In this document: one piece after another, positions 1-43,957 of the stretch | How the letters are laid out: each line of letters starts with the position of its first letter | Numbering within the stretch: position 1 is the stretch's first letter | Source of the DNA: Parcubacteria group bacterium | GTDB taxonomy: Bacteria > Patescibacteriota > Minisyncoccia > JACPHC01 | NCBI GenBank assembly: GCA_016188775.1 | Contig: JACPHC010000009.1 | Span: forward strand, 1-43,957 | DNA length: 43,957 nucleotides | Reading direction: 5' to 3' | Made by a program: the position numbers and the translations under genes | Notes under the pieces: model-generated | Seen by the model: the letters and a program-made list of their open reading frames with translations, nothing else | Told to the model about the DNA's origin: nothing | The model's database searches: none

Positions 1-1
1 G

Positions 2-271
2 GCTCCTCCCCCTGGAGCCTATTTCCCGCTCGGATATACCGATTGGCTGACTCCGCCCGGACCGGTGATTTTCGGACAGTTGGAATATTGGGGCGGACTT
101 ATTAAAGCCATTGATCCCTTTTCCGATTTTCTTTTTTATGACATCCAACTGCCAGATGGTAAAACATTTCAGGATTTGAAAGGCATCCAGTTTATCGGTT
201 GGTCTAACAAATTCGGAGACTGGAATCGAATCGAGATTCCTCCGATTTACACGGATTTTACGGTGAGGTAG
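2..271 (+). CDS. 3' part of a hypothetical protein, truncated by the window start
   Basis: Open frame from base 2 (APPPGAYFPLGYTDWLTPPGPVIFGQLEYWGG...) to the stop at 271; the ORF track lists only the internal start at 65. Confidence 0.6.
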   Translation, partial: APPPGAYFPLGYTDWLTPPGPVIFGQLEYWGGLIKAIDPFSDFLFYDIQLPDGKTFQDLKGIQFIGWSNKFGDWNRIEIPPIYTDFTVR

Positions 272-300
272 ATTCTTACGAGGCTAAGCCTCGTAAGAAT
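272..300. terminator. Perfect 13-bp stem palindrome ATTCTTACGAGGC-TAA-GCCTCGTAAGAAT directly after a stop codon; probable terminator or palindromic element
   Basis: Direct inverted repeat; core shared with 29051-29081. Confidence 0.65.
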
Positions 301-332
301 TAATGAGTTGATTTATTGTAGTGAGGTAGGGG

Positions 333-361
333 TTGACTATTTTTTATAAAACTTTTATTCT
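333..361 (+). promoter_or_regulatory. Putative sigma70-type promoter for rpmF (TTGACT-N17-TATTCT)
   Basis: -35 like 333-338, -10 like 356-361, upstream of rpmF ATG at 385. Confidence 0.35.
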
Positions 362-384
362 TATTAAATTAAGACGAATTCATT

Positions 385-633
385 ATGGGAGTACCAACGC
401 AAAGGCATACAAAATCAAGAAGAAACAAGGGCCGATCGCACATGGCTTTAAAACAGCCGGTTTTTTCTTATTGCGCCAAATGCCATGTCAAAAAAATGCC
501 GCATCAGATTTGCGAAAACTGCGGCTATTACGGCGGCAAAGAAGTTATTGACGTTTTGGCCAAGCTTGAGAAAAAGGAACGAAAGAAAAAGAAAAAAGAC
601 TTGGCGGTTCAAGAACAAAAAGCCGGAAAATAA
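385..633 (+). CDS. rpmF: 50S ribosomal protein L32
   Basis: [19 protein letters not shown]... with CxxC...CxxC zinc ribbon ([22 protein letters not shown]). Confidence 0.95.
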
Positions 634-644
634 ATTAACTATAT

Positions 645-782
645 TAAAAAGCGAAGGAAATGGATTTTTCAAATCGTCTCCCTGCGGGAGATCTCCCGTA
701 GGGATGACAGGCGGGGTCGGCCAAAATTCGCAAAGCGAATTTTGGGGTGAAGGCGATTTGAAAAATTCGTTTCTGGAGCTTT
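645..782. repeat. Left arm of a ~107-bp inverted repeat bracketing nusB; contains a nested ~31-bp palindrome (677-709)
   Basis: Reverse complement matches 1286-1393 apart from the nested insertion and a few mismatches; contains CCAAAATTCGC-AAA-GCGAATTTTGG. Confidence 0.85.
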
Positions 783-817
783 GTTTAATTTTATTTATAA
801 ATTTAAACAAAATTGGT

Positions 818-1279
818 ATGTCTTCAAGGCATCTATCCAGATCTATAGCCATGCAAAGCCTCTACGAGTGGGATTTTAGGGGCAGTGGTCTTGATGATCT
901 TCAAAAAATCGTTCAAAGAAATATAGCTGAATTTGGACCGGGACTTGAAGACACGAATTTTGTCCATCAGCTTATTAGCGGCGTTTTGGAACACAAAGAA
1001 GAACTGGATAAAATCATTGAAAAAACGGCTCCGGAATGGCCAATCGGGCAGATTACCGCGGTTGACCGCAATGTTTTGCGTCTCGGTCTTTATGAGCTTT
1101 TATTTAGCAAGCGGGAGGAGGTGCCGGCCAAGGTGGCGATAAACGAAGCCATTGAATTGGCTAAAACTTTTGGCGGTGAAACTTCCGGCAAGTTTGTTAA
1201 CGGCGTTTTGGGGACTATTTATCGGGAAATAGGAGAGCCGGGAAAAGACGAGACTTCAAAATCTAAAAAAGAAGATTAA
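818..1279 (+). CDS. nusB: Transcription antitermination factor NusB
   Basis: [20 protein letters not shown]...[15 protein letters not shown]...[33 protein letters not shown]; the ORF track start at 485 runs through the repeat and is too long. Confidence 0.92.
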
Positions 1280-1285
1280 CTTTTT

Positions 1286-1393
1286 CAAAGCTTCGGAAAC
1301 GAATTTTTCAAATCGCCTTCACCCCAAAATTCGCTTTGCGAATTTTGGCCGACCCCGCCTGCGATTTGAAAAATCCATTTCCTTCGCTTTTTA
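1286..1393. repeat. Right arm of the inverted repeat bracketing nusB
   Basis: Reverse complement of 645-782 without the nested palindrome. Confidence 0.85.
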
Positions 1394-1400
1394 TTAATTC

Positions 1401-2096
1401 ATGGCGGAATTAAGCGAACTGGAAAAAAAAATTGGCGTTGAATTTAAAAATAAAGACCTGCTTTTACAGGCCTTGGTTCATCGTTCTTATTTAAATGAAA
1501 ACCCCAATTTTAAAGTCAAGCATAACGAGCGATTGGAATTTTTAGGGGACGCGGTTTTAGAGCTTGTCGTTTCCGATTATCTTTACGAGCAATATCCCCA
1601 AGAACCGGAAGGGCAGATGACCGCCTGGCGGGCCGCTTTAGTAAACGCTAATATGCTTTTTGATATAGCCGCGAAATTGGGATTGGGCAATTATCTTCTT
1701 CTTTCCCGAGGCGAGGCTAAAGACATAAATAAAGCTCGGATGTATCTTATCGCCAATGCTTTTGAGGCCTTGATCGGCGCTATTTATCTTGATCAGGGGA
1801 TAGAAGCGGCTCAAATTTTTATTGAAAAAAATGTCTTGGTTGAATTGGGGCGAGTCATTAAAGAAAAACTTTATCGGGATTCAAAGAGTTTATTTCAAGA
1901 AGAGGCGCAGGATAAAGCCGGCATTACTCCGATTTACGAAGTTTTGAGAGAATGGGGCCCGGATCACGCCAAACATTTCGTCATTGGCGTTTTTTTAGGC
2001 GATGAACTGGTGGCTCAAGGCGAAGGAATGTCAAAACAATCGGCCCAGCAGGAAGCGGCCAAAGAAGCGTTAAAGGTTAAAAATTGGGGCAGTTAA
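1401..2096 (+). CDS. rnc: Ribonuclease III
   Basis: HNERLEFLGDAVLELVVSDYL catalytic motif plus C-terminal dsRBD. Confidence 0.95.
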   Translation: MAELSELEKKIGVEFKNKDLLLQALVHRSYLNENPNFKVKHNERLEFLGDAVLELVVSDYLYEQYPQEPEGQMTAWRAALVNANMLFDIAAKLGLGNYLLLSRGEAKDINKARMYLIANAFEALIGAIYLDQGIEAAQIFIEKNVLVELGRVIKEKLYRDSKSLFQEEAQDKAGITPIYEVLREWGPDHAKHFVIGVFLGDELVAQGEGMSKQSAQQEAAKEALKVKNWGS

Positions 2097-2099
2097 TTT

Positions 2100-4241
2100 A
2101 TGTTAAAGCGTCTTGAAATTTCAGGGTTTAAATCTTTTGCCAAAAAAATCTCTTTGGAATTTCCGGGCCGGGTTTCGGCTATTGTCGGACCGAACGGTTC
2201 GGGAAAATCCAATATCGCCGACGCAATTCGCTGGGTGATGGGAGAACAAAGCTTGAAAGCGCTGCGAACGAAAGACGGCGAAGATTTGATTTTTAGCGGA
2301 TCAAACGTTGCTTCTCGGATTGGCAAAGCCAGCGCCGAACTTATTTTTGACAATATCTCTCGCTGGTTTCCCGTTGATTTGGACGAGGTTGTGATTTCAA
2401 GGAAAAGTTATCGCGGCGGGGAGAATCAATATCTTATCAATAATTCTCCGGTTCGCCTGAAAGACGTCGTGGAGATGTTGGCCAAAGTCGGAGTGGGTTC
2501 AAAAGGGTACAGTATTATCGCTCAAGGCGCGGCTGATTCATTGCTGGCCGCCTCGGACAAAGAAAGACGCGAAATGATTGAAGAAGCGCTGGGATTGAAA
2601 GAATTCCGGCTCAAAAAAAACGAAACGGAGAGAAAATTGTCTGAAACCGACAATAATCTCGCACAGGCGAGAGTTTTGATCGATGAAATATCTCCGCGGC
2701 TCAAAACTCTTTCCCGTCTTGCTTTAAAAGTTAAAGAAAGGGAAGATAAGGCCGCCCGGCTTAAAATTTTAGAAACTCAATATTTCGCCGGCGAATTAAA
2801 TAAAATAAAATCAAAAAAACAAAGTATCGAGGAAAGGAAAAATCTTTTTGAAAAAGAATTGGCAGCGGCTAAAAATTCCATTTTTAAATTACGCGAGGAT
2901 CAAAACAAGGAAGAAGAAGTGGCGCCCGCTTCTTTAAACGATTTAAATCGGCTTAATTTGGAAACGGCGAAATTAGACGAAATTGAAACAAAATTGACTC
3001 GCGATTTGGGCCGTGTTGAAGGATTAATGGAGGCTGAACTGGAAACGGAAAAATTGGAATATCAGCCCGTCACTTTAAGTTATGCCAAGGCCAGTTTGGA
3101 AAACCTCCGGCAAATTCTCAAGGATGGAAAAGTTAGCGAGGCTCTTAATTTTTTGGACGAATTAATTCGGAAATTGATTTCCGGTAAAATTGTTTCCCAA
3201 CAAAAGACGAGCGTTGAGAAAAACCTTTTTTTAAAAAAACAGGAAAAAGACATTAAGAATCAACTGGCTGAAATTTTTCAAAAAAAAGATCAAATTAAGG
3301 AAGAAATAAACAAATTAAATTTCGCTATTGCCGGCTGGCGGGAAAGATTGGCCGGAATTAAACAAGGTCTTGCCCAAGAAGAAAAAAAATTTTCCGCCCA
3401 AGAAGAAATTTTTCGATCCGTTGTTTTGGAAGAAGATAAAATCGGACTGGAAGAAAATCAGGTCCTGCGATTTGCCGAAGAGGCTGGAATTGCCAAAGAC
3501 TCTCTGGCGATTTTACCGGCCGGTCCGGTTCCTGATTTTTATCAGATTCAAAAATTAAGAAGGGAAGTGGAGTCTATTATGAATGTTGATCCGGAGGTGC
3601 TGAAAGAACACGACGCGGTTTCATTGAGGCATCAATTTTTAACGACTCAAACCGGAGATTTGGAAAAAGCTTCGGCGAGCCTCCGTGATTTAATCCGAGA
3701 ATTAGATCAAAAAATCGATCGGGATTTTCGCGCGGGTTTGGCCGAAATATCCGAAGAATTTAATCGTTATTTTCGAATGATTTTTGGCGGCGGCCGAGCC
3801 AATCTTTATTTAGTTTCAGAAAAAAAAGAAAAATATAATTTGGAAGGCGAAAATAGTCAAAACGGAGATATAGCGGAAAATGACGCTTATGCCGGATGCG
3901 CGATTTCAGCGGAAATACCGGGTAAAAAAATCAAAGGACTAAACGCTCTTTCCGGCGGGGAGAGATCGCTGACGGCCTTGAGTCTTCTTTTTGGCATTGT
4001 GGCGGTCAACTCTCCGCCGTTTTTAGTTTTTGACGAGATTGACGCGGCTTTAGACGAGTCTAATTCGCGACGTTTCGCCAATATTTTTAAGGATTTATCC
4101 CAAAAAACGCAGTTTGTGATTATCACTCATAATCGCGAGACAATGTCCGAGGCCGATGTTCTCTACGGCGTGACTTTAGCCGAAGACGGATCGTCAAAAA
4201 TTATTTCGCTCAAATTTAGCGAGAAAACAACAGTTGCGTAA
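2100..4241 (+). CDS. smc: Short SMC-family chromosome segregation ATPase (713 aa)
   Basis: Walker A GPNGSGKSNIADAIRWVMGEQS; signature LSGGERSLTALSLLF; Walker B FLVFDEIDAALDESN. Confidence 0.9.
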   Translation: MLKRLEISGFKSFAKKISLEFPGRVSAIVGPNGSGKSNIADAIRWVMGEQSLKALRTKDGEDLIFSGSNVASRIGKASAELIFDNISRWFPVDLDEVVISRKSYRGGENQYLINNSPVRLKDVVEMLAKVGVGSKGYSIIAQGAADSLLAASDKERREMIEEALGLKEFRLKKNETERKLSETDNNLAQARVLIDEISPRLKTLSRLALKVKEREDKAARLKILETQYFAGELNKIKSKKQSIEERKNLFEKELAAAKNSIFKLREDQNKEEEVAPASLNDLNRLNLETAKLDEIETKLTRDLGRVEGLMEAELETEKLEYQPVTLSYAKASLENLRQILKDGKVSEALNFLDELIRKLISGKIVSQQKTSVEKNLFLKKQEKDIKNQLAEIFQKKDQIKEEINKLNFAIAGWRERLAGIKQGLAQEEKKFSAQEEIFRSVVLEEDKIGLEENQVLRFAEEAGIAKDSLAILPAGPVPDFYQIQKLRREVESIMNVDPEVLKEHDAVSLRHQFLTTQTGDLEKASASLRDLIRELDQKIDRDFRAGLAEISEEFNRYFRMIFGGGRANLYLVSEKKEKYNLEGENSQNGDIAENDAYAGCAISAEIPGKKIKGLNALSGGERSLTALSLLFGIVAVNSPPFLVFDEIDAALDESNSRRFANIFKDLSQKTQFVIITHNRETMSEADVLYGVTLAEDGSSKIISLKFSEKTTVA

Positions 4242-4268
4242 TTTTCATCTTTTGCTATTATAGAAGCA

Positions 4269-5876
4269 ATGGAAAACGAAACGGTGATTTTTCTTAAAAA
4301 AGAAGAAGATATCAGTCTGATTTTGAAAAGATTGGACGCGGCGCGCTCTAAATTTGTTATTTTTAATTTTCCTTCAAAATCGAAAATTTTCGAAATGAAA
4401 AGTTGGTTGAGAATTCTTAAAGAAGAGGCGGAGCATCTTGGGAAAAATATCGCCATTGAAACCGACGACGAAAAGGGGATTAAGCTTTGCCAAAATCTTG
4501 GCATTGAGACGTATTTTCCGAATCAGGGCGAAAACGAAGAGTCGGAGAATATTAGGAATGAGGCCGAATTGAAAATCCAGGAAGTTAAAAATGAAAATTG
4601 GCCCGAATCTCTTCGTTTAACCAATAATGACCAGCCGAGCGGCCATCTTGAAACTTGGTTTAAAAACGGCAAGAAAAAATCTCCGGATGGCGAGATGGAA
4701 GAAAAAAAATCGTGGATTTTAAGACCTTTGGCAACTCATTTTTTGCTTTCTATTTTTATTCTTTCCTTTTCCGTTTTTGTTTTGACTATTCTTTTTATTT
4801 TGCCGAGAGTTGATGTTAATCTCAAACTTAAAGAGGAAGTCATTGAAGATGATTTGAAAATTACGGCGAAAAAAGACAGCTTAATTGTTGATCAGACGGG
4901 ATTAGTCATTCCGGCCGTGGTTTTTTCTCAAGAATCTTCGAAAAAAATTGAATTTGAAGCCACCGGCAAAAAAGAAGCCGAAGAGAAGGCGAGCGGCAGA
5001 ATCGAAGTTTTTAACGCTTACAATTCCAAGCCGCAGACTTTGGTCGCCACCACCAGGTTTGAGTCCAAAGACGGAAAAATTTTTCGAATGATTAAAGCCG
5101 CGACCATTCCGGCCGCGACAATTAAAAACGGTCAGTTAACGCCTTCAAGCGTTTTTGTCGAAGTTCGGGCCGACAAACCGGGAGAAGAATATAATATCGG
5201 CCCGAGCGACTTTACGATTCCGGGATTTGCCGGCTCTGATAAATTTAAAGGATTTTACGGAAAATCTCGTCAGGCCATGGAAGGCGGAGCTCAAGGAAAA
5301 ATAAATTTCATTACCGAGGAAGATATTAAAAAAGCTTCAGAATTTTTAAAAAATGATTTAGCCAAAGAAGCGACAACTTCTTTAAAAAGTAAAATTTCTT
5401 CGCCTCTTGATTGGATTCCCGGCGCCGATGAAATTGTTGTTTCCGAATCTAATATTTCTCAGGCGGGGAAAATCGGGCCAAAAGGTTCGGCGTTTATGAA
5501 AATAGTTTTTCAAGCGATTGTTTTTGACCAAAACGATTTAAACCGTTTGGTTGACGAAAAATTAAAAAATAAAATTAAAAATAATGAACGCTTGGTCCCC
5601 GAAATCAGCGATTTGGCGTTTTCGGGCATCGCGAAGAATTTTGAGAAAGGAATTTTGACGTTTAGCGTCAACGTCAAGGCCAAAAAAACAAAATTAATTG
5701 ATCAGGACCGGCTGATTGAAGAATTAAAAGGCCAGAGCGAGGCCGACATAAAAAATTATTTTTCTTCCAAGTCCGATATTTTAGCCGCGGCCTCGGTGAA
5801 TTACTGGCCTTTTTGGGTCAGCCACATTCCCAAGTTTTCAAAAAGCATTAATTTAATAATCGAACCAAAGTATTGA
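4269..5876 (+). CDS. Single-pass membrane protein with baseplate J-like domain as seen in CPR genomes
   Basis: TM near residue 160 (FLLSIFILSFSVFVLTILFILP) and motif-like ASGRIEVFNAYNSKPQTLVATTRFESKDGKIFRM...ADKPGEEYNIGPSDFTIPGF. Confidence 0.6.
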   Translation: MENETVIFLKKEEDISLILKRLDAARSKFVIFNFPSKSKIFEMKSWLRILKEEAEHLGKNIAIETDDEKGIKLCQNLGIETYFPNQGENEESENIRNEAELKIQEVKNENWPESLRLTNNDQPSGHLETWFKNGKKKSPDGEMEEKKSWILRPLATHFLLSIFILSFSVFVLTILFILPRVDVNLKLKEEVIEDDLKITAKKDSLIVDQTGLVIPAVVFSQESSKKIEFEATGKKEAEEKASGRIEVFNAYNSKPQTLVATTRFESKDGKIFRMIKAATIPAATIKNGQLTPSSVFVEVRADKPGEEYNIGPSDFTIPGFAGSDKFKGFYGKSRQAMEGGAQGKINFITEEDIKKASEFLKNDLAKEATTSLKSKISSPLDWIPGADEIVVSESNISQAGKIGPKGSAFMKIVFQAIVFDQNDLNRLVDEKLKNKIKNNERLVPEISDLAFSGIAKNFEKGILTFSVNVKAKKTKLIDQDRLIEELKGQSEADIKNYFSSKSDILAAASVNYWPFWVSHIPKFSKSINLIIEPKY

Positions 5877-5901
5877 CTTTTCATTATTTTATTTATAGAA
5901 T
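5873..5901 (+). promoter_or_regulatory. Putative promoter for infA/alpha operon (TTGACT-N17-TAGAAT)
   Basis: -35 at 5873-5878, -10 at 5896-5901, 17-bp spacing. Confidence 0.5.
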
Positions 5902-6001
5902 TCTTTTTAGCCTCTTTTGAGAGGAATATTTTGTTTATTATGCAAACGAGTATGAATCGAGCGAGGCGAGTTGGTCGAGCCGAGCGAGAACCTTTCATAA
6001 C

Positions 6002-6045
6002 AAAGCATTATCACAATACCGCGCCGCTTGCGGCGCGGATGCTTT
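6002..6045. repeat. Hairpin abutting infA start codon: AAAGCAT...CCGCGCCGC-TT-GCGGCGCGG-ATGCTTT
   Basis: 9-bp GC stem at 6019-6038 inside a 7-bp outer stem, ending at 6045 with ATG at 6046. Confidence 0.75.
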
Positions 6046-6297
6046 ATGGTCGAAAATAAAGATAAAGACCAACGTCAAAAAGTAATAAAAAAAACCGGTA
6101 TCGCTCTTGAAGCTCTTCCGGCCGCGACCTTTAAAGTTAAATTGGATTCGGGAGAAGAAATTTTAGCTCATCTTTCCGGAAGATTGCGGATGAATCATAT
6201 TCGTATTTTGCCCGGCGATCGGGTGACGGTTGAATTATCCCCTTATGATTTAACTAAAGGCAGAATAGTTTATAGGGGGCTAAAATCAATCGCTTGA
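6046..6297 (+). CDS. infA: Translation initiation factor IF-1
   Basis: [59 protein letters not shown]. Confidence 0.95.
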
Positions 6298-6327
6298 TTT
6301 TAGCGGGAAATTTTTTAAATATAATAA

Positions 6328-6441
6328 ATGAAAGTAAGATCTTCCATTAAAAAAATATGCGCCAAATGTAAAATTGTCCGCCGTCAAAGACGGCTTTATG
6401 TTGTTTGTTCCAATCCAAAACACAAACAACGGCAAGGTTAA
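6328..6441 (+). CDS. rpmJ: 50S ribosomal protein L36
   Basis: [37 protein letters not shown]; too short for the supplied ORF track. Confidence 0.95.
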
Positions 6442-6495
6442 ATTTATAGACCTTTTGCAAAATAATCTTTTCTACTCCAATTCTCAAATTTCGGG

Positions 6496-6530
6496 TGTCA
6501 ACCCTACGGGTGATCTCCCGTAGGGAGACA
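6496..6530. repeat. Palindromic element TGTCAACCCTACGGGTGATCTCCCGTAGGGAGACA
   Basis: Near-perfect palindrome; same family as 677-709. Confidence 0.75.
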
Positions 6531-6594
6531 AATTATTCAGAGCTTCTCAACGTATTTTGATTAAAATACGCTTCGTCGCTCTTCATAATTTTCG

Positions 6595-6981
6595 CTGAGA
6601 ATTTCCGGAGTAAATATACCTGATAATAAAAAAATAGTTATTTCTCTGTCTTATCTTTATGGGATTGGGATTCCTTTGGCCGAGAAGATTTTGGAAAAAC
6701 TAGCCATTGATCCAGCCATTAAAGCCAATCAGCTTTCTGCCCCAATGCAATCTCAATTAAAAGACGAGATTGAAAAAAATTATAAAGTGGAAGGCGAGCT
6801 AAGACGGGAAATAATGATGAATATTAAAAGATTGAAAGATATCGGCGTTTATCGAGGCTTGCGCCATTCCAGGGGTTTGCCGGTGCGGGGACAACGCACT
6901 AAAACTAATTCGAGAACCCGAAGAGGCAATGTCAGAAAAACAATGGGTTCCGGCCGGAAACAGTCGTCTGAAAAGACATAA
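6595..6981 (+). CDS. rpsM: 30S ribosomal protein S13, probably initiating at CTG
   Basis: In-frame upstream of the track start (TTG 6676): (L/M)[38 protein letters not shown]..., the canonical S13 N-terminus; no ATG/GTG/TTG between the upstream in-frame stop and this motif. Confidence 0.85.
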
Positions 6982-6985
6982 AATT

Positions 6986-7429
6986 ATGGGTAAAAAGAGA
7001 ATAATTCAAAAAAACGAACCTCAATCCGAAGAAATTAAAAAAGACGGAGCGAGTAAAAAAGGGGAAAAAATAATAAGCGCTAAAATCAGCCGCGGCGTTG
7101 TTCATGTGTTTGCTACCTACAACAACACCATAATCAGCGCTACCGATCCGGCGGGCAATGTTTTGATTTGGGCTTCGGCCGGCAACATCGGTTTCAAGGG
7201 AACTAAAAAATCGACGCCCTTTGCCGCTTCCAAAACCGCGGAGGTTGTTTCGGAAAAAATAAAAAAAATTGGCATCACCGACATTGATATAATGATTAAA
7301 GGAATCGGAGCTGGCCGAGATTCAACTTTAAGATCGCTGGCCAACGCCGGTTTTAATATTAATCTTATCAGGGATATTACTTCAATTCCGCATAATGGCT
7401 GCCGTCCGCCCAAAGTAAGACGAGTTTAA
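6986..7429 (+). CDS. rpsK: 30S ribosomal protein S11
   Basis: VVHVFATYNNTIISATDPAGNVLIWASAGNIGFKGTKKSTPFAA...PHNGCRPPKVRRV; start moved to ATG 6986. Confidence 0.95.
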   Translation: MGKKRIIQKNEPQSEEIKKDGASKKGEKIISAKISRGVVHVFATYNNTIISATDPAGNVLIWASAGNIGFKGTKKSTPFAASKTAEVVSEKIKKIGITDIDIMIKGIGAGRDSTLRSLANAGFNINLIRDITSIPHNGCRPPKVRRV

Positions 7430-7435
7430 TTTGTT

Positions 7436-8059
7436 ATGAAGAAACCGAAAGAGAAAATTTCCAGAAGAATCGGCGAAAATCTTTTTTTAAAGGGAGAACG
7501 TTCTTTTTCTCAAAAATCCGCCATGATCAGAAAGCCATATCCGCCCGGTCAGCATGGACAGAAAAGGAAAAGGGGAGCGGTTTCCGAGTTTGGCCGGCAG
7601 CTGGTTGAAAAACAAAAATTAAAGTTTATGTACGGTCTTCGAGACAGGCAGTTTAAGCGATATATCAAGGAATCAACAGCCGCTAAAGGCGAGACCGGCG
7701 ATAATCTTCTTAGAAAATTGGAAATGAGATTGGATAACGTTATTTATCGTTTGGGTTTTGCTTTTTCGCGAAGCATCGCTCGCCAACTGGTTGGTCATGG
7801 CCATTTTACTTTAAACGGAAAACGGGTGACTCTTCCCTCTCAAGAGGTTAAAATCGGCAATTTAATTAAAATTCGGCCCGCTTCGGAGACCAAACAGATG
7901 TTTTCGGATATAAAAACGGTTTTAAAAAAATATAAGACGCCTTCTTGGCTTTCTCTTGATAAAGATAAACTGGAAGGCAAAATAATAGGCCGGCCAGAAA
8001 AAGAAGAAATAGGTTTTTCCGGCAATCTCTCGGCCATAGTTGAATATTATTCAAGGTAG
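7436..8059 (+). CDS. rpsD: 30S ribosomal protein S4
   Basis: RKPYPPGQHGQKRKR...LEMRLDNVIYRLGFAFSRSIARQLVGHGHFTLNGKRV. Confidence 0.95.
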   Translation: MKKPKEKISRRIGENLFLKGERSFSQKSAMIRKPYPPGQHGQKRKRGAVSEFGRQLVEKQKLKFMYGLRDRQFKRYIKESTAAKGETGDNLLRKLEMRLDNVIYRLGFAFSRSIARQLVGHGHFTLNGKRVTLPSQEVKIGNLIKIRPASETKQMFSDIKTVLKKYKTPSWLSLDKDKLEGKIIGRPEKEEIGFSGNLSAIVEYYSR

Positions 8060-8067
8060 TTTAAAAA

Positions 8068-8146
8068 AATAAAGGAGTGGGGTATATTTTGCCACCTCAC
8101 TGCTCCGCATGAGGATTCCGTCAAAATATGCCCCACTTCTTTATTT
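8068..8146. repeat. Long stem-loop element, family A copy 1
   Basis: AAATAAAGGAGTGGGGTATATTTTG paired to CAAAATATGCCCCACTTCTTTATTT with G.T wobbles; loop CCACCTCACTGCTCCGCATGAGGATTCCGT shared with 28141-28220. Confidence 0.85.
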
Positions 8147-8176
8147 GCAATTAATTATATAATTAAAAATTTTTTT

Positions 8177-9109
8177 ATGATTCCATTACCGCAAAAAATA
8201 AAAATTATTAATAAAAAAGACAATCAGGCGACTTTTGAAATTGAAGGATTGTCTCCGGGTTACGGCATGACTGTCGGCAATAGCTTGAGGCGGGTTTTGC
8301 TTTCTTCGCTTGAAGGTTCGGCGGTTACACTCGTTAAAATTAAGGGCGCGGCTCATGAATTTTCAACCATTCCGGGTGTGCTGGAAAATGTCATTGATAT
8401 TTTGCTTAATCTCAAGCAAGTTCGTTTTAAACTTCATTCAAAAGAACCAAAAAGACTCTTTTTGAAAGTTAAAGGGGAAAAAGACATTAAGGCCGGAGAT
8501 TTTGAAAAATCGACCGATGTCGAGGTTATAACAAAAGATGTTCATATCGTTACTTTATCCGATCCAACCAGCCAGTTTGAAATGGAGATCGAGATTTCTC
8601 GGGGGCTGGGTTTCCAGCCGTCTGAATTTTTAAAAAGAGAAAAAATTGAAATCGGCGCTATTGCCGTTGACGCGATTTTTAGCCCGATCCGCAAAGTAAA
8701 TTATGAAGTTGAAGATATGCGCGTCGGCGAACGAACAGATTTTAATCGTTTGAGCCTTTTTGTTGAAACCGACGGCAGTATCAGTCCGGAAGAAGCTTTT
8801 ATCAGCGCCTCCAAAATTTTAGTTGACCATTTTTCTTTTTTGAAGGATTTTCAAGAGAGCGGCGGGAAAGAAAAAGAAAAAAAGGAAATGATTGAAATTG
8901 AAGATATTTTAAAAACCAAAGTTTCGGATCTTAATCTTTCAATCAGAACCTTAAACGCTCTGAATGAGTCAGGGATAAAGACGGTTGGAGGGTTAATTAA
9001 AAAAACCGAGTCTTCTTTGGGCGAGATAGGCGGGTTGGGAGAAAAGGGGATTAAAGAAATCAAAAAAGCGTTAGGGAAATTGAATTTAACTTTTAAAGAA
9101 GAAAAATGA
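8177..9109 (+). CDS. rpoA: DNA-directed RNA polymerase subunit alpha
   Basis: EGLSPGYGMTVGNSLRRVLLSSLEGSAV...EFSTIPGVLENVIDILLNLK and C-terminal alphaCTD. Confidence 0.96.
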   Translation: MIPLPQKIKIINKKDNQATFEIEGLSPGYGMTVGNSLRRVLLSSLEGSAVTLVKIKGAAHEFSTIPGVLENVIDILLNLKQVRFKLHSKEPKRLFLKVKGEKDIKAGDFEKSTDVEVITKDVHIVTLSDPTSQFEMEIEISRGLGFQPSEFLKREKIEIGAIAVDAIFSPIRKVNYEVEDMRVGERTDFNRLSLFVETDGSISPEEAFISASKILVDHFSFLKDFQESGGKEKEKKEMIEIEDILKTKVSDLNLSIRTLNALNESGIKTVGGLIKKTESSLGEIGGLGEKGIKEIKKALGKLNLTFKEEK

Positions 9110-9456
9110 GAAAACTTAAAAAAGGAAGGAAATTTGGTTTAAAGACGGGTCCCAGAAAAGCTCTTTTGCGCTCGTTGGCCGAAGCCCTGATTTTGCGCGA
9201 AAAGATTCGGACCACCGAGGCCAAGGCGAAAGAAATCGCCCCGATCGTTGAACGTTATGTGACGAAAGCTAAATCTAAAAACCTCGCTTCTTATCGGAAT
9301 TTTCTTAAAATTTTGCCAAAAGAATCGGCTAAAAAATTGTTCGATGAAATTGCCCCCCGCTATCAGGCGAGATCCGGAGGTTATACTCGGATTGTAAAAA
9401 CGGGTCGACGGTCCTCTGACGGCGGAAAAACCGCGATTTTAGAATTTGTTAAATAA
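9106..9456 (+). CDS. rplQ: 50S ribosomal protein L17
   Basis: MRKLKKGRKFGLKTGPRKALLRSLAEALILREKIRTTEAKAKE. Confidence 0.95.
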   Translation: MRKLKKGRKFGLKTGPRKALLRSLAEALILREKIRTTEAKAKEIAPIVERYVTKAKSKNLASYRNFLKILPKESAKKLFDEIAPRYQARSGGYTRIVKTGRRSSDGGKTAILEFVK

Positions 9457-9463
9457 TAAAAAA

Positions 9464-9811
9464 ATGGAAAAAAAAGTTCACACCATTGACGCTTCTCGCA
9501 AAAAATTGGGCCGTTTGTCATCCGAAATTGCCATATTGCTTCGTGGAAAAAACAAAGCTTCTTTTCAGCCACACCTTGATGAAGGAAACGAGGTTCGGGT
9601 TATCAATATAGATAAAATGGAATTTTCCGGTAAAAAACTTGATCAAAAAATGTACTATCGCCATTCCGGATATTTGGGCGGATTAAAAACCGAATCTCTT
9701 CGCAAACTTTTGGCGAGAAAACCGGAAGATATTTTAAGGCAAGCTGTTTCCGGAATGCTGCCTAAAAATAAATTAAGACCCAAAATGTTAAAAAAACTTA
9801 TTATCAGATAA
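9464..9811 (+). CDS. rplM: 50S ribosomal protein L13
   Basis: HTIDASRKKLGRLSSEIAILLRGK...YYRHSGYLGGLK...AVSGMLPKNKLR. Confidence 0.95.
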   Translation: MEKKVHTIDASRKKLGRLSSEIAILLRGKNKASFQPHLDEGNEVRVINIDKMEFSGKKLDQKMYYRHSGYLGGLKTESLRKLLARKPEDILRQAVSGMLPKNKLRPKMLKKLIIR

Positions 9812-9830
9812 AAAGTTTTATAATTTTATT

Positions 9831-10295
9831 ATGGTTATTAAGTCAAAAGAGAAAAAAAAATCCGATTTGAAAGAGGTAAAAGAAAAGGCTCCAAAAGTTT
9901 TAAAAGATAAATACTTTGAAGCTGTTGGCCGGAGAAAAACAGCGGTGGCCCGAGTGCGGCTCTATCCGGGCAAAACTGAATATATCGTTAATGAAAAAAA
10001 ATTCAGCGATTATTTTCCGTTGATTCAATTGCAAAAGATCGTTGAAGATCCGATTAAAAGACTGAAAATTCAGGAGGAGAAAATCGGGATTTCGGCAAAA
10101 GTTGCCGGCGGGGGAATTCACGCTCAAGCCGAGGCGATCCGTCATGGCGTTTCTCGCGCTCTTTTGGATATTGATTCGGAATTTAGAAAACGGCTGAAAA
10201 AGGCCGGGTTTTTAACTCGCGATCCGCGAATGAAAGAGCGCAAAAAATACGGCCTCAAAGGCGCTCGCAAAGCTCCTCAGTGGGCGAAGCGGTAA
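9831..10295 (+). CDS. rpsI: 30S ribosomal protein S9
   Basis: YFEAVGRRKTAVARVRLYPG...GGGIHAQAEAIRHGVSRAL...KERKKYGLKGARKAPQWAKR. Confidence 0.95.
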   Translation: MVIKSKEKKKSDLKEVKEKAPKVLKDKYFEAVGRRKTAVARVRLYPGKTEYIVNEKKFSDYFPLIQLQKIVEDPIKRLKIQEEKIGISAKVAGGGIHAQAEAIRHGVSRALLDIDSEFRKRLKKAGFLTRDPRMKERKKYGLKGARKAPQWAKR

Positions 10296-10301
10296 ACTAT
10301 A

Positions 10302-11300
10302 TCATATTTCAATCGCGAAGATGTTTTGTTCGTTTAAGAAATATAATTTTTTAGACCTCAAATCATAAAACAATTTTTTCGCCGGTTTGTCCGCGATATC
10401 ATAAGTATTCCTATTATCGCGGCCGTCAAGCTCGGCGATTTTTATTTTTCCGTTGACGCTGAAAATAACGTGTTCGTCAGTTTTGGCATACCAGACGGCG
10501 TCATCTATTTTCTCGGAATACCGGCCGATCAATTCTTTTTCGTCTTTTTTTCTTGGCGGTTGAGCGAGCGTTTCTTCAGGCCATAAAACCCAGATTTCTT
10601 TTTCTTTAAGAATCAAAAATTTTTCATTTTTAGAAGAAGGAATGATTTTTTTGACATCGCGATTGATTTCTTTAAAATTTTGTTCTTCCCTTTTTTTTTC
10701 AAGAAGTAACTCTTCTTTGGTGAGTATAAAAATAGAACCGGAGGTTTCAAGAATCTCGGCGTTTTTAATGCTTTCTTTCGCAATCGGCAAAGCATTGATC
10801 GCTGTTTTTTTTGAATCCAGTCCCTCTATTTTCCAAACTATTCCCGTCTCGTCAATCGCGTATTCGTTTTTTTTAATTTTAATTTCCGCGGAAATAATCG
10901 CGGAAAGATTTTTTTGATTTTCCAAGACAAGTTCCGATTTGATATTCTTGGGAATAAGGAAAATTGAAGTCGCTTCAGTCACCAGTTTTGGTTCGACCCT
11001 TAACGTTTTGGACCAGGCTTCAAATCCGTTTTTTTCGACTTTAACGTTCCAATTTTTTGGAAAAAGGCCGGAAATCAATATCGAATTTGAAAAAAACGAA
11101 GTTTTATGTTCTATCTTGTCGTTTAACAGAAGCTGAAAATCTCGTTGGGATGTTTTTAAATAAATTGCCCCGACCGTTACGATTTTCCTTTTTTTAAAAT
11201 CAAAACGCAGTCCCAATGACCATAAAATCACCGCGGGAACGACTATAATAAATAGAAGAAAAAATCCATAGAATAAAATTCGGCGGGTTAATTTAGTCAT
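10302..11300 (-). CDS. Membrane-anchored PEGA-like domain protein, hypothetical
   Basis: N-terminal TM followed by a PEGA-like segment (NWNVKVEKNGFEAWSKTLRVEPKLVTEATSIFLIP). Confidence 0.6.
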   Translation of the reverse strand: MTKLTRRILFYGFFLLFIIVVPAVILWSLGLRFDFKKRKIVTVGAIYLKTSQRDFQLLLNDKIEHKTSFFSNSILISGLFPKNWNVKVEKNGFEAWSKTLRVEPKLVTEATSIFLIPKNIKSELVLENQKNLSAIISAEIKIKKNEYAIDETGIVWKIEGLDSKKTAINALPIAKESIKNAEILETSGSIFILTKEELLLEKKREEQNFKEINRDVKKIIPSSKNEKFLILKEKEIWVLWPEETLAQPPRKKDEKELIGRYSEKIDDAVWYAKTDEHVIFSVNGKIKIAELDGRDNRNTYDIADKPAKKLFYDLRSKKLYFLNEQNIFAIEI

Positions 11301-11403
11301 AAGAATAATAAAAACATTCGACGTTTATTTAATAACTTTTTTTAAAGAGTATAATATTTTCGTGAACTTGCCAAGTAATCTGTTTTTTGCCTAAAATGAA
11401 ACA

Positions 11404-12687
11404 ATGGACGGTGAAAAGTTTATAATCCGCGGCGGGAAAAAATTAAGCGGCGAAATTAGGGTTCAGGGATCTAAAAACGCCGCTTTGCCTGTTTTAGCCG
11501 CCACTCTTCTAGTTCAAGAAACTTGCTCGCTCTCCAATATTCCTTTGATTCGGGATGTCGGGACTATTCTGGAAATTTTTAAATCTTTAGGGTCAAAAAT
11601 TACCTGGACGAGCGGCGATTTGACAATTGATAATTCCGATATTTCAAATTTCGCGCCGCAATCGGATTATGTTCGTTTGCTTCGGGGTTCGGTTTTGCTT
11701 CTTGGTCCATTGCTCGCGCGTTTTGGCGAAGTTTTAATGCCTTATCCGGGCGGAGACGCCATAGGCGCGCGGTCTATTGATTCGCATCTTGAAGGTTTTA
11801 GAGCTTTGGGCGCCGATGTAAGCGTGGGCGAGGATCATTTTTTAAAAATTAAAGCTCCGCGCCTGGCATCGGGCAAGCCAAAATTAATCGGGGCAAAAAT
11901 TGTTCTTTCCGAATCTTCAGTGACAACGACGGAGAATCTAATGCTGGCCGCGGTTTTAGCTGAAGGCGAGACGCGGCTTCGGCTTTGCGCGGCCGAACCT
12001 CATGTTCAAAATTTAGCGTTATTTTTGAATAAAATGGGAGCGAAAATTAATGGCGCCGGCACTCCTTCTATTGATATTAAAGGCGTGGTCAGGCTTAAAG
12101 GAGTCGAACATAAAATCATATCTGATTCTGATGAAGCGATGAATTTGACTCTTTTGGGCGCGGCCTCCAGGAGCGATTTTTATATCCGCGATATAAATCC
12201 TGATTTTTTAGAGGCGGGCATTCAAAAACTTAAAGAAATTGGAGTCGCCTTGGAGATTGGCAATGATTTTTTGCGCCTTAAGCCGCCCTCTTCAATTTAT
12301 CAATCTTTTAAAATTCAATCCGGCCTTTATCCGAAACTTCTGACCGATCAGATTCCGCCTTTTTCCGTGCTGGCCACTCAAGCCCAGGGAACAAGTTTAA
12401 TTCATGAATGGATGTATGAAGGCCGGCTTGGCTATATTAACGAATTGATTAAAATGGGAGCCAATGCCGTTATTATGGATCCGCACCGGGCCTTGATTGT
12501 CGGGCCGACTCCGTTTCACGGCGCGGAATTAAAAAGCTTGGATGTTAGAGCCGGCATGACTTCCATCATCGCCGCTTTAGTTGCGGAAGGCGAATCTATT
12601 TTGTATGATGCTTTTAATATTGATCGGGGCTTTGAAAAATTAGATGAACGGTTGAGAAAATTGGGAGCGGATATTACAAGAATGTAG
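11404..12687 (+). CDS. murA: UDP-N-acetylglucosamine 1-carboxyvinyltransferase
   Basis: LSGEIRVQGSKNAALPVLAATLL...YPGGDAIGARSIDSHLEGFRALGA...DVRAGMTSIIAALVAEGES. Confidence 0.95.
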   Translation: MDGEKFIIRGGKKLSGEIRVQGSKNAALPVLAATLLVQETCSLSNIPLIRDVGTILEIFKSLGSKITWTSGDLTIDNSDISNFAPQSDYVRLLRGSVLLLGPLLARFGEVLMPYPGGDAIGARSIDSHLEGFRALGADVSVGEDHFLKIKAPRLASGKPKLIGAKIVLSESSVTTTENLMLAAVLAEGETRLRLCAAEPHVQNLALFLNKMGAKINGAGTPSIDIKGVVRLKGVEHKIISDSDEAMNLTLLGAASRSDFYIRDINPDFLEAGIQKLKEIGVALEIGNDFLRLKPPSSIYQSFKIQSGLYPKLLTDQIPPFSVLATQAQGTSLIHEWMYEGRLGYINELIKMGANAVIMDPHRALIVGPTPFHGAELKSLDVRAGMTSIIAALVAEGESILYDAFNIDRGFEKLDERLRKLGADITRM

Positions 12688-12725
12688 ATATTATAAATCT
12701 CCGTTTCCTTCGCTTGTAATGATTA

Positions 12726-12818
12726 AAGAAGTTATTCTAAAAATTTTTAAGGTCGAGGCGCTTTAATGAAATTATATAATCCGCCGAGGGTGCCTAAAAA
12801 ATTTTAGAATGACTTCTT
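12726..12818. repeat. Stem-loop element, family B copy 1
   Basis: AAGAAGTTATTCTAAAA / TTTTAGAATGACTTCTT arms; core TTTAATGAAATTATATAATCCGCCGAGGG shared with 16297-16390. Confidence 0.85.
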
Positions 12819-12855
12819 AGTTATTATTCAGAAAAATTATTTCGCAAAGAGTCTT

Positions 12856-13869
12856 ATGTTTGTAAAAAAAATTGGAATTGATTTGGGAACGGCCAATACT
12901 TTGGTTTTTTTGCCCAAAAAGGGCGTGATTATCAATGAGCCGACCGTAGTTGCTGTTTCGATTGACGATAATCGCGTTTTGGCCGTTGGCAATGAAGCTC
13001 GAGCGATGATCGGCCGGACGCCGGAAAATATTGTCGCTTATCGGCCGATGAAAGACGGTGTTATCGCCGATTACCGCATAACGCAGGCTATGCTTCGGCA
13101 TTTCATAGGAAAAGCGGCTGGCCGTTTTAAGTTTTTTAGGCCCGAGGTTATGATTTCGATTCCGGCCGGCGCCACTTCGACCGAAAGAAGAGCGGTTATT
13201 GACGCCGCTATGCAGGCTGGCGCCAAGGCGGCTTATGTCGTGAAACAACCGGTCTTGGCCGCTATTGGGGCCGGCGTGGCGATTAACGAACCGGTCGGTA
13301 GTATGATTATTGATATCGGCGGCGGAACATCGCAGGTAGCGGTAATATCTTTGGGAGGCATTGTGGCTTGGGCCGCGACCAGAATCGGCGGCAATAGATT
13401 TGATCAGGCCATCGCGGAGTATATTAAAAGGAAACATAATTTGGCGGTAGGAGACCGGACTGCCGAGGAAATAAAACTGGCTATCGGCACGGCAATGGTG
13501 AAGAAAGACGAACGATTAATGTCTTATGAAGTCAAAGGAAGAGATTTGATTTCCGGACTTCCAAAAACTATCACCATTACTTCTCCGGAGATAATTGAAG
13601 CGGTCTCCGCCGAGCTTCAGGAAGTGATTCGCGTCATCAGACAGGTTTTTGCCGACACTCCTCCCGAGCTTTCCGCGGATATCATCAATAATGGCATGGT
13701 GCTGACCGGCGGCGGCTGCCTTTTGAGAAATCTTGATGGCCTTCTTTCGAGAATAACCGGCGTTCCGGCTGTTGTCGCCGATGATCCGATGCTTTGCGTG
13801 GCTAAAGGCACGGGCGTTGTTTTAAGTCAACTTGACGCTTACAAAAAAACAATTATGACGAAAAAATGA
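12856..13869 (+). CDS. mreB: MreB-like actin homologue (paralogue 1)
   Basis: IGIDLGTANTLVFLPKKGVIINEPTVVAV...IDIGGGTSQVAVISLGGIV...LTGGGCLLRNLDGLL. Confidence 0.93.
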   Translation: MFVKKIGIDLGTANTLVFLPKKGVIINEPTVVAVSIDDNRVLAVGNEARAMIGRTPENIVAYRPMKDGVIADYRITQAMLRHFIGKAAGRFKFFRPEVMISIPAGATSTERRAVIDAAMQAGAKAAYVVKQPVLAAIGAGVAINEPVGSMIIDIGGGTSQVAVISLGGIVAWAATRIGGNRFDQAIAEYIKRKHNLAVGDRTAEEIKLAIGTAMVKKDERLMSYEVKGRDLISGLPKTITITSPEIIEAVSAELQEVIRVIRQVFADTPPELSADIINNGMVLTGGGCLLRNLDGLLSRITGVPAVVADDPMLCVAKGTGVVLSQLDAYKKTIMTKK

Positions 13870-14624
13870 ATACTATCGGCCATCAAAAAATAATTAATTT
13901 TTTTAAAAAAAGCCTTGCCAGCGGTAAAGTCGCTCACTCTTATTTTTTTTCCGGCGAGGCCAGTTCAGGCAAATTGACAATGGCGGAATTTTTCGCTCGA
14001 ACGCTTTTGAAATCGGAAAATCTTTCCAATAACCCGGATTTTAAAATTATTGACAAAAACAGCGTCGGTATAGACGATATTCGGGATTTAATTAATTTTT
14101 TAACTTTTAAAAGTTATCAAAATTTTAAAGTCGCCATTATTAATAACGCTGAATTGATGAGTCACGAAGCCCAGTCCGCTATTTTGAAAACCCTTGAGGA
14201 ACCCGCTCCAAAGACAGTTTTAATTTTAACAAGTTCGTCGCCGTCTGGGTTGTTGCCGACTATCTTGTCCCGGACTCTTCAAATTAATTTCCGGCCGGTT
14301 CCGGGGACAGTTAAAGACGAAAAAAAAATTGAAGTAAATCGGGAAGAGACAAGAGAGATGGAGAAAATTTTTAATTCAAGCCTTTTTGGCCGGTTTGAAT
14401 ATTTGGAAAAAAAATGCGTTGACGATAAAGAAAAGGCTGGAGATTTTTTGAATAAAATCCGCGTCTATTTTCGCCAAAAACTTTTAAAGGAAGTTGAGGC
14501 AGGCGAAACGGAGGCGGCTTTAAAAACAAAAAATTATTTGAAATTCATGAATGAAGTCGAAGAAGCCTTAAAATTTAATGTTAATTCCCAAAGGGCATTG
14601 GAAATCTTAATGGCTAAACTATAA
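13866..14624 (+). CDS. holB: DNA polymerase III subunit delta'
   Basis: GHQKIINFFKKSLASGKVAHSYFFSGEASSGKLTMAEFFAR...ELMSHEAQSAILKTLEEPAPKTVLILTSSSPSGLLPTILSRT. Confidence 0.85.
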   Translation: MNTIGHQKIINFFKKSLASGKVAHSYFFSGEASSGKLTMAEFFARTLLKSENLSNNPDFKIIDKNSVGIDDIRDLINFLTFKSYQNFKVAIINNAELMSHEAQSAILKTLEEPAPKTVLILTSSSPSGLLPTILSRTLQINFRPVPGTVKDEKKIEVNREETREMEKIFNSSLFGRFEYLEKKCVDDKEKAGDFLNKIRVYFRQKLLKEVEAGETEAALKTKNYLKFMNEVEEALKFNVNSQRALEILMAKL

Positions 14625-14629
14625 GCTTT

Positions 14630-15721
14630 ATGTTAAAAGACATTCTTTTTATTCTTTTTGTCATCGCGCTGGTTATTTTTATCGTTATTTTCGCGCCCTT
14701 GATTTTGCAGGGAAGTTTTCGAGGGCAGACTTTAAGAGACGGCGGCGTTTTTATTTCTCGAGACAACGGCGATAATTGGATTCAGAAAAAAAATCTTCTT
14801 CCCAAAGGTGACATCAGCCGCGTGGAAGTTATTGATATAGCGATTGATCCGACCGATTCTAATCTTATTTTTTTGGGAACTAAAGAAGGCGGACTTTATA
14901 AAAGCCTTGACGCGGGCGAATCTTGGTTTGCTTTCCGTGATTTAATCGGTTTCCTTGGACCGCGGGACACGGTTGAAAAAATCGCTTATGACAAGACCAA
15001 TAAAGATCGTTTTTATTTGGCCATTTTTCAGGCGAGGAGAGGGAAGCTTCTTAAGACCGTTGATAACGGCCAGTCTTTCCGGGAAGTTTTTACCGTGGCT
15101 TCGGATAATTTTCTTATTTACGATATTGTCGTCGATCCTCAAAAGCCGTCCCGTCTTTATTTAGCCACGGGTCAGGGCGGATTTATAACTTCGGATGATT
15201 ACGGGGAATCCTGGAGAGTTCTTAAATGGTTTCCCGGTCCGGTTTGGCAAATCATTATTAATCCTTTTGACAGCAACGTAATTTACGCCGTGACTCGGAA
15301 TCAGGGATTATTCAAGACTCAAGATCGCGGCAAGAGCTGGACCGAACTTTCTTTGGAAATAGCTGAGAAATTTCCCGGCTCTTTAGCTGTTATGGATATG
15401 GCCATGAATCCGAACAATTCAAATATTTTATATCTGGCCACCAGCTTCGGGCTTCTTAAAAGTTCTAATGCCGGCTTGACTTTCGAGGCTGTCAAAAGTT
15501 TGGTTATTCCGCCGGAATCTTTGCCGGTGCTTTCGGTGGATTTAAGTCCTTTAAACAATAATTTGATATTTTTGAGCGCGGCTAATCATATTTATCGCTC
15601 CGAAGATAACGGAAAAAATTGGATCATCGCGACCCCGGCCACTTCGAAAAAAATTCGGGTTTTGAAAATTGATCCGAAAAATCCTAAAATTATATTAGCT
15701 GGCATGGAAAACCCGCAATGA
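14630..15721 (+). CDS. BNR/Asp-box repeat (sortilin/Ycf48-like beta-propeller) protein with N-terminal TM
   Basis: Repeated S.D.G..W boxes: ISRDNGDNW, YKSLDAGESW, LKTVDNGQSF, ITSDDYGESW, FKTQDRGKSW, YRSEDNGKNW. Confidence 0.8.
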   Translation: MLKDILFILFVIALVIFIVIFAPLILQGSFRGQTLRDGGVFISRDNGDNWIQKKNLLPKGDISRVEVIDIAIDPTDSNLIFLGTKEGGLYKSLDAGESWFAFRDLIGFLGPRDTVEKIAYDKTNKDRFYLAIFQARRGKLLKTVDNGQSFREVFTVASDNFLIYDIVVDPQKPSRLYLATGQGGFITSDDYGESWRVLKWFPGPVWQIIINPFDSNVIYAVTRNQGLFKTQDRGKSWTELSLEIAEKFPGSLAVMDMAMNPNNSNILYLATSFGLLKSSNAGLTFEAVKSLVIPPESLPVLSVDLSPLNNNLIFLSAANHIYRSEDNGKNWIIATPATSKKIRVLKIDPKNPKIILAGMENPQ

Positions 15722-16272
15722 TTCAAAATTATTTAGACAAAATAAAATCAAAATTTGAAAAAAGCGTTGAAACGTTTAAGTCTGAATTGCTTTCTTTGCG
15801 CGTCGGCCGGGCCAGTCCGGCTTTGATTGAGAATTTAGTCGTGGACGCTTATGATTCAAAAATGAAGCTTCAAGAGTTGGCTTCCATCAGCGCTCCGGAC
15901 GCTAAAATTTTGGAAATTTTACCTTGGGACAAAAATATTTTGAAAAATATCGAAGAAGCGATCAGGAAATCGCCGCTCGGATTGAATCCCAATATCGCCG
16001 GTGATAAAATCCGATTGGTTTTGCCGCCGCTGACCGATGAAAGAAAAAAGGAATTGTTTAAACTCATTAGCCGATTAGCCGAAGAAGCGCGTCAAATTAT
16101 CAGAAAAGAGCGGGAGGAAATTTTACGCGAAATCGGGCGTTTGAGCAAAGACGGAGAAATTTCCGAAGACGAATTTTTTAAATTCAAAGAGAATCTTCAA
16201 AAATTGGTCGATGAATTTAACGCTAAAATTAAGGATTTACAAAATAAAAAGGAAGATGAAATTAACAAATAA
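15718..16272 (+). CDS. frr: Ribosome recycling factor
   Basis: LLSLRVGRASPALIENLVVDAYDSKMKLQELASISAPDAKILEILPWDKNILKNIEEAI. Confidence 0.95.
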   Translation: MIQNYLDKIKSKFEKSVETFKSELLSLRVGRASPALIENLVVDAYDSKMKLQELASISAPDAKILEILPWDKNILKNIEEAIRKSPLGLNPNIAGDKIRLVLPPLTDERKKELFKLISRLAEEARQIIRKEREEILREIGRLSKDGEISEDEFFKFKENLQKLVDEFNAKIKDLQNKKEDEINK

Positions 16273-16296
16273 AAAATTTTTATCAAAACGAGTAAT

Positions 16297-16390
16297 AAAT
16301 ATGTATCCTAAAAAATTTTTGAGGTCGAGGCTCTTTAATGAAATTATATAATCCGCCGAGGGTACCTAAAAATTTTTAGGATACATATTT
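16297..16390. repeat. Stem-loop element, family B copy 2
   Basis: Perfect 18-bp arms AAATATGTATCCTAAAAA / TTTTTAGGATACATATTT; core shared with 12726-12818. Confidence 0.88.
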
Positions 16391-16422
16391 TTGCGCTTTG
16401 TAATTATATTAATAAATTATCT

Positions 16423-17505
16423 ATGACTTTTATTTTATTTATTTTAGTTTTGGGAATCTTAGTGATTGTTCATGAATTTGGGCATTTTATTTTCGCGCGT
16501 TATTTCGGCGTCAAGGTCGATGAATTCGGATTTGGTTTTCCGCCAAGATTATTCGGCGTTAAAAAAGGCCAAACTCTTTTTTCTTTAAATTTGTTTCCTT
16601 TGGGCGGATTCGTGAAAATTTTCGGCGAAGAAGGAGAAGGGAAAGGCGATCCTTCAAGCTTTGTTTCAAATTCGGCTTTAAGGCGGGCTTTGATCATTTC
16701 GGCCGGCGTTATAATGAATTTGATTTTGGCTTGGTTTTTATTTTCCTTGATTCATTTTTTGGGAATTCCGCAAGCCGTTGAAAAAGATGATTTGAAAGCT
16801 AAGAATATTAAAATTCAGATTCTGGCGATTCAAAAAGATTCTCCGGCTGAAAAATCGGGGCTCAAAATTGGCGATGCTATTTTAATGCTTGAACAAAAAA
16901 ATGATGTTTTTAAAATTTCGGAAAACATCCCAACCGAGGATGTCATAAAATTTATTAAAGAGCGGGCCGGTCGAGAGTTGGTTCTTCAAATTTTAAGGGG
17001 CAAAGAGGTAATAATGATTAAAGCCGTTCCTAGGGAAAATCCTCCGCCGAGAGAAGGAGCTTTAGGCATTGCCATTGAACGAGTGGGAATCGCGGCTTCT
17101 CCTTGGTACTTGGCCCCTATTGATGGCCTCAAAACCACATTTAACACCGCGGCCCTTTTTCTTTATTCAATTTTCAATATTGTTAAAAATTTGATAATCG
17201 GCCAACATCAAGAGCTTGGCATTACCGGTCCGATCGGCATCGCGGTTTTGACCCGAGATATTTACAGGCTCGGTTTTATTTATTTTTTGCAGTTTATCGC
17301 TCTGATATCCATCAATCTGGCCGTGATTAATATTTTTCCTTTTCCGGCCCTGGACGGCGGCCGGCTTTTATTCATCGCTATTGAAAAAATCAAAGGTAGT
17401 CCGGTTTCTCAATCCGCGGAAAAAATCACCCACGCTATCGGCTTTGCTCTTTTGATATTTTTGATGATTTTTGTCACTTTTCGGGATATTCAAAGATTTT
17501 TTTAA
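16423..17505 (+). CDS. rseP: RIP metalloprotease (site-2 protease family, PDZ domain)
   Basis: VIVHEFGHFIFARYFGVKVDEFGFGFPPRLFG...GITGPIGIAV...FPALDGGRLLFIAIE. Confidence 0.93.
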   Translation: MTFILFILVLGILVIVHEFGHFIFARYFGVKVDEFGFGFPPRLFGVKKGQTLFSLNLFPLGGFVKIFGEEGEGKGDPSSFVSNSALRRALIISAGVIMNLILAWFLFSLIHFLGIPQAVEKDDLKAKNIKIQILAIQKDSPAEKSGLKIGDAILMLEQKNDVFKISENIPTEDVIKFIKERAGRELVLQILRGKEVIMIKAVPRENPPPREGALGIAIERVGIAASPWYLAPIDGLKTTFNTAALFLYSIFNIVKNLIIGQHQELGITGPIGIAVLTRDIYRLGFIYFLQFIALISINLAVINIFPFPALDGGRLLFIAIEKIKGSPVSQSAEKITHAIGFALLIFLMIFVTFRDIQRFF

Positions 17506-17515
17506 AAGATCTAAT

Positions 17516-17606
17516 GTCATTGCGAGGCGATGGAATCGCCGAAGTAATCTCATTTCTTGGTTAATTTTTGAGATTGCTTCGTCGGCTCAGGCCTCCTCGC
17601 AATGAC
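17516..17606. repeat. GTCATTGCGAGG...CCTCGCAATGAC palindromic repeat (family D, copy 1)
   Basis: Terminal inverted repeats; related to 18918-18990 and 33244-33356. Confidence 0.85.
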
Positions 17607-17644
17607 AAACAAATTTGTTTTATATTGATGAATTTTACAATAAT

Positions 17645-18901
17645 ATGCGTCAATCTCAACTTTTTACCAAAATTTTAAAAGAGTCTCCCAAGGACGAAAT
17701 TTCGGCTAATGCTAAATTATTGGAGCGGGCCGGTTTTATTTTTAAAACCATGAGCGGCGTTTACGATTATTTGCCGCTGGGATGGCGCGTCCTTTCAAAA
17801 ATCAATCAAATTATCCGCGAAGAAATAAACGCGATTGGCGGACAGGAATTGCATCTTTCCGCTTTTCAATCAAAAGATTTGTGGGAAAAAACCGGCCGCT
17901 GGCAAACTCTGGCCGATATTATGTATCAATTTAAAGATCAATCCGGCCATGATGTCGGACTGGCCACCACCCACGAAGAAGCCGTCACCGATATTGCCAA
18001 ACGTTTTATTCGTTCTTATAAAGATTTGCCGGTTTTTGTCTATCAAATTCAAACTAAATTTCGGGACGAGCCCAGGGCTCGCTCCGGCCTTATCCGGGGC
18101 AAAGAATTTTTAATGAAAGATCTTTACAGCTTTCATCAAGATGAAAAAGATTTAGATTTATTTTATAAAAAAGTGGTCAAGGCTTACCTGAAAATTTTTA
18201 AACGCCTGGGTCTTTCAATATTCGTTACCGAAGCTTCCGGGGGCATTTTTTCCAAAGAGCCGTCTCACGAGTTTCAAGCTTTAACTTTGTCCGGCGAAGA
18301 TACGATATTTTATTGTCAAAAATGCCAATACGCCCAGAATCGGGAAATAGCGACTATGAAAGAAGGCGGGCAATGCCCAAAATGCTCCGGAAAAGTTTTT
18401 CAGTCCCGAGCCATTGAAGTCGGCAATATTTTTAAATTAGGAACTAGATTTTCCGAAGCGATTGGATTAAATTTTATTTCCAAAGACGGCCAGGCGCGTC
18501 CGGCGATTATGGGAAGCTACGGCATTGGCCCGGGTCGGGCGATGGGAACAATCGTCGAAGTCTCAAGCGATGAGCGCGGAATTATTTGGCCCGAGTCAGT
18601 CGCGCCTTACGGCATTCATTTAATTTTTCTTTTTCGGGAAAGCGTGAAAAAAACGCGACTGAAAAAATTAGCGGAAAAAATTTATCAGGATTTACAAAAG
18701 AAAAATATCGAGGTATTGTATGATGATCGAGAAGATAAATCAGCCGGTGAAAAATTCGCTGACGCGGATTTAATCGGCGCGCCGTTAAGAATCGTAGTTT
18801 CGGATAAAACAATGGCCAAAGACAGCGTTGAGATTAAAAAGAGAAACAGCAAGAAAATAGAAGTTGTAAAAATATCAAGATTTAATCAAATTAAAAAATA
18901 A
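17645..18901 (+). CDS. proS: Prolyl-tRNA synthetase (short form without INS editing domain)
   Basis: RAGFIFKTMSGVYDYLPLGWRVLSKINQIIREEINAIGGQE...FRDEPRARSGLIRGKEFLMKDLYSFH; CQKC...CPKC ribbon in place of INS. Confidence 0.93.
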   Translation: MRQSQLFTKILKESPKDEISANAKLLERAGFIFKTMSGVYDYLPLGWRVLSKINQIIREEINAIGGQELHLSAFQSKDLWEKTGRWQTLADIMYQFKDQSGHDVGLATTHEEAVTDIAKRFIRSYKDLPVFVYQIQTKFRDEPRARSGLIRGKEFLMKDLYSFHQDEKDLDLFYKKVVKAYLKIFKRLGLSIFVTEASGGIFSKEPSHEFQALTLSGEDTIFYCQKCQYAQNREIATMKEGGQCPKCSGKVFQSRAIEVGNIFKLGTRFSEAIGLNFISKDGQARPAIMGSYGIGPGRAMGTIVEVSSDERGIIWPESVAPYGIHLIFLFRESVKKTRLKKLAEKIYQDLQKKNIEVLYDDREDKSAGEKFADADLIGAPLRIVVSDKTMAKDSVEIKKRNSKKIEVVKISRFNQIKK

Positions 18902-18917
18902 AAAAAGTTGTTATATT

Positions 18918-18990
18918 GTTATTGCGAGCGCAGCGAAGCAATCTCAATAGAATCAAGGGATTGCTTCGTCGCTTCGTTCCTCGCAATGAC
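18918..18990. repeat. GTTATTGCGAGCGCAGCGAAGCAATCTC...TCGCAATGAC palindromic repeat (family D, copy 2)
   Basis: Same terminal sequences as 17516-17606. Confidence 0.85.
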
Positions 18991-19031
18991 GCCCCATTTG
19001 TTTCGTTTGCATTAATTCATAACAATGAAAA

Positions 19032-20084
19032 ATGTTGAATCGACTTTTTAAAATTTTTCCCAAAGATATCGGCATTGATTTAGGAACGGCCAATACTTTG
19101 GTTTATGTTAAAGGACGAGGGATTGTCATCAACGAGCCTTCGGTGGTGGCTATTAATCAAAAAACCGGCCAAGTTTTGGCCATTGGCAGTGAAGCGAAAA
19201 AAATGGTTGGCCGCACTCCCGCTCATATCGTGGCCGAGCGGCCCCTGGTCGCCGGAGTTATTTCCGATTTTGACGTCACCGAACAGATGCTTCGTTATCT
19301 GATTGATAAGGTTCATAAACAGACTTTTATCGTTTTTCCGCGTCCGCGCGTCGTTATCGGCATTCCTTCCGGAGTCACTGAAGTTGAAAAAAGAGCGGTG
19401 GAAGACGCGGCCAGAAATGCCGGAGCGGTTGAGGTTTATTTGATTGAGGAACCAATGGCCGCGGCTATCGGCATCAGATTGCCGGTTAATGAAGCGTGTG
19501 GCAATATGGTTGTTGATGTTGGCGGTGGAACTTGCGAGGTGGCGGTAATATCGCTTGGCGGAATAGTGGCTTCCCGAAGTTTGAGAATCGCCGGAGATAA
19601 ATTTAATCAGGATATCGTTCGATTTGCCAGAGACGAATATAAATTGTTTATTGGCGAGAAAACAGCCGAAGACATTAAAATCGCCATCGGCTCTATCCAT
19701 CCGGCCGAAGAAAACTTGACGCATAAAATGAGGGGTCGAGATTTGGTTACCGGTCTTCCTCGGGAGGTTGAAATTAATTCTCACGAAATCAGGCGAGCCC
19801 TTTTTCCTTCCATTAATATTTTAGTTAATGCCATTAAAATGACCATTGAGGAGACGCCGCCGGAATTAGTCGCCGACATTATGCAGAGAGGCATTTATAT
19901 AGTTGGCGGCGGTTCGCTTCTTCGCGGATTTTATCGCTTGGTGGCTGAAGAAACCCAGATGCCGACTCATTTAGTGGATGATCCTTTGACGGCCGTTGTT
20001 CGGGGGACCGGCGTGGTGCTTGAAGATATTGATTCTTTAAAACAAGTTTTAGTTTCAACTCAATATGAAGAGGTCCCGCGTTAA
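19032..20084 (+). CDS. mreB: Rod shape-determining protein MreB (paralogue 2)
   Basis: DIGIDLGTANTLVYVKGRGIVINEPSVVAIN...VVDVGGGTCEVAVISLGGIV; followed by mreC-mreD-mrdA. Confidence 0.95.
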   Translation: MLNRLFKIFPKDIGIDLGTANTLVYVKGRGIVINEPSVVAINQKTGQVLAIGSEAKKMVGRTPAHIVAERPLVAGVISDFDVTEQMLRYLIDKVHKQTFIVFPRPRVVIGIPSGVTEVEKRAVEDAARNAGAVEVYLIEEPMAAAIGIRLPVNEACGNMVVDVGGGTCEVAVISLGGIVASRSLRIAGDKFNQDIVRFARDEYKLFIGEKTAEDIKIAIGSIHPAEENLTHKMRGRDLVTGLPREVEINSHEIRRALFPSINILVNAIKMTIEETPPELVADIMQRGIYIVGGGSLLRGFYRLVAEETQMPTHLVDDPLTAVVRGTGVVLEDIDSLKQVLVSTQYEEVPR

Positions 20085-20820
20085 ATTTTCGCCTTTAAAA
20101 ATTTTTGTAATTTTGGCGGTTTTTGCCGCTATTATTTTTTGGGGCAATTTTAAAAAAAGCGATTTTTTTAAAAATTTTATCATTCGATTAGTCTCTTATC
20201 CGATTGGTAAAATTGAAAAGCGGAAAAACTCTTCCACTAAAAAAATAACGGAAAAAGATATTATGAGTTTGGAGACGAAAATTAAGGAATTAGAACGAGA
20301 AAATGATAATTTGAAAAATTTATTGACGCTGGACAAGAAAGAAAATAAAAATCGATTTCTGCCGGCCAATTTTGTTTTAAAATTGGGACCGGAGAACGGA
20401 GCGATGATTATTATTAACGTCGGATCCAAAGAAGGCGTGGCCGAAAAAGACGCGGTCATGCAAGAAGGAAAATTTCTTGTCGGGAGAGTAGTAAAAGTCT
20501 GGCCGGATTTTTCAAGAGTTCGTTTAATCACCGACCCCGATGAAGTAATCGCCGTTCGGACTTTAAATTCAAAGATTCCCGGTACTTTGAGCGGCAGTTT
20601 CGGCTTGATCTTGAAAATGGAATTTTTATCCGATTCCAATCCCGAGAATAATGAAATTATTTTAACCTCCGGCGAAGACGGCTATGAGGCTGGTCTAATA
20701 GCGGGGAGAATTTCTCGAGTCAGGATTAAAGAGGGCGAGTCTATAAAAGAAGCGATAATTGAGCCGGCCTTTTCCGATTTTGACGAGCTGGCCGTTATCT
20801 TTAATCCGATAAAGCAATGA
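20065..20820 (+). CDS. mreC: Rod shape-determining protein MreC
   Basis: TM, coiled coil, then VGSKEGVAEKDAVMQEGKFLVGRVVKVWPDFSRVRLITDPDEVIAVR...GEDGYEAGLIAGRI. Confidence 0.88.
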   Translation: MKRSRVKFSPLKIFVILAVFAAIIFWGNFKKSDFFKNFIIRLVSYPIGKIEKRKNSSTKKITEKDIMSLETKIKELERENDNLKNLLTLDKKENKNRFLPANFVLKLGPENGAMIIINVGSKEGVAEKDAVMQEGKFLVGRVVKVWPDFSRVRLITDPDEVIAVRTLNSKIPGTLSGSFGLILKMEFLSDSNPENNEIILTSGEDGYEAGLIAGRISRVRIKEGESIKEAIIEPAFSDFDELAVIFNPIKQ

Positions 20821-21275
20821 GATTTTTTTTATTATCAATTTTTATTTTAATGTTTATTTTATTGGATTTTATTTTACTGGCGCTTAATTTTCCTTGGCCT
20901 GTTTATTTTGGACTGGCTTTTATTTCCGCCGCCGCTTTTTTTTTCGCGGTCAAAGAAATTTTACCCGCCTCGCTTTTAGGCGGTTTGATTTTTGACAGTC
21001 TTTCAGTCCGTTATTTCGGCTTTTATCTTTTAATTTTTTCTTTAATTGTGTTTTTAGCCGATTGGTTAAAGCCTCGTTTAACGCCGGAGGCCAAAAAATA
21101 TTTCGTTGTTTTTTTTACTCTTTCAGCCTTGTCCGTAATCTATTTTTTTTATTTCATTTTTCATCGGGATAATTTTATCCACCCGTCGTTTTTCATTTTT
21201 CTCGTTTTATTAAACGGTTTTGTTTCTTTTATTTTTGCCGTTATTTTAAAAAATGCTTGGTTTAAAAAAATATAA
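20817..21275 (+). CDS. mreD: MreD-like membrane protein
   Basis: Multi-TM protein between mreC and PBP2. Confidence 0.65.
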   Translation: MRFFLLSIFILMFILLDFILLALNFPWPVYFGLAFISAAAFFFAVKEILPASLLGGLIFDSLSVRYFGFYLLIFSLIVFLADWLKPRLTPEAKKYFVVFFTLSALSVIYFFYFIFHRDNFIHPSFFIFLVLLNGFVSFIFAVILKNAWFKKI

Positions 21276-23184
21276 ATACAAAATTAATTTAAAAGATCGT
21301 CAGATGATTGAGCCAGACGAAATTTTTTTGGATTCAAAAAATCCTATGGGTTTTTCCAAAGAAACACTGGAAGGCGTTTTAGAATTTCCGATTAAGAGCC
21401 GTTATTTTTTTATTGAATTTGCCGTTGGAATTTTGATTTTGACTATTTTCGCTGCCCGTCTTTTTTTTCTTTCAATAATCAAAGGGGAGTATTTTTGGAA
21501 AATTTCAGAGTCTAACCATAGTTCCCGCGAACTGATCGCGCCGGAAAGGGGCATTATTTACGATCGCGATTTTGAGCTTTTAGTCGCCAACGTTCCTCGT
21601 TTTAGTTTGATTTTGAAAAATGGCGCTATGTTAGACGATGAAGAGATTTTGGATTTAGCTAAAAAACTTTCTCCGTTGATTCAGGCCGATGTCGCGGAAA
21701 TTTCCGATATTTTTAAAGAAGCGATAGCCGGCCTGGCCAGTCAAAAGAGCGATATTGTAATTTTTCCTAACGTTGACCCTGAAAAGGCCCTGATTTTAAA
21801 AAGCGTTTTGGAAAAAGACGGCCAATTAACATTGGCAAGTCAAAAAGGAAGAAATTATATTGACGGGGAAATTTTTAGCCATATTATCGGATATTTGGGG
21901 AAAATAGGACGGGAATTGGCGGATAAAAACGATTATTCTTATAATGATCTGATTGGGAAGGCCGGCCTGGAATTATTATTTGAGCCCTTGCTGCGCGGTC
22001 GAGCCGGCGAATTAAAAAGAGAATTCGATGCCAGAGGAAATTTGGTGGCTGAAAGAATAGTTAAACAGCCTTTTAATGGGCAAAATTTGGTTTTATCAAT
22101 CAATGCCGGTCTTCAAAGGAAGATGAAAGAATCGTTGGCGGCGAGATTAGAAAGAAGGGGATCTCGGGCCGGCGCGGCAGTTGCCATGGATCCGAGAAAT
22201 GGTGAAATTCTTGGCCTGGTCAGCCTTCCCGGCTTTGATAATAATCTTTTTCTCAAAACATCGAGCAAAGATCTTAAAAAAATTTTGTCAGATTCTCAAA
22301 AACCTCTTTTCAATCGGGCGGTGGCCGGCGAATATCCGCCCGGTTCAACGATCAAACCGTTGATGGCCACGGCCGCTTTGGAAGAAAAAATTATTGATCC
22401 GGCATTTCAGGTATTCGATCCCGGTTATATCAGCGTCCCCAGCCTATACGACGCCAGTATTATTTATACTTTTAAAGATTGGAAATATTTTGGCAATGTT
22501 AATATGAAACGCGCTATTGCCGAATCCGCTAATGTTTATTTTTATACTATCGGCGGCGGCTACGAAGGGTTTAAGGGATTGGGAATTGAAAAAATAAAAA
22601 CCTATTTTAAAAAATTCGGTTTAGGAAATTTGTTTGGCATTGATTTGAACGGCGAGAAATCGGGATTGGTGCCTGATCCGGATTGGAAATTAAACGTGAA
22701 GAAAGAGCTTTGGTTTATTGGCGATACCTATAACGTTTCGATCGGTCAGGGAGATTTACGGGTGACTCCTTTGCAGTTGGCTTCCGCTTACGCCGCGCTC
22801 GCCAACGGCGGCAAGCTTTTTAAACCAAGGATTTTACGGGAGATCGTGGATGGCGATAAAAATATTATTCAGAAATTTGAGCCGGAGATATTGAACGAAT
22901 CAATCGCCAGTTCTGAAAATATTGAAACGGTCAGGGAAGGAATGCGTGAGACCGTCCGGTCGGGATCGGCCACCTCGCTCTACAGTCTGCCGGTCCAAGT
23001 GGCCGGAAAAACCGGCACGGCTCAATTTGGCAACGGAAAAAAACACGCGTGGTTCGGCAGTTTCGCTCCTTATCAAAATCCCGAAATCGTCCTTATTGTT
23101 TTGGTCGAAGAAGGCGAGGGCGGCTCGGTGGACGCGGTGCCGGTAGCCAAAGATATTTTAACGTGGTATTTTTCAAAAAAGTAA
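21253..23184 (+). CDS. mrdA: Penicillin-binding protein 2 (transpeptidase)
   Basis: PERGIIYDRDFELLVANVP; PPGSTIKP (SxxK), SAN, KTGTAQ motifs. Confidence 0.93.
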   Translation: MLGLKKYKYKINLKDRQMIEPDEIFLDSKNPMGFSKETLEGVLEFPIKSRYFFIEFAVGILILTIFAARLFFLSIIKGEYFWKISESNHSSRELIAPERGIIYDRDFELLVANVPRFSLILKNGAMLDDEEILDLAKKLSPLIQADVAEISDIFKEAIAGLASQKSDIVIFPNVDPEKALILKSVLEKDGQLTLASQKGRNYIDGEIFSHIIGYLGKIGRELADKNDYSYNDLIGKAGLELLFEPLLRGRAGELKREFDARGNLVAERIVKQPFNGQNLVLSINAGLQRKMKESLAARLERRGSRAGAAVAMDPRNGEILGLVSLPGFDNNLFLKTSSKDLKKILSDSQKPLFNRAVAGEYPPGSTIKPLMATAALEEKIIDPAFQVFDPGYISVPSLYDASIIYTFKDWKYFGNVNMKRAIAESANVYFYTIGGGYEGFKGLGIEKIKTYFKKFGLGNLFGIDLNGEKSGLVPDPDWKLNVKKELWFIGDTYNVSIGQGDLRVTPLQLASAYAALANGGKLFKPRILREIVDGDKNIIQKFEPEILNESIASSENIETVREGMRETVRSGSATSLYSLPVQVAGKTGTAQFGNGKKHAWFGSFAPYQNPEIVLIVLVEEGEGGSVDAVPVAKDILTWYFSKK

Positions 23185-23245
23185 TTTACTATTATAATTA
23201 ATTAACCCGCTGAAATTTTAATAAAAAATTAGGCGGATAAAAAAT

Positions 23246-23707
23246 ATGACAAAACAAGAATATATTTCGGAAGAGGGTTTGGAAAAATTAAAAAAAGAGC
23301 TTCACGAGCTCAAGACCGCCAAGCGGCAGGAAATCGCTCAACGCTTGGAAGAGGCCAAGGCCTTGGGCGATCTTTCCGAAAACGCCGAATATATGGAGGC
23401 GAAAGAGACCCAAGCTTTTAATGAGGCCAAAATCGCCGAACTGGAAGAATTGATTAGAAACGCCGTGATTATAGAAGCGAATCATAAAAAAGGAATCGTG
23501 GATTTAGGATCCGAGGTTGAAGTTAAAAGCGATCACGGAAAAGAAGTTTTTACCGTTGTCGGCTCCGAAGAAGCGGATCCCGATCATGGTTTGATTTCCA
23601 ACGAGTCGCCTTTAGGCAAATCGTTTTTGGGCCGAAAATCCGGCGAGGTGATTGAAATTAAAACTCCGGCCGGAATTACGAAATATAAAATTATTTCTAT
23701 CGGATAA
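23246..23707 (+). CDS. greA: Transcription elongation factor GreA
   Basis: YISEEGLEKLKKELHELKTAKRQEIAQRLEEAKALGDLSENAEYMEAKETQAFNEAKIAELE. Confidence 0.95.
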   Translation: MTKQEYISEEGLEKLKKELHELKTAKRQEIAQRLEEAKALGDLSENAEYMEAKETQAFNEAKIAELEELIRNAVIIEANHKKGIVDLGSEVEVKSDHGKEVFTVVGSEEADPDHGLISNESPLGKSFLGRKSGEVIEIKTPAGITKYKIISIG

Positions 23708-23710
23708 AAT

Positions 23711-25168
23711 ATGTCCGAAACTCAAATCAAGCAAGCCAGAATCAATAAACTAAACGCGATTAAAAAAGCGGGTATTAACGCTTATCCGTCAGATTCCCAA
23801 CGAACGCGCGCTATTGGCGATGTCTTGAAAGATTTTGATAAATTAGCCGAATCCGGAAGAAAGATTTTTTTAGTCGGCCGAATCAGAACCATTCGGGAAC
23901 ACGGCGGATCGACATTTTTTCATTTTGAAGACGAATCCGGCCGGATGCAGGCTTATTTAAAAAGAGATGAAATTGGCTCAAAAGATTATCAGTCTTTTTT
24001 GGATAATTTTGACATCGGCGATTTTATCGAAGCCAAGGGTTCGTTTTTCAAAACTAAAAAAGGAGAAAAAACAATTTTGATTTCCAGTTTTCGGATTTTG
24101 GCGAAAACTTTGGAGCCTTTGCCGGATAAATGGCACGGGCTTCAAGACATTGAAGAGCGGTTTCGCAAAAGATACCTTGATCTTTTAATGAATTCGGAGA
24201 TGAGAATGAAATTTAATTTAAGATCGAAAATTATCGACAGTTTGAGAGATTTTTTAAAAAAGGAAAAATTTTTGGAAGTGGAAACGCCGATGCTTCATCC
24301 GATTCCCGGCGGAGCTTTGGCCAAACCCTTTAAAACTCATCATAACGCTCTCGATGCTGATTTTTATCTTCGAATAGCTCCGGAACTTTATTTAAAAAGA
24401 TTAATTGTCGGCGGCTATGAGCGAGTTTTTGAAATTGGCCGCAACTTTCGGAACGAAGGCATGGATTCAACTCATAATCCGGAATTTACAATGCTGGAGC
24501 TTTACCGCGCTTATACCGATTATAAAGAGCTGATGAAATTTACTCGCCGGATGATTCTTTTCTCGTTAAAGAAAGTTTTAGATAAGACCGAAATCGGTTA
24601 TCAGGGAAAAACTATTGATTTTTTCGGTCCCTGGTCGACGCTTGATTACGGCAAATTGCTGGAAAAATATAATATTTCCTTGAAAGATTCTAAAGACGAA
24701 CTTATCAGCGCCGGCAAAAGACTCGGCGTGAATATTGAACCGAATCAGGACAAGTGGCATATTTTAGATGATATTTTTAAGAAAGCGATTCGTCCGGAAT
24801 TTATCCAGCCGACTTTTGTCATTAATCATCCGATTGAGATTTCTCCATTGGCTAAAAAATTATCAAAAGACGAATCCAGGACCGAGCGTTTTCAATTTTT
24901 CGTCGGCGGAATGGAATTAATTAATGGATTTTCCGAATTAAACGATCCGATTGATCAAAAAGCGCGTTTTCAGGAACAGGAAAAAACGAAAGAGGGAGGC
25001 AAGGAGGAAAGTCATCGCTATGACGCGGATTTTGTCGAAGCGCTGGAGCACGGTTTGCCGCCGACCGCCGGTCTGGGTTTGGGGCTTGACCGTTTTGCCG
25101 CTCTTTTGACCGATTCCCATTCAATTAAAGAAATTATTTTATTTCCAACCCTTAGGCCTAAAAAATAA
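23711..25168 (+). CDS. lysS: Lysyl-tRNA synthetase (class II)
   Basis: RYLDLLMN...LEVETPMLHPIPGGALAKPFKTHHNALDADFYLRIAPELYLKRLIVGGYERVFEIGRNFRNEGMDSTHNPEFTMLE. Confidence 0.95.
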   Translation: MSETQIKQARINKLNAIKKAGINAYPSDSQRTRAIGDVLKDFDKLAESGRKIFLVGRIRTIREHGGSTFFHFEDESGRMQAYLKRDEIGSKDYQSFLDNFDIGDFIEAKGSFFKTKKGEKTILISSFRILAKTLEPLPDKWHGLQDIEERFRKRYLDLLMNSEMRMKFNLRSKIIDSLRDFLKKEKFLEVETPMLHPIPGGALAKPFKTHHNALDADFYLRIAPELYLKRLIVGGYERVFEIGRNFRNEGMDSTHNPEFTMLELYRAYTDYKELMKFTRRMILFSLKKVLDKTEIGYQGKTIDFFGPWSTLDYGKLLEKYNISLKDSKDELISAGKRLGVNIEPNQDKWHILDDIFKKAIRPEFIQPTFVINHPIEISPLAKKLSKDESRTERFQFFVGGMELINGFSELNDPIDQKARFQEQEKTKEGGKEESHRYDADFVEALEHGLPPTAGLGLGLDRFAALLTDSHSIKEIILFPTLRPKK

Positions 25169-25171
25169 TTT

Positions 25172-26413
25172 ATGTTAGACATTAAATTTATCCGTGAAAA
25201 TCCGGAAAAAGTTAAAGAAGGCGTCGCTAAAAAGCGGGCCAATATTGATATTGACGAACTTTTGAAATTAGACAAAGAACATCGAGATTTGATTTTTAAA
25301 ATTGATTCTTTAAGGGCCGAGCAAAACCGGTTGAGCCAAAAAGCGCCGAATGAGGAAGAAAGAAAACACCTTTTGAATATTAAAAAAGAAATTGAATCGC
25401 TTGGCCAAGATTTAAAAATTGAAGAGGAGAAATTAAATAATTTTTTGCGGCAAATTCCGAATTTGCCTTTATTCGAGACGCCGGAAGGCGGGCCTGACGA
25501 TTTTGTCGTGTTGCGCGAAGTCGGCGAAAAACCGGCCATTGAAAAGCCGAAAGATTACATTGAAATTGCCCAAAATTTGGATTTGATTGACACTGAAAGA
25601 GCGACTAAGGTTTCCGGCTCCAGATTCGGCTACATAAAAAACGAAGCCGCTCTTTTGGAGATTGCCTTGATTCAATTTATTTTTGAGGCGGTTCGTCAAG
25701 AAAATTTTATTCCGATTATTCCGCCGGTCCTGATTAATAAAAAATCAATGCAAGGAATGGGATATTTGGATCGAGGCGGGGAAGAAGTGTACCATCTTGA
25801 AAAAGACGACCTTTATTTGGTCGGCACTTCCGAACAATCAATCGGCCCCATGCATCAGGATGAAATTTTTGACGAAAAAGATTTGCCTAAACGTTACGTT
25901 TCTTTTTCCAGCTGTTTTCGGCGGGAAGCCGGTTCGTACGGAAAAGACGTTCGGGGAATTTTGCGATCGCATCAGTTTGATAAAGTGGAGATGTTTAGTT
26001 TTACGAGACCGGCCGATTCGATAAAAGAGCATAATTTATTTTTATCTTTGGAAGAAAAATTAATGCGGGAGTTGGGTATTCCTTACAGGGTTTTAAAAAT
26101 CGCGGCTGGCGATTTGGGGGATCCGGCCGCGGCTAAATATGATATCGAGGCCTGGCTGCCCGGGCAAAATCAGTATCGGGAAACCCATTCAACTTCCAAC
26201 ACGACCGATTTTCAGGCCCGCCGGCTCAATATTAAATATCGAAATTCCATCACTCAAAAAACCGAATTTGTCCATATGATCAACGGGACGGCTTTTGCCA
26301 TCGGCCGCGCCATTATCGCTATTTTGGAAAATTATCAAACAAAAACCGGCAGCGTGATCGTGCCGGAAGTTTTGAGAAAATATTTGGGATTTTCGGAGAT
26401 TAAACGGGATTAA
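25172..26413 (+). CDS. serS: Seryl-tRNA synthetase
   Basis: MLDIKFIRENPEKVKEGVAKK...TSEQSIGPMHQDEIF...SSCFRREAGSYGKDVRGILRSHQFDKVEMF. Confidence 0.95.
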   Translation: MLDIKFIRENPEKVKEGVAKKRANIDIDELLKLDKEHRDLIFKIDSLRAEQNRLSQKAPNEEERKHLLNIKKEIESLGQDLKIEEEKLNNFLRQIPNLPLFETPEGGPDDFVVLREVGEKPAIEKPKDYIEIAQNLDLIDTERATKVSGSRFGYIKNEAALLEIALIQFIFEAVRQENFIPIIPPVLINKKSMQGMGYLDRGGEEVYHLEKDDLYLVGTSEQSIGPMHQDEIFDEKDLPKRYVSFSSCFRREAGSYGKDVRGILRSHQFDKVEMFSFTRPADSIKEHNLFLSLEEKLMRELGIPYRVLKIAAGDLGDPAAAKYDIEAWLPGQNQYRETHSTSNTTDFQARRLNIKYRNSITQKTEFVHMINGTAFAIGRAIIAILENYQTKTGSVIVPEVLRKYLGFSEIKRD

Positions 26414-26559
26414 TTTTTTGGTTTAATTACCCAATCAATTATTTCCATCATTATCCAGATAATTCCCGCGACAATCGCGAGGCCTAAAAATATTTCAATC
26501 AGAACGCCAAAAGATTGGGTTCGAGGAGTATGCAGAATAAAATTTATTTTTTGAAACAT
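26410..26559 (-). CDS. Small single-TM hypothetical protein (49 aa)
   Basis: MFQKINFILHTPRTQSFGVLIEIFLGLAIVAGIIWIMMEIIDWVIKPKN; overlaps serS stop convergently. Confidence 0.45.
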   Translation of the reverse strand: MFQKINFILHTPRTQSFGVLIEIFLGLAIVAGIIWIMMEIIDWVIKPKN

Positions 26560-26589
26560 TTCCCTTCCTTATTTTTTTACCCGCTCAGC

Positions 26590-26841
26590 TCAGTAAAGAA
26601 CTGTTCTTACCATTAAATAGCAAGACCAATAAGCGCCAGCCACGAATAAAAGCTTGTGATTGTAAGACGGCAATAATGGCCAAAGAACCGACAATAGTAT
26701 TGTTAGAAGGGTAAATATCGCGATTATTGTGAATAGGCTCAGTTGACTTAGTCGGTCTTTTTTTATATAGGATTTTTTAGCCAGTTTCCACCAAAAATAT
26801 TTTGCTGCTAAAATAGCAACGATCAGCGCGACTTTAATCAT
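26590..26841 (-). CDS. Small multi-TM hypothetical membrane protein (83 aa)
   Basis: MIKVALIVAILAAKYFWWKLAKKSYIKKDRLSQLSLFTIIAIFTLLTILLSVLWPLL... Confidence 0.55.
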   Translation of the reverse strand: MIKVALIVAILAAKYFWWKLAKKSYIKKDRLSQLSLFTIIAIFTLLTILLSVLWPLLPSYNHKLLFVAGAYWSCYLMVRTVLY

Positions 26842-26887
26842 TTTTTCCCTCTCTTTAATATAATTTTACTTATTTTTAAAGTTCTAT

Positions 26888-26922
26888 AGATCTTTTGTAA
26901 AAAATTATTTTACAAAAGATCT
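26888..26922. promoter_or_regulatory. Perfect 15-bp inverted repeat AGATCTTTTGTAAAA-AATTA-TTTTACAAAAGATCT upstream of alr
   Basis: Direct inverted repeat in the divergent intergenic region. Confidence 0.6.
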
Positions 26923-26943
26923 CAATTTAAATATTTGATATTT

Positions 26944-28122
26944 ATGCCAAAAAGTCAAGATTTGGGAAAATTTAAAACATGGGTGGAGATTGATAAAAAA
27001 GCGCTGATTAATAATATTAAAATTGTCCGGCGAATAATCGGCGATAATTCATCCGATCGTCAAGCAAGTAAAAAAATAATAGCCGTGGTCAAATCCAACG
27101 CTTATGGCCACGGCTTGGTTGAATGCTCAAAGATTTTTTTAAAAAACGGAGCCAATTGGCTGGGCGTTGATTCAATTGATGAAGCTGTCGCGCTCAAAAA
27201 GCGGGGGATTAAAGCGCCGATTTTAATTTTAGGCTTCACAACCGGAAATAATTTGATTGATATCGTAAAAAACGATTTGCGGCAAGTTGTTTATGATCTC
27301 GCGACTGTTAAAAAATTGGGAGAACTGGCCGGACGATTCAAAAAAATTATCAGAGTTCATTTAAAAATTGAAACCGGAACAAATCGTCAAGGTGTTCTCC
27401 CGGAAGAAATTCCCGGATTTATCAGTCTGTTTTCCGACTATCCGTTTTTGAAACTTGAGGGCGTTTTAACCCACTTTGCCAATATCGAAGATACGGATAA
27501 CCATAGTTTTGCCAATGAACAGTTTAGAAAATTTAATGAGGCGATTGATCTTTTTAACGTTTTAAAAATCAGGCCGTCTTTTTTTCATACCGCTTCTTCG
27601 GCCGCGGTTTTATTTTTTCCGGAAACTTATTTTAATTTAGTCAGACCGGGAATTATTCTTTATGGCTTATGGACTTCGGAGAGAAATCGTCTTTTCGCGG
27701 AAAAAAGAGGAATTAACATAGATTTGAAATCGGCTTTGACCTGGAAAACGCGCGTGGCCCAGATAAAAAAAGTTCCCAAAGGATCTTTTATCGGTTACGG
27801 ACTGACTGAAAAAGTCGAACGGGATTCAAAGATAGCCGTTTTGCCCGTCGGCTATTGGGATGGTTATGACCGAAAACTCTCAAGCGTCGGCGAAGTTTTA
27901 CTTAAAGGAAAACGCGCGAAAGTTTTGGGACGAATTTGCATGAATATGATAATGATTGACGTCACAGATATTCCCACAGTGAAAGCGGAAGACGAGATTG
28001 TACTTTTAGGCAAACAAGGCCAAGAAGAAATTAAGGCCGAAGAATTAGCCGGTAAAATCGGTACGATTAATTACGAAGTGGTGACGAGAATTAATCCGTT
28101 AATACCTCGAATTTATATTTGA
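26944..28122 (+). CDS. alr: Alanine racemase
   Basis: TWVEIDKKALINNIKIVRR...IIAVVKSNAYGHGLVECSKI...VGYWDGYDRKLSSVGEVLLKGKRAKVLGRICMNMIMIDVTDI. Confidence 0.95.
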   Translation: MPKSQDLGKFKTWVEIDKKALINNIKIVRRIIGDNSSDRQASKKIIAVVKSNAYGHGLVECSKIFLKNGANWLGVDSIDEAVALKKRGIKAPILILGFTTGNNLIDIVKNDLRQVVYDLATVKKLGELAGRFKKIIRVHLKIETGTNRQGVLPEEIPGFISLFSDYPFLKLEGVLTHFANIEDTDNHSFANEQFRKFNEAIDLFNVLKIRPSFFHTASSAAVLFFPETYFNLVRPGIILYGLWTSERNRLFAEKRGINIDLKSALTWKTRVAQIKKVPKGSFIGYGLTEKVERDSKIAVLPVGYWDGYDRKLSSVGEVLLKGKRAKVLGRICMNMIMIDVTDIPTVKAEDEIVLLGKQGQEEIKAEELAGKIGTINYEVVTRINPLIPRIYI

Positions 28123-28140
28123 GGATTTTTTGAAAATAAA

Positions 28141-28220
28141 CAATAAAGAAGCGAGGTATATTTTGCCACCTCACTGCTCCGCATGAGGATTCCGTCAAAA
28201 TACACCTCGCTTCTTTATTG
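28141..28220. repeat. Long stem-loop element, family A copy 2
   Basis: CAATAAAGAAGCGAGGTATATTTTG / CAAAATACACCTCGCTTCTTTATTG arms; loop identical to 8068-8146. Confidence 0.88.
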
Positions 28221-28274
28221 AAATTCTACTACAAATACAAATTTCAAATTTTGCAACGGAAATTATTTTTTCAA

Positions 28275-29018
28275 ATGAAAATCAAATATTTTTTATTTAT
28301 AATTTTATTTTTTTTATTGGCTGGCAGCGCGGCTTATTTTATTTTTTTAACGAATTTTTTCGAGATTAAAAATTTTTCAATTGAGGGCAACAAATTTGTT
28401 GAAAAAAATAAAATAGAGGCGGAGATTTGGCGATATTTGGAACAAAAAAATTTTGTCATTAAAAACTCCAATTTTATTTTTTTAAACACAAAAAAATTAA
28501 GCGACAGTTTATTGGTTGACCTTCCGCGTTTAGAAGATATAGAAATTGATAAAATTTTTTTTAATTCTTTTATCGTTCAAATTAAAGAACGCGAGCCAAT
28601 CGGCGTTTGGTGTCAGCCGGAAATTTGTTTTTTAATAGATAAAAACGGCGTCATTTTTGAAAAAGCGCCGAAAATTGAAGGTTCTCTCGTGCTTAAAATT
28701 TCAAAAAATACGGACGAGGAGTATAAGATTAAAGATCAAGTCGTCTCCGCTTCTTTAATAAAATCAATTCTGGAATTTAAATTTCTTTTTGAAAGAAAAA
28801 CCGGAAAATTGATTCCGGAAATTAAAATCGGATCAAGCGGCGACATAACGATCAAAACAGCCCCCGGTTTTGAAATAATTTTTAAAAATAATTTTGACGC
28901 CAAAGAATTGACCGGTCGTCTTTTTATTTTTTTAGATCAGGAGATCAAAGAAAAAACCGCCAGCCTTCTTTACATAGATATACGCGAGTCGAGCAAAATT
29001 TATTATAAATTCAAATGA
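28275..29018 (+). CDS. ftsQ: FtsQ/DivIB-like cell division protein (POTRA)
   Basis: N-terminal TM; FEIKNFSIEGNKFVEKNKIEAEIWRYLEQKNF...LPRLEDIEIDKIFFNSFIVQIKEREPIGVW. Confidence 0.75.
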   Translation: MKIKYFLFIILFFLLAGSAAYFIFLTNFFEIKNFSIEGNKFVEKNKIEAEIWRYLEQKNFVIKNSNFIFLNTKKLSDSLLVDLPRLEDIEIDKIFFNSFIVQIKEREPIGVWCQPEICFLIDKNGVIFEKAPKIEGSLVLKISKNTDEEYKIKDQVVSASLIKSILEFKFLFERKTGKLIPEIKIGSSGDITIKTAPGFEIIFKNNFDAKELTGRLFIFLDQEIKEKTASLLYIDIRESSKIYYKFK

Positions 29019-29023
29019 AAATA

Positions 29024-29049
29024 AAATCCCTTTTTAAAAAGGGATTTTT
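29024..29049 (+). terminator. Rho-independent terminator after ftsQ (AAAATCCCTTTTT/AAAAAGGGATTTTT)
   Basis: Stem followed by T-run immediately after the stop. Confidence 0.8.
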
Positions 29050-29050
29050 A

Positions 29051-29116
29051 CAAGTTTACGAGGCTAAGCCTCGTAAACTTGTAAGCCTCGTAAACTTGTA
29101 GCCTCGTAAACTTGTA
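29051..29116. repeat. Palindrome CAAGTTTACGAGGC-TAA-GCCTCGTAAACTTG followed by two tandem copies of (A)GCCTCGTAAACTTGTA
   Basis: Direct reading; core shared with 272-300. Confidence 0.85.
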
Positions 29117-29344
29117 TTTCTGTTTCTGGCGCAATTGCCATCGGAGTTCAAGATTTTTGAAATTTTTTTCAATGCCGGTATAGGCTAGTTCGATTCTTGA
29201 AGTTTGAGCGACTCCAAAGCCGGATTGTTCGGCCATAGAGTCGGATTTCATTATCGCTTTTTCGCGGTAACAGTTTCATTGATAAAGCAGGGCCGTTTTC
29301 AAATTAGCTCAAAATTTTTAGCAAAACAAGAAGGCACTGAATAG

Positions 29345-31369
29345 CTAAAATTTAAAAACCCAAATTGACTGTCCGATTTTAACGAATGGCTGGTAAGGCC
29401 TTAGCCAATCATAGCGATCTTCCGGTTTGATGATAAATCCGGGCGCGGGACTGCCCCAAGCGCCTTGCAAAAAAGTGGCGGAAATAGCGAACCATTCTCC
29501 CTCGTCGGGCTTTCCGCGGGCCGACCACCAAGGATTGAATTTTTCAGCCAGAAAGTATTCCGGCCCGCCTCCTCCGCCAAAATAATCCAGGTTGATTTTT
29601 GGGATATTATTTTTATCCATAAAATTTTTTAGCCGTTTTAAATCCTGGCCCCAGTCTAAGTTTGAATCTGTAACGTAAAGATATCCCTGTTTATATCCGC
29701 CTACTGCTTCGTTAAAATAGGCGAGAAAACTTGGCCAAACTCTGATGACGGAAATAAATTGGAACACAAGCAGGCCGATGATAAGAGTTTCAAAAATAGT
29801 TTTTGAATCGTATTTCGGCCGACTTACCCCGTTAGAAATTTGTTCTGCCGCAAACGCGATGTCAGTCGAAAGTGAAAGTTTATTTCTAGCGGGGCGCAGA
29901 AGTTTAACGATTTGCCCGGCCGTTAAAACAAAAGTAAAAGGCAAAATCGGTAAAAGATGCCGAACGCCGATATTGAGATTCGATCGGATTGAAGTGAACC
30001 AATAAAGAATGATAAAACTGACCATCGTGAATTCGGAAAAATGATTTTTTAACCATTCAATATTCTGCCCCGTTTTCAGTTTGCGAAATTCAACAATTTT
30101 TTTGAAAAAATTATCATTGGTTATTGAGTTCCAAGCCAGTCTTTTTTTATTGACGCGTTCAATGATAAAAATTAAAATCGCGGCCAGTGTAAATATATGA
30201 AGAGTGAGAGTTTCTTTAATGAAATAGACAACGGGGAAATAAATTCTGGAGCCGATGGCTGAAACTTCGCCTAAAAAATAGGCCGTATTGCCGCCCAGCG
30301 ATCTTTGCACCACCATTAAAAAACCCAAAAGATATTGAGCCATTGGCCGTAAAATCGGCTTATCAGTGGCCCAAATAATTAATTCCACCGGACAGCGCTT
30401 GATGAATTTTAAATCAAGACAGGCCGAGGCAACGGTTTTTTGTCCGTTGCCGAATGATTTAAGAATACAGGCCGTGTCCCGGAATTGGCTCGGCCCCATT
30501 TCCTTGATGCTTTGATCCGAGTCGCAATTGGCAGTTTCTAAAATCCGTTTTTGGGCGATTGGGTTTTCAGGTTTTGACGGATAATTCCAAACATGATAGC
30601 CGTAAACGCCCCAAATTACCGCGCTCGAGATCGCGAATATTAAAATCAATTTGCCAAAAACCCAGAGCAAATTTTTCAGCCAAGTTTCTTTTTCTTGTCC
30701 TAATATCCAAATAAAGGCCAGAAGCGAGAAAAGCGGAAAAAGAAGAAAAACGGAAAATTTAGCCAGTTGAGCCAGTCCTAAAGTAATTCCGGCCCAAATT
30801 AAATTTTTTCCGGTTTGATGACGAATAAATTTTACGAAAAAATAAGAGGCGATGAAAATTCCGGCTGCCGCGCCCGCGTCAGTGGTGACGAATCGGCCGT
30901 GAGCGATAATTGTTGGGGAAAGAGCGTAAAGAAATAAAGCGATTAGGCCGGCCTTGTCTCCGAAAAGTCCCCGCGTCCATTTAAAAACGAAAAACCCGAG
31001 CAGCAAAGTCAAAAGCATTATGGGCAGTCTTGACCAGAACAAAATTTTCTCCGCCGGATTGCCGATTTTATGGATAAATTCCGCGCCGAAAGTCCATTGA
31101 CCGTTAATGTCTTGAGTCCAAGAGGGATCGGTTTTTGGAAATTTTAAATCAAGAAAAAGCAAAGGCAGAGCGGCCAGGTCTTTAATCAGCGGCGGGTGTT
31201 CCGGATTGAGCCGCATATCTTTTCGCGTCAAATAAGAATAGCCGGCGCCGATGTGCGGCACCTCGTCAACAATCGCCGAATCGTTCCAGCTTGAACTCAA
31301 CATCAGAATAAGCATAAAGCCAAGAAGAGAAGCGGCGATAATGTTGATTTGTTTAGATGAAATTCGCAT
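29345..31369 (-). CDS. GT-C fold glycosyltransferase / dolichyl-phosphate-mannose mannosyltransferase-like (GT39-like) membrane protein
   Basis: Many TM helices; N-terminal DEVPHIGAGYSYLTRKDMRLNPEHPPLIKDLAALPLLF. Confidence 0.75.
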   Translation of the reverse strand: MRISSKQINIIAASLLGFMLILMLSSSWNDSAIVDEVPHIGAGYSYLTRKDMRLNPEHPPLIKDLAALPLLFLDLKFPKTDPSWTQDINGQWTFGAEFIHKIGNPAEKILFWSRLPIMLLTLLLGFFVFKWTRGLFGDKAGLIALFLYALSPTIIAHGRFVTTDAGAAAGIFIASYFFVKFIRHQTGKNLIWAGITLGLAQLAKFSVFLLFPLFSLLAFIWILGQEKETWLKNLLWVFGKLILIFAISSAVIWGVYGYHVWNYPSKPENPIAQKRILETANCDSDQSIKEMGPSQFRDTACILKSFGNGQKTVASACLDLKFIKRCPVELIIWATDKPILRPMAQYLLGFLMVVQRSLGGNTAYFLGEVSAIGSRIYFPVVYFIKETLTLHIFTLAAILIFIIERVNKKRLAWNSITNDNFFKKIVEFRKLKTGQNIEWLKNHFSEFTMVSFIILYWFTSIRSNLNIGVRHLLPILPFTFVLTAGQIVKLLRPARNKLSLSTDIAFAAEQISNGVSRPKYDSKTIFETLIIGLLVFQFISVIRVWPSFLAYFNEAVGGYKQGYLYVTDSNLDWGQDLKRLKNFMDKNNIPKINLDYFGGGGGPEYFLAEKFNPWWSARGKPDEGEWFAISATFLQGAWGSPAPGFIIKPEDRYDWLRPYQPFVKIGQSIWVFKF

Positions 31370-33007
31370 TTATTTTATGTTCATTATAATTGTTTTTTCG
31401 TCTCTGATAATTTTATCACGATTTTCGGGCAAAAGATAAGTGATGTTTTGCCCGGGTTTTTGTTTAGTGATAAACATAATTGTTTGCGCCGGCATCGGAA
31501 TACGATCAACTAAAACGCCCGAAGCCTCGACTATTACATATTTTTTAAAATTAATCGGCAAGCTATTGAGATATTTCGCTTGCTGGACGTAATTTTGAGC
31601 GAACGCGCCTTTAGTATTTAGATTATTCGCCCATTGAATAAAATATTTATCAAAAGTTTGATAGGCAAGACTGGAAAAAAATATCAGCCAAAGAACGGCG
31701 ATAATTTTCGGCTTCAGGGAAATTTTTTCAGCGGCTGTTTGAAATTGCTGGTAGACCAGTGAAAATCCCAATCCGGCGAAAATAAAAACAGGCGGAATCG
31801 CGCCGATGGAGCGCAAAGCGTGCGGCAGGCCTTCGTTGGACAAAATCGTTGGCAAAAGCATGATAAAAAACCAGCTAAGAAGAAAGAAATTTACGAATCT
31901 GGAATCAGAATTTTGAACCTCTTTTTTAATCGTTTTTTTAATAGAATAAATCAAGCCGATTAGAAATAAAATCCCAGCCGGCCAATAAAGTTGCGGCTGG
32001 CCGGAAAAATTATGCCGCCAGTTCCAGTCGCCGACAAAATTAAACATCGCCAAAGTTTTTCCAATATTTTTTAAAAGAGCTTTGATCGGGCTGGGATCGG
32101 CGAAAATGGAAACTTGGCCGGTTCGGCCCAAAAAATCTTGGGGATGGTTGAAAAAATAAAAACCGATGGGTAAAACGATAATAAAAGCGGTTAGAAAGAA
32201 TATTAGCCATTTAATTAATTTTAAACGGAAATACGCCCAAGACTCGCCCGCAAGAGAGGAACCCTTTTCATCTCTCCCAATTATATTTGGGCTTCGCCCT
32301 AAGGTAGACCCCTCTCTTGATGGCTCGCTTTGGGCGTGTTTCCATTTAATTAAATCGTATAAAAAAATCAATCCCACCAAGCCCGGGACAACGCGAAAGG
32401 CGATATAGGTATGAAAGCCGAGTCCGAAAAATAAACCCGCCAGAATTGAATAGAGCGCGTAAAAAGGCCATTGCGGAAGGCCATTTTTAGAGCTCTTAAT
32501 ACTCCCAGAATCTTTCAAATTATTTTCCCGGTCTTTTTTCTTATCTATAATTTTAAAGAGAAAATAGAAAAGCCAGGCCGTTAAAAACGGCACCGTAATG
32601 GCTCGAAAACCGACGCGGGAAAAATTAATGTGCCAAAAAGAAACAGCCAGAAAAAAAGCGGAAGCCAAAGAAATTACTTGGTTAACGAATAACTCCTTGG
32701 TTAAAAAATAAACTCCTAAAACAGTTAAGCTTCCAAGAACAGCGCTGACAATCCGGAGCGCCCAAGGCTCGGGCCCGAAAACAGCCAGCGATAAAGATTG
32801 GATATTAATAAATAATCCTTCCCGGCCGTTATTTTCCGGATAAAAGATTTTCCAGGATTTGTTTTGCCAAGCCTCATAAGCTTGATTGCCGTTAATGGCT
32901 TCGTCCGGATAAAGCCCCGGGGGAACAGCGGCGATTTTATAAAAACGAAAAAAAACCGCCAAGAGAATAATCAGAATTAAAAGAATATGATGAAAACGGA
33001 AATTCAT
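31370..33007 (-). CDS. GT-C fold glycosyltransferase (ArnT/PMT-like) membrane protein
   Basis: FRFYKIAAVPPGLYPDEAINGNQAYEAWQNKSWKIFYPENNGREGLFINIQSLSLAVFG... multi-TM. Confidence 0.75.
   Translation of the reverse strand: MNFRFHHILLILIILLAVFFRFYKIAAVPPGLYPDEAINGNQAYEAWQNKSWKIFYPENNGREGLFINIQSLSLAVFGPEPWALRIVSAVLGSLTVLGVYFLTKELFVNQVISLASAFFLAVSFWHINFSRVGFRAITVPFLTAWLFYFLFKIIDKKKDRENNLKDSGSIKSSKNGLPQWPFYALYSILAGLFFGLGFHTYIAFRVVPGLVGLIFLYDLIKWKHAQSEPSREGSTLGRSPNIIGRDEKGSSLAGESWAYFRLKLIKWLIFFLTAFIIVLPIGFYFFNHPQDFLGRTGQVSIFADPSPIKALLKNIGKTLAMFNFVGDWNWRHNFSGQPQLYWPAGILFLIGLIYSIKKTIKKEVQNSDSRFVNFFLLSWFFIMLLPTILSNEGLPHALRSIGAIPPVFIFAGLGFSLVYQQFQTAAEKISLKPKIIAVLWLIFFSSLAYQTFDKYFIQWANNLNTKGAFAQNYVQQAKYLNSLPINFKKYVIVEASGVLVDRIPMPAQTIMFITKQKPGQNITYLLPENRDKIIRDEKTIIMNIK
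32227..32343. repeat. ~117-bp imperfect palindrome inside the glycosyltransferase ORF, read in frame
   Basis: GGAAATACGCCCAAGACTCGCCCGCAAGAGAGG / CCTCTCTTGATGGCTCGCTTTGGGCGTGTTTCC arms; encodes QSEPSREGSTLGRSPNIIGRDEKGSSLAGES on the minus strand. Confidence 0.8.
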
Positions 33008-33243
33008 AAGAGGCCTAATGCGTTATCAGGTAAATAATCGCGTAAACAACCGCTATAAAAACAGAAGATAAAATTAAAGCCAAGTAAATGATTTTTTTTG
33101 GCCATAGGATTAAATTCTTTTCGGCTTTTGATGAATATGACGACTGATAGGATGACGAATAAATCCAGAATTAAGAATTTTAGCATTGGATTCATAATTT
33201 CATTATGCATGACGTGAATTTCTTCGTTTAAATAATCCATTGC

Positions 33244-33356
33244 GTCATTGCGAGAAGCGTAGCGACGAAGCAATCTTTTTGAATATATTGCCTTGCTTCG
33301 TTCGTGATGACAAGGATTGCTTCGTCATTACGTCTTGCTTCATTCCTCGCAATGAC
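33244..33356. repeat. GTCATTGCGAGAAGCGTAGCGACGAAGCAATC...CTCGCAATGAC palindromic repeat (family D, copy 3, composite)
   Basis: Same terminal sequences as the other family D copies, with internal duplication. Confidence 0.82.
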
Positions 33357-33443
33357 AGGAAGAGAAATTTCGCATCACGCGTTAATTATACCGTTATTGT
33401 CTTTATTTTCAAAATTTTATATAATTAAAATAATCGTATTATT

Positions 33444-36400
33444 ATGGAACAATTTCCATTCCCACAACCAAATATAGGCGAGCCGGAAAAAAAAGAAGAA
33501 AATTTAGAGCCAAAACCCGGATTTTTGGAAACGGCCGAAGAAAAAGTCACTAGGCAATTTAAAGAAGAAGAAGCGGAGAAAACAGCGGAGGAAAAAAGGG
33601 TTGTTGAAGAAGGAGAGAAAAAACCATCGGGTCCGGAAATGAAAGAAGAAAAAAAGCCGGAGGAAAAACAAGAGCCCGGAGTCTCGGAGGAAGTAAAAAA
33701 ATCCATTGAGCAGGCTTACGGAATAGATAAAGGAGAAATGGAGAAGCCCGAAAAGTCCGAAACAGAGAAAGTAGAAGGAAAAAAGCCGGAGGCTAAAGCT
33801 CCTCGTGGTTGGAGCATTCAAGAAATAATTGATAAAACGCGAGGTTATGATGTTTTGCGTGAAGAAATGATGAAAGAACGCAAAGAACGCATGGAGAAAG
33901 CAAAAAAAGAGAAATACGCCGAACCTTTGTCAAAAGTTGAAAAAGCCGGAATTGGGGCGCTTCAAAAATTTGGTTTTGGCGAAGCAGGCGCCAAAGCTAT
34001 TTATCAAGTCGGCAAAGGCGGTTTAAATACGATCGGTTCCATTTTTGGCGCCCGACTGGCTTGGGAGGCGCCGAAACTGATTTATGATCATTATAAAAAG
34101 AAAGGCCAAAAAGAAAAATTAAGCGATTTGACAACGACTTTGCTTGAAAACGCTCAATTCAATAAAAAAGTTAAAATTGAAAAAGGCCAAGCGCTGACTG
34201 AAAAACAAAAAGCAGAGCGGGAAAAATTAGAAGCGAAAGCTGGGGCGGAAAGGCCGGTTTTGGCCGCGATTAAAGAATTAAACGCGAAATTAAAAGAAGC
34301 GAAAATGCCGCCGGAAGAGAAAAAGAAGATGCGTTCGGAGCTGGCCGTGATTTTACAAGAATATAAACATAAAGGAAAAGATTTGGAAAAAGCCAAAACG
34401 GAAAAGACCGGCAAACTATTGGATTTATATATTAATAATTCCGCGCAAAAAATGGTAGTGGCCAGAGAGGCGGTGAATACTTTATCAATTGCCACTTTTA
34501 CTCCTTGGTTAAGAACTGTTGGTTATGCGGCTTTTGCCGGTTTGGAAAAAGTGACTAAAGCCGGCCAAAATTACGAGAAAAAACATTTTAAAGAGACTGA
34601 AGGATGGAGAAAGGATTTTGGCAAATTCGGCGCGGTGGCCAAAAATTTAACCATTGACTCGGCTCGAGAAACTTTTAACGGCTTAACCTTTAATTATTTT
34701 AACAAAGAGAAAAAAGGAAAAATACAAACTGGCGCGGAATTTGCTTCGTCAATGTTTATGTTGATGAGAGTAGTGGGTTTATATGAATTTGAAAAAGCGA
34801 TGCAGTCCGGAAGTTTACCGATTCAAGAAGGAGCCAAGAAATTTTGGGAAAATTTTGAAAAAGGAGATTTAGAAGGGGCATTGAGGCAAGGCGGAGAAAA
34901 TATGCTCGCTAACGCCCAACGACTTTTATCTCACGTCGGTCTTGCGGAAAATCCGGATCAAGCGATGAAAAAATTAATGGAAGGAGGAAGGCCGCAGGGG
35001 AAAGGTTTATTTGAGACGATTCAAGAGGAAAGAAAAGGCGAAAAACAAGAAGGATTGGGCGCGGTTATATTGGAAAAAGCCAAAGGCGAATATCGAGAAA
35101 GATTGGGAAAGGAAATCGCTCTGGCCGGTTTAGCCACAATTCACCAGGGGGAAGGCATTGAGCACGGTCTTATTCGCCAGCTTGAATTTGATCCCGCGGC
35201 TCATGGTTTTAAGGGCGATTCTAATAATTTTGTTGAAGTCCATCGTTGGGCCCAAGGCGAGGCGCATAAAATCGCGGTGGAGAATAATTTTATTAATCCG
35301 GCAACCGGCGAAGAAACAAGAGTTATTTTTGACGCTAAACATCCGGCCGAATATATTTTAAAACCGGAGGGGTCGGTTGATGTTGTTAATCGCAATGAAT
35401 ATTCTTGGAAACCGGCGGAAGAAACGAAAAAAGTTTTGGAAAACGCGCGAAATCTTTCAATAAAAACTCCGGAGGAATTAATGAAAGAAAATCTTGAGCT
35501 TCAGGCGATGAGAGAAGAAAGCCAAAAAATTCTTGATTATAAAATTCAACATGACGCTTGGGGAAAATCAGATGAGGAGGTTAAAGATTTAATAAAACTA
35601 AAAGAAATGCAGGAAACTATGACTATGACCGAAGGTTCGGAAAAAGGCATGGAAATGCCGCCGGAACTTCGCGGAGAATCTATACCTCAATCAGTTGAAC
35701 AACCGAGAGTTGGAGAGTCTACTCCATCCTATTCAAAGGAAGAATTTGCTTCAGAAGGCTCTGAAAAAGGAATGGAAAATCCTCCTGAATTTAGAAAGGA
35801 ATCAGATGTTTTTCAAAGAGAATACGGTCCTAAAGCTGAAGTTCAACCGGAAATGACTTCCGAGGAAAAACTAAAAGAAATGCAGGAAACTATGACTATG
35901 ACCGAAGGTTCGGAAAAAGGCATGGAAATGCCGCCGGAATTAAGAGAAGAAAAAGTTGTTCTGACCGCGCCTGAAGCGGAGAAATTAAAAGAAGAATTAA
36001 AATTAGAAGAAGAGAGGATGGAACCCGTTCAAGAATCGACTATTTTTAAAGAAGAAGCGCCTTCTCAAGCGGAAATTCAGCCAGAACCGTCCGAAATGGA
36101 AAAGGCGATTAAAATGGAAAAAGAAAAAGGGGCGAGTGAATTTTCAGTTAATGTTCCAGGTGAAGAACGAGAAATTCCGCCAATAACGGAATTGGAAAAA
36201 GAAAGATTGAGAGAGACGGTTAATATTCCCGGAGAAGAAAGGGCGAGCGCTGTTAAACCGGAAGAAATAGAAAAAGCCGCGGAAGAATTTAAGGGATTGG
36301 GCAAAGAAGTATTAAAGGAAAATTGGCGTCAGGACGTAATGAATAAATTAGCTGGTAAAGGAAATACTAATCTTCATCTGAGTCGCATTGAAAACGCGGC

Positions 36401-36545
36401 CTTAAAAGTTATAGGTTATAAAAATGATTTGGCATTACTGGAGAAAGGTGGCAGAGGTTCTGGTCCGGAAGCGGAATCTTTGAAAAAAATGATTAAAAAC
36501 ACAGTTGATAAAATAGAAAAACAATACGGCGATGTGTTTAAATAA
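33444..36545 (+). CDS. Large Glu/Lys-rich hypothetical protein (1033 aa), first gene of a four-gene block with a TraG-like ATPase
   Basis: Long ORF, E/K-rich low-complexity N- and C-termini, hydrophobic central segments, internal exact repeat LKEMQETMTMTEGSEKGMEMPPELR. Confidence 0.85.
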   Translation: MEQFPFPQPNIGEPEKKEENLEPKPGFLETAEEKVTRQFKEEEAEKTAEEKRVVEEGEKKPSGPEMKEEKKPEEKQEPGVSEEVKKSIEQAYGIDKGEMEKPEKSETEKVEGKKPEAKAPRGWSIQEIIDKTRGYDVLREEMMKERKERMEKAKKEKYAEPLSKVEKAGIGALQKFGFGEAGAKAIYQVGKGGLNTIGSIFGARLAWEAPKLIYDHYKKKGQKEKLSDLTTTLLENAQFNKKVKIEKGQALTEKQKAEREKLEAKAGAERPVLAAIKELNAKLKEAKMPPEEKKKMRSELAVILQEYKHKGKDLEKAKTEKTGKLLDLYINNSAQKMVVAREAVNTLSIATFTPWLRTVGYAAFAGLEKVTKAGQNYEKKHFKETEGWRKDFGKFGAVAKNLTIDSARETFNGLTFNYFNKEKKGKIQTGAEFASSMFMLMRVVGLYEFEKAMQSGSLPIQEGAKKFWENFEKGDLEGALRQGGENMLANAQRLLSHVGLAENPDQAMKKLMEGGRPQGKGLFETIQEERKGEKQEGLGAVILEKAKGEYRERLGKEIALAGLATIHQGEGIEHGLIRQLEFDPAAHGFKGDSNNFVEVHRWAQGEAHKIAVENNFINPATGEETRVIFDAKHPAEYILKPEGSVDVVNRNEYSWKPAEETKKVLENARNLSIKTPEELMKENLELQAMREESQKILDYKIQHDAWGKSDEEVKDLIKLKEMQETMTMTEGSEKGMEMPPELRGESIPQSVEQPRVGESTPSYSKEEFASEGSEKGMENPPEFRKESDVFQREYGPKAEVQPEMTSEEKLKEMQETMTMTEGSEKGMEMPPELREEKVVLTAPEAEKLKEELKLEEERMEPVQESTIFKEEAPSQAEIQPEPSEMEKAIKMEKEKGASEFSVNVPGEEREIPPITELEKERLRETVNIPGEERASAVKPEEIEKAAEEFKGLGKEVLKENWRQDVMNKLAGKGNTNLHLSRIENAALKVIGYKNDLALLEKGGRGSGPEAESLKKMIKNTVDKIEKQYGDVFK

Positions 36546-36557
36546 TTTAAATTAAAT

Positions 36558-36782
36558 ATGCCAAACACAAAAATTATTCACGGTTTTAAAGTGATGTTCG
36601 AAGAAAACGCCAGAGAAGGTGTCCAGTATTTGGAAGCCGATCTTGATTTAAACGAAGCCAAAGTGTTTTTTGATCAAGCCAAATTAAAAGGTTCGGCTCA
36701 ATTTGAGGACGATGAGGAACGGCAGTTCACCTTAATGCATCAAAGGAATGATCATAACTATGTTTTGATCAGAAGAACATAA
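36558..36782 (+). CDS. Small hypothetical protein (74 aa)
   Basis: MPNTKIIHGFKVMFEENAREGVQYLEADLDLNEAKVFFDQAKLKGSAQFEDDEERQFTLMHQRNDHNYVLIRRT; compact, in operon context. Confidence 0.65.
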   Translation: MPNTKIIHGFKVMFEENAREGVQYLEADLDLNEAKVFFDQAKLKGSAQFEDDEERQFTLMHQRNDHNYVLIRRT

Positions 36783-36808
36783 TAATCTTCAAAAAATAAT
36801 TAATAAAA

Positions 36809-37216
36809 ATGAAAAAAGTTAAAAAAATCGTTTTAAAAACGGTGAAGCAAGAAAAGAAAAGATTAAGCGAGGATGAAAAATTATTGGCTGATTTGTCCCG
36901 AGAACAGATTTTGGATTTGGCCGACGCTTCGGGCAGAAAATTAGGTTTTTTATTGGCTTTGTCTCCGCTTGAAGATAAAATTAAAGAATCGATAATGGAT
37001 ATTCTTGAATTGGCTACGCCCGCCCAACTTGATAAATTTTCCGAAATGCTCGAGTTGAGTTATTTGGAATCTGGCAACAAAGAATTGGAAGAAAGTTTCA
37101 AAAAAGAAGTGGAACAAATCAAAACGACATTTGATGAAAAAGAAAAAGCTCTGGAAGAAGAAACTTTGTTCATACTCGAGCAAATAGAAAATAAAACGCT
37201 TAAAATTAATGTTTGA
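36809..37216 (+). CDS. Hypothetical helical protein (135 aa)
   Basis: ORF overlaps the downstream ATPase start by 8 bp, indicating translational coupling. Confidence 0.7.
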   Translation: MKKVKKIVLKTVKQEKKRLSEDEKLLADLSREQILDLADASGRKLGFLLALSPLEDKIKESIMDILELATPAQLDKFSEMLELSYLESGNKELEESFKKEVEQIKTTFDEKEKALEEETLFILEQIENKTLKINV

Positions 37217-39680
37217 TCACGAGGAAAAAATAAAATTTTACGTTGATCTGGCTTTAAATCAGGGCTTGCGTAAAGTGATAGAAGAAATAAGGGGATTAAA
37301 TGATCCCCATTTTTTGGATGAATTTCATGACGCTCTAAGCGATATATATTACAAAAATTTGATTGAAAAAGGCGCCAAGCGCGAGCCGGCTTTTGAGGAG
37401 GCGCTTTTTTTAATCACTTTGCCCAAAGAACCGTTTAAAGAAGGGGATATCAAATCGCGGCTCAAAGAAGTCATCTCTCCGGCTGAACAATTTTTTCAAA
37501 GCTTGACCTCAATGAAAATGCCCGAACATTTGGGCGTTTCTCTGGAAATCGCCGTGCCTCACATTTCCGATCAGATCAGTTTTTATATTGCCGGGCCAAA
37601 AGAGCACGCCGATTTTATTGAAAAACACATTTCCAGTTTTTGGCCCAAAGCCCATATTGAAAAAATTGAAGATTATAATATTTTCGCGCCCAATTCCGTT
37701 GTAATCGGTTCTCTTTTAACTTTGGAAAAAAATTATGTTTTGCCGATTCAGGCCTACCCCATTTTTGATCACGATCCTCTCAATGCTTTAACCAATTCTC
37801 TTTCTACTCTCGATCGAGTCGAAGAGGGCGCGGCTATTCAAATAGTAATGCGGCCTAAAGAAAAGGGCTGGGAAAAATTGGGAGGGATGGTCGCCAAAAA
37901 GATGCGCGAAGGCGAAAATTTTAAAAAAGCTTTTGAATCAACGCAAATTAAAGGAGCCTTAAAAGAAGCTATTTTCGGTCGAAAAACGAAAGATGAGGGG
38001 AAAGAACCTCCCAATATCTCGGGGGAAGCGGAAGAACAAATAAAAGCCATTGATGCCAAAGCGGCCAAGTCCGGCTTTTCCGTTACCATTCGCTTATTGG
38101 CTTCGGCGGACGTTAAAGAACGTTCGGAAAATATTTTGCGCCAAATGGAGGGCGCGTTTTTGCAGTTCGGCTCGCCGATTTTAAATAATTTTAAGTTTAT
38201 TCGCCAGATGGAAAAAAATCTTGAACGATTGATTTATAATTACGCCTTTCGTTTTTTTGAGCCCAAAGAAGAAATGATTTTAAATATCGAAGAATTGGCG
38301 ACGATTTTTCATCTGCCTTCCGGTCTTTTGGAAACTCCGAAAATCCGGATGGCTTTGGCCAAATCCGCGCCTCCGCCCTCGGGAATTCCGCAGGAAGGAA
38401 TTATTTTGGGCCAAAATAATTATCGCGGTTCTTCAACTTCGATTCGAATGTCCAGAGACGATCGCCGACGTCATCTTTATGTCATTGGCCAGACCGGCAC
38501 GGGCAAATCCAGTTTTTTGCAGGAAATGATCAGGCAGGACGTTGAAGCCGGCGAGGGTTTGGCCGTTTTGGATCCTCACGGCGATTTGATTGATAAAATT
38601 TTAAGTTATATTCCGGACAGCCGTCTGGACGATGTGATTTTGCTTGACCCGGGAGATTTGGAACGGCCTTTTGGAATGAATATGCTGGAATATAATCCGA
38701 ATTTTCCCGAGCAGAAAACTTTTATTATCAACGACCTTATCGCGATTTTAGACAAATTATACGATCTTAAAACAACCGGCGGGCCGATGTTTGAACAATA
38801 CACCCGAAACGCTTTAATGCTTTTAATGGACGACTACGCGAGCGGCTGGACTATAATGGAAATTCCGCGAGTGTTAGCCGACGCCGAGTTTAGAAAATCT
38901 CTTTTGGCCAAAGAAACTAATCCTATTATTTATGATTTTTGGACCAAGGAAGCGGAAAAAGCCGGCGGCGAGGCGGCTTTGGCGAATATCGTTCCCTATA
39001 TCACTTCCAAATTCAATGTTTTTATCGCCAACGACTATATGCGGCCGATTATCGGGCAATCTCAAAGTTCGGTCAATTTTCGCGAAGCAATGGATAAGAA
39101 AAAAATTGTTCTGGTGAATTTAAGCAAAGGCCGCTTGGGCGATATTAACAGTTCGCTTTTAGGCCTGGTGATTATCGGCAAAATCGTTATGGCTTCGCTT
39201 TCCCGGGTGGATATTCCGGAAGATCAGCGCCAGGATTTTTATCTCTATATTGACGAGTTTCAAAATTTTACGACCGACAGCATCGCTACCATTCTATCCG
39301 AGGCCAGAAAATACAGGCTTTCTTTAATCGGCGCTCATCAATTTATCGCTCAATTGGGAGAAAAAATCAAAGACGCGGTTTTCGGCAATGTCGGCTCAAT
39401 GGCGGCTTTTCGGGTCGGACCTTTGGACGCCGATTTTCTGGAAAAATTATTTTTACCGACTTTTAGCAAGGAAGATTTGGCTAATGTCGCTAATTTTCAG
39501 GGCTTTATTCGTTTTCTTATTAAGGGGCAAGTGACGCCGCCGTTTAATTTTGCTATTATAAAACCAAAAGATTCGGACGCGGAGCGTATGAAGAAAACTC
39601 GTGAATATGTTAGAATAAAATATGGCAGACCAAGGGCGGAGGTGGAAGAAGAGATAAAAAAGAGATATACTGTTAAATAA
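37209..39680 (+). CDS. Type IV secretion/conjugation-type ATPase (TraG/VirD4/DUF87-like)
   Basis: Walker A RHLYVIGQTGTGKSSFLQEMI; GLAVLDPHGDLIDKIL; FYLYIDEFQNFTTDSIATILSEARKYRLSLIGAHQFIAQL. Confidence 0.88.
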   Translation: MFDHEEKIKFYVDLALNQGLRKVIEEIRGLNDPHFLDEFHDALSDIYYKNLIEKGAKREPAFEEALFLITLPKEPFKEGDIKSRLKEVISPAEQFFQSLTSMKMPEHLGVSLEIAVPHISDQISFYIAGPKEHADFIEKHISSFWPKAHIEKIEDYNIFAPNSVVIGSLLTLEKNYVLPIQAYPIFDHDPLNALTNSLSTLDRVEEGAAIQIVMRPKEKGWEKLGGMVAKKMREGENFKKAFESTQIKGALKEAIFGRKTKDEGKEPPNISGEAEEQIKAIDAKAAKSGFSVTIRLLASADVKERSENILRQMEGAFLQFGSPILNNFKFIRQMEKNLERLIYNYAFRFFEPKEEMILNIEELATIFHLPSGLLETPKIRMALAKSAPPPSGIPQEGIILGQNNYRGSSTSIRMSRDDRRRHLYVIGQTGTGKSSFLQEMIRQDVEAGEGLAVLDPHGDLIDKILSYIPDSRLDDVILLDPGDLERPFGMNMLEYNPNFPEQKTFIINDLIAILDKLYDLKTTGGPMFEQYTRNALMLLMDDYASGWTIMEIPRVLADAEFRKSLLAKETNPIIYDFWTKEAEKAGGEAALANIVPYITSKFNVFIANDYMRPIIGQSQSSVNFREAMDKKKIVLVNLSKGRLGDINSSLLGLVIIGKIVMASLSRVDIPEDQRQDFYLYIDEFQNFTTDSIATILSEARKYRLSLIGAHQFIAQLGEKIKDAVFGNVGSMAAFRVGPLDADFLEKLFLPTFSKEDLANVANFQGFIRFLIKGQVTPPFNFAIIKPKDSDAERMKKTREYVRIKYGRPRAEVEEEIKKRYTVK

Positions 39681-39721
39681 TAATTTATAAATCTTTCGCG
39701 AAATAATTTTTTCTGTTTCAA

Positions 39722-39745
39722 ACTATGGGAGTTCAACTCCAATAG
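39722..39745. repeat. Hairpin ACTATGGGAGTT-CAACTCCAATAGT downstream of the ATPase, possible terminator
   Basis: ~11-12-bp stem with one mismatch. Confidence 0.5.
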
Positions 39746-39837
39746 TATATAATTGTTTAAAGATTTTGAATTTAGAGTTTTGAATTTATTTAGTATTTCG
39801 GATTTAGAATTTAGTATTTATTTTTTTAAAGTAAAGC

Positions 39838-40497
39838 ATGAATCAAGAAACGGTTCAACAAAAATTTACCAGTCAAGACGGCGTGCCCAGCGTTATTTTG
39901 GGAATGATGGTTGGTTTTTTTTTGGCTGTCGTTTTGGCCAATATCGGATTGAATAATTTGCCGAATTTTGTTTTTAAATTCGGCAGCCGTTTTCCCAATT
40001 TATTTTTTATTTCCTTTTTATTGATTATTCCGATACTCGCCATTTCAGCTCTTTGGATTGCTTTCAGGCTCGGTAAAAAATATCCGGTTATTTTTCAATT
40101 CGGCAAGTTCGCCAATGTCGGTTTTGCCAATTTTTTCACGGACGCCGGCATTTATAATGTTTTAGTTTTTCTCTTCGGAATTGGCCTTTCCGGTTCGGTT
40201 TTTGTTCTTTTTAAAACTCTCGGGTTTTTAGCGGCTCTGACCAATAGTTTTTTTTGGAATAAATTCTGGACTTTTAAAGTTAAAGAAAAAGAAAATATCG
40301 CCAGTGAGTCTTTGCAGTTTATTTTGGTCACGTTTTTAAGTTTAGGAATTAATGTCGGCGTCGCTTTTTTGATTAATAGTTTCGCTCCGTCTTCCATCGA
40401 TCTCAAGCTTTGGTCTAATTTGGCGGTCGCCTCAGGCGCGGCCTCGTCGTTTATCTGGAACTTTTTGGGGTATAAATTTATCGTTTTTAAGAAATAG
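39838..40497 (+). CDS. GtrA-like multi-TM protein
   Basis: FGKFANVGFANFFTDAGIYNVLVFLFG...LTNSFFWNKFWTFK...VASGAASSFIWNFLGYKFIVFKK. Confidence 0.7.
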   Translation: MNQETVQQKFTSQDGVPSVILGMMVGFFLAVVLANIGLNNLPNFVFKFGSRFPNLFFISFLLIIPILAISALWIAFRLGKKYPVIFQFGKFANVGFANFFTDAGIYNVLVFLFGIGLSGSVFVLFKTLGFLAALTNSFFWNKFWTFKVKEKENIASESLQFILVTFLSLGINVGVAFLINSFAPSSIDLKLWSNLAVASGAASSFIWNFLGYKFIVFKK

Positions 40498-40665
40498 ACT
40501 GTTATTTGACGCGATAGTTATAACTCGTAAAAATTACTAATGAATCGATTCATTTTATATTTTTTAGCACTTATAAGCGATAGCAAGTAAGTGCTATAAT
40601 TTAATTTATTAAGTGGCATTATACGGCATCTTTCTTTTTTTTAAAAAAAATGATATAAACTGGGT

Positions 40666-41829
40666 ATGTCTTATCAGGTTTTATACCGAAAATACCGGCC
40701 AAAAAAGTTTTCCGAAATTATCGGCCAAAATCATATCGTTGGTACTTTAATGAATGCCGTAAAATCGGGAAGAGTCGGCCACGCTTATCTTTTTTCCGGG
40801 CCTCGGGGCACGGGAAAAACGACCATCGCGCGGATTTTGGCTAAGACGGTAAATTGCGCCAATTTGTCTAAAATTTCCGGAGGAAATATTGATGACAAAT
40901 TGAGCGTCCGCCGAAGCGAAGCAAAGGCGGACAGCTATTTTTTCGAGCCTTGCAATTCCTGCGAACTCTGCCTTGATTTTAACGAAAGTAGAAATCTTGA
41001 TTTGATTGAAATAGACGCGGCTTCTTCCAGGGGCATTGACGAGGTTCGGGAATTGCGGGAAGGAGCTCGTTTCAGTCCCTCGCGCTCTAAATTCAAAGTT
41101 TACATTATTGACGAAGTTCATATGATGACTAAAGAGGCTTTTAACGCTCTTTTGAAAACATTGGAAGAGCCGCCGGCTCACGCGATTTTTATTCTGGCCA
41201 CGACTGAACCGGATCGCTTGCCTTTGACAATCCGATCTCGCTGTCAGCATTTTCATTTTTGGCGGCCGAGCGTCAATCAAATCATTGAACGTTTAAAATT
41301 TATCAGCCGGGAAGAAAAAATTAAAGCCGAAGAATCGGCTCTTCGTTTGATAGCCAAATCGGCTTCGGGGTCAATGAGAGACGCCGAAAGCCTTTTTGGC
41401 CAGGTGATTACGCTCGAGGACAAAGAGATTAAAAAAGAAGAAGTGGAAGAAATTTTAGGCGTCGCTCCTTCGGAGTTTGTAAAAAATTTTCTCAGGCATG
41501 TTTCTGAAAAAGACGCGCGTTCGGCTATTCATTTGGTCGGCCGTATTTACGACGAAGGCTATGATTTGGGCGAGTTTAATAAAAATTTAATTACTGATTT
41601 AAGACACCTATTGCTTTTAAAAATTGATCCGAAATTTAAAACCGTTTTAAAAGAGGATTTAACTTCTGACGAAATTGAAGAGCTTGAAAAAATGGTTGTT
41701 GTTTTGGACGCGAAAAATTTGGAAAACGGCTTAAAAATTTTTCTTGAAGCTAATCAGAATATAAAAAAATTTGTTTATCCCCAGCTGGCCCTAGAAATGG
41801 CGGTTGTGGAATATTGCGGGATCGTCTAA
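40666..41829 (+). CDS. dnaX: DNA polymerase III subunit gamma/tau
   Basis: YQVLYRKYRPKKFSEIIGQNHIVGTLMNAVKSGRVGHAYLFSGPRGTGKTTIARILAKTVNC...CNSCELC...VYIIDEVHMMTKEAFNALLKTLEEPPAHAIFILATTEPDRLPLTIRSRCQHF. Confidence 0.95.
   Translation: MSYQVLYRKYRPKKFSEIIGQNHIVGTLMNAVKSGRVGHAYLFSGPRGTGKTTIARILAKTVNCANLSKISGGNIDDKLSVRRSEAKADSYFFEPCNSCELCLDFNESRNLDLIEIDAASSRGIDEVRELREGARFSPSRSKFKVYIIDEVHMMTKEAFNALLKTLEEPPAHAIFILATTEPDRLPLTIRSRCQHFHFWRPSVNQIIERLKFISREEKIKAEESALRLIAKSASGSMRDAESLFGQVITLEDKEIKKEEVEEILGVAPSEFVKNFLRHVSEKDARSAIHLVGRIYDEGYDLGEFNKNLITDLRHLLLLKIDPKFKTVLKEDLTSDEIEELEKMVVVLDAKNLENGLKIFLEANQNIKKFVYPQLALEMAVVEYCGIV
40906..40932. repeat. In-frame palindrome GTCCGCC-GAAGCGAAGCAAA-GGCGGAC inside dnaX
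   Basis: 7-bp GC-rich arms; encodes SVRRSEAKADS within the zinc-binding region. Confidence 0.75.
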
Positions 41830-41885
41830 TGGTAGGACATCGCCCTTTGAAGGCGAGTATCTTGGTTCGAGTCCAAGTCCCGCAG
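41815..41885 (+). tRNA. tRNA-Gln (anticodon TTG), CCA not encoded
   Basis: TGCGGGA/TCCCGCA acceptor, TCGCC-CTTTGAA-GGCGA anticodon arm, TTGG-TTCGAGT-CCAA T arm. Confidence 0.92.
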
Positions 41886-41910
41886 CTTCGGTCAGGAGTT
41901 AAAATGAATT

Positions 41911-42023
41911 TGGCGGGGTGAAGTAGGACATCGCCCTTCTTGCCCCGCCGTAGAGGCGGGGTGAAAAGGCGAGTATCTGGCTTGCCCCGAAGAAAGCGGG
42001 GGTTCGAGTCCAAGTCCCGCAGC
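41911..42023 (+). pseudogene. Degenerate tRNA-Gln copy with two hairpin insertions (41939-41961 in the anticodon loop, 41981-42001 in the T arm)
   Basis: GTAGGACATCGCCCTT...AAGGCGAGTATCTGG...GTTCGAGTCCAAGTCCCGCAGC matches 41815-41885 interrupted by CTTGCCCCG...CGGGG elements; 5' acceptor/D region not conserved. Confidence 0.8.
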
Positions 42024-42202
42024 CACATTGTATTAATCGGAAAGGGTGCCTCGCGGCTTCGCCACTCGGCATTGAATTCAGCGAGAATTTGCCAGTCATT
42101 TTTGAACGAAACCGAAACCGCTCGCTCCGCGAGCTGTGGGTTCGAGCCGACTTTTTCAAGATAATTTTTCTTTTCAGAAAAATTATCTCCCAAAGCGACA
42201 GA
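42020..42202. repeat. Left arm of the inverted repeat flanking the serine recombinase (3' end of the recombinase gene)
   Basis: 42020-42135 is the near-perfect reverse complement of ~43611-43731; broken homology continues to CCAAAGCGACAG at 42191-42202. Confidence 0.88.
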
Positions 42203-43507
42203 ATTAGCTTGGTGAGCGGCTAAAATGAGATTCTTTGTCCGTTCGAGCCAGCGATTGCCCTTTCGCTCAAAATCTTTCAATTTCTGCTCAATATCAATTT
42301 TGCGTGCGAGGATTTTGTTTTTCTTGGCGGTATATTCCTCGCCAGTAATGGTCTTTTCCAAATGAGCGTCTAAAAGCGTGTCCAACTTCTCCTCGCACGC
42401 CTTTACCTCGTTTTTGAGATTTTGAGCGAACAGGGCATCAGATTGGGCGGTGCTCGCTTCATCTGTTTTTAATTGCGCGAGCATCGGTTCCGCCCAATCT
42501 TTCGGTAAAGAAACTTTTTGAAGTATGTCGGAAATCTGCGAGGCGAGAACTTCTTCGCGGATATAGGGTTGCGAACAAACATCTTTCTTTTTCGTACAGC
42601 GATAGTAGACATAGTGCCGACCACTCTTTTTAGTTTTGTCTTCGGCGGTAATGGCGCAACCACACTCTCCGCATTTCAATAATCCGCGAAAAATATATGT
42701 CTTCTCGCCTCGCTTCTTGGGTCGGGACTTTTCCGACATGACTTCTTGGACTTTATCAAAAAGTTTCTTTGTTATCGCTGGCTCATGCTTGCCTTCGTAT
42801 AGCTCGCCGTTGAACTTAAACGCGCCGTAGTAAAACGGATTACGAAGTATCATTTGGATATTGGAAACAGTCAGCCGTTTTCCGTTCCGGCTCACCAAGC
42901 CAATTTCGGTAATTTCATTTCGTAAATCTTTCAGAGAATAATTTTTGGTTGCGTACAATTCAAAAAGTTTTTGGACGAGGCGATAGCGTTCAGGGTCTTT
43001 CACCATTTTGTGATTCACTTTGTCGTTCAAGTATCCGGTAGGGGCAACGCCCGGATATTCGCCTCGTCTTACTTTTTGACGCAACCCTCGTTTTACATTC
43101 TCTGAAAGATTATCAATATAGTATTTGGATTGCCCAAAAGCGATATTCAACATGAATTTTCCTTGCGGCGTGGCATCAAACCAAAAAGTGGGAAATTTTA
43201 GCTCACGAATTTTGGTTGTATCAATCAAATAAATTACTCTGCCGCCATCGACACTGTTTCTAGCCAATCTATCAGGATGCCACGCCAAAATTCCTTGGGC
43301 AAATCCTTTCTCTACGAGCGAGAGCATTTGGTTAAAGATAGGTCGCCCCGGCTCTTTGGCGGTCTGACTTTCTATGAACTCCTGCACTATCTCCAAATGC
43401 TCTCGCTCACCGAACTCACGCAACTCGGTTATTTGCGCCTCAATACTCAAAATTTGCCTATCCGGTTCATCGGTTGATTTTCTTGCGTAGAGAAAGAATT
43501 TGCTCAT
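42040..43507 (-). CDS. Large serine recombinase (resolvase, recombinase, zinc-ribbon and coiled-coil domains); native C-terminus unclear, ORF stays open to 41750
   Basis: [21 protein letters not shown] (catalytic Ser), [18 protein letters not shown], zinc ribbon [46 protein letters not shown]. Confidence 0.92.
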
Positions 43508-43528
43508 ATCGCTTTTGGGCTAAAAATT

Positions 43529-43731
43529 ACTGTCGCTTTGGTTTCCGCCAAAGGCGGAAAAGAAAAAGTCGGCTCACAAATTTCATTTGTATTCCGCTTT
43601 GCGGAATGAACCCCCAGCTCGCGGAGCGAGCGGTTTCGGTTTCGTTCAAAAATGACTGGCAAATTCTCGCTGAATTCAATGCCGAGTGGCGAAGCCGCGA
43701 GGCACCCTTTCCGATTAATACAATGTGGCTG
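43529..43731. repeat. Right arm of the recombinase-flanking inverted repeat, carrying extra nested palindromes (43542-43560 and 43576-43607)
   Basis: Encodes [41 protein letters not shown] on the + strand, the same peptide as the recombinase C-terminus on the - strand. Confidence 0.85.
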
Positions 43732-43786
43732 TGTCTCCTGAACAAAATCCGAACTTTTTACCAAACGAACCCCGACGAATGAAGCC

Positions 43787-43931
43787 GCCCCGCCGCCGCT
43801 CGCTGACACTCGCCGTACCACAGAAAAATACTCTTTGCTCTTTTCATTTTGCGCGCGCCGGATTTCTTTTTCTCCTAATGAAAAGAGTATTTTTCTGTGG
43901 TGCTTTGCTTTGACAAGCAAGGCGGCGGGGC
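43787..43931. repeat. Large composite hairpin: GCCCCGCCGCC...ACCACAGAAAAATACTCTTT...AATGAAAAGAGTATTTTTCTGTGGT...GGCGGCGGGGC
   Basis: 11-bp outer GC arms and ~25-bp inner arms with a 7-nt bulge. Confidence 0.82.
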
Positions 43932-43957
43932 TGGCCTCTATTTTTTGAAAGGGAATG

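Follow-up and report, generated by a model that had tools for sequence, protein, structure and literature searches.

Why should a serine recombinase gene sit between two inverted copies of its own 3′ end? This question is raised by a 43,957-bp stretch of Parcubacteria DNA, hereafter the window, which makes up the whole of contig C2 in a 767 kb genome of 10 contigs. The original prediction had read the arrangement as a candidate self-inverting cassette, or else as a decaying inverted duplication. We compared the locus with related recombinase loci from two samples, 55 scanned genomes of the same class and 80 loci from GTDB genomes, the loci being chosen by similarity and the assemblies being MAGs.

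The arms, the gene and its two tails

A repeat search confirmed that the inverted repeat is real: its arms, 42020–42143 and 43608–43731, are slightly longer than had been predicted (124 nt, one mismatch, 99% complementary), lie 1464 nt apart and flank a large serine recombinase (LSR). The weaker homology reported beyond the arms, as far as 42202/43529, is likewise visible in the sequence, where indels interrupt it. The recombinase comprises the Resolvase, Recombinase and Zn_ribbon_recom domains (Pfam), the set that marks the LSR of a serine-integrase integrative element, and its closest solved structures are the YokA recombinase and the A118 integrase. The locus contains the following features, named according to the attachment sites proposed below.

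41815–41886, plus strand: intact tRNA-Gln (TTG), upstream of the insertion point (ARAGORN, Rfam RF00005)
41913–42023, plus strand: tRNA-Gln-like pseudo-copy with extra inserts; 42001–42023 is a 23-nt exact repeat of the tRNA 3′ end
42020–42023, plus strand: J1 core CAGC, where the tRNA 3′ end meets the left arm (putative attL), common to the J2 core and to the J3 core on contig C8
42020–42143, minus strand: left arm, putative attP half P′, with the last ~40 recombinase codons before the core (repeat search; same position in 82 relatives)
42144–42202, minus strand: diverged inner extension of the left arm, partner 43529–43607 (sequence)
42164–43507, minus strand: LSR, conserved part, 448 aa (ORF list, Pfam, relatives)
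43608–43731, plus strand: right arm, putative inverted P′ copy with spare gene 3′ end (repeat search)
43611–43782, plus strand: spare copy of the native recombinase ORF end, which runs across the core, NPQLAER... (ORF; tail conserved in relatives)
43728–43731, minus strand: J2 core (GCTG on plus, CAGC on minus), centre of the putative retained inverted attP (core comparison)
43728–43957, plus strand: X, putative half P of attP and also the terminal repeat of the cargo module (229/230 identical to C8:1–230 reversed)
43749–43754, minus strand: GTTCGG, the attP motif of zinc-domain type, with its start 23 nt from the core (motif profile, sequence)

As the original prediction held, the repeat is built from the gene's own 3′ end and its two sides give two different C-terminal tails. 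The integrated ORF runs on the minus strand from the ATG at 43507 through the left arm and on, antisense to the tRNA-Gln-like copy and tRNA-Gln, to a stop at 41750 (585 aa), whereas the peptide of the left arm is encoded again, on the plus strand, by the right arm, where it continues into a 16-residue tail ending at 43782. When the gene is read through arm, core and X, the native tail past the core measures 12–19 codons in most elements and follows the pattern (I/V)RTxF..NPD. The expression used for the tail search demanded the Arg, so that its invariance reflects how the sequences were selected; the codon spread is free of this effect, CGA, CGG and AGA being used for Arg and each of the four possible codons for Thr. 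These varied Arg and Thr codons therefore argue for conservation at the protein level. Integrated tails are tRNA antisense and span 0 to about 90 codons. The 16-residue tail on the right-arm side is the native one and the tRNA-antisense tail a product of integration. In sequences from many genomes, integration swaps the last 12–19 native codons for tRNA-antisense codons, and the retained copy preserves the native end.

A second recombinase of the same genome (C10:309–1877), sharing 53% protein identity with the window LSR, has the same arrangement, with 100% identical arms at 137–250 and 1698–1811 adjoining tRNA-Val; an X′ partner of this element was not found in the genome. Within one LSR clade, the inverted repeat of the arms (IR1) was present in 82 of the 89 rows with enough flank, and it was missing from 10 rows outside the clade, setting aside the very distant locus L058, which has arms. 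Since the C10 recombinase and most relatives share the arrangement, a chance origin of the repeat is excluded. Judged by these comparisons, the inverted repeat is shared by about a hundred related mobile elements of Patescibacteria. Their hosts belong to many candidate phyla and are mixed in the recombinase tree. Mid-contig examples are numerous, and the closed genome AP024682.1 (L101) carries two tandem elements at one tRNA-Ser.

Attachment sites at tRNA genes and the cargo between them

The elements share a common layout, in which a tRNA 3′ end is followed by an arm, the recombinase with its 3′ end first, the other arm, and then X, cargo, X′ and the chromosome. The inverted X copies (IR2) were present at 31 of the 39 loci with more than 2.5 kb upstream, and IR1 mostly has a few bp in common with IR2 at J2 (mode 4). 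At the opposite end, arm and tRNA overlap by 4–6 bp in 48 of 54 cases. The core corresponds to the 3′ end of the occupied tRNA, being CAGCCA for Gln, CCGCCA for Ser, CCACCA for Ala and GCTCCA for Gly, among others. Furthermore, a GTTCGR motif starts 23 nt from the core in X as compared to 18 nt in the tRNA T-arm, and in 39 of 45 elements, compared at one half-site only, this spacing differs between tRNA and J2 by exactly 5 bp. In serine integrases, attB and attP are told apart by a 5-bp displacement of the zinc-domain motif (PMC3783163). In the window, the GTTCGA of the tRNA-Gln-like pseudo-copy begins 18 nt before the core, like that of intact tRNA targets, and the T-arm and acceptor end of this copy would constitute the attB half adjoining the element. 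Two independent lines of evidence, the 5-bp motif shift and the conserved native tail, support our proposal that J2, where arm meets X, is the centre of an intact attP and that J1 and J3 represent attL and attR, respectively. This attP spans the recombinase's own 3′ end, and a second, inverted attP is kept together with the spare native 3′ end.

As in other serine-integrase integrative elements, a short core is common to the putative attL, attR and attP. The window junctions read tRNA-CAGC-CACATTG at J1 and CAATGTG-GCTG-TGTCTCC at J2, and J3 (GGAGACA-CAGC-AAAAATG) belongs to contig C8, where a gene recognized by eye as phosphoglycerate-mutase-like lies downstream of it. Contig C2 ends within X, 226 nt past the right arm, and X is found at the ends of both C2 and C8. 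We infer the genome order C2, missing cargo, C8, and took the other end of the window element from C8; its cargo is absent from the assembly. The X of the window folds into a strong hairpin (z −6.3), a property that we dropped as a defining feature of X, its strength varying from z −6.6 to +1.0 among relatives.

The tRNA genes beside the elements show further peculiarities. The tRNA-Gln-like copy at 41913–42023 also contains a small palindromic insert, and at G000 C3:106494–106657 (L012), like in the window, tRNA-Gln genes are followed by truncated tRNA-Gln copies, which at both places are probably leftovers of earlier integrations. Group I introns (Rfam RF00028) lie in or near tRNA genes beside elements at L049 (11251–11466 and 11959–12199), L085 (9513–9849) and L087 (7461–7722), and such introns can hide a tRNA from ARAGORN.

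Between the X copies, 34 cargo modules of about 0.75–7.4 kb were delineated. The commonest families among their 98 proteins are N6 DNA methylases, Eco57I-type methylases, AAA/OLD ATPases, restriction subunits and NUDIX proteins, and PADLOC matches include type I/II methyltransferases, Old, AbiLi, PglX and AriA; a replication family was absent among the 25 listed Pfam families of cargo proteins from integrated loci. Judging from this gene content, the elements appear to be small vehicles for genes of defence and accessory functions. Cargo genes are mostly oriented opposite to the recombinase in 33 of the 34 modules, and exclusively so in 25.

Several loci depart from the common form. L058 (G002 C10) encodes a recombinase of only 26% identity and has both inverted-repeat pairs at a tRNA-Asn, reflecting either a separate origin or a very old feature. 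Distant LSR genes of gut 'Bacteriophage sp.' contigs (L191, L192) and of a Legionella adelaidensis plasmid (L193) run to or into a tRNA gene, and the inverted repeat is absent in these plasmid and phage relatives (about 30% identity); attachment at the gene's own 3′ end may be older and wider than the doubled attP. Tandem arrays were seen at L101 (AP024682.1), at L118 with L125, and at L130, the newer element having apparently inserted between the tRNA and the older one; at L130, a single cargo is enclosed by two recombinases, of which one shares only about 29% identity with the family. A decayed third element (G000 C7:43900–48200; L013 5900–10330) has inverted X copies around its cargo and has lost the upstream arm; its frameshifted recombinase ends at a tRNA-Ser, and by eye its cargo encodes a methyltransferase, ASCH-like, phosphatase, DUF5680-like and HTH proteins. 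Beside the element at L165 (6200–18800; G039 C1:378.2–390.7 kb) extends a 12.5-kb stretch with copper-resistance-like genes (by eye); a 465-nt exact repeat begins at the att core on both sides.

Orientation of the recombinase and alternative explanations

The search of related genomes that the original prediction had suggested revealed the cassette in either orientation. Among 108 distinct loci, 73 have the gene 3′ end at the tRNA (standard), 7 are flipped (L032, L074, L078, L087, L090, L120 and L133) and 28 lack an identified tRNA; among these last, L101 and L118 adjoin a further element, and at L085 the neighbouring tRNA contains a group I intron. Three flipped loci have 91–93% identical sisters in the standard orientation. 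In six of the seven, the sequence stops at the distal arm or short of it, which would fit an ambiguous or polymorphic junction there, and at these loci assembly choice may underlie the orientation. The remaining one, L133, is flipped in mid-contig, with the native tail (CAFEKIRTEFAKN, then stop), a complete arm-core-X and two arms unlike each other. Orientation can accordingly change, yet it is strongly biased.

A freely self-inverting cassette of the phase-variation kind, its gene being turned over between the arms by its own product so that tail or expression changes, would account for inverted arms with inverted cores, for the two tails, and for flipped loci (7 of 80) with close sisters in the opposite orientation. 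The two tails of the original prediction stand and both orientations do occur in relatives, but self-inversion as the main feature of the cassette is not supported, the arms being accounted for as attachment-site halves tied to tRNA and X. In addition, canonical serine integrases do not carry out attL × attP recombination (PMC3783163). Together with the 73:7 bias of the recombinase and the 33:1 bias of the cargo, this rule argues against free flipping. We thus regard such a cassette as unlikely: the geometry would allow inversion, whereas free flipping is not supported by the distribution of orientations. The decaying inverted duplication also offered originally was rejected, because the arms are conserved in 82 relatives and because arms within an element have a median identity of 99.2%, as compared to 84–92% between some sister elements with 91–93% identical genes, in a set preselected for arms above 85% and in which the between-element arms of a few sister pairs are up to 95–98% alike.

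Two independent nested elements with terminal inverted repeats, arm-recombinase-arm and X-cargo-X′, might instead share one recombinase. Each module is indeed bounded by its own inverted repeat, and at L130 the cargo lies between two different recombinase modules; nevertheless, both the native gene end and the 5-bp-shifted motif presuppose a single attP in which arm and X adjoin, and the standard order of tRNA, recombinase and cargo recurs, making this explanation improbable. A function at the RNA level, with the mRNA 5′ leader pairing with the 3′ end and the repeat being kept for regulation, would fit near-perfect arms at both gene ends, but leaves the X copies, the tRNA-end cores and the 5-bp motif shift unexplained, and we give it very little credence. 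As to a fold-back misassembly or chimera, which the original prediction had named as a possible refutation, the window contig does end shortly after the arm, and at 31 loci the contig stops no more than 700 nt from the 5′ end of the recombinase. The same structure is, however, found mid-contig in many genomes and in the closed genome L101 (AP024682.1), which excludes misassembly as a general explanation; moreover, arms differ between elements and contig breaks are what real repeats cause, so that an artefact is scarcely credible.

A proposed integration cycle and its relation to known systems

We consider it highly probable that the locus represents one end of an integrative element, which its LSR inserts at tRNA 3′ ends and whose attP (P being X, P′ the arm) spans the 3′ end of the gene and occurs as two inverted copies flanking that gene. 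Integration via the attP at the gene 3′ end generates the order tRNA, P′-recombinase-P′, P-cargo-P, chromosome, in which attL adjoins the tRNA, attR marks the opposite end and an intact attP stays inside, as the sequences of many genomes show. Excision by attL × attR should release a circle with two inverted attP sites, either of which could integrate, one outcome being about ten times commoner. Owing to the retained copy, a rare inversion, or integration via the other attP, would yield a native-tail recombinase reading away from the tRNA. In the version that we favour, the standard form, with its foreign tail and convergent to the tRNA, would be quiet, and the flipped form, with the native tail and reading away from the tRNA, might be active and short-lived. 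This quiet/active step is a speculation, since recombination between attL and attP is not carried out by canonical LSRs (PMC3783163); as canonical serine integrases recombine neither attL × attP nor attP × attP, the inversion step may need an additional factor. It is possible, and we suggest it tentatively, that a bacterial integrase is switched off or retuned by its own insertion within the 3′ end of its gene and carries an inverted spare of that end, inversion between attL and the retained attP then restoring the native protein. A search for empty sites in relatives of G039, G002 and G032, all too distant, returned only the two flanks apart or unrelated tRNAs, and no circular record of the element was found. 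A 100% repeat of the right flank at G039 390.7 kb was rejected as an empty site, since it belongs to a tandem peptidase gene family, and a 4.6 kb viral contig (L150) was rejected as a closed circle, having no terminal repeat.

The A118/LI integrase type and the SCC recombinases CcrA/B/C resemble the present LSR in domain order and in the 5-bp attB/attP motif shift (PMC3783163). The present element differs from them by targeting tRNA 3′ ends, by an attP across its own gene 3′ end, and by having this attP twice and inverted, one copy persisting after integration. Classification as an SCC element (Ccr family, rlmH target) was rejected, the NCBIfam matches to CcrB/XisF scoring far below the curated cut-offs and the targets being tRNA genes. 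The nearest concept is provided by the 'suicidal' integrases of Archaea. These SSV-type integrases target tRNA genes. Their attachment site lies inside the integrase gene, and this gene is altered on integration, a mode described as exclusive to Archaea (PMC8371274). They are tyrosine recombinases whose gene is split by attP, whereas the bacterial element encodes a serine recombinase that exchanges only its last codons and keeps a spare 3′ end; it does not belong to the SSV type. Integrated tRNA-gene islands with defence cargo share tRNA attachment, tandem accretion and defence genes with the present element, which in contrast is very small (LSR plus ~0.8–7 kb) and has a serine recombinase and a doubled attP. 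In the yeast 2-micron FLP/FRT system, the recombinase gene 3′ end lies in one of two inverted repeats that contain the recombination sites and separate two unique segments. The present element resembles this layout but is integrative and tRNA-targeted, with a serine instead of a tyrosine recombinase and no replication gene seen. A survey of LSRs does not mention tRNA in its main text (PMC10083194), and none of the titles and abstracts returned by our literature search dealt with an attP that is doubled and inverted. Neither this feature nor a gene end spanning attP appears to have been described in the literature searched.

In sum, the data point to a compact and widespread mobile element of Patescibacteria that uses many different tRNA genes as targets, apparently employing the universal tRNA T-loop as one attachment half, and that carries anti-phage defence cargo. 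The many attP/tRNA pairs represent a large natural set for learning the targeting rules of LSRs. The doubled attP and the attP-spanning gene end offer a direct test of how a self-altering integrase can be kept and, if true, the inversion between attL and the retained attP would be a reversible answer to the paradox of 'suicidal' integrases.

Follow-up and report, generated by a model that had tools for sequence, protein, structure and literature searches.

A broken tRNA-Gln copy in a Parcubacteria genome as the probable relic of a palindromic element that nests one tRNA gene inside another

We analyzed a window of 43,957 bases, which is a complete contig (C2) of a 767 kb, 10-contig genome of a Parcubacteria group bacterium. 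Judged by comparison with related loci, the broken second tRNA-Gln in this window is the right-hand end of a tRNA-inside-tRNA element and represents the 3' half of an outer tRNA-Gln. With a probability of roughly 0.7, we interpret it as what remains, after loss of the left part, of a mobile palindromic element that targets tRNA genes in Patescibacteria. A complete element sits in the D loop of the outer tRNA after nucleotide 15, replacing about two nucleotides, and its layout is outer 5' half, CTTGCCCCGCC..., complete inner tRNA, ...GGCGGGGTGAAG and outer 3' half. The inner tRNA has the same isotype as the outer one, and many elements add a GIY-YIG nuclease gene of roughly 80–90 codons.

ARAGORN and Rfam call a single tRNA in the window, the intact tRNA-Gln (UUG). 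An earlier note, made from the sequence alone, had proposed a tRNA search at the broken copy downstream, and this copy is left uncalled by both programs. With permissive thresholds over positions 41700–42200, Rfam gave no credible match apart from the tRNA. Read without interruption, the broken copy (41912–42023) consists of GGCGGGGTGAA, GTAGGACATCGCCCTT, CTTGCCCCGCCGTAGAGGCGGGGTGAA, AAGGCGAGTATCTGG, CTTGCCCCGAAGAAAGCGGGG and GTTCGAGTCCAAGTCCCGCAGC (Table 1). Over 16, 13 and 22 nt, its three tRNA segments match the intact tRNA without a difference, which bears out the earlier note in regarding it as a degenerate tRNA-Gln copy. The 16- and 13-nt segments carry the similarity upstream of the last 23-nt match, which taken alone has an E value of 1e-5.

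In the anticodon loop, hairpin 1 takes the place of a TG dinucleotide, just as the D-loop insertion takes the place of a TG, and the expected count of its pattern in shuffles of the window is 0.00. The earlier note placed the two hairpins in the anticodon loop and the T arm; both sites hold, with the qualification that hairpin 2, in the 5' strand of the T stem, lacks the TGAA end. At 41912–41929, the right arm GGCGGGGTGAAG is joined to the tRNA sequence that follows the D loop, and a complete tRNA of the isotype of the outer 3' half, Gln, lies immediately inside this arm. Because the outer 5' half and the left arm are absent upstream in the window (they are present at C3:106,770–106,800), we class the window copy as a derivative, incomplete member. 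Its missing left half is explained as a deletion, which left the trailer stem orphaned.

Table 1. Features of the tRNA-Gln locus in the 43,957-base window
Feature	Position	Strand	Evidence
dnaX (DNA polymerase III gamma/tau), flanking host gene	40666..41829	+	Pfam PF13177, PF22608, PF12169
Intact tRNA-Gln (UUG), inner tRNA of the element, joined to the original 5' flank	41815..41886	+	ARAGORN; Rfam 63.7 bits
Trailer half GCTTCGGT, orphaned; in complete elements it forms, with the leader, the stem around the inner tRNA	41885..41892	+	
Right terminal arm of the element, ATGAATTTGGCGGGGTGAAG	41904..41923	+	Arm complementarity across 27 elements
Arm sequence GGCGGGGTGAA opening the broken copy	41912-41922		
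Outer tRNA-Gln 3' half, segment 1, GTAGGACATCGCCCTT: D-arm 3' side to anticodon loop	41923..41938	+	Identical to intact tRNA
Bare hairpin 1, CTTGCCCCGCC-GTAGA-GGCGGGGTGAA, anticodon loop, TG replaced	41939..41965	+	
Outer tRNA-Gln 3' half, segment 2, AAGGCGAGTATCTGG: anticodon stem 3' strand, variable loop, T stem start	41966..41980	+	
Bare hairpin 2, CTTGCCCCG-AAGAAAG-CGGGG, T-stem 5' strand	41981..42001	+	
Outer tRNA-Gln 3' half, segment 3, GTTCGAGTCCAAGTCCCGCAGC: T loop to acceptor and G73	42002..42023	+	Identical to intact tRNA
Large serine recombinase beside the tRNA 3' end	42024..43507	-	Pfam PF00239, PF07508, PF13408

The remainder of the genome was examined as stretches surrounding tRNAs together with selected loci. 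A search with the tRNA 3' end found a second tRNA pair on contig C3, a near-complete copy in which an outer tRNA-Gln (CUG) is broken in the D loop by a complementary-ended unit enclosing another complete tRNA-Gln (CUG), with both outer halves and both arms present. On the minus strand it reads GCGGGATCGTCTAA, then CTTGCCCCGCCAAATTCAT ... CCGAAGC and the complete inner tRNA-Gln (CUG), followed on the right by GCTTCGGCCAGGAGTTACA ATGAATTTGGCGGGGCGAAG and TAGGACGCCTGACTCTGAATCAGG...TCCCGCAGC. When the outer halves are rejoined, ARAGORN calls a tRNA-Gln (CUG), with an anticodon identical to that of the inner tRNA. Across trailer and right arm, 43 positions in all, the window and the C3 copy show 3 differences, and therefore we regard the window locus as the right part of a C3-type element. 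In the leader/trailer stem on C3, GCCGAAGC pairs with GCTTCGGC; the window trailer GCTTCGG has no such pairing leader. The nuclease gene of the C3 copy is only a remnant, and a short way downstream C3 holds an intact GIY-YIG gene (C3:106,161–106,385). At a third site, C1:41,804, the tRNA 5' half GCCGAAGTAGCTCAG is followed by CTTGCCCCGCCAAATTTG and a complete tRNA-Phe. Elsewhere on C1, a GIY-YIG gene with two stops lies directly upstream of tRNA-Cys (C1:37729–37938, loci L061/L246).

On the basis of the loci collected, we distinguish three types. Type A, mostly Gln, runs from the outer 5' half and left arm through the GIY-YIG gene and the inner tRNA to the right arm and outer 3' half (L100, L140, L155, L176, L180, L188, L202, L212 and the C3 copy); the gene is missing from Type A elements of Val (L098, L230), Thr (L143, L216, L228) and Ile (L159, L204). 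Type B, in Thr and Val, has the inner tRNA, the GIY-YIG gene, and then a hairpin-bearing D arm with the outer 3' half (L194, L195, L197, L201). In Type C, an intact tRNA is preceded on its upstream side by a truncated outer tRNA that holds a bare hairpin (L131, L139, L157, L166, L205 and others). Nesting reaches four deep in L163, where four tRNA-Thr (UGU) have the acceptor pairs GCCGAGA/TCTCGGC, GCCACCC/GGGTGGC, GCCAGCG/CGCTGGC and GCCAGAG/CTTCGGC. Extremely nested pieces of tRNA-Val and tRNA-Arg were also seen in L112 (G205:C24, 1100–1900) and L126 (G205:C90), with elements in both orientations and anticodon-loop insertions included. In every rejoined outer tRNA save the decayed L212, the anticodon is identical to the inner one. 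Truncation, after the D arm or farther along, affects about half of the outer genes; the inner tRNAs are all complete.

Beyond the conserved core, the arms are complementary within elements at 140 of 162 positions (27 elements), compared with a mean of 95.7 and a highest value of 118 in 2,000 permutations. Complete elements have 9–10 of 10 leader/trailer pairs, against 3–4 of 10 in the window and in L203, L207 and L233, which are further left-deleted derivatives. Over all 13 Gln loci, 99 of 130 leader/trailer positions pair (permuted mean 86, maximum 102), a comparison that is not decisive because many stems are alike and four of the loci are left-deleted.

The family is found across Patescibacteria. 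Among 383 genomes of the class, all seven exact matches of the pattern CTTGCCCCGCCAAATT, which contains no tRNA sequence, lie in tRNA genes. We also scanned 84,980 GTDB genomes with the 18-base right-junction pattern GGCGGGGTGAAGTAGRRC, and this gave 48 matches in tRNA context at 47 loci. Those listed with a title all belong to Patescibacteria or to a plain 'bacterium', and the groups include Nomura-, Zambryski-, Campbell-, Wolfe-, Wildermuth-, Falkow-, Kerfeld-, Curtiss- and Berkelbacteria, among others. The isotypes hit include Gln, Thr, Val, Ile, Ala and Arg. The remaining 59 GTDB matches are without tRNA context by the filter, almost all of them in GC-rich genomes; L133 (Nomurabacteria), missed by this filter, proved on inspection to be an element in tRNA-Gln with a GIY-YIG gene. 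Since the last bases of the junction pattern bias it towards tRNA, specificity rests on the CTTGCCCCGCCAAATT search. In viral contigs, none of the nine junction matches is in tRNA context, a result that serves as a control. A viral vehicle was considered and rejected, as the viral contigs hold neither a GIY-YIG relative nor a junction in tRNA context.

The two hairpins of the window are bare members of the same arm family that entered the dead outer half. The earlier note had assigned both insertions to one hairpin family, had seen the arm sequence GGCGGGGTGAA in place of the 5' part of the copy as well as beside hairpin 1, and had suggested a hairpin search beyond the window. All of this was confirmed: GGCGGGGTGAA belongs to the family of the hairpins, and the same arms occur in tRNA genes on C3, on C1 and in dozens of other Patescibacteria. 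L100 has hairpins at the same two positions as the window, and L138, L176, L203 and L208 at one or both. The anticodon-loop position is common to L100 and L138, and with other stems to L176 and L203; the T-stem position is common to L100, L176 and L203. At these equivalent positions, the stems differ yet stay complementary.

Bare hairpins elsewhere in the class occupy a copy of tRNA-Ser, the D loops of two other tRNAs, an RNase P RNA and five further places. RNase P RNA is a structured RNA that is normally single-copy. The one in L238 (G268:C11) contains the hairpin CTTGCCCCGCC-TC-GGCGGGGTGAAG at 1500–1525 and scores 48.7 bits (E 5.5e-14), under the Rfam threshold of 100. In L237 (G274:C10, at about 1500), a tRNA-Ser is followed by a 5'-truncated copy with a bare hairpin in its D loop. 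Some hairpins are located between short complementary flanks (L235 and L243, p ~0.03 each), and the flank-stem test is weak overall, lending weak support to the idea that bare hairpins always lie in palindrome loops.

The nuclease genes, carried by many Gln, Thr and Val elements, match PF01541. Their frame is open in L100, L176, L180, L188, L202, L212, L195, L197 and L201, and in the Gln type it extends into the inner tRNA. Within each of the two types, pN is mostly 0.15–0.35 and synonymous change is saturated, so the genes are under purifying selection. The gene is present in relatives, degenerate in the C3 copy and absent from the window.

In the proposed mechanism, the predicted GIY-YIG nuclease would cleave tRNA genes that lack the insertion, or the hairpin extruded from them. 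An occupied copy, perhaps one acquired by DNA uptake, would then be the repair template from which the element is copied in, and we consider homing of this kind the likeliest route of spread. The comparison shows the structure and distribution of the elements, the match of isotypes, the selection on the nuclease, the loss of outer genes and the deletion derivatives; cutting, homing and transfer between cells are inferred. Bare hairpins with the same arms are insertions in their own right, found among other places in the anticodon loop and T arm of the dead outer half, as in this window. The relic could be the product of recombination between the repeated tRNA 5' halves, which would have removed the outer 5' half, the left arm and the nuclease gene and left an intact tRNA and the outer 3' half. 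The host would survive the loss of the hit gene because the element supplies its own working tRNA copy. The element is thus most likely selfish and self-compensating, as the inner tRNA would replace the gene that the insertion destroys. Several observations count against this reading. The inner tRNA has the same D-loop sequence as the target and would invite self-cutting, and the nuclease gene is absent from the Ile, Phe and Arg types and from some Thr and Val elements. In several genomes, the outer half follows the inner sequence closely, which is not needed of a dead copy; gene conversion is likely behind this tracking.

The order dnaX–tRNA-Gln is common to relatives, some with the element and some without. 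In the dnaX neighborhood, G177 (L119) has the element and L207 a derivative, and a single uninterrupted tRNA-Gln is present in G078 (L273), G083 (L275), G038 (L276) and G019 (L268). As these hosts are distant relatives, the element-free loci probably preserve the ancestral arrangement; they do not document a recent jump. The empty-site comparison was made at the dnaX locus across the class; we found no pair of near-identical strains of which one carries and the other lacks the element at a given site, and flanking DNA within the genus has no usable homology. Because no such pair was found, we infer movement of the element from its distribution and from distant empty sites.

On the other side of the broken copy, the open frame of the serine recombinase continues through the tRNA copies. 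This recombinase is a separate mobile element outside the palindromic family. Other serine recombinases abut tRNA 3' ends at C10:315–1730 (tRNA-Val) and C7:47153–48184 (tRNA-Ser), and a fragment at C4:43804 adjoins tRNA-Ala/Ile. A 124-bp inverted repeat, 99% identical, lies on either side of the recombinase in the window (42020–42143 and 43608–43731). It carries the C-terminal coding end of the recombinase, is 226 bp from the contig end, and could be an invertible unit, a second element end or an assembly artefact. Close to the contig end, there is also a long imperfect hairpin (43785–43935) with 20-bp arms CCACAGAAAAATACTCTTT/AAAGAGTATTTTTCTGTGG and GC-rich outer arms.

The adjacency of the recombinase recalls an ordinary integrase scar, in which this enzyme would have integrated at the tRNA 3' end and left a partial copy, as the others beside tRNA 3' ends might suggest. 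We reject this explanation as scarcely credible. The same arrangement on C3 and in dozens of genomes has no recombinase in the element or between the halves, and the D-loop break, the arms and the inner tRNA are left unexplained. The earlier note had called the copy a pseudogene from integration. It is indeed a copy killed by insertion at a tRNA, but not the usual integrase remnant at a tRNA 3' end, since the D loop is the site of insertion and the upstream tRNA is cargo of the element. A less remote, though still unlikely, possibility is that hairpins and tRNA-carrying units are non-autonomous and are mobilized in trans by an HUH/Y1-type single-strand transposase (REP, IS200/IS605-like), entering hairpin loops of single-stranded DNA with the GIY-YIG genes as passengers. 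The imperfect palindromes with a conserved CTTG/TGAAG asymmetry, the insertions in D, anticodon and T arms and in RNase P RNA, and the complementary flanks of some hairpins are consistent with it, and the genome has one Y1 transposase gene. However, the flank of that gene (C6:5523), inspected by eye, lacks the element arms, the flank-stem result is weak, and the genes inside elements are GIY-YIG genes under purifying selection, with no Y1 genes among them.

It is also quite improbable that these loci are tRNA introns or split tRNAs. In that reading, the transcript of the outer gene would include the additional arms and the nested tRNA, and their removal would yield both tRNAs. Full-length outer genes in L098, L163 and L201 re-pair the acceptor with sequence unlike the inner tRNA, and for many loci ARAGORN recognizes a tRNA once the element is removed. 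Acceptor pairing was read by hand; the automatic count mixes the downstream intact tRNA into bare-hairpin loci. Archaeal intron-containing and split tRNAs resemble the element in their loop breaks, and the GC-rich complementary arms at the break are like archaeal split tRNA leaders. Nevertheless, no standard bulge-helix-bulge motif (two 3-nt bulges around 4 bp) is present: by hand, the junction reads as D stem, 2x2 loop, 3 bp (CTT/AAG), G/TG loop and GC helix. Rfam gives only tRNA in the window and eight element-bearing loci, with no group I or II intron core. The outer genes decay, the hosts are bacteria, and the window copy has three insertions and no 5' half. The earlier note also thought an intron unlikely, and this stands because the outer 3' half is truncated or missing in about half of comparable loci with the inner tRNA intact. 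Its reason, an unpaired acceptor, does not, since GCGGGGT can pair with GTCCCGC; the GCGGGG here is element arm and does not originate from a tRNA 5' half. We are just as doubtful that the outer tRNA is still made, with the arms pairing, the inner tRNA excised by ordinary tRNA-end processing and the outer halves joined. If this were true, it would be a bacterial nested split tRNA giving two tRNAs per transcript. Transposition of archaeal tRNA introns has been described (PMC10714607).

Our preferred reading, a palindromic element that inserts into tRNA genes, has partial parallels in known systems. In the open full-text literature, we found no description of a tRNA-nesting element, and we provisionally regard it as new. 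At tRNA 3' ends, tyrosine-integrase elements carry an integrase and use attachment-site homology to restore the 3' terminus. They likewise enter a tRNA gene with a functional tRNA kept, whereas the element described here supplies a whole second tRNA and breaks the D loop. Mobile GC-rich hairpins are known from mitochondria, as double-hairpin elements and yeast GC clusters, and REP/MITE palindromes from bacteria. To our knowledge, none of these contains a complete tRNA matching the interrupted gene, and of a REP/RAYT arrangement the genome shows one Y1 gene, with none of the element arms seen in its inspected flank. They are tiny and palindromic like our element, and some lie in structured RNA genes (see also PMC4478555).

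The GIY-YIG homing endonuclease SegB belongs to the tRNA region of phage T4 (PMC2988022). Both systems link a small GIY-YIG nuclease to tRNA genes, and cut-and-repair would explain the spread. In contrast, genes of the SegB type are free-standing in the tRNA cluster (PMC2988022), while the element lies inside a tRNA gene and has a replacement tRNA and palindromic ends. The accessible part of a study on CPR rRNA genes reports GIY-YIG-encoding insertions that are neither group I nor group II introns, and short uncharacterized insertions mostly at the tops or bases of stem-loops (PMC11270868). The host group is that of the element; the insertions are in rRNA and not tRNA, and that part of the text does not mention a nested replacement RNA. 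These insertions possibly belong to the same family.

Taken as a mobile element, the nested unit would represent a way to inhabit an essential gene, in which a tRNA gene is destroyed and a working copy of the same tRNA is brought along. The reduced genomes of Patescibacteria make tRNA loss costly. The element connects the evolution of tRNA genes with GIY-YIG nucleases and palindromic repeats in this group, and can account for broken and duplicated tRNA annotations in its genomes. It also provides a directly testable system, the nuclease against the tRNA gene.
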